From Desulfuromonadaceae bacterium (GTDB lineage Bacteria > Desulfobacterota > Desulfuromonadia > Geobacterales > Pseudopelobacteraceae), in assembly GCA_028712665.1 (NCBI GenBank), contig JAQTRC010000009.1, forward strand, positions 1-49,539: a stretch of DNA of 49,539 bases, in the 5' to 3' direction. A program made the position numbers and the translations under genes. The notes under the pieces are model-generated. The model saw only the letters and a list, made by a program, of their open reading frames with translations. It searched no databases and was not told where the DNA came from. Of the stretch, positions 1-49,539 are shown one piece after another; position 1 is the stretch's first letter, and each line of letters opens with the position of its first letter.

Positions 1-23
1 TCAGACGTGTGCTCTTCCGATCT
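1..23 (+). other. Illumina sequencing adapter remnant
   Basis: The first 23 bases, ending in GCTCTTCCGATCT, match the 3' part of the TruSeq read-2 adapter as I know it, with no mismatch. Recognisable genomic sequence begins immediately after it, because the TPR-like repeat is in register from about base 25. This is untrimmed library sequence at a contig edge and not biology. Sequence close to it should be treated as low quality. Confidence 0.95.
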
Positions 24-24
24 T

Positions 25-780
25 GATTGGTCTCTGACCCAAAACAACCTGGGCAACGCCCTCCTCAGTCTCGGTGAAAGGGAGTAAGATACGGAGCTGC
101 TAGAAGAGGCCGCAAGAGCCTTCCGGGAGGCATTGAAGGAACGTACTCGGGAACGAGTGCCCCTTAAATGGGCCGCGACTGAGAACAATCTAGGTGCCGC
201 CCTCCTCAAACTCGGCGAGCGGGAGAAAGAAACGTCGCGGCCTGAGGAGGCGGCAAATGCGTTCCGAGAAGCCTTAAAAGAGTACACGCGGGAACGGGTG
301 CCCCTTGATTGGGCCATGACCCAAAACAACCTGGGTAACGCCCTCAGTAGGCTCGGTGATAGAGAGAAAGAAACGACGCAGCTCGAAGAGGCGGTAAACG
401 CGTACAGGGAAGCGTTGAAAGAGTACACGCGGGAACAGGCGCCACTTCAATGGGCCATAACCCAAAACAACCTGGGTAGCGCCCTCCGTAGACTTGGTGA
501 GCGAGAGAAAGGGACGGAGCGGCTCAAAGAGGCGGTAAACGCGTTCAGGGAAGCTTTGAAGGAACGTACTCGGGAACATGTGCCCCTTGACTGGGCCATA
601 ACCCAAAACAACCTTGGTGCCGCCCTCGGTAGTCTTGGCGAGCGGGAGAAAGATACGGAGCGACTCGAAGAGGCTGTAAAAGCGTTCCAAGAAGCGTTGA
701 AGGAACGTACTCGGGAACATGTGCCCCTTGATTGGGCTGCGACCCAAAAGAACCTTCAAAATGCGCTCCTGCTATTATCA
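25..780 (+). repeat. 141-bp tandem coding repeat, five full periods plus a partial
   Basis: Direct repeats with a 141-bp period run through the TPR-like gene. Phrases such as ACCCAAAACAACCTGGG recur once per period at nearly identical sequence. The copies are similar enough at DNA level to recombine or to be collapsed by short-read assembly, which fits the contig breaking here. Confidence 0.85.
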
Positions 781-813
781 GATAGAAAAAACGAAGGAAG
801 TAAATGTTCGTAG
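25..813 (+). pseudogene. TPR-like 47-residue repeat protein, 5' truncated, with an in-frame stop
   Basis: Only the 3' part of the gene is present. The frame is built from a 47-residue (141-bp) repeat of the form W-A-x-T-Q-N-N-L-G-x-A-L, then L-G-E-R-E-K, then A-L-K-E-R-T-R-E. The repeat tryptophan codons lie at 28, 169, 310, 451, 592 and 733, exactly 141 bp apart. Units of this kind belong to the tetratricopeptide superfamily, form paired helices and usually mediate protein-protein contacts. The last unit degenerates and the protein ends in a Lys/Ser-rich tail at 811-813. In the first unit the conserved E-K step reads GAG-TAA at 82-87, an in-frame stop where other units have AAA. A TTG at 133 could nominally start a 226-residue piece, but it has no ribosome site and lies mid-repeat. 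The gene is therefore either a pseudogene or intact with a sequencing error next to the adapter. No catalytic domain is visible. Confidence 0.75.
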
Positions 814-998
814 ATGTTGCAAAAGGCAGATGAGAAGGGGAAACAGGTAAGGACGAATCGTGGTTCATCTTTTCGCTCGTTTTTGATCATTGCGGCTGGG
901 CTGGGCTCAATACCAGACAGTTTTCCTTGTTCTATTTTGACTTGACGTCTGAAACGATTTCCGGAGAGGGTCTTGCAATAAGCTACCACCAACACTCC

Positions 999-1256
999 TC
1001 ATTTCCACATATCCTCATCCACCTTTTCAAACACTGCGGTGGCCTGCTCGAACTCTGCCGCGTCCGCCGCGCTCCAAGTGCCGGCCAGATGGTCCAGGTC
1101 ATCGTAAACGACATTCCGTTTCTTTTTTTCGATACCCAGGCCTTCCTTTAAAATCCTGAGCATCACTGTATTGACACTGGTATCCTCGCGTCTAGCTTTT
1201 TCCTTTAACGCCCCGGAGATGGTGTCGTCTATGCCGCGCAAAGTCATGGTAGTCAT
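999..1256 (-). CDS. Ribbon-helix-helix antitoxin of a PIN-type toxin-antitoxin pair
   Basis: This 85-residue protein starts with a short beta strand (M-T-L-R-G-I-D) followed by two helices, the Arc/FitA/VapB-type ribbon-helix-helix DNA-binding fold. Its acidic C-terminal half is the part that usually wraps around and blocks the toxin. I place the start at the ATG at 1256 because AAGGAG lies 6 nt upstream; an in-frame TTG at 1271 would remove that site from the leader. The gene follows the PIN toxin on the same strand with a 15-nt gap, so it is the second gene of the pair. That is the reverse of the usual VapB-VapC order. It probably represses the pair through the palindrome at 1696-1716. Confidence 0.8.
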   Translation of the reverse strand: MTTMTLRGIDDTISGALKEKARREDTSVNTVMLRILKEGLGIEKKKRNVVYDDLDHLAGTWSAADAAEFEQATAVFEKVDEDMWK

Positions 1257-1271
1257 CTTTGTCTCCTTCAA

Positions 1272-1664
1272 TTACCTGTTCGCCATAAGAAGGCCGGTTA
1301 TATTGCGAAAGTGATCATCATAGGTGGCCAATGCAAGGCCGTGCTGCAAAGAAGAGGCAGCCAGCCAGAGGTCGTTGGACGGAATGGGGCGCCCTTTTTG
1401 TCGCAACTCTGAAAATATCTGGGCGTAAAATTCAGCTGTTTCATCATCAAGTATGATCGTATCGACCCTTGCCGAGTCGAGAAATTGATCCAGCTCCATC
1501 CGGTTTTCCCGCTCCCGGTTTCCGCAGCGGAATCCGGCCAGCAATTCGCCGAGTATAACCGTATTGATGCCGATATATTCGACTCGTTTCAAAAGGGTGA
1601 CAGCTTCAGCTTCATTTCTTTTGAAGGCCGCATAAAAGTTTGTGTCTATGATGATCCGCTTCAT
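1272..1664 (-). CDS. vapC: PIN-domain ribonuclease toxin (VapC family)
   Basis: This 130-residue protein has the length and acidic residues of VapC toxins: D7 in the opening I-I-I-D-T-N, E40 in L-G-E-L-L-A-G, D98 in S-N-D-L-W-L-A-A and D116 in A-T-Y-D-D-H-F. These would bind the Mg2+ ions used to cut RNA; known VapC enzymes cleave initiator tRNA or the 23S sarcin-ricin loop. The target here cannot be told from sequence. AGGA lies 8 nt before the ATG. The gene is transcribed before its antitoxin, an inverted arrangement for this family. All four acidic residues are present, so it is probably active. Confidence 0.85.
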   Translation of the reverse strand: MKRIIIDTNFYAAFKRNEAEAVTLLKRVEYIGINTVILGELLAGFRCGNRERENRMELDQFLDSARVDTIILDDETAEFYAQIFSELRQKGRPIPSNDLWLAASSLQHGLALATYDDHFRNITGLLMANR

Positions 1665-1695
1665 TTCACCATCCTGAATGTTTAGATATCAATAA

Positions 1696-1716
1696 TTGAA
1701 ATCATTATGATTTCAA
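1696..1716. promoter_or_regulatory. Palindromic operator of the toxin-antitoxin pair
   Basis: A perfect 9-bp inverted repeat, TTGAAATCA-TTA-TGATTTCAA, lies 32 bp upstream of the toxin start. Weaker symmetry continues outward (ATAA and TTAT, offset by one base). Its position and symmetry fit autoregulation by the ribbon-helix-helix antitoxin. Confidence 0.65.
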
Positions 1717-1816
1717 ATTATGAATCTGTCAAAGGGAATAAATGGGGGAAATAGAATTTCAATATGGTCCAAAAGACAAAATATAAGCCGTCAGAGGCCT
1801 AATGCTCCTTGCCAAC

Positions 1817-1861
1817 AAAAAAGCCGCCCAATCAGCACCATGCTGACCGGACGGCCTTTGA
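1817..1861 (-). terminator. Rho-independent terminator after rlmB
   Basis: On the minus strand, AAAGGCCGTCCGGTCAGCA pairs with TGCTGATTGGGCGGCTTT across a short loop, followed by a T run (plus-strand A run 1817-1822). It closes the dxs-pyrF-rlmB transcription unit about 30 bp past the rlmB stop. Confidence 0.85.
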
Positions 1862-1888
1862 GACCTCAATCACCGTCTATGTAACAAA

Positions 1889-2632
1889 TCAATTCTGCAC
1901 GTTGATCTTCCGCGCCACCTCGAACATCGCAATCCCGCCAGCCACCGAGGCATTCAGAGAGCTGACCCCCCCATACTGCGGAATTGACATCAGCAAATCG
2001 CACTGTTTGCTTACCAGCGGTCTGATCCCCTCTCCCTCTCCACCTATAACCAGAGCGATGCTGCCGGAGAATTTCATATCAAACAGAGAATCGGCAGCCT
2101 CACCGGCAAGACCGTAAACCCAGTAGCCACCCTTTTTCATTGCCCCCAGCGCCTGAGCGATATTTGTCACCTGAACAACCGGGATGGTTTCCACTGCGCC
2201 GGCAGATGCTTTTTCGGCGGCAGCAGTAACACCACAGGCGCGATCCTTTGGAATAACAACTCCGTCAACTCCTGCGCAAGCTGCGCTGCGGATCAAAGCC
2301 CCCAGGTTGTGCGGATCCTGTATGCCGTCAAGCACAAGCAGAAATCCGGGCTTCCCGGAGTCCGCCACAGATCCCAACAGATCGTCCAGATCCGCATAAC
2401 GGAACGGCTCCACCTCCAGGGCAATCCCCTGATGATGCGAAGAAGCGCACATTTTTGTCAGGTCTATTTTTTCGCGGCGGTGAACCGCAACCCCCCGTTC
2501 TTCCGCAAGTTTGACGATATTTTCGACCCGATGGTCGGTCGCGTTTGTCTGCAGATACAGATTGAATGCCCCCCGTCCGCCCCGCAGGGATTCCTTGACC
2601 GGATTGACGCCGAAAATCAGCTCGCCTTTCAT
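1889..2632 (-). CDS. rlmB: 23S rRNA (guanosine-2'-O)-methyltransferase RlmB (SpoU/TrmH family)
   Basis: This 247-residue protein has the N-terminal L30-like substrate-binding domain (opening with I-F-G-V-N-P-V-K) and a C-terminal SPOUT knot domain. All three SpoU motifs are visible: L-D-G-I-Q-D-P-H-N-L-G-A with the catalytic Asn/Arg region, then V-I-G-G-E-G-E-G-I-R, then the knot motif I-P-Q-Y-G-G-V-S-S-L-N-A-S-V-A. RlmB uses S-adenosylmethionine to methylate a guanosine in the 23S peptidyl-transferase region. I chose the ATG at 2632 because it overlaps the pyrF stop as ATGA, which suggests coupled translation; an in-frame TTG lies two codons upstream. A relative such as TrmH is possible, but the N-terminal domain favours RlmB. 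Confidence 0.9.
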   Translation of the reverse strand: MKGELIFGVNPVKESLRGGRGAFNLYLQTNATDHRVENIVKLAEERGVAVHRREKIDLTKMCASSHHQGIALEVEPFRYADLDDLLGSVADSGKPGFLLVLDGIQDPHNLGALIRSAACAGVDGVVIPKDRACGVTAAAEKASAGAVETIPVVQVTNIAQALGAMKKGGYWVYGLAGEAADSLFDMKFSGSIALVIGGEGEGIRPLVSKQCDLLMSIPQYGGVSSLNASVAGGIAMFEVARKINVQN

Positions 2633-3354
2633 ATACAACCAGCCATGATTTCCCCGGCTATCAACTGCGACGCCTTTGCAGGATCAGCCGCCCTCGCTAT
2701 CGGTCTGCCGATAACCAGGTAATCGGCTCCAGCCTTTACAGCCTCGACCGGCGTCATAATCCGTTTCTGATCGTCTGCCGCAGCGAATGACGGACGCACT
2801 CCCGGCGTGACTATCAGAAAGTCGGGGCCACAGGCCTTGCGGATCAGTTCAATTTCAAGCGGCGATGCCACAACGCCATCCATGCCCGACTCTTTGGCAA
2901 GACGTGCCAGACGCACAACCATCTCCTGAACAGAATATTCGATCCCGATCTGTCGCAGGGTCGCCTCTGTAGAAGAGGTCAGAATCGTGACTGCCAGCAG
3001 TTTCGGCCTTTCCGAGTTGCCAAACTCCTTTTGCACCGCATTGGCAGCACTCTCCATCATCTCGCCCCCCCCCAATGCGTGCAGGTTTACCAACTGGACA
3101 CCCAGTCTTGCAGCAGAGAGCATTGCATTAGCTACCGTATTGGGAATATCGTGGTACTTCAGGTCCAGAAACACCTGGCCGCCATGGTTCTGCACCGCCT
3201 TGACCGCTTGAGGGCCACAGGAGGTGAACAGCTCCTTGCCTACTTTGAACATGCCCACGCTGCCGGACAACATTCCGGCATAGCGGTCGATCTCTGAAAG
3301 GTCATTCAGATCAAGGGCAAATATGATTTTATTACGGGCGTCTTCCTGGTTCAT
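2629..3354 (-). CDS. pyrF: Orotidine 5'-phosphate decarboxylase
   Basis: This 241-residue TIM-barrel enzyme makes UMP from OMP in the last step of de novo pyrimidine synthesis. The family signature is clear: A-L-D-L near the N terminus, K-V-G-K-E, and the catalytic D-L-K-Y-H-D-I-P-N-T with the Asp-Lys-Asp charge network. Phosphate-gripping V-T-P-G-V-R-P and V-I-G-R-P-I follow near the C terminus. It sits 6 nt downstream of dxs and overlaps rlmB by 4 nt, so the three are very probably cotranscribed. Confidence 0.96.
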   Translation of the reverse strand: MNQEDARNKIIFALDLNDLSEIDRYAGMLSGSVGMFKVGKELFTSCGPQAVKAVQNHGGQVFLDLKYHDIPNTVANAMLSAARLGVQLVNLHALGGGEMMESAANAVQKEFGNSERPKLLAVTILTSSTEATLRQIGIEYSVQEMVVRLARLAKESGMDGVVASPLEIELIRKACGPDFLIVTPGVRPSFAAADDQKRIMTPVEAVKAGADYLVIGRPIARAADPAKASQLIAGEIMAGCI

Positions 3355-3360
3355 GTCGTC

Positions 3361-5226
3361 TCATTTCATAAATTCTATCGCCGTCGATGTAATACCTGCG
3401 GCATCAATTCCTACATCCCTGCGCAATTGGGCCTGGCTTCCCTGCTCGATGTAGCGGTCCGGAATGCCGAGACGCCTGACCTTTATATCCTGCATCCCAT
3501 TATCATACAGAAGCTCGAGTACGGCGCTGCCGAAACCACCCTGCAGGGCATTTTCCTCAACCGTCATGATGCACCCGGTTTTGCGGGCGGCTGAAAGGAT
3601 CAGATCAGTATCGAGCGGTTTTACGAACCTGGCATTTATAACGCCTGCGTCAATCCCGTTCAACTTGAGAGTTTCAGCCGCTTCTAACGCGGGATAAACC
3701 GTTGCTCCGATAGCGATGATGGTCAGATCCCGCCCATCCGACAAAAGTTCTCCCTTTCCGATTTCCAGGGACTTTAGTCCGGCATCCAGCTCAACACCGT
3801 AACCCGCTCCGCGCGGATAACGAAGCGCCATTGGAACACCGGAATATACTGCGGTCTTCAGCATGTGACGCAATTCGTTCTCATCCTTGGGCGCCATCAG
3901 CGTAATTCCGGGTAAGTGGCGCAGATAAGAGAGGTCAAAAACGCCATGATGGGTCGGACCATCATCGCCCACCAGACCGGCGCGATCCATCGCAATTGTC
4001 ACTGGAAGCATCTGCAGACAGATATCGTGGAAAACCTGATCGTAGGCGCGCTGGACAAATGTGGAATAAATGGCGGCCACCGGCCGGTATCCTTCCGCAG
4101 CCATGCCGGCGGCAAAGACCAAGCCGTGCTGTTCGGCTATACCTACATCAAAAAAGCGTTTCGGGAAGCGCCTGGAAAAGTTGTTGAGCCCTGTACCATC
4201 CGGCATGGCGGCGGTTATTGCTACTATTTTAGGGTCTTCTTCGGCCATCAGAACTATTGTTTCGCCAAACACGTCGGTGTACGACTTGTTTGAGGCCTTG
4301 ACGGCCCCCTTGCCTGTGGCGATATCAAAAGAGCCCACACCATGGTATTTGTCGGGCGTATCTTCTGCAGGCTTGTAACCCTTGCCCTTGGTCGTCATAA
4401 CATGGACCAGCAGCGGTCCATCCAACTCATTGATGTTGTTGAACACATCCAGCAACTGGGGAAGATTGTGCCCATCCAGCGGCCCGACATAATCGAAGCC
4501 CAGAGCATCAAACAGGGCGCCTGGGGTCAGGAAGCTCTTCAGTGAGTTTTCGGCTCTGCGCGCAAAATGGAGAATATCGGTGCCGATAGCCGGGATGTGC
4601 TTAAGTAATCCCTGCATCTCCTTTTTCAGATCACGAAAGTAGCGGCCTGTCATTTTGCGCGAGATAAATGCTGAAAAAGCGCCCACATTCTTCGAGATCG
4701 ACATCTCATTGTCATTTAAGATAACAATGAGATTCTTTTTGAGATGGCCTGCCTGATTGAGCGCCTCAAAAGCTATTCCCCCAGTCATTGAACCATCGCC
4801 GATTACGGCTATGGAGTGATTCTTGGTGCCGGACAAACAGGAAGCGGTAGCCATGCCAAGTCCGGCCGAGATGGAGGTCGATGAATGTCCTACACCAAAG
4901 GCGTCGTGTTCAGACTCACTCCGCTTAGGAAAACCGGAAAGCCCCTTGTACTGGCGCTGTGTAATAAAGCGATCTCTCCGCCCGGTCAGGATCTTGTGGG
5001 TATAGGCCTGGTGACCAACGTCCCAGATTATTTTGTCGTTTGGCGAGTCAAAGCAGTAATGCAGGGCGATAGTCAATTCGACCGTTCCCATATTTGATCC
5101 AAGATGTCCGCCGGTAATGGAGACCGTCTCAAGAAGAAATTTTCGGACCTCCTCCGCCAAGGCCGGCAGCTGCTCCGGCTTAAGTTTTTTGAGGTCCGAG
5201 GGGCTGTTGATCTTTTCAAGTAACAT
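3361..5226 (-). CDS. dxs: 1-deoxy-D-xylulose-5-phosphate synthase
   Basis: This 621-residue thiamine-diphosphate enzyme condenses pyruvate with glyceraldehyde 3-phosphate, the first step of the methylerythritol phosphate pathway to isoprenoids. Visible landmarks are G-G-H-L-G-S-N near the N terminus, the ThDP/Mg motif G-D-G-S-M-T-G-G with a downstream N-D-N, and the catalytic-Glu segment G-I-A-E-Q-H-G. The C-terminal transketolase-like domain is complete. I use the ATG at 5226 because AAGGGTGA lies just upstream; an in-frame ATG six codons earlier lacks such a site. The gene lies downstream of hpnA and shc, so precursor supply and hopanoid synthesis are physically grouped. Confidence 0.96.
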
Positions 5227-5288
5227 AGTTTCACCCTTCATCATTCAAACAAAAAACGATGAGAGTTGAGAGATGGGAAAGCAAAATT

Positions 5289-5325
<37 letters not shown>

Positions 5326-5328
5326 TCC

Positions 5329-6312
5329 TTAAGCATACCCGTTGCTTCTGAACCAGTCAACTGCCAGTCTCAACGCATCCTTGACCGGCGTCTGCGGAAG
5401 TCCCAACTCCTGAACAGATTTGGAGGAGTCAAAATACATGAACTTGGACGCCATCTGCACTCCGGCAAGTGGAATCAATGGTTCCCTGCCGGTAATACGC
5501 GATAGCCCATCATTAATATATGCCGCCGCCAGGATCGGCAGGTAGGGCAACTTGACCCTGGGAGACGGTATCCCGGTCAGCTCTTCCAACAGTCCGAAAA
5601 TGTGATGCAAAGTCAGATTGCTGTTTCCTAGTATGTATTTCTCGCCGACACGACCCTTCTGCTCGGCAAGGATATGACCACGGGCACAGTCCTCTACGGC
5701 TATTATGTTGAGACCTGTATCCAGATAAGCGGGCATCTTGCGTTTTAGAAAATCAACAATAATTTTGCCTGTCGGAGTAGGCTTGATATCTCTTGGTCCT
5801 ACCGGAGTCGAGGGGTTAACCACCACCAGCGGAAGACCTCGTGAAACAAATTTTTCAGCCACTCGTTCGGCCAGATATTTGCTCTTTTTGTATGGACCAA
5901 CCATGTCGGCCAGCGAAACGGGGGTATCCTCTTTTCCCGGAGTGCCGTCACCGGAATTACCAAGGGTTCCGACACTGCTGGTATATACAACCCGATCTAG
6001 GCCACTTTCGATTGATGCCTCCAGTATCGACTCAGTGCCGCCGACATTGACCCGGTACATCTCATCCGGAGTACGTGTCCAGAGACGATAATCCGCGGCT
6101 GCGTGGTAAAGGACATCGCATCCTTTAAGCCCCTGACGCAGAGTTTCACGATCCAGAAGGTCCCCCTTCCAAAACTCCACGTCCAATCCACTCAAGTTTG
6201 AGGTATCGGAACCGGGCCTCACCAACACGCGCACTTCACGCCCATCTTTAAGAAGTTCTCGGGTAATGGTGGAACCAATGAAACCTGTTGAACCTGTCAC
6301 AAATGTTTTCAT
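5329..6312 (-). CDS. hpnA: Hopanoid-associated NAD-dependent epimerase/dehydratase (HpnA-like)
   Basis: This 327-residue extended short-chain dehydrogenase has the nucleotide-binding G-S-T-G-F-I-G at its N terminus and the catalytic Y-K-K-S-K (Tyr-x3-Lys) preceded by a Ser-rich strand. Its position directly downstream of squalene-hopene cyclase supports HpnA, a hopanoid-cluster sugar epimerase-like protein of incompletely known role. The start is the ATG at 6312, since the Rossmann strand begins right after it. It is odd that no free Shine-Dalgarno exists: the start codon abuts the T run of a terminator hairpin. Other epimerases of this superfamily remain possible if the context is ignored. 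Confidence 0.82.
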   Translation of the reverse strand: MKTFVTGSTGFIGSTITRELLKDGREVRVLVRPGSDTSNLSGLDVEFWKGDLLDRETLRQGLKGCDVLYHAAADYRLWTRTPDEMYRVNVGGTESILEASIESGLDRVVYTSSVGTLGNSGDGTPGKEDTPVSLADMVGPYKKSKYLAERVAEKFVSRGLPLVVVNPSTPVGPRDIKPTPTGKIIVDFLKRKMPAYLDTGLNIIAVEDCARGHILAEQKGRVGEKYILGNSNLTLHHIFGLLEELTGIPSPRVKLPYLPILAAAYINDGLSRITGREPLIPLAGVQMASKFMYFDSSKSVQELGLPQTPVKDALRLAVDWFRSNGYA

Positions 6313-6354
6313 AAAAAAATCGGAAAGCCCCAAATGTTAATACATCGGGGCTTT
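6313..6354 (-). terminator. Terminator hairpin between shc and hpnA, abutting the hpnA start
   Basis: On the minus strand AAAGCCCC (6347-6354) pairs with GGGGCTTT (6324-6331), with extra ATGT/ACAT pairing inside, followed by CCGA and seven T (6313-6319). The next base is the A of the hpnA ATG. This is a complete intrinsic terminator for shc that also buries the only G-rich stretch upstream of hpnA. It could act as an attenuator for hpnA-dxs. Confidence 0.85.
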
Positions 6355-6392
6355 ATCTGAAAAGCAGACCTAGACCTGGTTGCAATTCTATT

Positions 6393-8435
6393 CTATTTAA
6401 ACTGCTCCGCAGTCAGACGGCGATACTTTCCAAGTGCGGTCAACGGGAAGCAGTTGCGATAAATATGGTACTTTATCATGAAAAACTTGGGGAATCCGGT
6501 GCCGGTAAAAGCATCCTCATCCCAGGTGCCGTCCTGTTTCTGGGTAGCCAGCAAATAGCCAATTCCCCGTGTAGCCGCTTCCGAAGAGGCCTCGCCTGCT
6601 GCAAATAGTGATAATAGAGCCCAGCTTGTCTGGGACGCCGTACTAGGGCCACATCCCATTAAAGAGCGGTCGCCGTACGACTCGCACACTTCACCCCAGC
6701 CTCCATCAATATTCTGCTTGGATTTCAGCCAATTAACCGACTTTTTTATGTAAGCTTGAGACATATCCTCGCCGATCGCCTCCAGGCCGCACAAAACCGA
6801 CCAGGTGCCATAGATGTAGTTGACGCCCCATCTGCCCCACCAGGGTCCCTCAGGCTCCTGCTCGATTTTGAGGAACTCCAGAGCCTGAACAGCCGCCTTA
6901 TCCGTTTTGGGGTAGTTGAAATTTCCCATCAACTCCAGCATTCGTCCTGTAAGATCAGCTGTTGGCGGGTCAATTAACGCCTCAAGGTCGGCAAAAGGAA
7001 TCTTGTTCAGAAGGTACTTTGTATTATTTTTGTCAAAAGCAGCCCATCCGCCGTTATTGCTCTGCAATCCGAGGCACCAGGAAATACCGCGCTTAATGGC
7101 CTGTTCCTTATGTTTTTTGTCGCGGACTTTTATATCTTTTATAGCCAGCATTACGAAACCGGAATCGTCCACATCCGGATACCAGTCGTTCAGGAACTCA
7201 AAAGCCCACCCTCCGGGTTCCAGTTCAGGGGATTTGACCTGCCAATCTCCCTTGCGGCGAACCTCCAGGTCGAGCAACCACTGGGCCGACAACACCAAAG
7301 CCGGATGGTCTGTCGGGACTCCCGCCTCCTGCATGGCCACAAGCACGAGCGCCGTATCCCATACAGGAGAAACACACGATTGCAAAACCAGGCTCTCATC
7401 ATCTTCAATACAGAAATTTGCCAAGGCTTCCAGCCCCTTTACAACTGCAGGATGGTCATTGGCATACCCCAAACAGTGAAGAGCAAGAACAGAATTGAGC
7501 ATCGCCGGCTGGATGCCACCCCAGTCACCGCTCGGTTCCTGATGTTCAAGAATCCACTGTTCAGCAACCGTAACCGACTTTTTCTTGAAGAGTCTTAATG
7601 GAGATGACTCGTAGACCTTGAGCAGGTGGTCAACGCCGATAAAAAAGTTCTTCCAGGTAAGGATTCCGTCTTCCTTGGTAAAAGTATAATCGGTCGGCCG
7701 TGGCGGACGAACAAAAAGCTCCTGAACACGGGCGGATGGGGGAAGCCTGCGAACCGGCCTTTCGGACATGACTACAGAGAGTGGAATGATGGTAGCACGC
7801 GACCAGCTCGACAATTCGTACATGTTGAAATATGCCCAGTTGGGGAGCAGCATAAGTTCAATCGGCATGGATGGAACTCCCATCCATGAATATTCGCCGA
7901 AAAGAGCCAGAAATACCTTGGTAAAAACTCGGGCCTTAAGAATGCCGCCATTGGCGAGGATAAAATCGCGGGCTCTAATCATTGCGGGATGATCTGCTGA
8001 ATAACCGGCAAGCTTTAGAGCAAAATAGGATTCGATAGTGGTTGAAAGATCGCCGGGACCACCGAACCATATGGACCATGATCCATCTTCTGTCTGCTTT
8101 GAGAGGATATATCTGGCCATCTTCCGCTCACGAATCTTGTCTACCATGCCGAGGAAATGGAACAGCATGATATATTCGGAAGTGATCGTAGTATTGGACT
8201 CAAGCTCCGCCCACCAGTAACCACCAGGCAACTGCTCACGGAAAAAGAAATCGCGTGTTCTCTCGACCGCCTTGTCGAGCGGACTTTTTGCCTCTCCAAC
8301 CATCTTTTTCCAGATTGATGGCGGCAGATGGTGAACTTTACCCGGAATTTTCCGGCTTGGATCTACAACAGGCTCAGTAGTCTCGGTATTTAAAGATGTC
8401 AGGGCGGATGAAATTGGATATTTACCTGAACTCAT
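6393..8435 (-). CDS. shc: Squalene-hopene cyclase
   Basis: This 680-residue cyclase converts squalene to hopene/hopanol, the committed step to bacterial hopanoids, as a monotopic membrane protein. The protonating motif D-V-D-D lies near residues 421-424, and several QW-type repeats (Q-x-x-x-G-x-W, for example Q-E-P-S-G-D-W, Q-N-I-D-G-G-W and Q-K-Q-D-G-T-W) are spread through the double alpha-barrel. The length matches the family. I start it at the ATG at 8435 because GGAG lies 6 nt upstream; reading further upstream would add 35 mostly hydrophobic residues with no ribosome site. It is the first gene of the minus-strand isoprenoid block and ends in its own terminator. Confidence 0.95.
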   Translation of the reverse strand: MSSGKYPISSALTSLNTETTEPVVDPSRKIPGKVHHLPPSIWKKMVGEAKSPLDKAVERTRDFFFREQLPGGYWWAELESNTTITSEYIMLFHFLGMVDKIRERKMARYILSKQTEDGSWSIWFGGPGDLSTTIESYFALKLAGYSADHPAMIRARDFILANGGILKARVFTKVFLALFGEYSWMGVPSMPIELMLLPNWAYFNMYELSSWSRATIIPLSVVMSERPVRRLPPSARVQELFVRPPRPTDYTFTKEDGILTWKNFFIGVDHLLKVYESSPLRLFKKKSVTVAEQWILEHQEPSGDWGGIQPAMLNSVLALHCLGYANDHPAVVKGLEALANFCIEDDESLVLQSCVSPVWDTALVLVAMQEAGVPTDHPALVLSAQWLLDLEVRRKGDWQVKSPELEPGGWAFEFLNDWYPDVDDSGFVMLAIKDIKVRDKKHKEQAIKRGISWCLGLQSNNGGWAAFDKNNTKYLLNKIPFADLEALIDPPTADLTGRMLELMGNFNYPKTDKAAVQALEFLKIEQEPEGPWWGRWGVNYIYGTWSVLCGLEAIGEDMSQAYIKKSVNWLKSKQNIDGGWGEVCESYGDRSLMGCGPSTASQTSWALLSLFAAGEASSEAATRGIGYLLATQKQDGTWDEDAFTGTGFPKFFMIKYHIYRNCFPLTALGKYRRLTAEQFK

Positions 8436-8662
8436 CAATAACTCCACACATGCCAAAAACCAGGCGATGTTAAAAATTTTAAGAGGGATCAAACTCTGCC
8501 TTCGTATCATATAAATAAAAAAGAGTACATTCTTTTTCAAATTTAGTTACACAATACAGTAGTATGCCGGAGATGATGCAAATCTGATTTGCCTGCCTGC
8601 TCTCCATTGTGATATAAGGGGCGAGCTTGATTACCCCTATTCATAAGGAGACCGTCCCCATC

Positions 8663-8983
8663 ATGCTGAACGGAAAACAGAAACGTCACTTGCGAGCTCT
8701 GGGGCACAAACTGAAACCAGTTATTCAGATAGGGAAGAAAGATGTAGAGGATACCTTGATTATTGAGGCCTGCACTGCCCTTGATCATCACGAACTTGTC
8801 AAGGTGAGACTTCTTGAATCCTGCCTGCTCGACAAACATGAGGCAAGCGAGATCCTGGCCGAGGCCTGTTCTGCAGAGGTTGCACAGATTCTTGGGAAAA
8901 CCTTTCTTCTATACCGCCCGGCCAAAAAGCCGGTCATAATTCTTCCACAACTTGAAAAACCGGCAAAAACCAAGACGGCATGA
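8663..8983 (+). CDS. yhbY: CRM-domain RNA-binding protein YhbY
   Basis: This 106-residue protein matches the CRS1/YhbY (CRM) family, small proteins that bind pre-50S ribosomal particles. Conserved features include the opening L-N-G-K-Q-K-R-H-L-R-A-L-G-H, then L-D-H-H-E-L-V-K-V and the closing I-G-K-T-x-L-L-Y-R-P. The RNA-binding GxxG loop, G-S-N-G in E. coli YhbY, reads G-K-K-D here, so its last glycine is replaced. The start is the ATG at 8663; AAGGAG lies rather far upstream (12 nt). The stop overlaps the next gene as ATGA. Confidence 0.88.
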   Translation: MLNGKQKRHLRALGHKLKPVIQIGKKDVEDTLIIEACTALDHHELVKVRLLESCLLDKHEASEILAEACSAEVAQILGKTFLLYRPAKKPVIILPQLEKPAKTKTA

Positions 8984-9633
8984 CCATCCGGGCAGTTCTT
9001 TTCGATCTTGACGGTACGCTGGTGGATTCTCTGGAGGATCTGACCGACGCTGTCAATCACATGAGAGCGGCTTTTTCGCTCCCACCGCTGACGCGCCACG
9101 ATGTACGCCTGATGGTGGGCAAAGGTGCCGGCAATCTGATTCGGCAGGCCCTGCCGGATAGTTCTCTGAATGATTTCGAGCGGGGTTTGCAACTCTTCGT
9201 AGATTTCAACACCGAGCATATTGCCGACAAGAGCCGGCTTTACATGGATGCGACAAAGACACTCGAATGCTTGCAGTCAATCGGCATCCGGCTGGCGGTG
9301 ATCTCCAACAAAAACGAACGGTTGAGCGACCTCATCTTAAGACAACTAGGGACTCATCACTTTTTTGAGATCATCTGCGGCGGCGACACATACTCCGAAA
9401 TGAAGCCATCTCCGTTACCCCTGTTGCGGGTGATTGCACAGCTCGGAGTCGCACCGCATGAGGCTGTTATGGTGGGCGACAGCATAAATGACATCCTGGC
9501 CGGTAAACGTGCAGGGTTGGTAACCGTCGGGTGCTCCTGGGGATACGGCAGACTAACGGAGTTGCAGGATTGCGATGCTACAATCGACTCAATGTCGGAA
9601 CTGCTTGACCTCCCCTATTTCAATGCTGGATGA
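8980..9633 (+). CDS. gph: HAD-family phosphatase, phosphoglycolate phosphatase-like
   Basis: This 217-residue HAD subfamily IA hydrolase shows motif I D-L-D-G-T-L-V-D, motif II (V-I-S-N-K), motif III lysine in M-K-P-S-P and motif IV G-D-S-I-N-D. An alpha-helical cap lies between motifs I and II. Phosphoglycolate phosphatases have exactly this plan, removing the toxic 2-phosphoglycolate formed during DNA repair or oxygenation. Substrate cannot be proven from motifs alone. It overlaps yhbY by 4 nt and is convergent with the dehydrogenase gene that follows. Confidence 0.8.
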   Translation: MTIRAVLFDLDGTLVDSLEDLTDAVNHMRAAFSLPPLTRHDVRLMVGKGAGNLIRQALPDSSLNDFERGLQLFVDFNTEHIADKSRLYMDATKTLECLQSIGIRLAVISNKNERLSDLILRQLGTHHFFEIICGGDTYSEMKPSPLPLLRVIAQLGVAPHEAVMVGDSINDILAGKRAGLVTVGCSWGYGRLTELQDCDATIDSMSELLDLPYFNAG

Positions 9634-9674
9634 CAATCATATCCCGACATAAAATTACGGACAGGTTTTAAATA

Positions 9675-10703
9675 TCATTCCCTGTTGGGTTCAATGATAA
9701 CTTTCAGGGTTCCGGTAGGCTCAGCGGCAATTCTGAAAGCCTCACCTATCTGATCTATACCCAGGCGATGGGTAATCATGTCTGAAACTTCAACCGCACC
9801 GCATCGAAGCAATTCCATTGCCTGCCTGTTATCACGCGGAGCCGCGCCGTAACAGGTTTTGAAACTGATGTCATTCCGCCAGACCTGGTTAAAATCAACG
9901 GCAATGGTTTCTCCCGGCTGCGCCACGGCAAAAAACAGCACCGTTCCGCCACGGTCCGCGCAATGCATCGCTGCTTCCGCCGCAGTCAGAGCTCCGGTAC
10001 TGATAACCACTCTGTCAGCCAGGCGTCCGTTCATTCGCCTTAGAAACAACGGCACATCCTCTGAAGCATGCACGGTGAAATCAGCGCCCGCGCGCTTCGC
10101 TGCAGCCAGGCGATAATCGTTGATATCGGCAACTATTACATTGCCGACGCCAAGCGCCTTCGCCAGTTTTACGAACAGGATTCCGGCCAGACCGGCGCCG
10201 TAAATCATAAGAGTGTCACCCGGCGAAAGCGACATGACCCTGAAGGCGCGCACCACGGTTGCAAGCGGCTCGATAAACGCGCCGGTCTCATAGGAGATCC
10301 CCTCCGGCAGTTCCAACAAACCGGTACGAACGCTACGACCGCTAACCTTTAGAAACTGAGAAAATCCACCAGGTGTGAAATTATTTTTTTCCTGGAAAGT
10401 CAAGCATGCGGTTTCGTGGCCGGAGAGGCAATAAATGCACTCGTCGCATGGGACATGATGTGTAGCAAATACACGCTGCCCTACTGTCACATTCTCCACA
10501 GCTGAACCGACCGCAACTATCTGGCCTGTCAGTTCGTGCCCAAGCACCAGCGGCGCCCGCTTTATCCGGTACCATTCCATCAGGTCGCTGCCGCAGATGC
10601 CGCTGACCATGACTTTCAACAGCACGTCATTGTCGCCGACAGCGGGTATTTCCTGCTCCTCCAGACGCACATCGCTGTTGCGGTAATACATCCCTACTTT
10701 CAT
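9675..10703 (-). CDS. Zinc-dependent medium-chain alcohol/polyol dehydrogenase
   Basis: This 342-residue MDR-family enzyme has the catalytic zinc ligands C-G-S-D and G-H-E, a structural-zinc lobe with four cysteines (C-D-E-C-I-Y-C...C-L), and a nucleotide-binding G-A-G-L-A-G-I in the Rossmann domain. Close relatives are sorbitol, threonine and galactitol dehydrogenases, which oxidise a secondary alcohol with NAD(P)+. The substrate is unknown. Its ATG overlaps the stop of the LsrF-like gene as ATGA, so the two are translationally coupled and probably act on linked intermediates, such as a phosphorylated or free polyol and its keto product. Confidence 0.85.
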
Positions 10704-11575
10704 GAGTTTTTCAACTCCTGGTAGAATTCGAAGGCATGCTCGGCAGACATGTTTTCATGCACTACCTTCCGCACGGCCTTTATCATGGCAATCGGCGCAT
10801 CGGACTGGAAGATGTTGCGCCCCATGTCTACACCGGCAGCCCCGGCGTCGATGGCGTTTCGAGCCATCCTGAGAGCATCAAGCTCCGGAAGTTTCTTGCC
10901 GCCGGCAATCACCACCGGCACCGGACATGACGCCACAACCGTCTCAAACTCCGGGACAAAATAGGTCTTGATAACTGCCGCCCCCAGTTCAGCCAGAATG
11001 CGAACAGCCAGACCGATATACCTGGCGTCGCGGGTAAGCTCCGTTCCAACGGCAGTGACACCCAGCACCGGCATTCCATAGCGGTTGCATTTGTCTATCA
11101 GTCTGGTCATGTTGTTGATAGTCTGGGTTTCGCAGGCCCCTCCGACGAAAACCTGCACCGCCATTGCGCTGACGTTCATACGCAGGGCATCTTCCACATT
11201 CACCGCAATCTGCTCATTGGAAAGATCTTTAAGGATGCTTGGACCACCACTGGCTCGCATTACTACGGAGTTTTGCACTGATGGATCTATCACGGAACGG
11301 AGTATCCCACGCGTACACATCAGAGCATCGGCATACGGAACCAAAGGGTTTATCGTGATATCAACGCGCTCAAGACCGGTGGTTGGTCCCTGAAAATAGC
11401 CGTGGTCAAAGGCAAGCATTACAGTCTTTCCTGAATCGGGATTGAAAATGCGTGCAAGGCGGTTCTTCATCCCCCAGTCGTAACTGTTGGATCCCTTAAG
11501 AAAAAACGGCAAACTCTGCTGTGGGGTATTGAAAAAATACTGTTTTTCCTTATCGGACATATCGTGTTCAGCCAT
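10700..11575 (-). CDS. LsrF-like class I aldolase/thiolase
   Basis: This 291-residue protein resembles E. coli LsrF along its length. Shared phrases include [36 protein letters not shown] and [11 protein letters not shown]. LsrF is a (beta/alpha)8 enzyme of the DeoC/FbaB group that cleaves phospho-AI-2 product 3-hydroxy-5-phosphonooxypentane-2,4-dione using CoA. The active-site lysine is the one in I-K-T-Y. GGAGG sits 7 nt before the chosen ATG. No lsrK, lsrR, lsrB or transporter lies nearby; the partner is a zinc dehydrogenase. The true substrate may therefore differ from the AI-2 product. Confidence 0.8.
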
Positions 11576-12051
11576 AATGCATCCTCCAAATATTTATGTT
11601 GGCAATTTGCTTTTAATCCGCTCTCGAACATAGCATCCGTAACCGATTTTAGTCAACGTGATTAAACGCTTGATATTCAGTCCATTCTGATATTCGACTT
11701 TACAGCTGTTGCTCCATTCAATCCTTTTGACCCGCAAGATGCTGATGTGTTAACCTGACTCATCAACAAAATTCCGGCAACTGCTACCGTATCATCTGGG
11801 CTGAATACAGATTGATGTTTTGATGATAAGGATTTTCTGTAGAAACAACTTTGACTCTCTTGGCTCTAACGACCAAAACTCCTTCTTTTCCCACGACCAC
11901 TGGCAACAGAAGGAACCGGTAGAAGAAGAGATCAAACAGGCTGTATCCGCCAGGACAGATTTGTTACTCTTCCCGGTTCTGCCATGACCGTTGGCAACCT
12001 GATCCTGCAACAGTCCAACATCAAGTTGAAAAGGAGGAAGACCGGTTTTTC
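11576..12051. other. Intergenic region with imperfect inverted and direct repeats
   Basis: No convincing gene is seen in these 476 bp. An imperfect inverted repeat pairs GGAACCGGTAGAAGAAGAG (11912-11930) with CTCTTCCCGGTTCTG (11966-11980). A near direct repeat, ACGACCACTGGCAAC (11893-11907) and ATGACCGTTGGCAAC (11984-11998), brackets it with 12 of 15 identities. AAGGAGG at 12031 may serve the kinase gene, although the 14-nt spacing is long. Confidence 0.5.
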
Positions 12052-14337
<2,286 letters not shown>

Positions 14338-14392
14338 CCGAGTGGTGTGGACGCTCTTTGCCCGTCACACTCAGTTAACTGCTCCTCTGGCT

Positions 14393-14516
14393 CCACAATA
14401 TGCGGCGGCGCCGGCGCGACTAAGCCTCCCGAACGCGGAAGGCCATCCGCCTTTTCGTTGACTGATCCGGCAGGTTCCTCCCGGAGATCAAGCTCGTTAA
14501 CGAAAACATATTGTGG
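14393..14516. repeat. Spaced perfect inverted repeat downstream of the hybrid kinase
   Basis: CCACAATATG at 14393-14402 is perfectly repeated in inverted form as CATATTGTGG at 14507-14516, 104 bp apart. Between them lies a short GC-rich hairpin, GCGGA-AGGCCA-TCCGC (14435-14450), followed by CTTTTC, which could be a weak terminator for the kinase gene. The repeat may be the edge of an inserted segment or chance. Confidence 0.5.
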
Positions 14517-14575
14517 CAACCAGTAGTGCCGCAAAAAAGCTTGAAGCGCATGGATTTTCAGAACGGAGTAAGCTA

Positions 14576-14998
14576 GTGGGCCTGTTTAGCCGACCGACAT
14601 CGAAGACTCTCCCTGCTCCTCTCCCATCAGGCAACAAGAGCACCGGTGAACTGGGCGAGGAGGTTGCCTCGAATTTTCTGACAGTTCGCGGCTACCTTAT
14701 TATGGAGCGCAACTTCCGCTGCAAGGGGGGTGAAGTTGACATCATTGCCCGCGATCCCAGCGATAAGAGTCTTGTCTTTATAGAGGTCAAAGCACGGCGA
14801 GGAGTCTCATACGGCTTGCCTCAACTGGCAGTGACCCCCTTCAAACAGCGCCAGATTTCCAAAGCCGCGCTGACCTGGCTTTCAAAGAACCGGTTGCATG
14901 ATACCGATGCACGTTTCGATGTGATCGCCATACTGCTTGACTACGGCGGACAGCATAAGGTAGAGCATATTATAAATGCTTTTGATCTTGCATATTGA
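14576..14998 (+). CDS. yraN: UPF0102/YraN family nuclease-like protein
   Basis: This 140-residue protein carries the YraN core: G-E-L-G-E-E-V-A near the start, then G-G-E-V-D-I-I-A-R-D and V-F-I-E-V-K-A-R-R. The spaced D...E-x-K resembles the PD-(D/E)xK nuclease fold, as in Holliday-junction resolvases. The cellular role of the family is unsettled. I chose the GTG at 14576 because GGAG lies 7 nt upstream; 21 extra codons could be read before it, but they overlap the inverted repeat and lack a ribosome site. It heads a five-gene plus-strand run. Confidence 0.85.
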   Translation: MGLFSRPTSKTLPAPLPSGNKSTGELGEEVASNFLTVRGYLIMERNFRCKGGEVDIIARDPSDKSLVFIEVKARRGVSYGLPQLAVTPFKQRQISKAALTWLSKNRLHDTDARFDVIAILLDYGGQHKVEHIINAFDLAY

Positions 14999-15019
14999 AC
15001 AGAAGGTAGCGGACCGGCC

Positions 15020-15436
15020 ATGAAATCCTACCGAAAAGAGCTCTGGTTCGAGACTCGCCAGCGCCGGGAGCTGATCAACATTACTCCAACGGTTGAGGAG
15101 TGCCTCTCGGAAAGCGGAATCCGCGAAGGCCTGCTTTTGTGCAATGCGATGCACATCACCGCCAGCGTATTCATCAACGACGACGAGCCAGGCCTGCATC
15201 AGGACATTGAGGCATGGTTGGAGGGGCTTGCCCCGGAAAAGCCCTATTCCCGCTACCGCCACAACGGCTTCGAGGATAATGCCGATGCCCACCTGAAACG
15301 CACCATCATGGGACGCGAGGTGATGGTGGCGGTGACCGGAGGCAAGCTTGACATGGGACCGTGGGAACAGATCTTCTACGGTGAATTCGATGGAAAACGC
15401 CGCAAACGGGTACTGGTGAAGATTGTTGGAGAATAG
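15020..15436 (+). CDS. yjbQ: YjbQ/UPF0047 family protein
   Basis: This 138-residue protein matches the compact YjbQ/UPF0047 fold. The conserved stretch [20 protein letters not shown] is visible, with [11 protein letters not shown] and a Q-I-F-Y-G-E-F-D-G segment after it. Family members show weak thiamine-phosphate synthase activity in vitro, hence the name secondary thiamine-phosphate synthase, but the physiological job is unknown. It sits 21 nt after yraN and 20 nt before the amidase gene. Confidence 0.87.
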
Positions 15437-15456
15437 CTGATACAAGGAGATTCCGC

Positions 15457-16305
15457 ATGGATTTTACCGTTGTCCTGGCCCAGATCAAACCAAAACTAGG
15501 TTGTGTCGCCGACAACATGGTACTGGTCGAAGAGCAAATCAAAAAGGCCTTGTCTGCCAAGGCCGACCTGGTACTCTTCCCGGAACTGGCCCTTACAGGC
15601 TATTTTCTGAAGGATCTCGTCCCGGAAGTTGCACTTCGGCTCGATTCTCCTGAGATCCAGCGGCTGGTGAAGCTCTCCGGCGACATATCTATTGCGATCG
15701 GATTCGTAGAAGTAACCGACGATTACCGTTTTTTCAACTCGGCCCTCTTCCTGGAGGAGGGCGCCATCCGCCATCTGCACAGAAAGGTTTATCTCCCAAC
15801 CTACGGTCTGTTCGACGAACAGCGCTACCTCGCTCGCGGCCAGCATTTTCGGGCCTTCGACACAAAACTTGGACGTATTGGCCTCTTGATCTGTGAGGAC
15901 ATGTGGCACCTGTCGGCCTCTTATATCCTGGCCATGGACGGCGCAACAACACTGATCTGCCTTTCCAGCAGTCCCGGCCGAGGGGTTGGAGGAGAATCTC
16001 TCGACTCGGCCACGGCCTGGCAACAGTTGACCTCCACAACCGCGATGTTCCTTAACTGCAGGGTACTCTACTGCAACAGGGTCGGCTTCGAGGATGGGAT
16101 CAACTTCTGGGGGGGCTCGGAATTTGTCTCTCCATCCGGCGAGTCGATCGTCCGTGGAAATATTTTTGTAGAAGACCTCGTCACCGCAACAGTTGATGAG
16201 GGTAGCCTTCGACGGGAGAGAATATTCTCCCCGATGCTGCGTGACGAGAACCTGTTTGTGACCATGCAGGAATTACGGCGTATCGAACGGGAAAGGGGTA
16301 GATGA
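15457..16305 (+). CDS. Nitrilase-family amidohydrolase, probable glutaminase subunit of NAD synthetase
   Basis: This 282-residue nitrilase-superfamily enzyme shows the Glu-Lys-Cys triad: E43 in [10 protein letters not shown]110 in [10 protein letters not shown] and C146 in L-I-C-E-D-M-W-H. The last two segments closely resemble the amidase half of glutamine-dependent NAD synthetase. In most bacteria that amidase and the synthetase are one fused chain; here the synthetase gene follows with a 4-nt ATGA overlap. The pair therefore looks like a split enzyme, with this subunit supplying ammonia from glutamine. It could instead act on another amide. Confidence 0.82.
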
Positions 16306-17126
16306 TGTCCGGATTGTCGGCCAATACCGTACTGCTGAGGCAGCTGCTGGTCAACTTTGTGCGTGATGAGGTACACAAGGTAGGAATAAACAAGACTGTA
16401 CTCGGTCTATCAGGCGGTATTGATTCTGCCCTGGTTGCATTTATAGCCGCTGAGGCTCTGGGGCCGGAGAATGTTCATGCTATCTGCATGCCGTACAAAT
16501 CCAGTAACCCCGATAGTGAAATCCATGCCCGACTGGTGGCCGCTGCCTGCGGAGTAAACTTTGAGGTAATACCGATCACTCCGATGGTGGATGCCTATTT
16601 CGAAATTTTCCCCGATGCCGACAATATGCGGCGAGGCAACAAGATGGCCCGCGAAAGAATGACGATCCTTTTCGACCACTCCGCACTGCTCCGTGCGCTG
16701 GTACTTGGCACCAGCAACAAAACCGAGCTGCTTTTGGGTTACGGAACGCTTTACGGCGATATGGCATCGGCCATTAATCCGATCGGCGACCTTTACAAAT
16801 CCCAGGTATGGCAGCTTTCCGAGCAGATGGGAGTCCCCAGTGAAATCATCCAAAAACAGCCATCAGCAGACCTCTGGGCCGGCCAGACCGACGAAGAGGA
16901 ACTGGGTTTCTCCTACCGTCAGGTGGACGAACTTCTCTACCGGATGGTGGATCAGCGCATGAACCGGAAGGAGCTGATAGAAAGCGGCTTGGCGGGTGAC
17001 TTCATAGACAGTATCTATTACAAAATCCAGAATTCGCATTTCAAAAGACGCCTGCCGGTAATCGCCAAAGTATCGAACCGGACGATAGACAGGGACTTCC
17101 GGTATGCCAGGGACTGGGGCAAGTGA
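16302..17126 (+). CDS. nadE: NAD+ synthetase
   Basis: This 274-residue N-type ATP pyrophosphatase has the PP-loop [10 protein letters not shown] near residue 36, then G-T-S-N-K-T-E and the [11 protein letters not shown] segment that binds nicotinate adenine dinucleotide. It amidates deamido-NAD to NAD+. Length matches stand-alone NadE without the amidase domain, which is encoded by the overlapping upstream gene. Two adjacent ATG codons (16302 and 16305) could start it; the first gives the ATGA overlap. It overlaps the downstream SUI1-like gene through GTGA. Confidence 0.93.
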
Positions 17127-17458
17127 AAAAAAACTCAAACAGCACTCCCGTATATTCAACTGAAACGGGACGAATAAGGCCCGGAAATGCCGGGAGCAAA
17201 CCTTCTTCAGAGCAAACAGACGGAATCGTCAGATTGAGACGTGAAGTCAAGGGGCGCGGAGGAGGCACGGTCATCGTGATAAGCGGAGCCTCGCCGGCAG
17301 GAGCAGATCTCAAGGAACTAGCCGGTGCATTAAAGAAAAAGTGCGGGTGCGGCGGTACGGTTAAAGATGGCATAATCGAGATACAGGGTGACCATAGAGA
17401 TATTCTGATGCTTGAATTAAAGGCGCGTGGATATAAGGTAAAACTTGCCGGCGGATGA
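17123..17458 (+). CDS. yciH: SUI1/eIF1-like translation factor (YciH family)
   Basis: This 111-residue protein has a low-complexity basic N terminus and a C-terminal SUI1 domain, with G-G-T-V-I-V-I-S-G, then [17 protein letters not shown] and I-E-I-Q-G-D-H. E. coli YciH binds the 30S subunit and influences initiation fidelity. The start is a GTG that overlaps the nadE stop (GTGA), so translation is coupled. It ends the yraN-to-SUI1 run; no strong terminator follows on this strand. Confidence 0.88.
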
Positions 17459-17696
17459 TATTTTAGTAAACATCTGGCAATATTTTCTTACTGTTCTGCT
17501 CAAATTCTGACTTTGCGAAAAAAAGTCTCCTCTCCACTCAAATGGGAGTGGGGACCAGAAACAAGAACAAACTTGATTGTCGTGTGTATCTGTTGAATAG
17601 TTAACTGTTTTTCAATAATTACTTGACCTATTCAGCATAATCACATATTTTTTACTATTCCAATCGTCGCAGACAGCCGCTACGATGGATATACCT

Positions 17697-17782
17697 GCGA
17701 GCGTGGCGGAATGGCAGACGCACTAGGCTTAGGACCTAGCATCCGTAAGGATATGGGAGTTCGAGTCTCCCCGCTCGCACCA
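17697..17782 (+). tRNA. tRNA-Leu (anticodon TAG)
   Basis: The acceptor arms GCGAGCG and CGCTCGC pair exactly. The anticodon stem CTAGG/CCTAG encloses loop CTTAGGA, giving anticodon TAG. A long variable arm (CATCCGTAAGGATATG) marks a class II leucine tRNA. The CCA end is encoded at 17780-17782. Confidence 0.96.
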
Positions 17783-17847
17783 TTTAACTCTCTTTTACCG
17801 TACATAGCGAACGATCATCACATTTAATAAGGAAGAGGACAGCCAAC

Positions 17848-19167
17848 ATGCAGGTTCATGTCGAAGATGTCAGCCCGGTTCAAAAAAAAATACATATAGA
17901 AATTCCGGCTGAAAGGGTCAACGAGGAGATTGAAAAAGCTTACTCTGCAATCCAGAAAAAGGCGAAACTCCAGGGTTTCCGTCCCGGCAAAGCCCCGATG
18001 CCTATTATCAAGCGCACCTACAGTGATGCCATGCGTGATGAGGTTATGCGCAAGTTTTACGAACAGACCCTTTACAAGGCAATAGACGATCACAAAATTG
18101 ATCCTGTCAACTCGCCAACCATTGAATGTGACATCCTTGAACAAAACGTCCCATTCAAATACAGCGCCCTTGTTGAGGTAATGCCTCAGATACTTCTTAA
18201 AGATTATTCCGGACTATCGGTAAAAAAGGAAATCTACGTTGAAAAACCGCAGAACATTGAAGATGAACTCAAGCGAATGCGGGAAAACATGGCCCAACTG
18301 GTCCCTGTAGCCGAAGGGAGCTTCATTAAAAACGGACATTCTGTTACGGTTGACTATTCTTTCTCGGTAGAAGGTTTCCCTGAAGAGAGCAATGTATCGG
18401 AAGAATCAATTGTTGAAATCGGCTCAAACCGTCTGATTCCCGGATTTGATGAGCAATTGATAGGCATGAGAACCGGCGAGACAAAGGAGTTCAGCCTGAC
18501 TCTGCCGGATGGTTACCGCAATCAGGAAGCCTCTGGAAAGCAGGGGATGTTCAATGTTACCATCAAAGATATAAAGCTGAAGGAGCTGCCTGAACTTGAT
18601 GACGAATTTGCGCAGCAGTTCGGTGAATACGACACAATGGATGAACTGCGCGCAAAGATGGTCGAATACCATGGTAAACATGAGGCCGACCGCATCGAAA
18701 ATGATTTTAAAGAGCGCGTAATCCAGGCTTTGATAGAGAAGAATCCGCTGGAGGTTCCTGAATCGCTGGTAAAACGCCAACTTGATTTCATGTTTGAGAA
18801 CCTGAAAAACCGGCTCAAAAGCCAGCAGATGTCCATAGAAATGATGGGATTGGATGCCGCAGGATTTAATGCCCGTTTCCATGACGATGCTGCCGACAAG
18901 GTACGCGGAGGACTGCTTCTTATGGAGTTGGTGGAAAAGGAAAAGATAGCGGTATCAGAAGAGGATCTATCTGCGCGGTACGAAAAGATTGCGGCTGGTA
19001 ACCCGGATATGCTTAAACGTATCAGGGAGTACTACTCTTCCAATCCCAAAGCAAAAGATTCAATTACAGCCGAAATAAGAGAGGACAAGGCGATCTCATT
19101 TCTGATTGATTCTGCTGTTGTTACAGAAGTTGATGCTGCTGAACTGAGAGCGGTTCGAGGAGAATAA
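17848..19167 (+). CDS. tig: Trigger factor (ribosome-bound chaperone)
   Basis: This 439-residue protein has the three-domain plan of trigger factor. The N-terminal ribosome-docking domain carries the signature G-F-R-P-G-K-A-P near residue 45. A central FKBP-like prolyl isomerase domain spans about 150-240 and ends near L-K-E-L-P-E-L-D-D-E-F-A. A long helical C-terminal chaperone domain follows. It binds nascent chains at the 50S exit tunnel. An A/G-rich ribosome site lies just before the ATG. It is followed with no gap by clpP and clpX, the common tig-clpP-clpX order. Confidence 0.96.
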   Translation: MQVHVEDVSPVQKKIHIEIPAERVNEEIEKAYSAIQKKAKLQGFRPGKAPMPIIKRTYSDAMRDEVMRKFYEQTLYKAIDDHKIDPVNSPTIECDILEQNVPFKYSALVEVMPQILLKDYSGLSVKKEIYVEKPQNIEDELKRMRENMAQLVPVAEGSFIKNGHSVTVDYSFSVEGFPEESNVSEESIVEIGSNRLIPGFDEQLIGMRTGETKEFSLTLPDGYRNQEASGKQGMFNVTIKDIKLKELPELDDEFAQQFGEYDTMDELRAKMVEYHGKHEADRIENDFKERVIQALIEKNPLEVPESLVKRQLDFMFENLKNRLKSQQMSIEMMGLDAAGFNARFHDDAADKVRGGLLLMELVEKEKIAVSEEDLSARYEKIAAGNPDMLKRIREYYSSNPKAKDSITAEIREDKAISFLIDSAVVTEVDAAELRAVRGE

Positions 19168-19767
19168 ATGTATATCCCGATGGTGGTGGAACAGAGCGGT
19201 CGTGGCGAACGGGCATATGATATATATTCCCGGCTCCTCAAGGAGCGGATAATTTTTTTAGGTGGCGGGATTGACGACAATGTTGCAAATCTGGTTATCG
19301 CTCAGATGCTTTTTCTGGAAGCCGAAGATCCCGACAAGGATATACACCTGTATATCAATTCGCCCGGGGGAGTGGTTACGGCCGGCATGGCAATTTTTGA
19401 CACCATGCGTTACATAAAATCTCCGGTCTCTACCATCTGCGTGGGGCAGGCCGCTTCAATGGGAGCTGTGCTTCTGGCCGCAGGAGAGAACGGCAAACGG
19501 TTCAGCCTCAGCCATTCTCGTATCATGATCCACCAGCCTCTAGGTGGATTTCAGGGGCAGGCTACCGACATCAGTATTCATGCCAAGGAAATCCTGCGCA
19601 TGAAAGATGAACTCAACGAGATTCTGGCGGAACTGACCGGTCAACAGAAGGACAAGGTGGAAACCGATACGGATCGAGACTACTTCATGTCCGCCGAAGA
19701 TGCCAGGGCATATGGGCTGATCGACTCGATCGTAACCAGAAAACCATTCACAGGAGGTACTCCATGA
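19168..19767 (+). CDS. clpP: ATP-dependent Clp protease proteolytic subunit
   Basis: This 199-residue serine peptidase forms the double heptameric chamber fed by ClpX. The catalytic triad is visible as S97 in G-Q-A-A-S-M-G-A, H122 in M-I-H-Q-P-L-G-G and D171 in T-D-R-D-Y-F-M. The N-terminal I-P-M-V-V-E-Q-S axial-loop segment is intact. Its ATG directly follows the tig stop codon, and its stop overlaps the clpX start. Confidence 0.97.
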
Positions 19768-21020
19768 GCCGGCGGGATGTAAATCAGGAGCATCTGACCT
19801 GCTCTTTCTGCGGGAAGAGCCAGGAGGATGTAAAAAAACTGATCGCTGGGCCAGCCGTCTACATCTGTGACGAATGCATCGAACTCTGCAACGACATAAT
19901 AGCTGAAGAGATCAAGATGGAGGAGACCCTCGGGCCTGACCTGAAAAAACTCCCGAAGCCACGTGAAATCAAGGAGATACTTGATGAATACGTGATCGGT
20001 CAGGATAGAGCCAAGAAAGTTCTTTCAGTTGCGGTTTACAATCATTACAAGCGTATTGACTCCGGCTTCAAGCCGGGTGATGTCGAAATGCAAAAAAGCA
20101 ATATACTGCTTCTTGGACCTACCGGTTCCGGAAAGACGCTTCTGGCGCAAACCCTGGCCAGGATACTCAAGGTACCTTTCGCGATGGCTGACGCAACCAA
20201 CCTTACCGAGGCCGGTTATGTGGGGGAAGATGTAGAAAACATAATCCTGAGTCTGTTACAGGCCGCTGATTATGATGTTGAGCGAGCCCAGAAGGGTATC
20301 ATCTACATTGACGAAATTGACAAGATTGCACGTAAAACCGATTCGCCATCTATTACCCGGGATGTTTCCGGTGAAGGTGTTCAGCAGGCTCTGCTAAAAA
20401 TCATTGAGGGAACCGTTGCCAGCATCCCCCCCAAGGGTGGCCGTAAACACCCGCAGCAGGAATTCATGAAAGTTGACACCACGAATATTCTCTTTATCTG
20501 CGGGGGAGCTTTCGGTGGATTGGAAAACGTAATCCAGCAACGGATAGGCATGAAAAGCCTCGGCTTTGGGGCCGATGTTAAAAAACGTGCAGAAAAGAAG
20601 GTCGGTGAACTTCTAAACAACGTGACTCCTGAGGATCTTCTCAAATATGGGTATATTCCGGAATTCATAGGCAGGCTCCCAATGTTGGCAACCCTCACGG
20701 AACTTGATGAAGATGCCATGGTGCAGATTCTTAAAGAGCCGAAGAATTCGCTGGTAAAGCAGTACCAGAAGCTATTCGACCTTGAAAACGTGCGCTTGCG
20801 CTTCACAGACGGGTCACTGGTGGCAATTGCGAAAGAAGCGCTTAAACGGAACACGGGAGCCCGCGGTCTTCGTTCGATTCTGGAAAACTCCATGCTGGAT
20901 ATCATGTATGATGTTCCATCACAACCAACTGTTAAGGAAGTTGTCATAAGCGAGGACGTTATAATAAACAGAGAAAAACCTATCGTGGTTCATGAACAGA
21001 TTCTTCAAGATGCCGCCTAG
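19764..21020 (+). CDS. clpX: ATP-dependent Clp protease ATPase subunit
   Basis: This 418-residue AAA+ unfoldase has a C4 zinc-binding domain (C13, C16, C35, C38) for substrate and adaptor recognition. Walker A G-P-T-G-S-G-K-T is at about 118-125 and Walker B is I-I-Y-I-D-E-I-D-K. The pore loop G-Y-V-G-E-D-V and the ClpP-binding I-G-F-type loop region (here within [12 protein letters not shown]) are present. It overlaps clpP by ATGA. The lon gene that often follows in related genomes is absent here; an HU gene comes next. Confidence 0.97.
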
Positions 21021-21079
21021 ATAAAACATGGCAACAGCACTTAATCGCCCATAAACTGTACATTTAGACTAAAATAAAC

Positions 21080-21107
21080 TTGACAAAATTCAAGAGAATC
21101 TGATAAA
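21080..21107 (+). promoter_or_regulatory. Sigma70-type promoter of the HU gene
   Basis: TTGACA at 21080-21085 and GATAAA at 21102-21107 are 16 bp apart and lie about 48 bp upstream of the HU start. The position between clpX and HU suggests HU has its own transcript. Confidence 0.5.
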
Positions 21108-21154
21108 CACTGACTCGCTTTGTATTCACAATCATAATCAACCGGAGGTGTAAC

Positions 21155-21439
21155 GTGACAAAAGCAGAATTGATCAGTGCTGTAGCAGAGAAAGCAGGCC
21201 TGAAAAAAGTTGAGGCAGAAAAAGCTGTGGCAGCTTTTATCGCCAGTGTAACAGCAACCCTGAAAGGTGGCGGCAAGCTGAGTTTGGTCGGCTTCGGCAC
21301 ATTTTCGACCGCCAAGCGTGCTGCACGTAAGGGTCAGAATCCTCAAACCGGCAAAAAGATCAACATCCCTGCTGCAACCGTTCCCAAGTTCAAGGCCGGC
21401 AAAACCTTAAAAGAAGCCGTTAACAGCAAGAAGAAATAA
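21155..21439 (+). CDS. hup: HU-family DNA-binding protein
   Basis: This 94-residue protein is a histone-like HU subunit that bends and compacts DNA as a dimer. The family signature G-F-G-T-F-S is followed by R-A-A-R-K-G-Q-N-P-Q-T-G-K-K-I-N-I-P-A, which forms the DNA-embracing arm with its tip proline. The start is GTG, preceded at 5 nt by GGAGGTG. The C terminus ends in lysines. It is followed 14 bp later by the tRNA cluster, and no terminator separates them. Confidence 0.94.
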   Translation: MTKAELISAVAEKAGLKKVEAEKAVAAFIASVTATLKGGGKLSLVGFGTFSTAKRAARKGQNPQTGKKINIPAATVPKFKAGKTLKEAVNSKKK

Positions 21440-21453
21440 TACTTTTACTTATT

Positions 21454-21530
21454 GGGGTTGTAGCTCAGTCGGTTAGAGTGCCAGCCTGTCACGCTGGAAG
21501 TCGCGGGTTCGAGCCCCGTCAACCCCGCCA
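21454..21530 (+). tRNA. tRNA-Asp (anticodon GTC), first copy
   Basis: Acceptor arms GGGGTTG and CAACCCC pair. The anticodon stem CCAGC/GCTGG encloses CTGTCAC, giving GTC. The T arm contains GGTTCGAGCC. The CCA end is encoded at 21528-21530. Confidence 0.96.
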
Positions 21531-21537
21531 TTTATCA

Positions 21538-21613
21538 GGGCGAATAGCTCAGCTGGGAGAGCGCCAGCCTTACAAGCTGGATGTCACAGGTTCGATCCCT
21601 GTTTCGCCCACCA
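21538..21613 (+). tRNA. tRNA-Val (anticodon TAC)
   Basis: Acceptor arms GGGCGAA and TTCGCCC pair. The anticodon stem CCAGC/GCTGG encloses CTTACAA, giving TAC. The T loop is GGTTCGATCC and the CCA end is encoded at 21611-21613. It lies 7 bp after the first tRNA-Asp. Confidence 0.96.
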
Positions 21614-21615
21614 AT

Positions 21616-21702
21616 GAAAACAGGTTGAGCTAGAGGTTAAGGAAAACTTTCAACCCCAACCTCAACCTGAGTATTCTCAACCTCAATCTCAACCTGAACC
21701 TG
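21616..21702. repeat. CAACCT-rich repeat spacer between tRNAs
   Basis: CAGGTTGAG near 21620 is the inverted complement of CTCAACCTG near 21660, and further CTCAACCT and CTCAATCT copies follow. The spacer is thus partly self-complementary and partly a degenerate short tandem repeat, similar in sequence to the heptamer array between hpnA and dxs. Confidence 0.7.
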
Positions 21703-21710
21703 ATTTAATT

Positions 21711-21787
21711 GGGGTTGTAGCTCAGTCGGTTAGAGTGCCAGCCTGTCACGCTGGAAGTCGCGGGTTCGAGCCCCGTCAACCCCGCCA
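21711..21787 (+). tRNA. tRNA-Asp (anticodon GTC), second copy
   Basis: This copy is identical over its 77 bases to the tRNA-Asp at 21454-21530, including the encoded CCA. The two copies bracket tRNA-Val, which suggests a local duplication. Confidence 0.96.
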
Positions 21788-21794
21788 GAAAAAC

Positions 21795-21825
21795 AAAGGT
21801 ACCTGCCAATAGCGGGTACCTTTTT
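21795..21825 (+). terminator. Terminator after the tRNA cluster, probably bidirectional
   Basis: AAAGGTACC and GGTACCTTT form the stem around TGCCAATAGCG, followed on the plus strand by TTTTT. The A-rich upstream side (AAAAACAAA) would give a T-rich tail on the minus strand too. It therefore can also end the convergent regulator gene whose stop lies at 21852. Confidence 0.85.
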
Positions 21826-21851
21826 CATTTCAGGTTTATTCAAACAAACAA

Positions 21852-23231
21852 TCAGTATCCAATTTTTAACCGTTTGATCTTTTCTACCAGCGTAGTCCGG
21901 TTGATACCCAGCATAGAGGCAGCTCTGGACTTGATCCCATTGGAGCATTCCAAAGACTGAACTATCAATTTTCGTTCAAGATCACGCAACGTAACCTCCA
22001 TATCGATGCCATCTCCCGGCAACTCAAAATCAACAAAATTCCCGCCTGCTTTTTCAGCCGCTATCCCGGCCGGAATGTCATCCATGGTTATTACCGAGCC
22101 ATCGGTCAGTGCAATCATACGTTCAACAAGATTCTCAAGCTCACGGACATTTCCCGGCCAGGAGTATCTCTCCAGCGCCTCAAAAGCCCGTTTATCGACC
22201 GTCATGTTCAGACGCCCCATCAGTCGTCCCTGTTTTTCAAGAAAGTGTATGACCAGAGGCATAATGTCCTGTTTGCGTTCTCGAAGCGGCGGAAGGTGCA
22301 GAGGGATAACATTCAGGCGGTAGAAAAGGTCTTCACGAAATTCACCAAGTTTCACCTTGTTTTCAAGATCCAGATTCGTAGCCGAAATAACCCTGACGTG
22401 GAGTTTCACCGGTTTGTTGGATCCAACCCGTTCCACCTCCTGCTCCTGCAATACCCGCAAAAGCTTGGTTTGCAGGTGCAGAGGCATGGTGCCTATCTCG
22501 TCCAGAAAGATTGTTCCATGATTGGCAGCCTCGAATTTCCCTGCCTTATCTTTGATAGCCCCGGTGAATGCCCCCCGCACGTGACCGAACAGTTCGCTCT
22601 CCATCAATGCCTCAGGTATGGCGCTGCAATTCACCGCAACAAAAGGGCGTTCTCTCCGGTTGCCGTTGTAGTGAAGGGCACGGGCGACCAGCTCTTTTCC
22701 GGTACCGGAATCGCCGGTGATAAGAACCGTCGAATCGGTCTTTACGATACGTGTCATTCTTTCAAAAACAAGCTTCATTGAGGGAGAGTTGCCGATGATA
22801 TTACTGAATTCAAACCTGTCCCGAAGCTGGTTGCGAAGGTAGATGTTCTCGGAGAGAAGCTGCTGTTTTTCTAAAGCCTTGGCAACAACTATTCTCAGTT
22901 CATCAAAATCAATAGGCTTGGTAATATAGTCGAAGGCGCCTTCTTTCATGGCCCGGACAGCCGTTTGAGCGGAGGCATGGCCGGTTACTACAATAACTTC
23001 GGTGGTAGTTGCTACCTTTCTGACACTCTGCAAGATATCAAGACCACTTTTATCCGGCAGGAAAAGGTCGGATACTATAACCTGAAACTGCTCACGGTCG
23101 ATGATATCCAGTGCCTCTTCACCGCTGGCGGCTGAGATTACTTTGTATCCCGCAGAGCGGAGCAGTAAAGTCAGCGCTTCACGCCCGGAATCATCATCGT
23201 CTATAACCAGAATTTTGATCTCATCCGCCAT
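21852..23231 (-). CDS. Sigma54-dependent NtrC-family response regulator
   Basis: This 459-residue regulator has an N-terminal receiver with phospho-acceptor Asp in V-S-D-L-F-L-P-D-K-S-G (near residue 54). Its central AAA+ domain has Walker A G-D-S-G-T-G-K-E, the sigma54-contacting G-A-F-T-G-A loop and Walker B I-F-L-D-E-I-G. A C-terminal Fis-type helix-turn-helix ends in A-A-S-M-L-G-I-N-R-T-T-L. All catalytic motifs are intact, so it should activate sigma54 promoters when phosphorylated. No histidine kinase is adjacent, and its target genes are not evident here. Confidence 0.93.
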   Translation of the reverse strand: MADEIKILVIDDDDSGREALTLLLRSAGYKVISAASGEEALDIIDREQFQVIVSDLFLPDKSGLDILQSVRKVATTTEVIVVTGHASAQTAVRAMKEGAFDYITKPIDFDELRIVVAKALEKQQLLSENIYLRNQLRDRFEFSNIIGNSPSMKLVFERMTRIVKTDSTVLITGDSGTGKELVARALHYNGNRRERPFVAVNCSAIPEALMESELFGHVRGAFTGAIKDKAGKFEAANHGTIFLDEIGTMPLHLQTKLLRVLQEQEVERVGSNKPVKLHVRVISATNLDLENKVKLGEFREDLFYRLNVIPLHLPPLRERKQDIMPLVIHFLEKQGRLMGRLNMTVDKRAFEALERYSWPGNVRELENLVERMIALTDGSVITMDDIPAGIAAEKAGGNFVDFELPGDGIDMEVTLRDLERKLIVQSLECSNGIKSRAASMLGINRTTLVEKIKRLKIGY

Positions 23232-23291
23232 CTGCAGACCTCTCGATTTTCATGCAACGGCATTTAATCGGCAATCACCTTGAAATGCAAG

Positions 23292-23315
23292 AAAAAACCC
23301 CGCTTCGAGGCGGGG
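23292..23315 (-). terminator. Rho-independent terminator downstream of the bio operon
   Basis: On the minus strand CCCCGC and GCGGGG pair around a short CTCGAA loop, followed by six T (plus-strand A run at 23292-23297). It lies about 200 bp past the bioA stop and 61 bp before the regulator start, so it separates the two units. Confidence 0.85.
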
Positions 23316-23353
23316 TGCTGGTACACAGGAGCAGTTAAACCAACATATACAAA

Positions 23354-23487
23354 CAAGTCCCCTCCCCCCTTGCGGGGGAGGGTTAGGGTGGGGGGGAGGT
23401 TGCCATGAAATCAGCGTGTTGCAGCTTCACCCCCGCCCCAGCCCCCTCCTTTAGGCCCTTTGGGTCCGTCAAGGGAGGGGGGACTTG
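23354..23487. repeat. 134-bp GC-rich inverted-repeat element
   Basis: The ends are near-perfect inverted repeats: CAAGTCCCCTCCCCCCTTG at 23354 and CAAGGGAGGGGGGACTTG ending at 23487. Inside lie a nested hairpin (CCTCCCCCCTTGCGGGGGAGG) and complementary G- and C-rich blocks (GGGTGGGGGGG and CACCCCCGCCCC). The whole unit can fold into one long stem. It has no coding content and resembles the REP/MITE-like intergenic elements found in multiple copies in many bacterial genomes. It lies between bioA and its terminator. Confidence 0.75.
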
Positions 23488-23513
23488 ACCTTACCCATAA
23501 GTGTTACAGCGTA

Positions 23514-24872
23514 CTACGATTCCGTAACGCTCTTTATAGATCGCTGCAGACCATCGAGAAGAAACTCCAGTTCCATATTTGAAATAGCCAGCGGCGGATA
23601 AACCACCACCGTATTTCCCAGAGGACGGGAGAAAATGCCCTGCTTACGTGCTTCTAGGCAAACCCGTACACCTAACCTCTGCTCCCAGGGATAAGCCCTA
23701 CGGGAAGCTTTCTCCTCCACAAGTTCGATACCGGCGGCCATTCCGCACTGACGAACATCCCCCACGTGGGGAAACATCCCGATTACCTCCAAACGCTCTG
23801 CCAGAGTCAATATCTTTGACTGCAAGAGTTCGAGCAGATTATCGGTCACAAAAAGATCCAGACTCTTTAAAGCCACTGCACATGCCAGAGGATTTCCGGT
23901 AAAGGTGTGGCCGTGAAAAAAAGTTTTCAGTTCGGAGTACTCCCCCAGAAAAGCGGCATAGACCTCTTCCGAGGCGACAGTGGCTGCCAGCGGCAGATAA
24001 CCGGCGGCGATACCCTTGGAGATAGCCATGATATCGGGCACTACATCTTCGTGCTGACAGGCAAACATCTTACCGGTGCGGCCAAAACCGGTCGCCACCT
24101 CATCGGCTATCATAAGGAGATCGTACCGGTTGCATAGTTCGCGAACACGTCCAAGAAATCCTGCAGGCTGCACTATCATTCCACCCGCGCCCTGAAGCAG
24201 AGGTTCTATCACCAATCCGGCGCAGCAGGAGGCATGTTCCATCAGGAGCGATTCCAGGGCATCAATGCATTTCATACCGCATGCCAAGCGGTCGTCACAT
24301 CCCAGTTCACAGCGGTAGCAGTAGGGGGCCGGAGCTTGAATGGTCTCGAACATCAGCGGCTTGAACGTCGAGTGGTAGATATCGATACCACCTACACTAA
24401 CCGCCCCCAACGTATCGCCATGATAGGCATTTTTAAAGGTAACAAACCGGCTTCGTTCCGGATGGCCATGATGTACCTGAAACTGATAAGCCATCTTGAC
24501 CGCCACCTCCATGGCTGTCGAACCGTTGTCCGAATAAAAGAACCGGTCAAGGCCGGGTGGGGTAATTTCCGCCAATCTTGCCGCCAGCAGGATACTCTGC
24601 TCACTGGCAAGGCCAAGCAGAGTCGAATGTTCCAACCGCTCCACCTGTGCCTTGAGCGCTTCGTTCAACTCCGACCGGCAGTGTCCATGGACATTGGTCC
24701 ACATGGAGGCTACCCCGTCCAGGTAGCGCTTGCCGTCCGTATCGATCAGCCAGCACCCCTCCCCTCTCTCGATGATAATCTGCTCGTCACGATCCCAATC
24801 CTGCATCTGGGTAAAGGGATGCCAGACGTGGCGCTTGTCTAATGTTCGCAACCGTTCGGTATATACAGTCAC
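23514..24872 (-). CDS. bioA: Adenosylmethionine-8-amino-7-oxononanoate aminotransferase
   Basis: This 452-residue class III PLP aminotransferase makes 7,8-diaminopelargonate from KAPA, with S-adenosylmethionine as amino donor, in biotin synthesis. The hallmark H-V-W-H-P-F-T-Q-M is at the N terminus, Y-H-G-D-T-L-G-A binds cofactor, A-D-E-V-A-T-G-F-G-R-T-G precedes it, and the PLP lysine is in S-K-G-I-A-A-G-Y-L-P. It starts at a GTG that overlaps the bioD stop (GTGA), with GGGAG 8 nt upstream. It is the last gene of bioB-bioD-bioA. Confidence 0.95.
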   Translation of the reverse strand: MTVYTERLRTLDKRHVWHPFTQMQDWDRDEQIIIERGEGCWLIDTDGKRYLDGVASMWTNVHGHCRSELNEALKAQVERLEHSTLLGLASEQSILLAARLAEITPPGLDRFFYSDNGSTAMEVAVKMAYQFQVHHGHPERSRFVTFKNAYHGDTLGAVSVGGIDIYHSTFKPLMFETIQAPAPYCYRCELGCDDRLACGMKCIDALESLLMEHASCCAGLVIEPLLQGAGGMIVQPAGFLGRVRELCNRYDLLMIADEVATGFGRTGKMFACQHEDVVPDIMAISKGIAAGYLPLAATVASEEVYAAFLGEYSELKTFFHGHTFTGNPLACAVALKSLDLFVTDNLLELLQSKILTLAERLEVIGMFPHVGDVRQCGMAAGIELVEEKASRRAYPWEQRLGVRVCLEARKQGIFSRPLGNTVVVYPPLAISNMELEFLLDGLQRSIKSVTES

Positions 24873-25585
24873 AGTCCCAACTCCCGCAGCACAATCGCCG
24901 TTTCCGGCTGTCCGTCCAGCCAGGCGGCCAGCTCATCCACCATCTCCATCTCGTCAACTTCATCTCGCTTGGGCCAAACTCCCAACAGAGGCGCACCAGA
25001 GAGCGAACCGATCTGATGCGGCGCATTCTGCTCCGCCAATCCCGGATTTTCCGGCATGCCGTTTATGATAACTCCTGCCACGGTCAGCCCCATCTGCTGG
25101 GCAGCAAAGCAGGTAAGAACTGAGTGATTTATGGTTCCAAGTCCCGGACGCGCGACAACCAGCAACGGCAGCCCCAATTCACGCGCCAGATCGGCAATCA
25201 GCAGGCCGCCCGAAAGCGGCGCCATCAAACCGCCGGCGCCCTCAACTATGATATAGTCGCAAGAGGCAACAAGACGTTCATAAGCCGTTTTGATATACGA
25301 AAAGTCTATCCGCACCCCTTCAACTCTGGCGGCCACGGCCGGTGCAATCGCTTCCCGGAGACGATACGGAGCAACATCTTCGGAATATGGAATGCCGGCG
25401 GCCCGGCAGAGCAGAAGCGCATCATCAGATACCAACAGCCCATTTTCCTCACGACAGCCGCTGGTAACCGGCTTCATCACGCCGACATTGATGCCGTTCA
25501 TACTCAGTAGACGCGCCAGAGCTGCAGCAACTATCGTCTTCCCGACACCCGTATCCGTGCCGGTTACAAAAATGCCTCTGCTCAT
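24869..25585 (-). CDS. bioD: Dethiobiotin synthetase
   Basis: This 238-residue ATP-dependent carboxylase closes the ureido ring of dethiobiotin from diaminopelargonate and CO2. The P-loop G-T-D-T-G-V-G-K-T is at the N terminus, followed by K-P-V-T-S-G and V-E-G-A-G-G-L-M-A-P. The start is the ATG at 25585, which overlaps the bioB stop as ATGA. A longer reading upstream adds 41 residues lying entirely within bioB and lacking family similarity. Confidence 0.95.
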   Translation of the reverse strand: MSRGIFVTGTDTGVGKTIVAAALARLLSMNGINVGVMKPVTSGCREENGLLVSDDALLLCRAAGIPYSEDVAPYRLREAIAPAVAARVEGVRIDFSYIKTAYERLVASCDYIIVEGAGGLMAPLSGGLLIADLARELGLPLLVVARPGLGTINHSVLTCFAAQQMGLTVAGVIINGMPENPGLAEQNAPHQIGSLSGAPLLGVWPKRDEVDEMEMVDELAAWLDGQPETAIVLRELGL

Positions 25586-26574
25586 GCGCAACTCTCCACG
25601 GTCAACTCCAGATCGGCCAGCATCTGGCGGTCCTGCTCCGGTGCGCGACCCGGCGTGGTCAGATAGTTGCCTGTCATCATTCCGCTGGCGCCGGCCAGGA
25701 AAATCCACGACTGCAATTCACGCAGATTTCTTTCGCGGCCACCGCATACCGCCAGTGATTTTTTAGGGAGCATGAAGCGGTAGATTGCAATTATTTTAAG
25801 GCACTCCATTGGAGTCAGGAAGTTCGCGTCCGCCAGGCGGGTCCCCTCCACCGGATTCAGGAAATTGATCGGCACCGTATCCACGTCCAGCTCGCGCAGG
25901 GTCTCGGCCAACTCCACGCGATGGGTGAAGGCTTCCCCGAGCCCGAAGATACCGCCGCAACAAATCTTGAGTCCGGCCCTCTTGACCGCCCTGACCGTTT
26001 CCACATCATCCTGATAGTCATGGGTCGTGCATATGTTCGGAAAAAAACTGCGGGAGGTCTCCAGGTTGTGGTGATAGGTCACCATGCCTGCCTCCTTGAG
26101 CTGTTGTGCCGTCTCAACACCCAGAATGCCGAGTGAGCAAGATGGATCGATGCTGGTCTCCGCCTTAATCCTTCGCAAGGCACGGCAGATCTTTTCCAAC
26201 TCCGCCCCCGGTTTGATGCCGGTCCCGCTGGTAATAATGCCGTAACAGCAGGCCCCGTTCTGTTCGGCGCTCCGGGCGCAGCGTACCAGCTCTTCCTCAT
26301 CCACGAGGGGATAGACCGGCGCATTGGTCTTGTGCAGAGCCGACTGGGCGCAGAAGGCGCAGTTCTCGGGGCAGCGCCCGGATTTTGCATTTATGATAGA
26401 GCAGAGCGAAGCCGCATTCCCCTTGAAATGTTCCCGGATGCGAGACGCCTCGGCAAACAGCAGATAGAGATCAGATCCACTCACTTCAGACAACCTGAGC
26501 GCATCGACTGTTTCAAGAGCGGCTCCCGCCAGAACATCATCAGACATTTTCTGAATAAATCCACGCATCGTCAT
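25582..26574 (-). CDS. bioB: Biotin synthase
   Basis: This 330-residue radical-SAM enzyme inserts sulfur into dethiobiotin. The cluster motif C-P-E-N-C-A-F-C-A-Q-S (C-x3-C-x2-C) is visible near residue 68, and C-C-Y-G-I-I-T-S-G-T-G and G-G-I-F-G-L-G-E follow. The start ATG has GGAGGT 5 nt upstream. It is the first gene of a minus-strand operon with 4-nt overlaps throughout, and a BirA-type operator sits upstream. Confidence 0.96.
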   Translation of the reverse strand: MTMRGFIQKMSDDVLAGAALETVDALRLSEVSGSDLYLLFAEASRIREHFKGNAASLCSIINAKSGRCPENCAFCAQSALHKTNAPVYPLVDEEELVRCARSAEQNGACCYGIITSGTGIKPGAELEKICRALRRIKAETSIDPSCSLGILGVETAQQLKEAGMVTYHHNLETSRSFFPNICTTHDYQDDVETVRAVKRAGLKICCGGIFGLGEAFTHRVELAETLRELDVDTVPINFLNPVEGTRLADANFLTPMECLKIIAIYRFMLPKKSLAVCGGRERNLRELQSWIFLAGASGMMTGNYLTTPGRAPEQDRQMLADLELTVESCA

Positions 26575-26592
26575 ATACTACCTCCGCGCCAC

Positions 26593-26648
26593 TCGATAGC
26601 ACAGCAGAGAGGCATTGTCAACCAATCGAATTACATTCGAGTTGACAA
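26593..26648 (-). promoter_or_regulatory. bioB promoter with BirA operator
   Basis: TTGTCAACC (26615-26623) and AGTTGACAA (26640-26648) form a dyad with a 16-bp spacer, matching the known BirA box type TTGTNAACC-N14-16-GGTTNACAA. On the minus strand a -35 TTGACA lies inside the operator arm, and a -10 TATCGA (plus 26593-26598) follows after exactly 17 bp. Bound biotinyl-AMP-BirA would block this promoter, giving biotin feedback on bioB-bioD-bioA. Confidence 0.85.
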
Positions 26649-26764
26649 TTGAAAATTGTGGGTAAGAGCCGTTTATCAACCTCGGCTTAAGATTAAATTT
26701 TCTGCTATAAAAACATCCGTAATCATGTTACTGGAGCTTATTCAAAATCACAGGTGCTGTTTTT

Positions 26765-27538
26765 ATGCCCCCCATTCTCTGCTACATACGATTAACCCTG
26801 TTTATACTCTGCATCCCGCTTTTTCTCCCGGGATGCGCCGGTTACCAGAGAAACAACTATTATCAGGAACAGCCAGAGCAACCTCATCTTAAACCGGGAC
26901 AGAAACCTTACACCGTTTACGGGAAAAGATATGAGCCGCTTTCCAGTCACGAGGGATTCGTGCAGGAGGGTGTTGCCAGCAGCTACGGGCGCGATTTTCA
27001 CGGACGCAAGACCAGCAGCGGCGAACCATTCGATATGAACGCGATGACAGCCGCCCACAAGACCCTGCCTCTGGGCGTCTACGTAAAGGTGCAGCACAAG
27101 AGAAACGGCAAGGAGATTATTGTCCGAATAAACGATCGTGGTCCGTTTGTGCGGGATCGCATTATTGACCTTTCAGAGGGAGCAGCCGACAAACTGGATA
27201 TGCTTCGCGAAGGGTTGGCAATGGTCAAGGTCACTGCGCTCGGGTATAGAAGCGGCAACCTGCCGGGAGTTACAAATTACCGAGCGCCTGCCAGTTATGA
27301 CAGAGGCACCTTTGCACTGCAGGTAGCTGCTCTGAAAAACAGGGAGAACGCATACCGGTACGCCGAAGAACTGAAAAGAAAGTATGGGGCTGCGGATGTT
27401 CAGGAAGCAATTGTTGATGGCAGCAGGTTTTATCGGGTTCGCATGGGGCGGTACGGTTCGTTGCGGGGAGCGCAAGCCGCCCAGGATAGTTATGAGCGCA
27501 GGGGGTTTAAAGGGAATTTTGTCGTATCAGTTGACTGA
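26765..27538 (+). CDS. rlpA: RlpA-like septal lipoprotein with DPBB and SPOR domains
   Basis: This 257-residue protein has a hydrophobic signal segment ending in lipobox L-P-G-C, so it should be an outer-membrane lipoprotein. The double-psi beta-barrel follows with G-V-A-S-S-Y-G, F-D-M-N-A-M-T-A-A-H-K-T-L-P-L-G and the acid-bearing I-N-D-R-G-P-F. A C-terminal SPOR domain (F-A-L-Q-V-A-A-L through V-R-M-G-R-Y-G) binds denuded septal glycan. Pseudomonas RlpA is a lytic transglycosylase with these domains. The gene is monocistronic, and its 3' end overlaps the convergent YkgJ-type gene by 49 bp. Confidence 0.9.
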   Translation: MPPILCYIRLTLFILCIPLFLPGCAGYQRNNYYQEQPEQPHLKPGQKPYTVYGKRYEPLSSHEGFVQEGVASSYGRDFHGRKTSSGEPFDMNAMTAAHKTLPLGVYVKVQHKRNGKEIIVRINDRGPFVRDRIIDLSEGAADKLDMLREGLAMVKVTALGYRSGNLPGVTNYRAPASYDRGTFALQVAALKNRENAYRYAEELKRKYGAADVQEAIVDGSRFYRVRMGRYGSLRGAQAAQDSYERRGFKGNFVVSVD

Positions 27539-28230
27539 CCAACCATTTCTTCGACTACCGGCAATACCCTGTCAAGCTCAAGCACGACCGCAGCCGGAAT
27601 AATCGTATCGACCTCGCTGATACTCTTCCCGGTTAATATCCGGATAAGCTCATGAAACAGCAGCAGTTCCTGGGCGAACAGTTCCGTGAACCTGAAACTC
27701 AGATCCTCGTATTCCAGAGGATTTCCCATCACAAAGTTAAGAGAACACCATTCATCAAACAACTCCTCTCCGGAAACATCAATCAGAGGAATACCATTCA
27801 ACCTGCAGGTCATCGGCCGATATTCATAGATCAGGCAAACGCCGGCCTCAGACAACAGCGGACAGGGCGTTTCATCCTCCTCGGGCATGATTGCGTCCCA
27901 TTCCGGCTCTGGAATCCGGTTCAATATCCAGGGTTCGGCGAACAGCGGAAATTGTCTTGAAAGAGCCTTCAGACGCTCATCAGCAGCACGTGTAACGCCG
28001 ATTTTCAGTGATTCGTCAAGCCGGTCAAAACCGGACTTAAGGTATAGAGCATCCAGCAGGGTGATATCAAACAGCCCCCGGCAGCAGGATGAACAGCCTG
28101 CCCGGCATGTTATCTGCTGCGGATGCCGGACAGTACAGTCATGAAACCAGGCATCGACTTCGCTCAACAACTCTCCATAGCGCGAGAGCAGGCTGTTCAT
28201 GGCAACTGTATTGTCTGAGAATGATCGCAT
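27490..28230 (-). CDS. YkgJ-type cysteine-cluster protein
   Basis: This 246-residue soluble protein has the zinc- or Fe-S-type cysteine cluster of the YkgJ/UPF0153 family: C-R-A-G-C-S-S-C-C near residue 42, then C-P-L-L...G-V-C-L-I-Y-E-Y-R-P-M-T-C-R. Function in this family is unknown; metal binding is inferred from cysteine spacing. An alternative start lies at 28200, and neither has a strong ribosome site. The 3' end runs 49 bp into the convergent rlpA gene. No conserved partner is adjacent. Confidence 0.8.
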   Translation of the reverse strand: MRSFSDNTVAMNSLLSRYGELLSEVDAWFHDCTVRHPQQITCRAGCSSCCRGLFDITLLDALYLKSGFDRLDESLKIGVTRAADERLKALSRQFPLFAEPWILNRIPEPEWDAIMPEEDETPCPLLSEAGVCLIYEYRPMTCRLNGIPLIDVSGEELFDEWCSLNFVMGNPLEYEDLSFRFTELFAQELLLFHELIRILTGKSISEVDTIIPAAVVLELDRVLPVVEEMVGQSTDTTKFPLNPLRS

Positions 28231-28303
28231 TGGGCGGGTCTTAAAACTTGATTCTGCCCATCCGGAGTCTCAGGATAAAGCAGAAACCGTTCCAGGACGA
28301 AAA

Positions 28304-28804
28304 CTAGATATACACCATGACCGTAAGAGAAATGGAGCCGTCAGCCGTTTTGAAAGGGATTGTCACTCCCTTGCACTGTACGTTAATGCTGGATGCCTGA
28401 TCGGAAGGATCCGGCGGCTCGGATATTGCCCTCAATTGCCCGGATACCACCAACGGCAATCCAAGCGCAACGCTGCCGTACTGAGCGTGATATTTGGTCT
28501 TGAAGGCGCCGGCTATGTTGTTGGCCAGCTCTCCCATTGCATCCCTGATACATTCATCATCCGCCTCATCCACCATCAGCAGCTCTTTGGCGACAAACTG
28601 GGCACTTAACTTGTCAGTGGCGATGATGATGTAGCCGACCCGGTCGCCTGCAATACCGACTATACCGGTCACATCCGAATCAACAGGTTCGACCTTCTTT
28701 TCTACCTTGCCGGCCAGCAGATCGATATTCATGTAGCTTTTAAAGGTGTCCTGAGTAGCGGACATGATGGTAAACATGATTTCTTCAAATGAAATGGCTG
28801 CCAA
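28304..28804 (-). CDS. CheX-like chemotaxis phosphatase-family protein
   Basis: This 166-residue protein resembles CheX, the CheC-family phosphatase that dephosphorylates CheY-P. The active-site helix with Glu and Asn (D-A-M-G-E-L-A-N-N-I-A-G) is clear near residues 88-99. The start is a TTG at 28804 with GGAGGG 7 nt upstream; the first in-frame ATG, nine codons on, lacks such a site. No chemotaxis genes lie nearby, so it may act on a receiver protein encoded elsewhere. Confidence 0.82.
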   Translation of the reverse strand: MAAISFEEIMFTIMSATQDTFKSYMNIDLLAGKVEKKVEPVDSDVTGIVGIAGDRVGYIIIATDKLSAQFVAKELLMVDEADDECIRDAMGELANNIAGAFKTKYHAQYGSVALGLPLVVSGQLRAISEPPDPSDQASSINVQCKGVTIPFKTADGSISLTVMVYI

Positions 28805-29153
28805 ACTGATACCCTCCTAAAATAAAATGAAAGTTACGATGGTATTTCTATTTCAGCATACAATGAATACCGGAAATATATTAATATTAACCCATTATTC
28901 TATAAATAATTCATCGTTTTTGTACCGGATTTGCGCCTGTCTGTATAGCACGATTGTTCCTCAGGTACAAATATTTATCTTATGAATTCTTCACACATAC
29001 AACCCGCAAGCTGACACCCGTCAAACTAAGGGGAGCAACTTTCCGTACGCGCTTCCGTCAGGCCTCATATTACCGGAACTTCTCCGCAAGCCGCCATTCT
29101 TCACGCCTCGATTTGAAGTCAAAAAGGACGAATCCACAAAACTACCCACCCTC
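28805..29153. other. AT-rich intergenic region
   Basis: These 349 bp lie between the CheX-like gene and the 3' end of the Fe-S protein gene, both on the minus strand. I see no gene, RNA or clear terminator. The AT-rich part (about 28850-28925) probably holds the CheX-like promoter, but no good -35/-10 pair stands out. Confidence 0.4.
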
Positions 29154-30080
29154 TTATTCAACCGTATAAATCCGCAATGCACCATCCAGGCAAAATTCAG
29201 AGCAAAGCCCGCAGCCTGTGCAAAGTTCCTGGATAAAATTCGGGATAGTATCAGATGATTCAGCCTGCAAGGCGCCTGTGGGGCATATAGCAACACACCC
29301 CTGGCATCCAGTACAGGTTTCAGCAAATGAGACACTGTAATCGAAATGCTTCTGCATCCGTGACACAAATTCCTGAGAGGAATTGTTTCTGGTATTGTTC
29401 AGCAATTCTCTTCTAAGCGGCAGACGTTTCCCGGCATATTCGGTTCGACGTTCGGCCTGTTGGTTGCTGCCGGAAAGAATCACGACGGCGCTCTGAAACA
29501 GGGAAGTACGAAAAGACTTGAAGAAACTCCGGCGTCCTACAGATTCATCATGGTAATTAATGTCTTGTGCGGATTCTGCCATGAAGATGCTACAACCGCC
29601 ATCCAGTAATCCTGCGCCCAAAAGCAGTGCAAGACGTTGACGCAGATAGGGAAGCATGGCGCTGTTTGGACAACCGGAGCATCTGCTCATGTTAAGGGTC
29701 AGTTTCCCGGACAGAGATTTGCTGAGAGTTACCAGATGTTCTTCTGAAAGCCCACCCAGGCAAGCCAAAATGCCGTTGGAGCACTCTTTAGTCCGGTTGC
29801 AGCCAAGAACCGGTTCTGGTACTCGAGACAACTGCGCCACGCAGACGGAATAATCGTTATTCTGTTCCAATGCGCCTACCGGACAGACAGCAGTACAGAG
29901 CAGGCAACCGCAGCAATGTTCCGGATTAATAGTGAGGCCGTTCTCCAGTTTAACGGACCTATGCGGACAGATATCTTGGCAGCGCCGACACCCGCTTTCG
30001 CTATAGCGCATCCGGAGGCAACGGGAAGAGTCCACCAAGAGGTCATCCATGTTGCCGGTAACAGTTTCGCTGTCAGTCAT
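29154..30080 (-). CDS. Multi-cluster 4Fe-4S protein of the molybdoenzyme locus
   Basis: This 308-residue cysteine-rich protein has no signal peptide and so should be cytoplasmic. Ferredoxin motifs occur at both ends: C-x2-C-x2-C-x3-C-P forms C-C-G-C-L-L-C-T-A-V-C-P near residue 57, and C-T-G-C-Q-G-C-V-A-I-C-P and C-T-G-C-G-L-C-S-E-F-C near the C terminus. A further C-R-R-C-Q-D-I-C-P lies near the N terminus, and other cysteines occupy the middle. It overlaps the torD-like gene by ATGA. It may pass electrons during cofactor insertion or act as a maturation ferredoxin; its exact role is unknown. Confidence 0.8.
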   Translation of the reverse strand: MTDSETVTGNMDDLLVDSSRCLRMRYSESGCRRCQDICPHRSVKLENGLTINPEHCCGCLLCTAVCPVGALEQNNDYSVCVAQLSRVPEPVLGCNRTKECSNGILACLGGLSEEHLVTLSKSLSGKLTLNMSRCSGCPNSAMLPYLRQRLALLLGAGLLDGGCSIFMAESAQDINYHDESVGRRSFFKSFRTSLFQSAVVILSGSNQQAERRTEYAGKRLPLRRELLNNTRNNSSQEFVSRMQKHFDYSVSFAETCTGCQGCVAICPTGALQAESSDTIPNFIQELCTGCGLCSEFCLDGALRIYTVE

Positions 30081-30715
30081 TGTTCACACAATTTTAGTGC
30101 AGTATAATCGGCGATGATGAAAGCGGAGCTACAGCGCGAGATAGCCTGGTAGAACGGAGCTTCGCCATCGTTGATAATGGCTGTTGTAAACGGCTCCAGC
30201 CATGGCATCAGGAACCTGCCTAAAAACTCAAGTTGCAAAGACACGATACGGGCCACTTCATCCGTATCGCCAGAAACCTCCGCCTCCCGTTGTTTGAAAG
30301 CCAGGAATGACATGAACTCAAGCTCTACAGCAAAATGATCCGGCAGTTCATAAAAGTCATCGGCCAAATGCAGGCCGCAGGAGTTGTAGAAGGCCGCTAC
30401 TCTGGCGGTCGAGTCACCCATGACGGTTTTGGCATCATCAAGATATATCGAACCATATGGCGGCGCGGCAAGCTGGAAGGGACCAATGAACAGGCGGGCA
30501 TGCTCAACAGCCAGGGATTCTGGCGACTCATTTATCATGGCATCTGATGCCTCACGCGCATATCGCGCTGTATCCAGAGTTACAGGCTCCAGTAGAGCTG
30601 CAAGCGTTGCACAACAGTTCTCCTCGAACAATGCTGTTGATGGTGGATAGAAACAGGCCGCCAGAAGGCGGTAGACATCTTCGCGTGTTGCACTGATAGT
30701 TTGAATTTTGCTCAT
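30077..30715 (-). CDS. TorD/DmsD-family molybdoenzyme chaperone
   Basis: This 212-residue all-helical protein matches TorD-type chaperones that bind the Tat signal of a molybdoenzyme and guard it until the cofactor is inserted. Conserved features are E-H-A-R-L-F-I-G-P-F-Q with A-P-P-Y-G-S-I-Y-L, and L-P-D-H-F-A-V-E-L-E-F-M. AAGGA lies 6 nt before the ATG. It lies downstream of the catalytic and Fe-S subunits on the same strand, but a hairpin terminator separates it from them. Confidence 0.88.
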   Translation of the reverse strand: MSKIQTISATREDVYRLLAACFYPPSTALFEENCCATLAALLEPVTLDTARYAREASDAMINESPESLAVEHARLFIGPFQLAAPPYGSIYLDDAKTVMGDSTARVAAFYNSCGLHLADDFYELPDHFAVELEFMSFLAFKQREAEVSGDTDEVARIVSLQLEFLGRFLMPWLEPFTTAIINDGEAPFYQAISRCSSAFIIADYTALKLCEQ

Positions 30716-30728
30716 ATATAATCCTTAC

Positions 30729-30763
30729 AAAAAAGAGGGATGGGACTTACGCCCCACCCCTGT
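30729..30763 (-). terminator. Internal terminator between the Fe-S subunit and torD-like genes
   Basis: On the minus strand AGGGGTGGG pairs with CCCATCCCT (one G-T pair) around GCGTAAGT, followed by C and six T (plus A run 30729-30734). The next gene begins 14 bp later. It probably sets lower expression of the chaperone and ferredoxin relative to the enzyme subunits. Confidence 0.8.
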
Positions 30764-30793
30764 AATATTACACCAACTCAAAACTACAAACCA

Positions 30794-31564
30794 TCAAACT
30801 TTACCCCCGCCTTTGAAAGCCCGGATGTAGGCTACGTTCGGCCTGGTCTTCTTCTCTTCCTTGAGGCGCATCGGTTTATACTTCTTCAGCAACTTGGCCG
30901 GTTCGCTGGCCGCATCGTTGACATCGCCGAAAATGCGGGCCTTGGCGGGGCAAGCGGCAACGCAATTAGGCTGTTCTCCCTTGGCCACCCGGTGAGCGCA
31001 GAAGATGCACTTCTCAACCAGACCCTGTTTGCGGATACTCTCGTAATCCGGATGAGCATACTTGTTCTGGTTCGGAATGACTGCTCCCGCTGCCTTCGCG
31101 GTTTCCGCGCCTGAGGCGGTGCATCCCTTGATCATCTCGGTGGTGTCGCGAGAGGCGGCATGGGGCGCCGCCGTGCCGTTGTTGCAACTGATAACCGAGT
31201 AAGCAGCATTATCCTTGATCACATCCGTTGCGCTGTATGGGCAGGCTTTCTGACAGCGGCGGCAGCCGATGCAGCGTTCGTCGTTGTGCATGGTGATGCC
31301 GTCGGCGGTCTTGTACATCGCCTTATTCTTGACCGGACAGGCCTTGACACAAGGCGCGTCGGCGCAGTGATTGCAGAGCACCGGTATGGCTGTGTAACTC
31401 GGATTCGGGAATTTACCCTCTTCCCTGTAGATAAAATCGGCCCAGTTGAATGTCTGGCCATTGGCCCGGGCCTGGGTGTTGTTCTCGGTTTTGCAGGCCA
31501 GGGCGCAAGCACCGCAGCCGACACATTTTTGCAGATCAATGACCATTCCGTATTGTTTTGCCAT
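30794..31564 (-). CDS. Four-cluster Fe-S electron-transfer subunit (DmsB/PsrB/ArrB type)
   Basis: This 256-residue protein has the four cysteine groups of the DMSO-reductase beta subunit family: C-V-G-C-G-A-C-A-L-A-C, C-N-H-C-A-D-A-P-C-V-K-A-C-P, C-I-G-C-R-R-C-Q-K-A-C-P and C-I-F-C-A-H...C-V-A-A-C-P. Together they would hold four 4Fe-4S clusters linking the molybdenum site to the electron donor. It has no signal peptide and would be exported bound to the Tat-tagged catalytic subunit. GGGGGGA lies upstream of the ATG, and the gene is 19 nt after the catalytic subunit gene. An Ala/Thr-rich insertion sits between the third and fourth groups. Confidence 0.92.
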   Translation of the reverse strand: MAKQYGMVIDLQKCVGCGACALACKTENNTQARANGQTFNWADFIYREEGKFPNPSYTAIPVLCNHCADAPCVKACPVKNKAMYKTADGITMHNDERCIGCRRCQKACPYSATDVIKDNAAYSVISCNNGTAAPHAASRDTTEMIKGCTASGAETAKAAGAVIPNQNKYAHPDYESIRKQGLVEKCIFCAHRVAKGEQPNCVAACPAKARIFGDVNDAASEPAKLLKKYKPMRLKEEKKTRPNVAYIRAFKGGGKV

Positions 31565-31583
31565 TTAATATATCCCCCCTTTC

Positions 31584-34154
31584 CTAAGCTTTCTCAATCT
31601 TGACACCGGTAAAACCACCATTACGGGCAGTAGCTCCGCTCAGACGATCATAGTTATCCGGCATCAGTTCGTTGTTATTGCCGCCGCGCGGTTTCTTGCC
31701 GTACTCCTTGGCGGCAACCCGACCGTACGCCCAATGTCCCTGACCGTAACACTTTGCCACGGTACCGGGGCGGACACCTTCCCAAAGGCGAATATTGCAG
31801 GTGATAGAACCGTTGACCGAGGTGAGACGGACAGCATCTCCATCCTTGAGTCCCAGTTTCTTGGCATCAATCGGGTTGATTTTGGCAACGTCATCCCAGC
31901 TCTTGTCGCCAACGTCAACTTTCTTGAACTCATGATACCAGACCGTGTTCTGGCTGCGACCTTCACGGTTAAGGCGCGATTTGTGGTCGATAAAGGTAAA
32001 GGGGTACTCTTTCTCGCTGCCGCGACGCACCGGTGATTCGTAGTGCGGCACAAACGCCAGTTCGCCGCGAGCCTCGTACTCACTACCCTTTAGAATTTCA
32101 TCAATGGTGGTCTTGTGTTTTGCCGCAAAGAGCGACAAGGTTTTTTTCAAGGTTTCACTGTAGAACTCGAACTTATGGGTAACCGTCTTGAATTTGCCCC
32201 AGTTCTTTTTGTACTTGTAGGTTTCGGTGTTGTAGATACCCTTTTTCTTGAAATCAGCCCAACCTGTAAGCTTGTCACCTTTCTGTTTCTCCTTGCCGTC
32301 CCACACCACGGAACTGGAGATTTTAGCGGCAATTTCGCAGAACTCGGCGGCGTTGGTCGGCTTCTTTTTGGTTTCCGGATCTTCAAAGGATGCATAGTAA
32401 TCATACAGATTTGCAAAGCCCCTGGCTTTCAGCTTCTCTGCCAGCAGCCACATCACTTCAGTTTCTTCCGCTTTGACACCCCACAGCGGTTTGGCAACCG
32501 GCTGTTGAATGGAAACATGACCGTGCAGATTCGCCATGTTGGTGATAATGGAGAGCTTTTCGGTCGGAGCAAATGTTGACGGCAGTACGATATCGGCAAA
32601 CTGGGTCAGTTCCGACGCATTGGTAACCATGTGAACGAAGAACGGCACCGCTGCCATAGCTTTTTCCCAGCGCTGGGCGCCAGTTGCAGAGAACGCAAAG
32701 TTGCTCCAGGTGCTTATAAAGACCTTGCAGGCATCCGGATTTTTCAGCATGCCGGTGGCAACGTAGTTGGTGACAACGTTAGCCTTCGGTTTTTCTTCCT
32801 TGACCTTGCCATCCTTGTCCTTGATGGTGTCAAACCCGCCCATGATTGCCGGCATATCTTTGGAACCGCGACCATCCAGCTTTTTGCCGTGACCATGGTG
32901 CTCGGCAAGTTCATCGATGAATTTTTTCGCATCGGGAAACTTGGTGGTTGGTGAACTGGAGGACTGGAACACTCCCCCTTCCGTTTCTATCGAGCCTAGA
33001 ATACCGTTCAACGCATACACCGCCATGGCAGCATATGTGCCGCGAACCTGCATGGCAGCCCCCGGCCCCATCCAGACGGCACAGGCGGAACCGGCCTTGC
33101 CCATGGTGCGGGCGACACGGATAATCTGTTCAGCCGGAATCAGGCATTTTTGGGCTGCCCAGGCCGGTGTTTTGTCTTTCAGTTCCAGATTCCAGTATTT
33201 GACAATACCGTGGGTCTCTTTCTCGACAAAAGCTGCTTCATCAACGGTTTTACCGGCAAAGAACAGGTTCTTGCCATCCTTGAAATCACCGACAAAAACC
33301 TTGCTCCAGAGTCCTTCGGTCAAAAGAACATGGGCGATTGCCGATGCCAGCGCGCCATCCTCACCCGGCTTGAGCGGCAGCCACTCATTAGCCTTGGCAG
33401 CAGAGGCAGAAAGGCGCGGATCGACGGCGATCACCGAACCACGATCAAAAATATCGCCGAATTTGTTGATGGCATTTGGTACCTGCCGGTTGGAGGAGAG
33501 CGGGTCACAGCCCCAGATAACTAGGCACTTGGTCTTGGCCAGATCGTAGTCACGATAGCCGAAGAAACCTTGGGTGTAGCCAGGCCCCATTTTCTCCGCT
33601 TCTGCACAGATGGCGCTGTGGGAGAAGTAGTTCGGGGTGCCGAAAACTTTGGGTAGGGTTCCGTAGAGAAGCTCGGTAGATGTAGGGGAGTAGCGACCGC
33701 GCATATATACGAGTTTTTCCGGTTCCTTGTTCTTGCGCAGTTCGATCATCTTATCGGCGATGGTATCCAGCGCCTCGTCCCATGAAATCGGCACAAACCT
33801 GGGATCAATGCCGCGTCCCTTAGCGGGGTTGGTACGCTTCATCGGCACCTTGATCCGGTCAGGATCGTAGGTCTGCTGGATCATCAGGTGACCGCGGGGA
33901 CAGACATAGCCGTTGTTGGCCTTACTGAGCTGGTTGCCGCGCACCTTGACAATACGCCCTTCCTGCACATAAAACTCCACCGGGCACCAGGCGGTGCACC
34001 CCTGGCAGGTTGATGGTATCCACTCTCCCTTGGGCGCATCACCGCTCTTCGGCAGATGGCTGGCGGCAAAAGCATTCAGCTTCGGCAGCCCGATCGTCGC
34101 CACTGCGCCGGCCGCAGCGGTAATCTTGAGAAAATCTCTACGTTTGATTTTCAT
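31584..34154 (-). CDS. Periplasmic molybdopterin oxidoreductase catalytic subunit, ArrA/PsrA branch
   Basis: This 856-residue protein has a Tat signal (R-R-D-F-L-K at 5-10, cleavage near A-F-A-A-S). A 4Fe-4S motif C50-x2-C53-x3-C57-x27-C85 follows, then the molybdopterin domains of the DMSO-reductase family. A cysteine, C183 in S-H-S-A-I-C, is in the molybdenum-ligand position. R154, Y155, H179, S180, K188 and Y200 fall at spacings like those I recall for the arsenate-contacting residues of Shewanella ArrA, with a constant offset of 10-11. Length also fits ArrA (about 850). Polysulfide, thiosulfate or tetrathionate reductase relatives are not excluded. A PhnD-type oxyanion sensor upstream fits an oxyanion substrate. 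No arsenic resistance genes are present in the window. Confidence 0.85.
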   Translation of the reverse strand: MKIKRRDFLKITAAAGAVATIGLPKLNAFAASHLPKSGDAPKGEWIPSTCQGCTAWCPVEFYVQEGRIVKVRGNQLSKANNGYVCPRGHLMIQQTYDPDRIKVPMKRTNPAKGRGIDPRFVPISWDEALDTIADKMIELRKNKEPEKLVYMRGRYSPTSTELLYGTLPKVFGTPNYFSHSAICAEAEKMGPGYTQGFFGYRDYDLAKTKCLVIWGCDPLSSNRQVPNAINKFGDIFDRGSVIAVDPRLSASAAKANEWLPLKPGEDGALASAIAHVLLTEGLWSKVFVGDFKDGKNLFFAGKTVDEAAFVEKETHGIVKYWNLELKDKTPAWAAQKCLIPAEQIIRVARTMGKAGSACAVWMGPGAAMQVRGTYAAMAVYALNGILGSIETEGGVFQSSSSPTTKFPDAKKFIDELAEHHGHGKKLDGRGSKDMPAIMGGFDTIKDKDGKVKEEKPKANVVTNYVATGMLKNPDACKVFISTWSNFAFSATGAQRWEKAMAAVPFFVHMVTNASELTQFADIVLPSTFAPTEKLSIITNMANLHGHVSIQQPVAKPLWGVKAEETEVMWLLAEKLKARGFANLYDYYASFEDPETKKKPTNAAEFCEIAAKISSSVVWDGKEKQKGDKLTGWADFKKKGIYNTETYKYKKNWGKFKTVTHKFEFYSETLKKTLSLFAAKHKTTIDEILKGSEYEARGELAFVPHYESPVRRGSEKEYPFTFIDHKSRLNREGRSQNTVWYHEFKKVDVGDKSWDDVAKINPIDAKKLGLKDGDAVRLTSVNGSITCNIRLWEGVRPGTVAKCYGQGHWAYGRVAAKEYGKKPRGGNNNELMPDNYDRLSGATARNGGFTGVKIEKA

Positions 34155-34178
34155 TTATGTTCCTCCCTTGCGTGATAA

Positions 34179-34481
34179 TTATTTATGACAGTTCTTACAG
34201 TCTCCCTTGACGGAGAAGGCTGTTTTGCCGTTGTGGCAGGCGCCGCACGACTTGCCCTGCTGCATCTGCTTCATGGTGACTTTTTTGTGCTGTGCGCTGG
34301 TGGTGAAGAGCCCGTCGTGGCACTTGGTGCACTCCAGCCCCATGCCAACGTGGTTGTCGTGACTGAAAACCACCTCTCCCTTTTTGGACTTGATGGCGAC
34401 ATCGCCGCCACCAACCGTGGCAAAGGCTACGCCCACCACAAGCAGGTAAAGACATGCCATTTCTGCAACGATAAGTTTCAT
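34179..34481 (-). CDS. Periplasmic c7-type triheme cytochrome
   Basis: This 100-residue protein has a signal peptide (cleavage near V-A-F-A) and three CXXCH heme sites: C-T-K-C-H, C-G-A-C-H and C-K-N-C-H at the very end. Extra histidines in F-S-H-D-N-H would be distal ligands. The size and spacing fit the c7 triheme cytochromes of Geobacter-type bacteria, which shuttle electrons through the periplasm. AAGGAGG lies upstream of the ATG. It is the first gene after the control region, 24 nt before the catalytic subunit gene, and probably feeds electrons to the enzyme's Fe-S subunit. Confidence 0.92.
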   Translation of the reverse strand: MKLIVAEMACLYLLVVGVAFATVGGGDVAIKSKKGEVVFSHDNHVGMGLECTKCHDGLFTTSAQHKKVTMKQMQQGKSCGACHNGKTAFSVKGDCKNCHK

Positions 34482-34520
34482 CCTGTTCCTCCTTTATTCT
34501 GGTCTAGAAAAATCTGAGTG

Positions 34521-34550
34521 AATATAACACAACATGTATGCATATTGCAA
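34521..34550 (-). promoter_or_regulatory. Candidate sigma70-type promoter of the cytochrome-molybdoenzyme operon
   Basis: On the minus strand TTGCAA (34545-34550) and TATATT (34521-34526) lie 18 bp apart, about 40 bp before the cytochrome start. I found no GG-N10-GC sigma54 pair in this region. The hexamers are moderate matches only. Confidence 0.45.
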
Positions 34551-34576
34551 CTATATGTTTTTATTAAATATTTTCA

Positions 34577-34592
34577 GTTACGATGCCGTAAC
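34577..34592. promoter_or_regulatory. Palindromic site 1 upstream of the cytochrome operon
   Basis: GTTACG-ATGC-CGTAAC is a perfect 6-bp dyad with a 4-bp spacer, 27 bp upstream of the candidate -35. It is a plausible binding site for the adjacent response regulator. Confidence 0.6.
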
Positions 34593-34708
34593 AAGCGTTA
34601 TTTTTGGATCTGTTCGGGAAGGATTCCGACTAACGGCATTACCTTGTCGGAGGCATGAATATCCGTAGAAAAACTGAGCCTGCAGAGTTTTCAGGAGAGA
34701 ATTACGAT

Positions 34709-34724
34709 ATTACGATTGCGTAAC
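34709..34724. promoter_or_regulatory. Palindromic site 2 upstream of the cytochrome operon
   Basis: ATTACG-ATTG-CGTAAC matches site 1 in 13 of 16 positions and keeps the dyad with one mismatch. An extra ATTACG half-site lies next to it at 34701. The centres of the two sites are 132 bp apart. Confidence 0.6.
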
Positions 34725-34742
34725 ATGGGGAAAGCAGAGGGA

Positions 34743-36095
34743 TCAGCTCTGTCGTTTGAGTTTTTCCCACAACACCTTTCGAGAGAGCCCCAGAACCTCT
34801 GCAGCCCTCCCTTTTTGTCCCCCCAGACTCTCCAGGACACGTTTTATGTAGCGCATTTCAAAAAAGTTGACCGCATCTTTCAGTGGCATTCCGACCTGAA
34901 TTCTTTCAAACAGGGTGCCCATGTCCAAGGATGATTCAGTCTGTGGGGGGAGGTGGTGTTCACGGAGTGTCTGGCCGGGGTAGAGAAGAGAAAGCTGTTC
35001 GATCAGATTTGACAGTTCCCGTATATTACCGGGCCAGGGAAGCAGCATCAAACGGTCCAGCAGTTCAGGTGAAAGCTGCACGCGGCTCTGTTCATTCCTT
35101 GCGAACTGATTGACGAAGTGGGCCGCAAGCAGGGGAATGTCCTCACGACGCTCTCTGAGCGACGGAACGTGGAGGGTGACCACGTTGACCCTGTAGTAGA
35201 GATCTTTCCGGAAGAAGCCGTCGCAGACCATTGTTTTAAGATCCTGCGCCGTGGTACAGATCAGACGGAAATCAAGTTTTCTTGCCGATGTACCGCCCAC
35301 CCGACAGCAGGCCATCTCTTCGAGAGCTCTTGCCAAAGTTGCCTGGACAGTCAAAGGGAGTTCATCAATTCCATCAAATAGGAGCGTTCCTCCGTGCGCA
35401 CTCTCCAAAAGTCCCGGTTTGCCGCGATCAGCAGTGGGGGTAGATCCCTTTTCCACTCCGAAAAGTTCTTCTTCCAGTACAGATGCGGGGATCGCTGCAC
35501 AGTGAACCCGAACCAGCGGGCCGTTTTTTCGTGTACTCGTGGCGTGAATAGTTTCGACCAGAAGTTTCCTGCCGGTCCCGCTCTCACCATGCAGCAGCAG
35601 TGACACGTTACTTGCGGCAACAACTGCCACCGTATCAATCAATGATCGCATCGTCGCAGAGCGGGTGATGATGCGGGGCTGACGGATTGTGCGGTCAGAA
35701 GAAAGCTGTTCAAGTTGTTTTTCAAGGTTGCGGTAGTCGAGCACCCGTTCCAGCTTCATCATCAGCAGGTTCACGTCGAAGGGTTTGGTGAGAAAGTCGC
35801 AGGCTCCGAGCTTCATGGCCCGCACCGCCATCTCCACCGTCCCCTGTCCGGTCATCACCAAGGCTTGGCAGCCTGGTTGACGGCTAAGCACGGTGCGCAG
35901 AATATCAAGCCCATCGGCATCAGGCAGTTTGACATCCTGCAACAGCAGATCAAACGATTCATCGCTGATCGCCTCAAGGGCGCTTGCGGCACTGTCGGTC
36001 CAGCGCACCTGGTAACCGTTGGTGGTGAGGGCTTCCTGGAGCGCCTCACCCAGCAGCGGATCGTCCTCAACCAGCAATAGCTTGAATTTCTGCAC
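34743..36095 (-). CDS. NtrC-family response regulator with degenerate AAA+ motifs
   Basis: This 450-residue regulator has a normal receiver (D54 in L-L-Q-D-V-K-L-P) and a Fis-type DNA-binding end (A-A-E-V-L-G-L-S-R-K-V-L-W). The central AAA+ domain is decayed at the key points. Walker A reads G-E-S-G-T-G-R, with R176 in place of lysine. The sigma54 loop G-A-F-T-G-A reads G-S-T-P-T-A (217-222). Walker B reads F-D-G in place of F-D-E (241-242). It should therefore not drive sigma54 open-complex formation, and it may act on sigma70 promoters as some NtrC relatives do. The GTG start at 36095 has CGGAGGT 5 nt upstream and overlaps the kinase gene by 29 bp. Confidence 0.88.
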   Translation of the reverse strand: MQKFKLLLVEDDPLLGEALQEALTTNGYQVRWTDSAASALEAISDESFDLLLQDVKLPDADGLDILRTVLSRQPGCQALVMTGQGTVEMAVRAMKLGACDFLTKPFDVNLLMMKLERVLDYRNLEKQLEQLSSDRTIRQPRIITRSATMRSLIDTVAVVAASNVSLLLHGESGTGRKLLVETIHATSTRKNGPLVRVHCAAIPASVLEEELFGVEKGSTPTADRGKPGLLESAHGGTLLFDGIDELPLTVQATLARALEEMACCRVGGTSARKLDFRLICTTAQDLKTMVCDGFFRKDLYYRVNVVTLHVPSLRERREDIPLLAAHFVNQFARNEQSRVQLSPELLDRLMLLPWPGNIRELSNLIEQLSLLYPGQTLREHHLPPQTESSLDMGTLFERIQVGMPLKDAVNFFEMRYIKRVLESLGGQKGRAAEVLGLSRKVLWEKLKRQS

Positions 36096-37560
36096 TGCAG
36101 ACCTCCGGGGTATTCTGTGGGATGACAACCGTGAAGACTGTTTCTCCGGAACTGCTGGTGACCCCTATGGAGCCTCCGTGCATCTCAACGATGCTCTTGC
36201 AGACGGCAAGACCGATGCCGGTTCCCTTGCCTGCTTGCTTGGTGGTGTAGAAGATGTCGAATATCCGATCAAGCTCTGTTGCCTGGATGCCGCAACCGTT
36301 ATCCCTTACCTCGATATGGTAGAAAGAATCCTTGCAGTATGCTTTGAACAGGACAACATCACCAGATTGAGAGGCATCGGAGGCGTTTATCAGCAGATTT
36401 AGGATCACCTGCTGCATCTTCCCTTTGTCCAGAGACAAAGGACAAGAGAGATGGCAATCATCCTCTGTCACAAGTCTTACTGAATGTTTGCTGAGCGCAA
36501 TTTTTGCAAATTCGGCACTTTCCGTAAAGAAGCGACTGCTGTCGATCTGTTGCAGATCAAGTGACCCGGCCCGGCTAAAATCATTTAACTGGCTTACTAT
36601 CCGCCTGATCCGCTCTGCCCCCTGCTTTATGATATCCAGGTTACGGTTCGGGGCTCCGTTTTCCTGCTCCAGATTGTAAATGCAGGTGCCTATTGTGGCC
36701 AGCGGGTTATTGACCTCGTGGGCCACCCCTGCCACAATCTTACCGATTGAAGCCATCTTTTCGCTCTGTATAAGCTGCACAACCATCCGTTCGCGCTCCC
36801 CTTCGCTACGACGCAGCCGTTCGAGCATTTCGCGAAAACTCTCCTGGAGAACACCGATCTCGTCATTTCTCGGCTCCGGCAGTTCAATGGTCAAAGTTTG
36901 AGGGTTGATCTCCGACATTGCCCCTGCAAGATTCTGAATCGGCCGGGTTATTGTCTGGCCGACAAAGTAGAAGAGAAGCGTGCCGGCAAGGAAAAACAGG
37001 GCTGAGAAGGATACAACCTTGAATCCCATCATGTAGAGTTCACGTTCGAGCGGTTTCATGGAAATCCCTATTCTCAGGGTTCCCCAGCTCTTGCCGTAGA
37101 TACTGAGCGGCATCGCAACATCCAGGATATTCTCGTGCGTTACCGCATCAAGGACCATTCTGGAAATAAACGAATCCCCCATCAAAGCTTCGCGCGTGAG
37201 ATCATCGGTAATAGTATGGCCATATTCCATGTAGTGGTTATGGGCAAGTACTTTGCCCTTGTCATCGGTCACAAAGGCGTACAGAGCCGGGAAATCTTTG
37301 TTAGCTACGATTTCCTCGACAAAATTATCAAGCAGCCCCCCCTCTTCGATAACCCCCATTTCCTCATACACAAGTGCATTGATGATCGGTGTCCTGAGCG
37401 AGGTGGCCATGCTGCGGGCGTTACTTACCAGACGATCATAGAGGAGCCGATTCTCGTTGCGCCATGCCCAGCTTCCCCAGATTATGGAGGAAATTGCAAC
37501 GATAAGCGCTGCAGTCAGGACAAACTTCCCCTTTATCCCCGGAATGAAGCGCCCCCTCAT
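36067..37560 (-). CDS. Membrane sensor histidine kinase (partner of the oxyanion-binding protein)
   Basis: This 497-residue kinase has two membrane segments (about 12-33 and 185-208) flanking a periplasmic sensing domain. A HAMP linker (T-R-P-I-Q-N-L-A) follows, then the phospho-acceptor helix V-A-H-E-V-N-N-P-L and an ATPase domain with N-L-L-I-N-A-S-D-A, D-N-G-C-G-I and G-T-G-I-G-L-A. The NtrB-like H-E-x-N-N-P type pairs with NtrC-type regulators. The ATG at 37560 overlaps the stop of the binding-protein gene as ATGA. The three genes are therefore one X-S-R unit, with the periplasmic protein probably presenting ligand to the kinase. Confidence 0.92.
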   Translation of the reverse strand: MRGRFIPGIKGKFVLTAALIVAISSIIWGSWAWRNENRLLYDRLVSNARSMATSLRTPIINALVYEEMGVIEEGGLLDNFVEEIVANKDFPALYAFVTDDKGKVLAHNHYMEYGHTITDDLTREALMGDSFISRMVLDAVTHENILDVAMPLSIYGKSWGTLRIGISMKPLERELYMMGFKVVSFSALFFLAGTLLFYFVGQTITRPIQNLAGAMSEINPQTLTIELPEPRNDEIGVLQESFREMLERLRRSEGERERMVVQLIQSEKMASIGKIVAGVAHEVNNPLATIGTCIYNLEQENGAPNRNLDIIKQGAERIRRIVSQLNDFSRAGSLDLQQIDSSRFFTESAEFAKIALSKHSVRLVTEDDCHLSCPLSLDKGKMQQVILNLLINASDASQSGDVVLFKAYCKDSFYHIEVRDNGCGIQATELDRIFDIFYTTKQAGKGTGIGLAVCKSIVEMHGGSIGVTSSSGETVFTVVIPQNTPEVCSAEIQAIAG

Positions 37561-38423
37561 CGATGACACTTGTAACCGCACCCTGACGGAATGTCGCGCA
37601 TCATACTGAAGATCATCCGATAGTCATCGGAATTCGCTTCAGCGAAACCGAATTTGAACTCGTCATCCCAGTTGGCCATGATCTTTTTGTGTTCGGAATT
37701 GTTCCGGTCGAGCTTCAGCAGCGCCTGCTTAACGGCTTTGATGAACTCAGGTGGAGCTTCTTTCCTGACCACAAACGGGACCGATGGAAGAAAGTCTGAA
37801 TAGGCCAGCACCCTTAAACCATGGCTCATGTATTTATTAGCAATCACATCCTTGACTGCGCCTGCGTCGTACTGTCCTTTCAAAATTGCCTTGGCAACTG
37901 CGTCATGGTGTTTCAGATTGGTTATGGAGGCCAGCTCCTGGAGCCGGATTCCGTTGTTCCACAACATGTAGCGGGGGATAAGATTACCGGAGGTAGAGTG
38001 GGGCGAACCGAAAACCATGTTTTTACCCTTGATTTCATGCAACGATTTCAGCGGCGAATTTTTCGACACGATGATGGCGGAACGATAGAAAGGGATACCA
38101 TCGTGATTGAGCGGTTTCAGGATCGGAATTGCACCGTAGAGTGTGCTCGCTTCGGTGAAGGTTACATCCCCCAGTGAACTGATCTGAGTTATCCCGTCCT
38201 TGAGAAATCTTACCGCCTCCGGGTAATCGCGGCTGATCTTCAGTTCGAAGCGGTAGGGGGTGTTCTGGGTGAGGTAGTCCATGATCGGCTGGTATCGCTT
38301 GTACATGACCACCGGGTTGTAACGGGGAATTACGCCGAAGCGGATGACCGGTTTGTCGGCGGCGAAAAGTGGAATCGCCAGCGTGAAAAGCAAAGCGGAT
38401 AAAACGGTTACGGCAAGCTTCAT
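37557..38423 (-). CDS. PhnD-family periplasmic oxyanion-binding sensor protein
   Basis: This 288-residue protein begins with a signal peptide (cleavage after I-P-L-F-A) and has the two-lobed PhnD/phosphonate-binding fold. The anion loop S-P-H-S-T-S-G-N and K-D-G-I-T-Q-I-S...D-V-T-F are visible. No ABC permease or ATPase is present; the next gene is a sensor kinase, as in AioX-AioS and ArxX-ArxS. It therefore probably reports a tetrahedral or related oxyanion. The mature chain has only two cysteines, both at the end in C-G-Y-K-C-H-R, and so lacks a mid-chain cysteine like that reported for AioX. The start is the ATG at 38423; 41 more residues could be read upstream but contain no signal-like start. 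Confidence 0.85.
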   Translation of the reverse strand: MKLAVTVLSALLFTLAIPLFAADKPVIRFGVIPRYNPVVMYKRYQPIMDYLTQNTPYRFELKISRDYPEAVRFLKDGITQISSLGDVTFTEASTLYGAIPILKPLNHDGIPFYRSAIIVSKNSPLKSLHEIKGKNMVFGSPHSTSGNLIPRYMLWNNGIRLQELASITNLKHHDAVAKAILKGQYDAGAVKDVIANKYMSHGLRVLAYSDFLPSVPFVVRKEAPPEFIKAVKQALLKLDRNNSEHKKIMANWDDEFKFGFAEANSDDYRMIFSMMRDIPSGCGYKCHR

Positions 38424-38631
38424 TGCGTTGTTCCGGAGAGAAAGGAATGAGCGTCGGTTATGCAGACAGAATAACTGCTTTTGCGGATAAATCAAGTTTG
38501 AACATCGCGAACCGCACTGATTTGCGAAGCCGAATTTGCTCTGCAAATCGGACCCCGAAAGGTGCAGCGCAGGGAGATGCTACAGGCCCTGTCAAGCTGG
38601 CGCCTGGATTTGGAATCGGATTAAGCTCTAA

Positions 38632-39327
38632 TTATCGCCGGTTGCCGGTAAACCTGAGCAGCATGAGAAAAAGGTTGATGAAGTCCAGATAGAGTGTTAA
38701 TGCGCCGAGTATGGCAGGTTTTCTCCCCTCTGCTCCCTGAGCTGCCAGCTCTTTGATCTTCCAGGTATCGTAAGCTGTCAAGCCGGTGAAAACGATCACC
38801 CCAACGCCGGATATGACCCATGAGACGGCGCTGCTAGCAACAAATATATTGACAACCGAGGCAATCACCACTCCGATCAGCCCCATGAAGAGGAAGTTGC
38901 CCCATGAGGTCAGGTCGCTTTTTGTCATATAACCGTAGACGCTCATCGCACCGAACATACCGGCCGTAATGACGAAAGTGGATGTAATGGAGCTGGTAGT
39001 GTAGACCAGGGCGAGAACTGAGAGGGTGACTCCGTTTAGCGCCGAATAGGCTATGAATATCAGAGTTGCAACGGAGGCGCTCAGTCTGTTGATAGCACCG
39101 GACAGGGTAAACACCAGGGCGAGTTCCCCGATCATTAACCCGTAGAACAGGAACCGATTCCCGATTACTGCATTTAGTGTAGCAGGTGAGGAGAGTGTCA
39201 TCAGTGCCGCAAAGGCGGTAATGGTGAGTCCGGCTCCCATCCAGGCATAAACTTGCCGGATGAGAGCATTTTGCTTGACGATTGCCTGTTCTGGCGCGCG
39301 GGTGTAGACGGTATTAAATTCATTCAT
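38632..39327 (-). CDS. Bax inhibitor-1/YccA family membrane protein
   Basis: This 231-residue protein has about seven hydrophobic helices and ends with the family mark G-A-L-T-L-Y-L-D-F-I-N-L-F-L-M-L-L-R. The F-T-G-L-T-A-Y-D-T segment is also typical and includes the pore Asp region. Bacterial BI-1 members are proposed calcium-leak channels or FtsH regulators (YccA). It lies upstream of the sensor genes on the same strand but 208 bp away, so it is probably independent. Confidence 0.9.
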   Translation of the reverse strand: MNEFNTVYTRAPEQAIVKQNALIRQVYAWMGAGLTITAFAALMTLSSPATLNAVIGNRFLFYGLMIGELALVFTLSGAINRLSASVATLIFIAYSALNGVTLSVLALVYTTSSITSTFVITAGMFGAMSVYGYMTKSDLTSWGNFLFMGLIGVVIASVVNIFVASSAVSWVISGVGVIVFTGLTAYDTWKIKELAAQGAEGRKPAILGALTLYLDFINLFLMLLRFTGNRR

Positions 39328-39784
39328 GATATTGCTCCTTGATCTCTGTTTTCAAATCCCATCTATTTTATCTTATCTTGTCGCGCTGGAGTTTATCGGC
39401 TGATATGAGAGTTTCGTTATAACAGGATGCCCTATACGCGTTATTGATACAACCTTTATTATGTTCAGGCGGATTCCAGGTCCCTCGGCTCAGGCGTCAG
39501 CTTCCCCCGCTCCTCAATTGGATTGAACACCGTTCGTCAGTCAACTCCTGATATCGCCATTTCAATGAAAAACTCATTTAATCATACAAAATATTCTCCT
39601 TCCAGACAACTTTGAATCTGATCCGCTGTATGAGGCATTTTCCAACTCACAAGCGACGGCACTATTTTCAATCAAAACTATTCTCAGCAAATATCAGATC
39701 AGATAACAAAAAAGCAGTCATCTCAAGCAATTTATAGAGATGACTGCTTTTATCAAACGAGAAAAGATCAGGTAAGGTTTTCGG
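39328..39784. other. Intergenic region between cydB and the BI-1 gene
   Basis: These 457 bp hold the cydB terminator at the far end and presumably the BI-1 promoter near 39330-39420. The middle has no credible gene on either strand and no repeat I could recognise. Confidence 0.5.
39708..39751 (-). terminator. Rho-independent terminator after cydB
   Basis: On the minus strand AAGCAGTCATCTC pairs exactly with GAGATGACTGCTT around a 12-nt loop, followed by a run of T (plus A run 39708-39713). It lies 34 bp past the cydB stop. Confidence 0.95.
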
Positions 39785-40840
39785 TCAATACGCCTCCGAG
39801 TCGCCCAGAACATCTTCGTTGGTTACTCTCGCCCTGAAGAGCCGATACACCCATATTTTATAGCATATAACGATCGGAACGAAAATCGCCGCTACTACGG
39901 TCATTATCTGGAGTGTCATCAGACTGGATGAAGAGTTGAAGATCGTCAGGTTGGATGCCGGGTCGATGTTTGAGGGGATCAGGTTCGGGAACAGCCCGGT
40001 CACACCGGTGAAGACCACGAAAACTATAGTCAGACATGAGAAGAGGAAAGCCTTGTGGCATGAACCCTTATGTATAAAAACCTTGACCAGCAACAGCGAC
40101 ACAACTGCAATGACCGGAACGATCAGCAATACAGGCGCTTTAAAAAAGTTGTCATACAATTTCGTTGCCGGGTATGTATAGCCAAGAAATGCAACTGCAA
40201 CAACCAGAAGCGGAATCCAGAGTTTGTCGGCCAGATCAGCGCCGCGCTTGCTGAGGTCGCCTGTCGTTTTAATGGCGGCATAGAGTGAGCCATGCACGGC
40301 GAAGAGCAGTACGAACAGCACTCCTGTCAGCAGGCCGTAGGGGTTGAGTAGTCCGATCAGTGAGCCATCATAACTGAAGTTGATGGCGGCAAAGTCGTTT
40401 CTCATCGGGATTCCCTTGAAGATGTTGCCGAAAGCGACGCCAAACAGAAGGGCCGGAAGAAAACTGGAGACGATAATTGCCCTGTCCCATGATTTCTTCC
40501 AAGTGATGCTGTCAATCTTGCCTCTGAATTCGAAAGATACACCGCGCACTATTAGAGAGAAGAGCAGAAGAATCAGCGCCGAATACAGATTGCTGAACAT
40601 AAGGGCGTAGGTGGTTGGAAATGCTGCAAATGTGGCGCCGCCCGCCGTAACCAGCCATACTTCGTTGCCGTCCCACACCGGGCCGATTGAATTGATCAAC
40701 ACACGTTTTTCAGTATCGTTCTTCGCCAGAAAACCTGCAAGAAAGCCCGTACCGAGTACAAAACCGTCCAGCATGAAATAGACTGCCCACAAAACACCCC
40801 ACAGCACGAACCAGATGATTTGGAATACCGATATATCCAT
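39785..40840 (-). CDS. cydB: Cytochrome bd quinol oxidase subunit II
   Basis: This 351-residue membrane protein has about eight or nine helices and the typical N terminus W-F-V-L-W-G-V-L-W-A-V-Y-F-M-L-D-G-F. The segment G-P-V-W-D-G-N-E-V-W-L-V follows. CydB supports the heme-bearing CydA in oxygen reduction to water coupled to quinol oxidation. GGGGAGGGG lies before its ATG within the end of cydA, and only 3 nt separate the two genes. Confidence 0.95.
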   Translation of the reverse strand: MDISVFQIIWFVLWGVLWAVYFMLDGFVLGTGFLAGFLAKNDTEKRVLINSIGPVWDGNEVWLVTAGGATFAAFPTTYALMFSNLYSALILLLFSLIVRGVSFEFRGKIDSITWKKSWDRAIIVSSFLPALLFGVAFGNIFKGIPMRNDFAAINFSYDGSLIGLLNPYGLLTGVLFVLLFAVHGSLYAAIKTTGDLSKRGADLADKLWIPLLVVAVAFLGYTYPATKLYDNFFKAPVLLIVPVIAVVSLLLVKVFIHKGSCHKAFLFSCLTIVFVVFTGVTGLFPNLIPSNIDPASNLTIFNSSSSLMTLQIMTVVAAIFVPIVICYKIWVYRLFRARVTNEDVLGDSEAY

Positions 40841-40843
40841 GAG

Positions 40844-42190
40844 TTATCCCCTCCCCTGAACATTAATTATACTGGAAACATCTTTTTCCGGCCCCATTTT
40901 GGCATATTTGACCAGCAGGAAGATGTCGATGGCACCCAACAGGCCATACAGCAGTGTGAAACCGATCAGCGACATTATTACCTGGGTTGATGTGATTGAT
41001 TTTGAAACCGCATCGGAGGTCTTCAACACTCCGTACACGATCCAGGGTTGCCGCCCTAATTCGGCCACTAACCACCCCAATTGTTGAGCCAGGTAAGGTG
41101 CCGGTATCGCAAATACCATAAGAGTCAGGAAAGCCCGGTATTCGACAAATTTCTCTCTGCGCGACAGAACTATTCCCAACAGGCTGGCCAGAATCATGAA
41201 CATGCCAAGACCGGCCATTAGTCGAAAGCTGAGGAAAGTCGGCAGGACTGGTGGACGAAGCTCCGGCGGATACGACTTCAAACCCTTGATTTCGCCGGTT
41301 GCATCATGAAAAGCCATTAGACTTAGCAGGTTTGGTATGCAGAGTTGATCGACGGAATTAGACTCACGCGCCACATCAGGAATCAAAAACAAACTCATGC
41401 CAACGCCTCGCTTTGTTTCCCACTGCGACTCCATTGCTGCAAATTTTGTCGGCTGATGCTCGGCGATTTCAACTGCATGCATGTCGCCTGTCACGGCTAC
41501 TCCGATGCAGGCAATAAAAGCCCAGATTGCGGCCATCTTGAACGAGCGAACGAAGAAGTCATTTTCATTTTTCCGTAACAAATGCCACGCGGAAACGCCC
41601 ATTATCAGGAAAGCCGCCAAGGCATAACCGGAAAGCAGCGTATGGACGAACTTGATCCAGCCGTAGTCGTTGGTGAGGACGGCCAGAAAATCATTCATTT
41701 CAGCCCTGCCGTTACGAATCACATAGCCTACCGGTTTCTGCATCCAGGCATTAGCCAGGAGGATGATAAGCGCTGAAACGTTGGTGGCAACTGCAGTAAG
41801 CCAGATGGTCACCATATGCGCTTTTTTCGATATCTTGTTCCAGCCGAAGATCCAGACGCCGATAAAAACCGACTCGAGGAAGAAAGCCAGAGTGGCCTCA
41901 ATGGCCAGCGGAGCACCGAAGATATCCCCCACGTACCGTGAATATTCCGACCAGTTCAGGCCAAACTGGAACTCCATCGTGATACCTGTGACAACACCAA
42001 GAGCGAAGTTTATCAGGAACAGCTTCCCCCAGAATTTGGTCATGCGCAACCAGGTCTCGTCTCCAGTGGTCACGTACTTGGTCTCCATCCATGCTGTCAT
42101 TATGGACAACCCGAGTGTAAGCGGAACGAATATCCAATGAAACATTCCTGTTGCAGCAAACTGAAGCTGACTGAGAGTAACTACATTCAT
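40844..42190 (-). CDS. cydA: Cytochrome bd quinol oxidase subunit I, short Q-loop type
   Basis: This 448-residue protein holds the three hemes of cytochrome bd. Near the N terminus F-H-W-I-F-V-P-L-T-L-G carries the high-spin heme ligand His. G-R-Q-P-W-I-V-Y-G near residue 385 and the quinol loop region H-Q-P-T-K-F-A-A-M-E are also clear. Length indicates the short Q-loop class rather than the 520-residue E. coli type. AGGAGGAG lies 5 nt before the ATG. High oxygen affinity would serve detoxification or microoxic respiration in an anaerobe. Confidence 0.95.
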   Translation of the reverse strand: MNVVTLSQLQFAATGMFHWIFVPLTLGLSIMTAWMETKYVTTGDETWLRMTKFWGKLFLINFALGVVTGITMEFQFGLNWSEYSRYVGDIFGAPLAIEATLAFFLESVFIGVWIFGWNKISKKAHMVTIWLTAVATNVSALIILLANAWMQKPVGYVIRNGRAEMNDFLAVLTNDYGWIKFVHTLLSGYALAAFLIMGVSAWHLLRKNENDFFVRSFKMAAIWAFIACIGVAVTGDMHAVEIAEHQPTKFAAMESQWETKRGVGMSLFLIPDVARESNSVDQLCIPNLLSLMAFHDATGEIKGLKSYPPELRPPVLPTFLSFRLMAGLGMFMILASLLGIVLSRREKFVEYRAFLTLMVFAIPAPYLAQQLGWLVAELGRQPWIVYGVLKTSDAVSKSITSTQVIMSLIGFTLLYGLLGAIDIFLLVKYAKMGPEKDVSSIINVQGRG

Positions 42191-42248
42191 AGAATCTCCT
42201 CCTGAAATTTAGTCTCGCAGACATGTACCACGGCAAAATACATTATTG

Positions 42249-42276
42249 AGTCTACCCCGGATCATGATAAAGTCAA
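42249..42276 (-). promoter_or_regulatory. Candidate cydA promoter
   Basis: On the minus strand TTGACT (42271-42276) and TAGACT (42249-42254) are 16 bp apart, about 59 bp upstream of the cydA start. A small dyad, GTCAA-TT-TTGAC, overlaps the -35 (42272-42283) and might be an operator. No clear FNR or Rex box was seen. Confidence 0.35.
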
Positions 42277-42462
42277 TTTTGACAAAAAAAGTACGTCAGC
42301 GAAATGTTGAACCGTCTGAAATGCATTTATAAATATTGTTCGAAAGTTTGATGGAATTTTACTATTTTTAAACGAAGAGCCACAAAACAAACAAGATCTT
42401 TTTTATCTTTAATTCAGTTTCAGAATTATGTCAACAAAAAAAATGCGGGATTTTTTCAAATT

Positions 42463-44115
42463 TCAGTTACGTTTCAGAGATATTATCGAATCGCCAAGTT
42501 TCAAGCAGGCAGGACGATGGCTGACAACGAGCATGGTCACGCCTCCGGCTCCTCTGATGCGTTCGTTCAGTCGAGACACTACCTCACGTTCAGTTGCAGA
42601 GTCCAACCCTTCTGTAGGCTCATCCAACAACAGAATGGGAGCATCCTTGAGCAGAGCGCGTGCAAGAGCAATACGGCGCGCCTCGCCACCCGAAACGGCA
42701 GAACCATTGATCCCTACCTCTGTTGCCAGACCAAGCGGCAGGCCCGCCACCCATGCATCAAGACAACTGTCCCTGAGGGCCTCCTGTATCCGTTCCTCAT
42801 CGGCAGATGAGTTTCCTAAAAGGAGATTTTCCCGAATTGTGCCGTTAAAGAGGTGAGGACGTTGAGGAACAGCAGCCATCATCGCAATTAACGATTCTTT
42901 TGGCAGATCACGGATTTCTGTTCCTCCCACGGTGACACTCCCCTCATACTCTCTAAAGCGGAGCAAGATCTCGATCAACAGGCTTTTACCGATACCGCTT
43001 GTTCCTGACAGTACAAGGCTGCCGCCAGCGGGCAGAGTGAGGGATATATTTTGCAGTACCGGCTCTCCCGGCAAGTACGAAGCTGAAACATCTTTGAAAC
43101 ATATCCCATTGTCGACAGGCATATTACAAGGAACATGCGTGTCGGGTACCGGTATCGGAGCATCAGCCAGCTCGAAGATGCGGATAGCGGACTCTCGTGC
43201 AGCAGGCAGCAGATGCAGAGCCGATGGCAACTGGCCTGCTGCTTCGAAAATAGCAGCGGAAAAGAGCAGCAACATTACCAGATTTGGCGGAGCCATCTGG
43301 TGGGAGGCAACCTGTATGCCGGCGGTCAACAGTACCGCAGCAACACCGGATCCGGCGAAAAGAGCCATTGTGCCCTGAGAAAAGCCATTGATCCTCCCTA
43401 GACGCTCCTGTTCCAGAACCAATTGAACCGACAAACCATCAACCGCTGCGGTTTGACGTTCCAAAGCTCCCAGCAGTATCAACTCTTCGACCCCCTGAAG
43501 ACCTTCTGTTACCTTGGTGCGAAGTTCGGCGGCCAGCAGAGCGGATCGCCTGCCGGGCACTTCGGAAAAGCGGCGAACCAGCAGAGGTAGCCAAACTCCC
43601 GCAAGCAGAAGAAACGGTAGCATCGCAACAGCAGCTGGAGTGCAGAACCAGGCAAGAAAAAAAAGCCCGGCCGCGATTGAAACAGCCCCCGCCACGACAG
43701 GAGCAATGATTTTCAGATAAAGCGTCTCCAGAGCATCTACATCGGCACGCAGCCTGCCGGTAACATCTCCCCCCGAGTAACGCTCCAGGCAGGCGGGAGC
43801 CAATGGTTCGAACCTCATGAACAACCAGACGCGCAGATCAGAAAGAATTCTGAAGGTCGCCTCATGAGTTACCAGTCTCTCGGCATAGCGTCCAACGGTT
43901 CGTACAATGGCAAGAAAACGTATAGTCGCCGATGGGAAGAAATAATTGAACGATACTCCGCTGGCGCCAGAAACTGCCATAGAGGCGATAAACCAGCCGG
44001 ATAGCGCCATCAGCAAACTGTTTGCTAGAATCACCAAAACGCACAACAGAATCCCGGAGACCATCCAGAGCCACTGACTACGGGATATTATTATAAAGCG
44101 AATTATGTGGGTCAA
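42463..44115 (-). CDS. cydC: Glutathione/cysteine ABC exporter permease-ATPase CydC
   Basis: This 550-residue half-transporter has six N-terminal membrane helices including the CydC mark M-A-L-S-G-W-F-I-A-S-M-A-V. The ATPase domain has Walker A G-T-S-G-I-G-K-S, signature V-S-G-G-E-A-R-R and Walker B I-L-L-L-D-E-P-T-E-G-L-D. With CydD it exports reduced thiols or handles heme to allow cytochrome bd assembly. It starts at TTG with GAGGA 6 nt upstream and overlaps the cydD stop. Confidence 0.9.
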   Translation of the reverse strand: MTHIIRFIIISRSQWLWMVSGILLCVLVILANSLLMALSGWFIASMAVSGASGVSFNYFFPSATIRFLAIVRTVGRYAERLVTHEATFRILSDLRVWLFMRFEPLAPACLERYSGGDVTGRLRADVDALETLYLKIIAPVVAGAVSIAAGLFFLAWFCTPAAVAMLPFLLLAGVWLPLLVRRFSEVPGRRSALLAAELRTKVTEGLQGVEELILLGALERQTAAVDGLSVQLVLEQERLGRINGFSQGTMALFAGSGVAAVLLTAGIQVASHQMAPPNLVMLLLFSAAIFEAAGQLPSALHLLPAARESAIRIFELADAPIPVPDTHVPCNMPVDNGICFKDVSASYLPGEPVLQNISLTLPAGGSLVLSGTSGIGKSLLIEILLRFREYEGSVTVGGTEIRDLPKESLIAMMAAVPQRPHLFNGTIRENLLLGNSSADEERIQEALRDSCLDAWVAGLPLGLATEVGINGSAVSGGEARRIALARALLKDAPILLLDEPTEGLDSATEREVVSRLNERIRGAGGVTMLVVSHRPACLKLGDSIISLKRN

Positions 44116-45854
44116 AACGAATCCTCACAAGTTGTCAGAAATTCATTTGGCGACACGACCCTGTCGATGCGGCCATCAATCATTTCCGCCACTCTTTCGG
44201 CGCGTGACAGCGTCTGTTCGCGATGGCTTATGACCAGCACCGTGCGCCCACGGGCCAGCTTTTCCAGAGCATCACATACCAATTGTTCATTTTCGGGGTC
44301 AAGCCCGGCAGTAGGTTCGTCCAGAACGACCAGCGTTGCAGGAGACAAATATGCCCTGGCAAGAGCAAGACGCCTCAATTCGCCTCCTGACAATCCGGCG
44401 CCGCGATCCCCCAGGAGTGTGCCCAGACCATCAGGAAGATGAGAGACGAATTTGTCGGCTGCTGCAGCTTCGAGAGCAGAATTTATCTCATTCTCATTGG
44501 CATCAGGCCGCCCCAGAAGCAGATTTTCCCGCACAGTTCCCGAACTGAAATATGGAGATTGAGGGACCCAGGCAAGTCTGGATCTCCAGGATTCCGGTGC
44601 ATACAAGGTGAGGTCCTGCCCATTGACAAGGATACGCCCTGATTCAGGTCTGGCAAGTCCGACTAGAAGCCGCGCAAGAGTCGTCTTGCCAGCGCCGCTT
44701 TCCCCAACCAGGGCGGTGATGCTGCCTGACTGCAGTTCCAGATCAACGCCGCTTACCCCTCCCCTGTTGCCGCCATAGCGAAATGAAACTCCTTCAAAGA
44801 GTACGGAAGGGGGACCGGTCGGAGCTAACAGAGTCCCTGCAAACCCTTCAGGTAACGGCTTGGCCAACAGTGGCGCGATCCGTTCGGCAGCGGCGATCCC
44901 CTGCATCCTGGCGTGATATGAGAGCCCCAGATTACGAAGCGGAAGATAGAATTCCGGAGCCATAAGCAACACGAAAAGACCTTCTCCGAGGGTAAGAGTT
45001 CCCAAGAGGAGCCTGAAACCGGTTATTACCGCAACCAGCGCAGTCCCGACTGTTGCAAAAAACTCCAGGGCAAATGCAGAGAGAAAGGCAAGACGCAATA
45101 CCGTCATGGTAGCCGTGCGGTACTCTTCCGAAACGCGGGCCACGACTTTAGCTTCCATTTTTGCAGCACCGAAGATGATCAGATCGGGTAACCCCTGAAC
45201 AAGGTCGAGCAAATGTCCGGACATTCGTGAGAGACGGCCCCATTGACGACGATGGAGCTTTTCGGAACCTCGGCCGATGAGGATCATAAAGAGAGGAATA
45301 CATGGGGCAGAAAAGAGCAGCACCAAACCGGAGCGCCATTCGGATGGAACTATTATGATCAGAAACATGAGCGGCAGAATTGCCGCCAGGGCTAGTTGGG
45401 GGAGAAAACGGGTAAAATAGTGTTCCAGCTCATCGACACCCCTGGTAACGGTCTCAATCAACGGTCCGGTTTCATTTCCTGCAAGACCGACCGCTCCAAG
45501 CGACTGTATCTTGCGGTACAGTTTGCTGCGGACCGCCTGTTTGACTCTCGCTGCGGCTGCAGAAGAGCTGCTTTCCAGAATGAACATGCAGAGGCTTCGA
45601 CCTGCAGCGAGGAGAACCAGCGCTGCAGCAAGGGGAATAACTGAAGAGACCCCTTCACCCTGCATAACGATATGTTGGCAGGCTAAAGCCAGCAACCGCG
45701 CTTGAAGAACTACCAGTAATCCGATTCCGGCGGAGAGGCAAACAACGCTCAACAAAAACCAACGGATTTTTCCGGCTTCAACAGTTAACCAATGTTCCGG
45801 ACTGTTATCAAGCTGGCTGCCTTTATCTGTACACTCTTCAGAATATTCAGTCAT
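44112..45854 (-). CDS. cydD: Glutathione/cysteine ABC exporter permease-ATPase CydD
   Basis: This 580-residue half-transporter has a six-helix membrane domain and an ATPase domain with Walker A G-E-S-G-A-G-K-T-T, signature L-S-G-G-E-L-R-R and Walker B L-V-V-L-D-E-P-T-A-G-L-D. The P-E-F-Y-L-P-L-R-N-L-G segment at the end of the membrane domain is typical of CydD. It precedes cydC with a 4-nt overlap. The cydA-cydB pair lies about 270 bp downstream on the same strand, so the whole bd oxidase kit is together. Confidence 0.9.
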   Translation of the reverse strand: MTEYSEECTDKGSQLDNSPEHWLTVEAGKIRWFLLSVVCLSAGIGLLVVLQARLLALACQHIVMQGEGVSSVIPLAAALVLLAAGRSLCMFILESSSSAAAARVKQAVRSKLYRKIQSLGAVGLAGNETGPLIETVTRGVDELEHYFTRFLPQLALAAILPLMFLIIIVPSEWRSGLVLLFSAPCIPLFMILIGRGSEKLHRRQWGRLSRMSGHLLDLVQGLPDLIIFGAAKMEAKVVARVSEEYRTATMTVLRLAFLSAFALEFFATVGTALVAVITGFRLLLGTLTLGEGLFVLLMAPEFYLPLRNLGLSYHARMQGIAAAERIAPLLAKPLPEGFAGTLLAPTGPPSVLFEGVSFRYGGNRGGVSGVDLELQSGSITALVGESGAGKTTLARLLVGLARPESGRILVNGQDLTLYAPESWRSRLAWVPQSPYFSSGTVRENLLLGRPDANENEINSALEAAAADKFVSHLPDGLGTLLGDRGAGLSGGELRRLALARAYLSPATLVVLDEPTAGLDPENEQLVCDALEKLARGRTVLVISHREQTLSRAERVAEMIDGRIDRVVSPNEFLTTCEDSF

Positions 45855-45908
45855 AGAGCCAATGCGTGCAGCAATTCCCGCTTAATTGTTTCCGGAGTAA
45901 AGATTGTA

Positions 45909-47801
45909 TCAGAGTGCCTTGCCGGCCACCTTGAATACAAAGTCGTAATTGAGAATATCTTCCCACTTGAAGCCTTTGGCGGTCGAACGGGTATCGTCGC
46001 CTTCGCTGTAAGGTTTTCCGGGTATGTAGAACCAATTCATGATCGCCTCGCCGGATGCGCGAAAAACGATCCAGTATTTGCCAGGCTTCAGTCTGCTCTG
46101 TGCATCGTGGGAGAAACTGAAATCTACCCAGTAGTAGCCAGGTTTGCGGGTAATCTTTTCCAGAGAAACCAGGTTTGACCTTATACCGTCAAGAATATTC
46201 GGTCTGCCGTCTGCATCCCTGACAAGGTCGACGTACACATTACCGTCCCCGCCAAATTTACGCATTGCCAAAGAGACCTTGTCCAGAGCCATTCCGTCCT
46301 TAAGATAGAATGCCTGGGCGAAAATATACTGGGACGTAACATATTCCGAAGTTTCCTTATCGAAGATGCGGGTACCCACATTGCCTTGAACGCTATAACC
46401 ATTCACCAGGTTTGGGAATTCCATATTGCCGAAGAGCATTGCAGAGCCGGCGGCCGGCTTCTTGTGTTTGATCTCCTTTTTGACGACGGCTACAGCTGGT
46501 TTCGAAGGGCGTTTAACAGGCGGCTTGGTTGTTTTCCCCGTTTTAATCTTAATATCGCCATCATCGTAACCTTCAGTATCAACAGATTTGGCATCATCAT
46601 AGCCGGCGCCGGACGATGGTTCTGGAGATTTATCCGTGGGCTTTACGGTGGGTTCTACAGGTTTAACAGGAGGTTTTAGAGCCGGTTTTACCGGTTGCTT
46701 GGTTGTGGGTTTAACATTAGCTGAAACATTCGGCCCATCAGGAGCTTCGGTAACAGGGGCAACCGACCTGCCAGCCACAAGGTTACTGATGATGTAGGAA
46801 CGAGGCTCTTTTCCGGTACTTTTGACTGCCAACTTGATATCGTCCGATTTGAAGGCGCCTTCAATCAGTTCAGAGTAGCGGGGAAGATAAGGTGTCCCGC
46901 TCCATGTATCGTTTATGTCGCGCGAGTCCAGACCGTGGGTCTGCTTGATATGGCGGGAGGAGGTGAATTGCCGCGATTGCTGCGGATCGTAAGGGAGCCA
47001 GCCAAGATCCGGGAAGTAGATTTCCATCCAGGCATGCCCCCCCTGCCCCATGCTCTGCACGATCGAGTTCCGACTATCTATCGGCACCTTCCAGGAATCT
47101 TTCAGGGTTATACCTCCCACAATCCGGGCCGGGATTCCGACGCTGCGCAAAAGGGCTATATTGAGATGGGCAAAGTTCTGGCAATTGCCGCTTTTTGTCT
47201 CCAACGTATAGAGTGCATCATACTTGGGGGGGTTAAAGGTGTATTTGATCGCATCGGTTACATGGTTGGTGATAGCGGAGACAGCCTCATACTCATTCCT
47301 GGCTCCGGCGGTCAATTTCCTGGCAAGGTCTGCAATATCAGCGGAGTCCGACTGCACCATCTCCGTGGATTTGAGATATACGGCATCACTGCCGGATACT
47401 TTTCCGATAGGAAATGGCGTACGGCTTTCCATGGCGGACAATTCAGAACGGACGTTGGCTATATAGCTGAGATTGATTCGGATGTCATTACCCGTATTTA
47501 CCCAGGAAACCTTCTGGAAACGGTTGCCAAAGCGGTCCTGCTCCACCGTTGAACTGTCCGGACGGGGATTCATTGCGAGATTCAGGCCGTCAACCGTCTG
47601 GCTGACACTTTTACTCTTGAAATCAGCCGGAAGGGCAAAACGGAATGAGAAGGACTTAACCGTGCCACTGTCGACACTGAATTCCATCTGTTGCCTCATT
47701 GCTATGCTGCTGTCAAGCAGACCTTCCAGCATCAGAGTTTTTGCATAAGCGCTGCCCGCAGTCAAAACAAGCGCAGTTGCCACAATAATAAGCTGTTTCA
47801 T
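45909..47801 (-). CDS. Secreted transglutaminase-like protein with Lys/Pro-rich linker
   Basis: This 630-residue protein has a signal peptide (M-K-Q-L-I-I-V to S-A-Y-A). An N-terminal beta domain is followed by a transglutaminase-type core with Cys in S-G-N-C-Q-N-F-A-H, His in G-G-H-A-W-M-E-I and Asp in L-P-Y-D-P. A low-complexity linker of K-P-P-V-K-P-type repeats follows (about residues 360-450), then a C-terminal beta-rich domain ending near 630. The fold usually gives a cysteine protease or amidase acting on peptides or cell wall; the substrate here is unknown. The start is the ATG at 47801 because GGGAGG is 8 nt upstream and the signal peptide follows. It lies upstream of cydD on the same strand with a 54-bp gap. 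Confidence 0.82.
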   Translation of the reverse strand: MKQLIIVATALVLTAGSAYAKTLMLEGLLDSSIAMRQQMEFSVDSGTVKSFSFRFALPADFKSKSVSQTVDGLNLAMNPRPDSSTVEQDRFGNRFQKVSWVNTGNDIRINLSYIANVRSELSAMESRTPFPIGKVSGSDAVYLKSTEMVQSDSADIADLARKLTAGARNEYEAVSAITNHVTDAIKYTFNPPKYDALYTLETKSGNCQNFAHLNIALLRSVGIPARIVGGITLKDSWKVPIDSRNSIVQSMGQGGHAWMEIYFPDLGWLPYDPQQSRQFTSSRHIKQTHGLDSRDINDTWSGTPYLPRYSELIEGAFKSDDIKLAVKSTGKEPRSYIISNLVAGRSVAPVTEAPDGPNVSANVKPTTKQPVKPALKPPVKPVEPTVKPTDKSPEPSSGAGYDDAKSVDTEGYDDGDIKIKTGKTTKPPVKRPSKPAVAVVKKEIKHKKPAAGSAMLFGNMEFPNLVNGYSVQGNVGTRIFDKETSEYVTSQYIFAQAFYLKDGMALDKVSLAMRKFGGDGNVYVDLVRDADGRPNILDGIRSNLVSLEKITRKPGYYWVDFSFSHDAQSRLKPGKYWIVFRASGEAIMNWFYIPGKPYSEGDDTRSTAKGFKWEDILNYDFVFKVAGKAL

Positions 47802-47911
47802 GAAGTATTCCTCCCGGACAGCGTTCGACATGACTGCTTCAACAAATGTGCATAGCTTAACACATATAAAAGATTTCGCACGCATCAATCAAATAATATG
47901 TTTATTCGCAA

Positions 47912-49471
47912 TTACTCCCATTCAATGGTCGCCGGAGGCTTGCTTGAAATATCGTACACGACACGATTGATCCCCTTGACTTCGTTGATAATCCTCCCAC
48001 TGATCCGGGCCAGATCTTCATACGGCATGGGGTACCAACCAGCGGTCATAAAATCCTTGGTCTCGACTGCCCGCAACGCGACAACGTACTCGTAGGTACG
48101 GCCATCTCCCATGACGCCGACGCTCTTGACCGGTAAAAACACCGCAAAGGCCTGACTAATCTTGTCATAGTGTCCTGTGGCATAGAGTTCCTCAATATAG
48201 ATGGCATCGGCACGGCGCAGAATATCTGCATATTCCTTTTTCACCTCTCCCAGGATTCGCACTCCCAGTCCAGGACCTGGAAACGGGTGCCTCCAGACCA
48301 TCTGCCTGGGAAGACCAAGCTCCTCACCGATGGCCCGCACCTCGTCCTTGAAAAGTTCTCGAAGCGGTTCAAGCAGCTTGAGTTTCATATGCTCGGGCAA
48401 ACCTCCGACATTATGATGACTCTTGATACTGTGGGCCTTTCCGGTCTTGGCGCCCGCAGATTCTATCACGTCGGGATAGATTGTTCCCTGGGCCAGCCAG
48501 TTGGCATCTCTTATAAGCTTTGATTGTTCTTCGAAGATATCTACGAAAAGGGCGCCAATTATCTTGCGCTTTTTTTCAGGATCAGCCTCACCGGCCAAGG
48601 CCGATAGAAAGCGATGTTCGGCATCAACCCGAATCACCCTGACTCCCAGGTTCTCACCGAAGGTCGCCATTACCTGGTCCCCCTCCCCCATACGCAAAAG
48701 ACCGTTATCGACAAAGACACAGGTCAACTGGTCACCTATGGCGCGATGAATCAGGGCCGCCGCCACAGAAGAATCCACTCCGCCGGAGAGTCCGAGAATT
48801 ACCCTGTCACTGCCGACCTGGCTCCGGATGCGCTCCACCGCATCCTCAATGATATGGCCGGGGGTCCATTGACCGGTACATCCGCATATCTTTCGGGCAA
48901 AGGTATTTATCAGCAATTCGCCCCTTGGTGTATGATTTACTTCGGGGTGAAACTGTACTCCGTAAAGTTTTCTATCGACATTCTGAATGGCGCATACCGC
49001 TGCGTTTGATGTCTCTGCAACGACCTCAAAACCTTTCGGAACCTGTTTCACATGATCGCCGTGGCTCATCCAGACCGGACTTTTCCCCTCGACAAAAAAA
49101 CCGTCGAAAAGAGAACCGGGGTGACCGGCTGCCAGCAGGTCGGCGTGGCCGAACTCACGCTTACCGGCCGGTACGACCTCCCCGCCGAAATGACGGCTCA
49201 TCAGCTGCATCCCATAGCAGATGCCCAATACCGGCACGCCCAGTTCGAAAAGCTCTTCGGCCACCGAAGGGGCACCCTCATCATAGACAGACTTTGGCCC
49301 ACCCGAGAGAATGATGCCACTGGGAGCAAACAGGCGGATAGCGGCCATGTTCAAATCATACGGATGCAGTTCGCAGTATACATGAGCCTCGCGTACCCTG
49401 CGGGCAATCAACTGGGTATATTGGGAACCGAAATCGAGAATCAGGATTTTCTGGCTATGGATGTCGGTCAT
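47912..49471 (-). CDS. guaA: GMP synthase (glutamine-hydrolysing)
   Basis: This 519-residue enzyme converts XMP to GMP. The N-terminal class I amidotransferase domain starts [11 protein letters not shown] and has the nucleophile in G-I-C-Y-G-M-Q and the His-Glu pair in F-H-P-E-V. The ATP-pyrophosphatase domain has [10 protein letters not shown]. The C-terminal dimerisation domain ends in the typical P-P-A-T-I-E-W-E. I start it at the ATG at 49471; an in-frame GTG directly precedes it. The gene that usually precedes it, guaB, would lie beyond the window edge. Confidence 0.96.
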
Positions 49472-49539
49472 CACTAAGTCTTTCTGAAATGTGTTATTTT
49501 ACATCTCCATGAAGCTAGGATTTTTTCGTCCTGGCAAGG

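Follow-up and report, generated by a model that had tools for sequence, protein, structure and literature searches.

Geobacter sp. OR-1, an isolate from paddy soil, respires arsenate, and arr genes are also present in Geobacter uraniireducens Rf4 and Geobacter lovleyi SZ, for both of which arsenate respiration was then unreported (PMC4319506). An excerpt of Duval et al. 2008 (PMC2500031) describes the arr operon of G. lovleyi SZ as lacking arrC. Two other described systems have a triad of binding protein X, kinase S, and regulator R: ArrXSR-ArrAB of Chrysiogenes arsenatis (ArrX entries 6x6b and 6xl2) and ArxXSR-ArxB2ABCD, represented here by loci from Sulfuricella (L137) and Cereibacter (L138) that we called Arx from the gene order described in an excerpt of PMC6683785. 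We compared these with a locus in the window, by which we mean the whole stretch of 49,539 nucleotides that was analysed. Our main reading, to which we give a probability of roughly 80%, is that this respiratory arsenate reductase (arr) locus belongs to the Geobacter lineage, that its triad is a likely detector of arsenate, and that the triad would, by prediction, activate the operon c7-arrA-arrB-torD-FeS without sigma-54.

The locus (29154-38423) has eight minus-strand genes and a control region (Table 1), and all of the reading frames are open at the predicted place, order, and strand. The original prediction was correct in these respects, while its count of nine genes included the control region as a gene. 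Pfam and NCBIfam give a family to every gene of the arr locus. The same gene order was seen again in many related genomes, so the arrangement is beyond chance. The G+C content of the locus (0.523) matches that of the window (0.515). An RNA scan found four tRNAs in the window, and Rfam at gathering scores found nothing else across its whole length. Gene content and the placement of the enzyme in Arr (see below) bear out the earlier claim that the locus serves oxyanion respiration and has an X-S-R triad.

Table 1. Features of the arr locus and its control region, with positions in the window.
Feature	Positions	Strand	Basis
PhnD-like binding protein X, class G	37557-38423	-	Phosphonate-bd (Pfam); pocket table; fold matches PtxB and ArrX
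CX3CH tail of X, residues 282-287	37563-37580	-	120/120 listed homologues; near-invariant in alignment
Sensor histidine kinase S, sCache_3_2-HAMP-HisKA-HATPase	36067-37581	-	Pfam
NtrC-type response regulator R, degenerate sigma-54 AAA domain	34743-36128	-	Pfam; motif check; tree
Control region	34482-34742		Between R and c7 genes
Distal operator-like dyad, GTTACGCAATCGTAAT on minus strand	34709-34724	.	Pattern scans; aligned in L052 and L060
Proximal operator-like dyad, GTTACGGCATCGTAAC on minus strand	34577-34592	.	Pattern scans; aligned in L052 and L060
Sigma-70-like promoter candidate, TTGCAA-18-TATATT	34521-34550	-	Pattern scan; weak
Triheme c7 cytochrome, signal-like N-terminus	34179-34481	-	TIGR04257, PF14522, solved c7-type domains
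arrA, catalytic molybdoenzyme, Tat signal	31584-34154	-	Pfam, NCBIfam, solved-structure match, tree
arrB, Fe-S electron-transfer subunit	30794-31564	-	Best NCBIfam model ArrB, 245 bits, cut-off 450
TorD-type chaperone	30077-30715	-	PF02613
ArxB2-like Fe-S protein	29154-30080	-	Pfam; 26%, E 1e-13 to Fe-S protein before ArxA in L137

The original prediction left the catalytic subunit open between ArrA and PsrA types and called for a tree. Among solved structures, the best match of the enzyme is Shewanella ArrA (895 bits, versus 150 bits for the PsrA-type enzyme of Thermus), and it is 49% identical to ArrA 6cz7. The tree (a quick method with SH-aLRT support only and long-branch warnings, and a reference set without SrdA, AnrA, or TtrA) placed the enzyme inside a 69-row Arr clade with a support of 100; PhsA and a six-row group that holds the Arx-layout loci stand apart. 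For this tree, 121 ArrA-family rows were reduced to 83 by dropping seven fragment or internal-stop rows (L163, L169, L172, L161, L093, L086, and L154) and rows at least 88% identical to a kept one. RGRY, which we take to be an Arr signature, is present in the window enzyme and in 104 of the 121 rows and is missing in the two Arx loci and in the PhsA outgroup; a literature search for RGRY with ArrA and arsenate found nothing. Residues that presumably line the arsenate site in the ArrA structure are kept as well. A search of open reading frames and Pfam found no gene for an NrfD anchor beside arrAB in the window. Overall, we rejected a PsrA/PhsA identity on the tree and the match scores, and an Arx identity on the tree, in which the ArxA clade is apart, and on the lack of the anchor. 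By these scores and this placement, the catalytic subunit is an ArrA and not a PsrA. It also has the features listed for Arr in an excerpt of PMC2500031, namely a Tat signal, an Fe-S motif, molybdopterin domains, and an adjacent arrB.

The family models give lower scores. The best NCBIfam model for the enzyme is ArrA at 1037 bits, below the cut-off of 1600, and the ArrB subunit is likewise below its cut-off, which counts against the Arr reading. Note that the OR-1 enzyme is also under the ArrA cut-off (1007 bits), and that no genome reached this cut-off in any of four sets (0/5, 0/1, 0/369, and 0/395). The cut-off thus also rejects the only match of an arsenate respirer.

In a named scan that kept 80 of 176 relatives, the window ArrA was 81% identical to the ArrA of OR-1. 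This orthologue is the single ArrA-family match at E ≤ 1e-30 in the OR-1 genome, and by orthology arsenate is the probable substrate of the window enzyme. The ArrA of another relative (G058) is 86-87% identical. It had been suggested that the locus may be a variant respiration system. Judging from these identities, the enzyme itself is ordinary for Geobacterales and is one more member of a known Arr lineage; PMC4319506 already applies the name arr to this lineage in OR-1, G. uraniireducens, and G. lovleyi.

Across 147 relatives, we found the enzyme in 31 and a match to Acr3 in 131. In 18 of the 31 ArrA-bearing relatives, Acr3 is no more than 10 kb from arrA (coordinates were compared by hand), which is far above chance given about one Acr3 gene per several-Mb genome. 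The other 13 include the window genome, and some of them are truncated by a contig end. Its one Acr3 (32% identical to the Acr3 of L024) is on another contig, and no ars gene was found in the annotated flanks of the window locus, which counts against the arsenate reading.

We also surveyed the upstream regions of 81 loci. Of these, 56 had at least 4.5 kb of upstream sequence: 26 with an ArrA identity of at least 76% (close loci) and 30 that were more distant. The survey used score thresholds, so weak homologues of X count as absent. Among the close loci, 15 had the triad, 16 had ArsR or Acr3, 21 had at least one of these, and five had neither; six had ArsR or Acr3 and no detected triad. For the distant loci, the corresponding numbers were eight with the triad, six with ArsR or Acr3, 12 with at least one, and 18 with neither. 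The arr locus of OR-1 (NZ_BAZF01000005.1, L059) shares with the window the order of its arrA, arrB, TorD, and Fe-S genes, but divergent arsR and acr3 genes are found where the window has its triad, and only the 3' end of its c7 gene remains, broken by a stop. Because OR-1 lacks the triad and its c7 is a remnant, its growth on arsenate is silent on both.

Of the 26 close loci, 14, including L061 and L066, have the triheme c7 cytochrome ahead of arrA; none of the 30 distant ones does. A ten-heme protein takes its place in three of the close loci and in three loci with shorter upstream sequence (L077, L079, and L096), and an eleven-heme protein does so in two distant loci. The one ten-heme protein that we scanned (from L041) has a NapC/NirT N-terminus. 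Another nine of the close loci have neither c7 nor a ten-heme protein, and the slot is empty in Trichlorobacter thiogenes (L089). A requirement for c7 is ruled out by this empty slot and by the remnant in OR-1. To describe the enzyme as wired to a c7 cytochrome, as was originally done, is too strong, as the slot is empty, decayed, or otherwise filled in orthologous loci. By this comparison, the content of the slot ahead of arrA can be exchanged, and c7 is an accessory, which probably feeds electrons to ArrAB where it is present. A search of c7 against plasmids gave no match.

The sensor and regulator had been taken as an ordinary AioXSR/ArxXSR system, and it is here that we found the variant part of the locus: a sensor of a different class (class G) and a degenerate regulator. 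Seven residues form the pocket of AioX, including Cys106 (excerpt of PMC5908839). X keeps six of them and has a glycine (Gly85) in place of the cysteine, so it lacks the full seven-residue pocket of AioX, ArrX, and ArxX. Phosphite-binding PtxB is the best match of X by sequence and, tied with ArrX, by fold; the predicted fold matches the two equally. Both the missing cysteine and the fold match to PtxB count against arsenate sensing by X; the six kept residues and the equally good fold match to ArrX are in its favor. In a domain tree with flagged long branches, X did not group with C. arsenatis ArrX and ArxX, and the split between class G and class C is one change with a support of 99. (L122, L092, and L119 are outside the whole-protein X tree and inside this domain tree.) By this split, X belongs to a second class of PhnD-like X domain. 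The C. arsenatis system resembles the window in having a triad with a PhnD-fold X, and the two X proteins fold alike, but ArrX, the one protein of that system that we compared, has a cysteine at the AioX Cys106 position and is of the other class. The Arx-layout loci have in common with the window the triad, a similar Fe-S protein, and the A, B, and TorD genes; they differ in their separate ArxA clade, their NrfD anchor, and an X that has the cysteine and lacks the C-terminal tail described next.

X ends with the motif CX3CH, as do 120 of the 120 nearest homologues listed, versus none of 10 single-domain Cys-type X proteins. The tail may provide a second, thiol- or heme-based input; the readings that we rank first are attachment of heme c through an unusually spaced motif and a redox switch based on a dithiol. 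In seven other arr loci, X is a tandem protein with a class-G domain fused behind a Cys-type domain; scored domain by domain, only the N-terminal domain is Cys-type in these seven. The tandem loci are from Nitrospirota and Desulfobulbales (e.g., L095 and L098). Their C-terminal class-G domain carries CX3CH and is 37-48% identical to that of the window, and their regulator-to-operon gaps contain the dyad that is also found in the window. Unlike the window, they have the extra N-terminal domain, an intact GAFTGA in the regulator, and no c7. A literature search for ArrX together with Geobacter found nothing and, judging solely from that search, the class-G sensor may be unpublished.

R has receiver, AAA, and Fis-type domains (Pfam), and it fails a motif test for sigma-54 activators at all three places: the Walker A lysine of GK is replaced by arginine, GAFTGA is replaced by GSTPTA, and the Walker B DE is replaced by DG. 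The other sigma-54-type regulator in the window (21852-23231) retains all three motifs. GAFTGA is gone from seven regulators (those of the window, L024, L052, L054, L060, L130, and L222, which is another copy carried by the L130 genome). All seven have an altered Walker B pair, and two (window and L024) have an altered Walker A lysine. In a 29-row tree, the six of them other than L222 form one clade, with one change. The regulator of Arx-layout locus L138 also lacks the GAFTGA loop. The AAA domain has dN/dS of about 0.07-0.14 for three pairs of window, L052, and L060 (four of the nine cells gave no value), so the domain is still under purifying selection. NtrC of Rhodobacter capsulatus has no GAFTGA loop and works with sigma-70. 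R is likewise an NtrC-type protein without GAFTGA, but it belongs to a different pathway and its Walker A and Walker B motifs are altered too.

The control region contains two dyads that resemble GTTACG-N4-CGTAAC, both of which align in L052 and L060. The pattern TTACGN3TCGTAA has just two sites in the 3.55-Mb assembly, both upstream of the c7-arr operon (the reversed control has one). With the looser pattern GTTACN6GTAAC and one mismatch, the window has two sites where 0.54 would be expected, a number that 10 of 100 shuffles of the window also attained. We examined 25 regulator-to-operon gaps, of which one (L068) was too short to scan. GTTAC-N6-GTAAC was found in 16 of the remaining 24, with 0.00-0.01 expected in each, and eight were without it. 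A consensus scan found no sigma-54 promoter upstream of the window operon. We also looked for sigma-54 elements in the 600 bp that follow the regulator. When up to two mismatches were allowed, none of the seven loci with degenerate regulators and 13 of 45 other loci had one (0.55 expected); when up to three were allowed, 21 of the 45 did (3.95 expected). We considered a clean link from degeneration of the regulator to loss of the sigma-54 promoter and dropped it, as the contrast is small and close arr loci with an intact regulator motif are often without the site too. The sigma-70-like candidate is a weak match (two in the scanned stretch versus 0.7 expected), although its -35 block is conserved in L052 and L060.

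X is present at E ≤ 1e-50 in 33 of the 147 relatives, of which 23 also have ArrA, and eight ArrA-bearing genomes lack X at this threshold. Some distant class-G triads adjoin other outputs. At L206, L207, and L214, the neighbors are two heme proteins (with 5 and 10 hemes), an NHL protein, and a protein of 660 residues (assigned by Pfam for L206 and by size and heme count for L207 and L214). At L208, L209, L213, and L216, they are a DmsE-type decaheme protein and an MtrB/PioB porin (both by Pfam for L208, the porin by Pfam for L209, and by size and heme count for L213 and L216). The class-G triad of L220 adjoins a TtrA-like enzyme (557 bits, under the model cut-off of 1750). GTTAC-N6-GTAAC is found at some of the distant class-G loci as well, and the R proteins beside conduits appear intact. 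X has lost several pocket residues at L212 and L221. Compared with the described systems, then, the new part is the sensor class, its tandem form, the link to conduits, and the predicted sigma-54-free regulator.

In the mechanism that we propose, periplasmic X would capture arsenate and signal via S; phosphorylated R would bind both GTTACG-N4-CGTAAC dyads and, having lost the parts that drive sigma-54, would work at a sigma-70-like promoter, with a predicted transcript start near 34514, about 70 bp from the center of the proximal dyad. ArrAB, aided in maturation by TorD and probably by the ArxB2-like Fe-S protein, would be exported by Tat. Its electrons would come from the cytochrome pool of the periplasm, c7 serving it as a dedicated feeder that can be replaced, and it would reduce arsenate to arsenite. 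We are much more tentative about a wider reading, which we consider unlikely to hold in full: that the class-G sensor, with its Gly pocket and CX3CH heme/dithiol switch, reads both the acceptor and the periplasmic redox state, that the triad family drives arsenate reductases and outer-membrane conduits, and that R of the window lineage is a single-target activator that works without sigma-54.

The alternatives concern the enzyme, the signal, and the regulator. For the enzyme, an identity as arsenite oxidase (Arx) or as polysulfide/thiosulfate reductase (Psr/Phs) is very improbable: the Arx-layout loci do also have the triad and an ArxB2-like protein, but the tree placement in Arr, RGRY, the missing NrfD anchor, and the low PsrA-type score all argue against it. 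It is improbable, though to a lesser degree, that the enzyme uses its Arr scaffold to reduce a different oxyanion (antimonate, selenate, or selenite). The sub-threshold ArrA score would fit it, and an antimonate reductase, AnrA, is on record for Geobacter strain SVR (excerpt of PMC13284237; we know it by citation, not by sequence). Against this, OR-1 respires arsenate and has no ArrA-family match besides the orthologue, and arsR and acr3 are neighbors at orthologous loci; it is a weaker point that no record titled SVR was among the 80 loci kept of 176. A literature search for antimonate, Geobacter, and respiratory arsenate reductase found nothing.

We think it somewhat less improbable, and still unlikely, that the triad senses phosphate or phosphite and that the operon answers to phosphorus status instead of arsenate. 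The pocket glycine is as in PtxB, which is also the best match of X, and even C. arsenatis ArrX binds phosphate, 150-fold more weakly (excerpt of PMC5908839). But no gene in the window locus was assigned to phosphorus, the triad adjoins arr in orthologous loci (often with arsR or acr3), and class-G sensors are also found beside electron conduits. From this genomic context, we consider arsenate the likely signal. The alternative that we take most seriously, while still doubting it, is that R remains sigma-54-dependent or is a repressor, with its degenerate AAA domain merely tolerated. Other arr regulators of Geobacterales keep GAYTGA and are likewise without a sigma-54 site, so the missing site is not diagnostic, and the intact appearance of R proteins beside conduits also suits this alternative. 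The alteration of all three motifs in R, and the loss of GAFTGA in seven regulators, with the six on the tree in one clade, speak against it.

arrA genes similar to those of Geobacter are often detected in arsenic-rich sediments (PMC4319506), so the switch that controls arr bears on the release of arsenic into groundwater. The natural variation at these loci (the triad, ArsR, or the two together; c7, a decaheme protein, or none) means that regulation and electron route can be compared between strains. More broadly, related triads are found next to MtrB-type conduits and a TtrA-like enzyme as well as arr; they have a conserved tail and, in part, a common DNA dyad, and the sensor class offers a handle on how Geobacterales recognize which electron acceptor is present.

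The triheme cytochrome c7 gene that precedes arrA at this locus varies among related loci. In Geobacter sp. OR-1 (L059, the arr locus of an arsenate-respiring isolate), only its 3' end is left, interrupted by a stop. At six loci (L041, L068, L070, L075, L077, and L079), the same slot is occupied by a ten-heme cytochrome.

Triads of sensor X, kinase S, and regulator R with a class-G X domain (glycine in place of the AioX/ArrX pocket cysteine) are found beside arr genes, but also beside other systems: they adjoin multiheme outer-membrane conduits (L206, L207, and L214; L208, L209, L213, and L216) and a TtrA-like enzyme (L220). In L086, L095, L098, L099, L100, L102, and L106, X is a tandem protein in which an ArrX-like domain that keeps the cysteine is fused to a class-G domain with a CX3CH tail.

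The GAFTGA loss in the L138 regulator is apparently an independent event. The window's second sigma-54-type response regulator lies upstream of tRNA genes and has no relation to the arr locus. The window also carries a hopanoid-type gene group, made up of the squalene-hopene cyclase and DXP synthase genes.

Features of the window and of loci from other genomes (GAFTGA and Walker, sigma-54 activator AAA-domain motifs)
Feature	Position	Remarks
DXP synthase gene	window 3361-5244	
Squalene-hopene cyclase gene	window 6393-8540	
Second sigma-54-type response regulator	window 21852-23231	GAFTGA and Walker motifs intact
c7 remnant, OR-1	L059, last 110 bases before 9001	between a divergent arsR and arrA
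Ten-heme cytochrome	L041:5361-6887	NapC/NirT N-terminus (Pfam, L041)
Arx-layout triad regulator, Cereibacter plasmid	L138:5495-6727	entire GAFTGA stretch absent

The ArrA-family enzyme of OR-1 scores 1007 bits against an NCBIfam ArrA cut-off of 1600 bits and is excluded (loci concerned: window 31584-34154 and L134). Because this cut-off shuts out the enzyme of an arsenate-respiring bacterium, automatic annotation will overlook this ArrA lineage.
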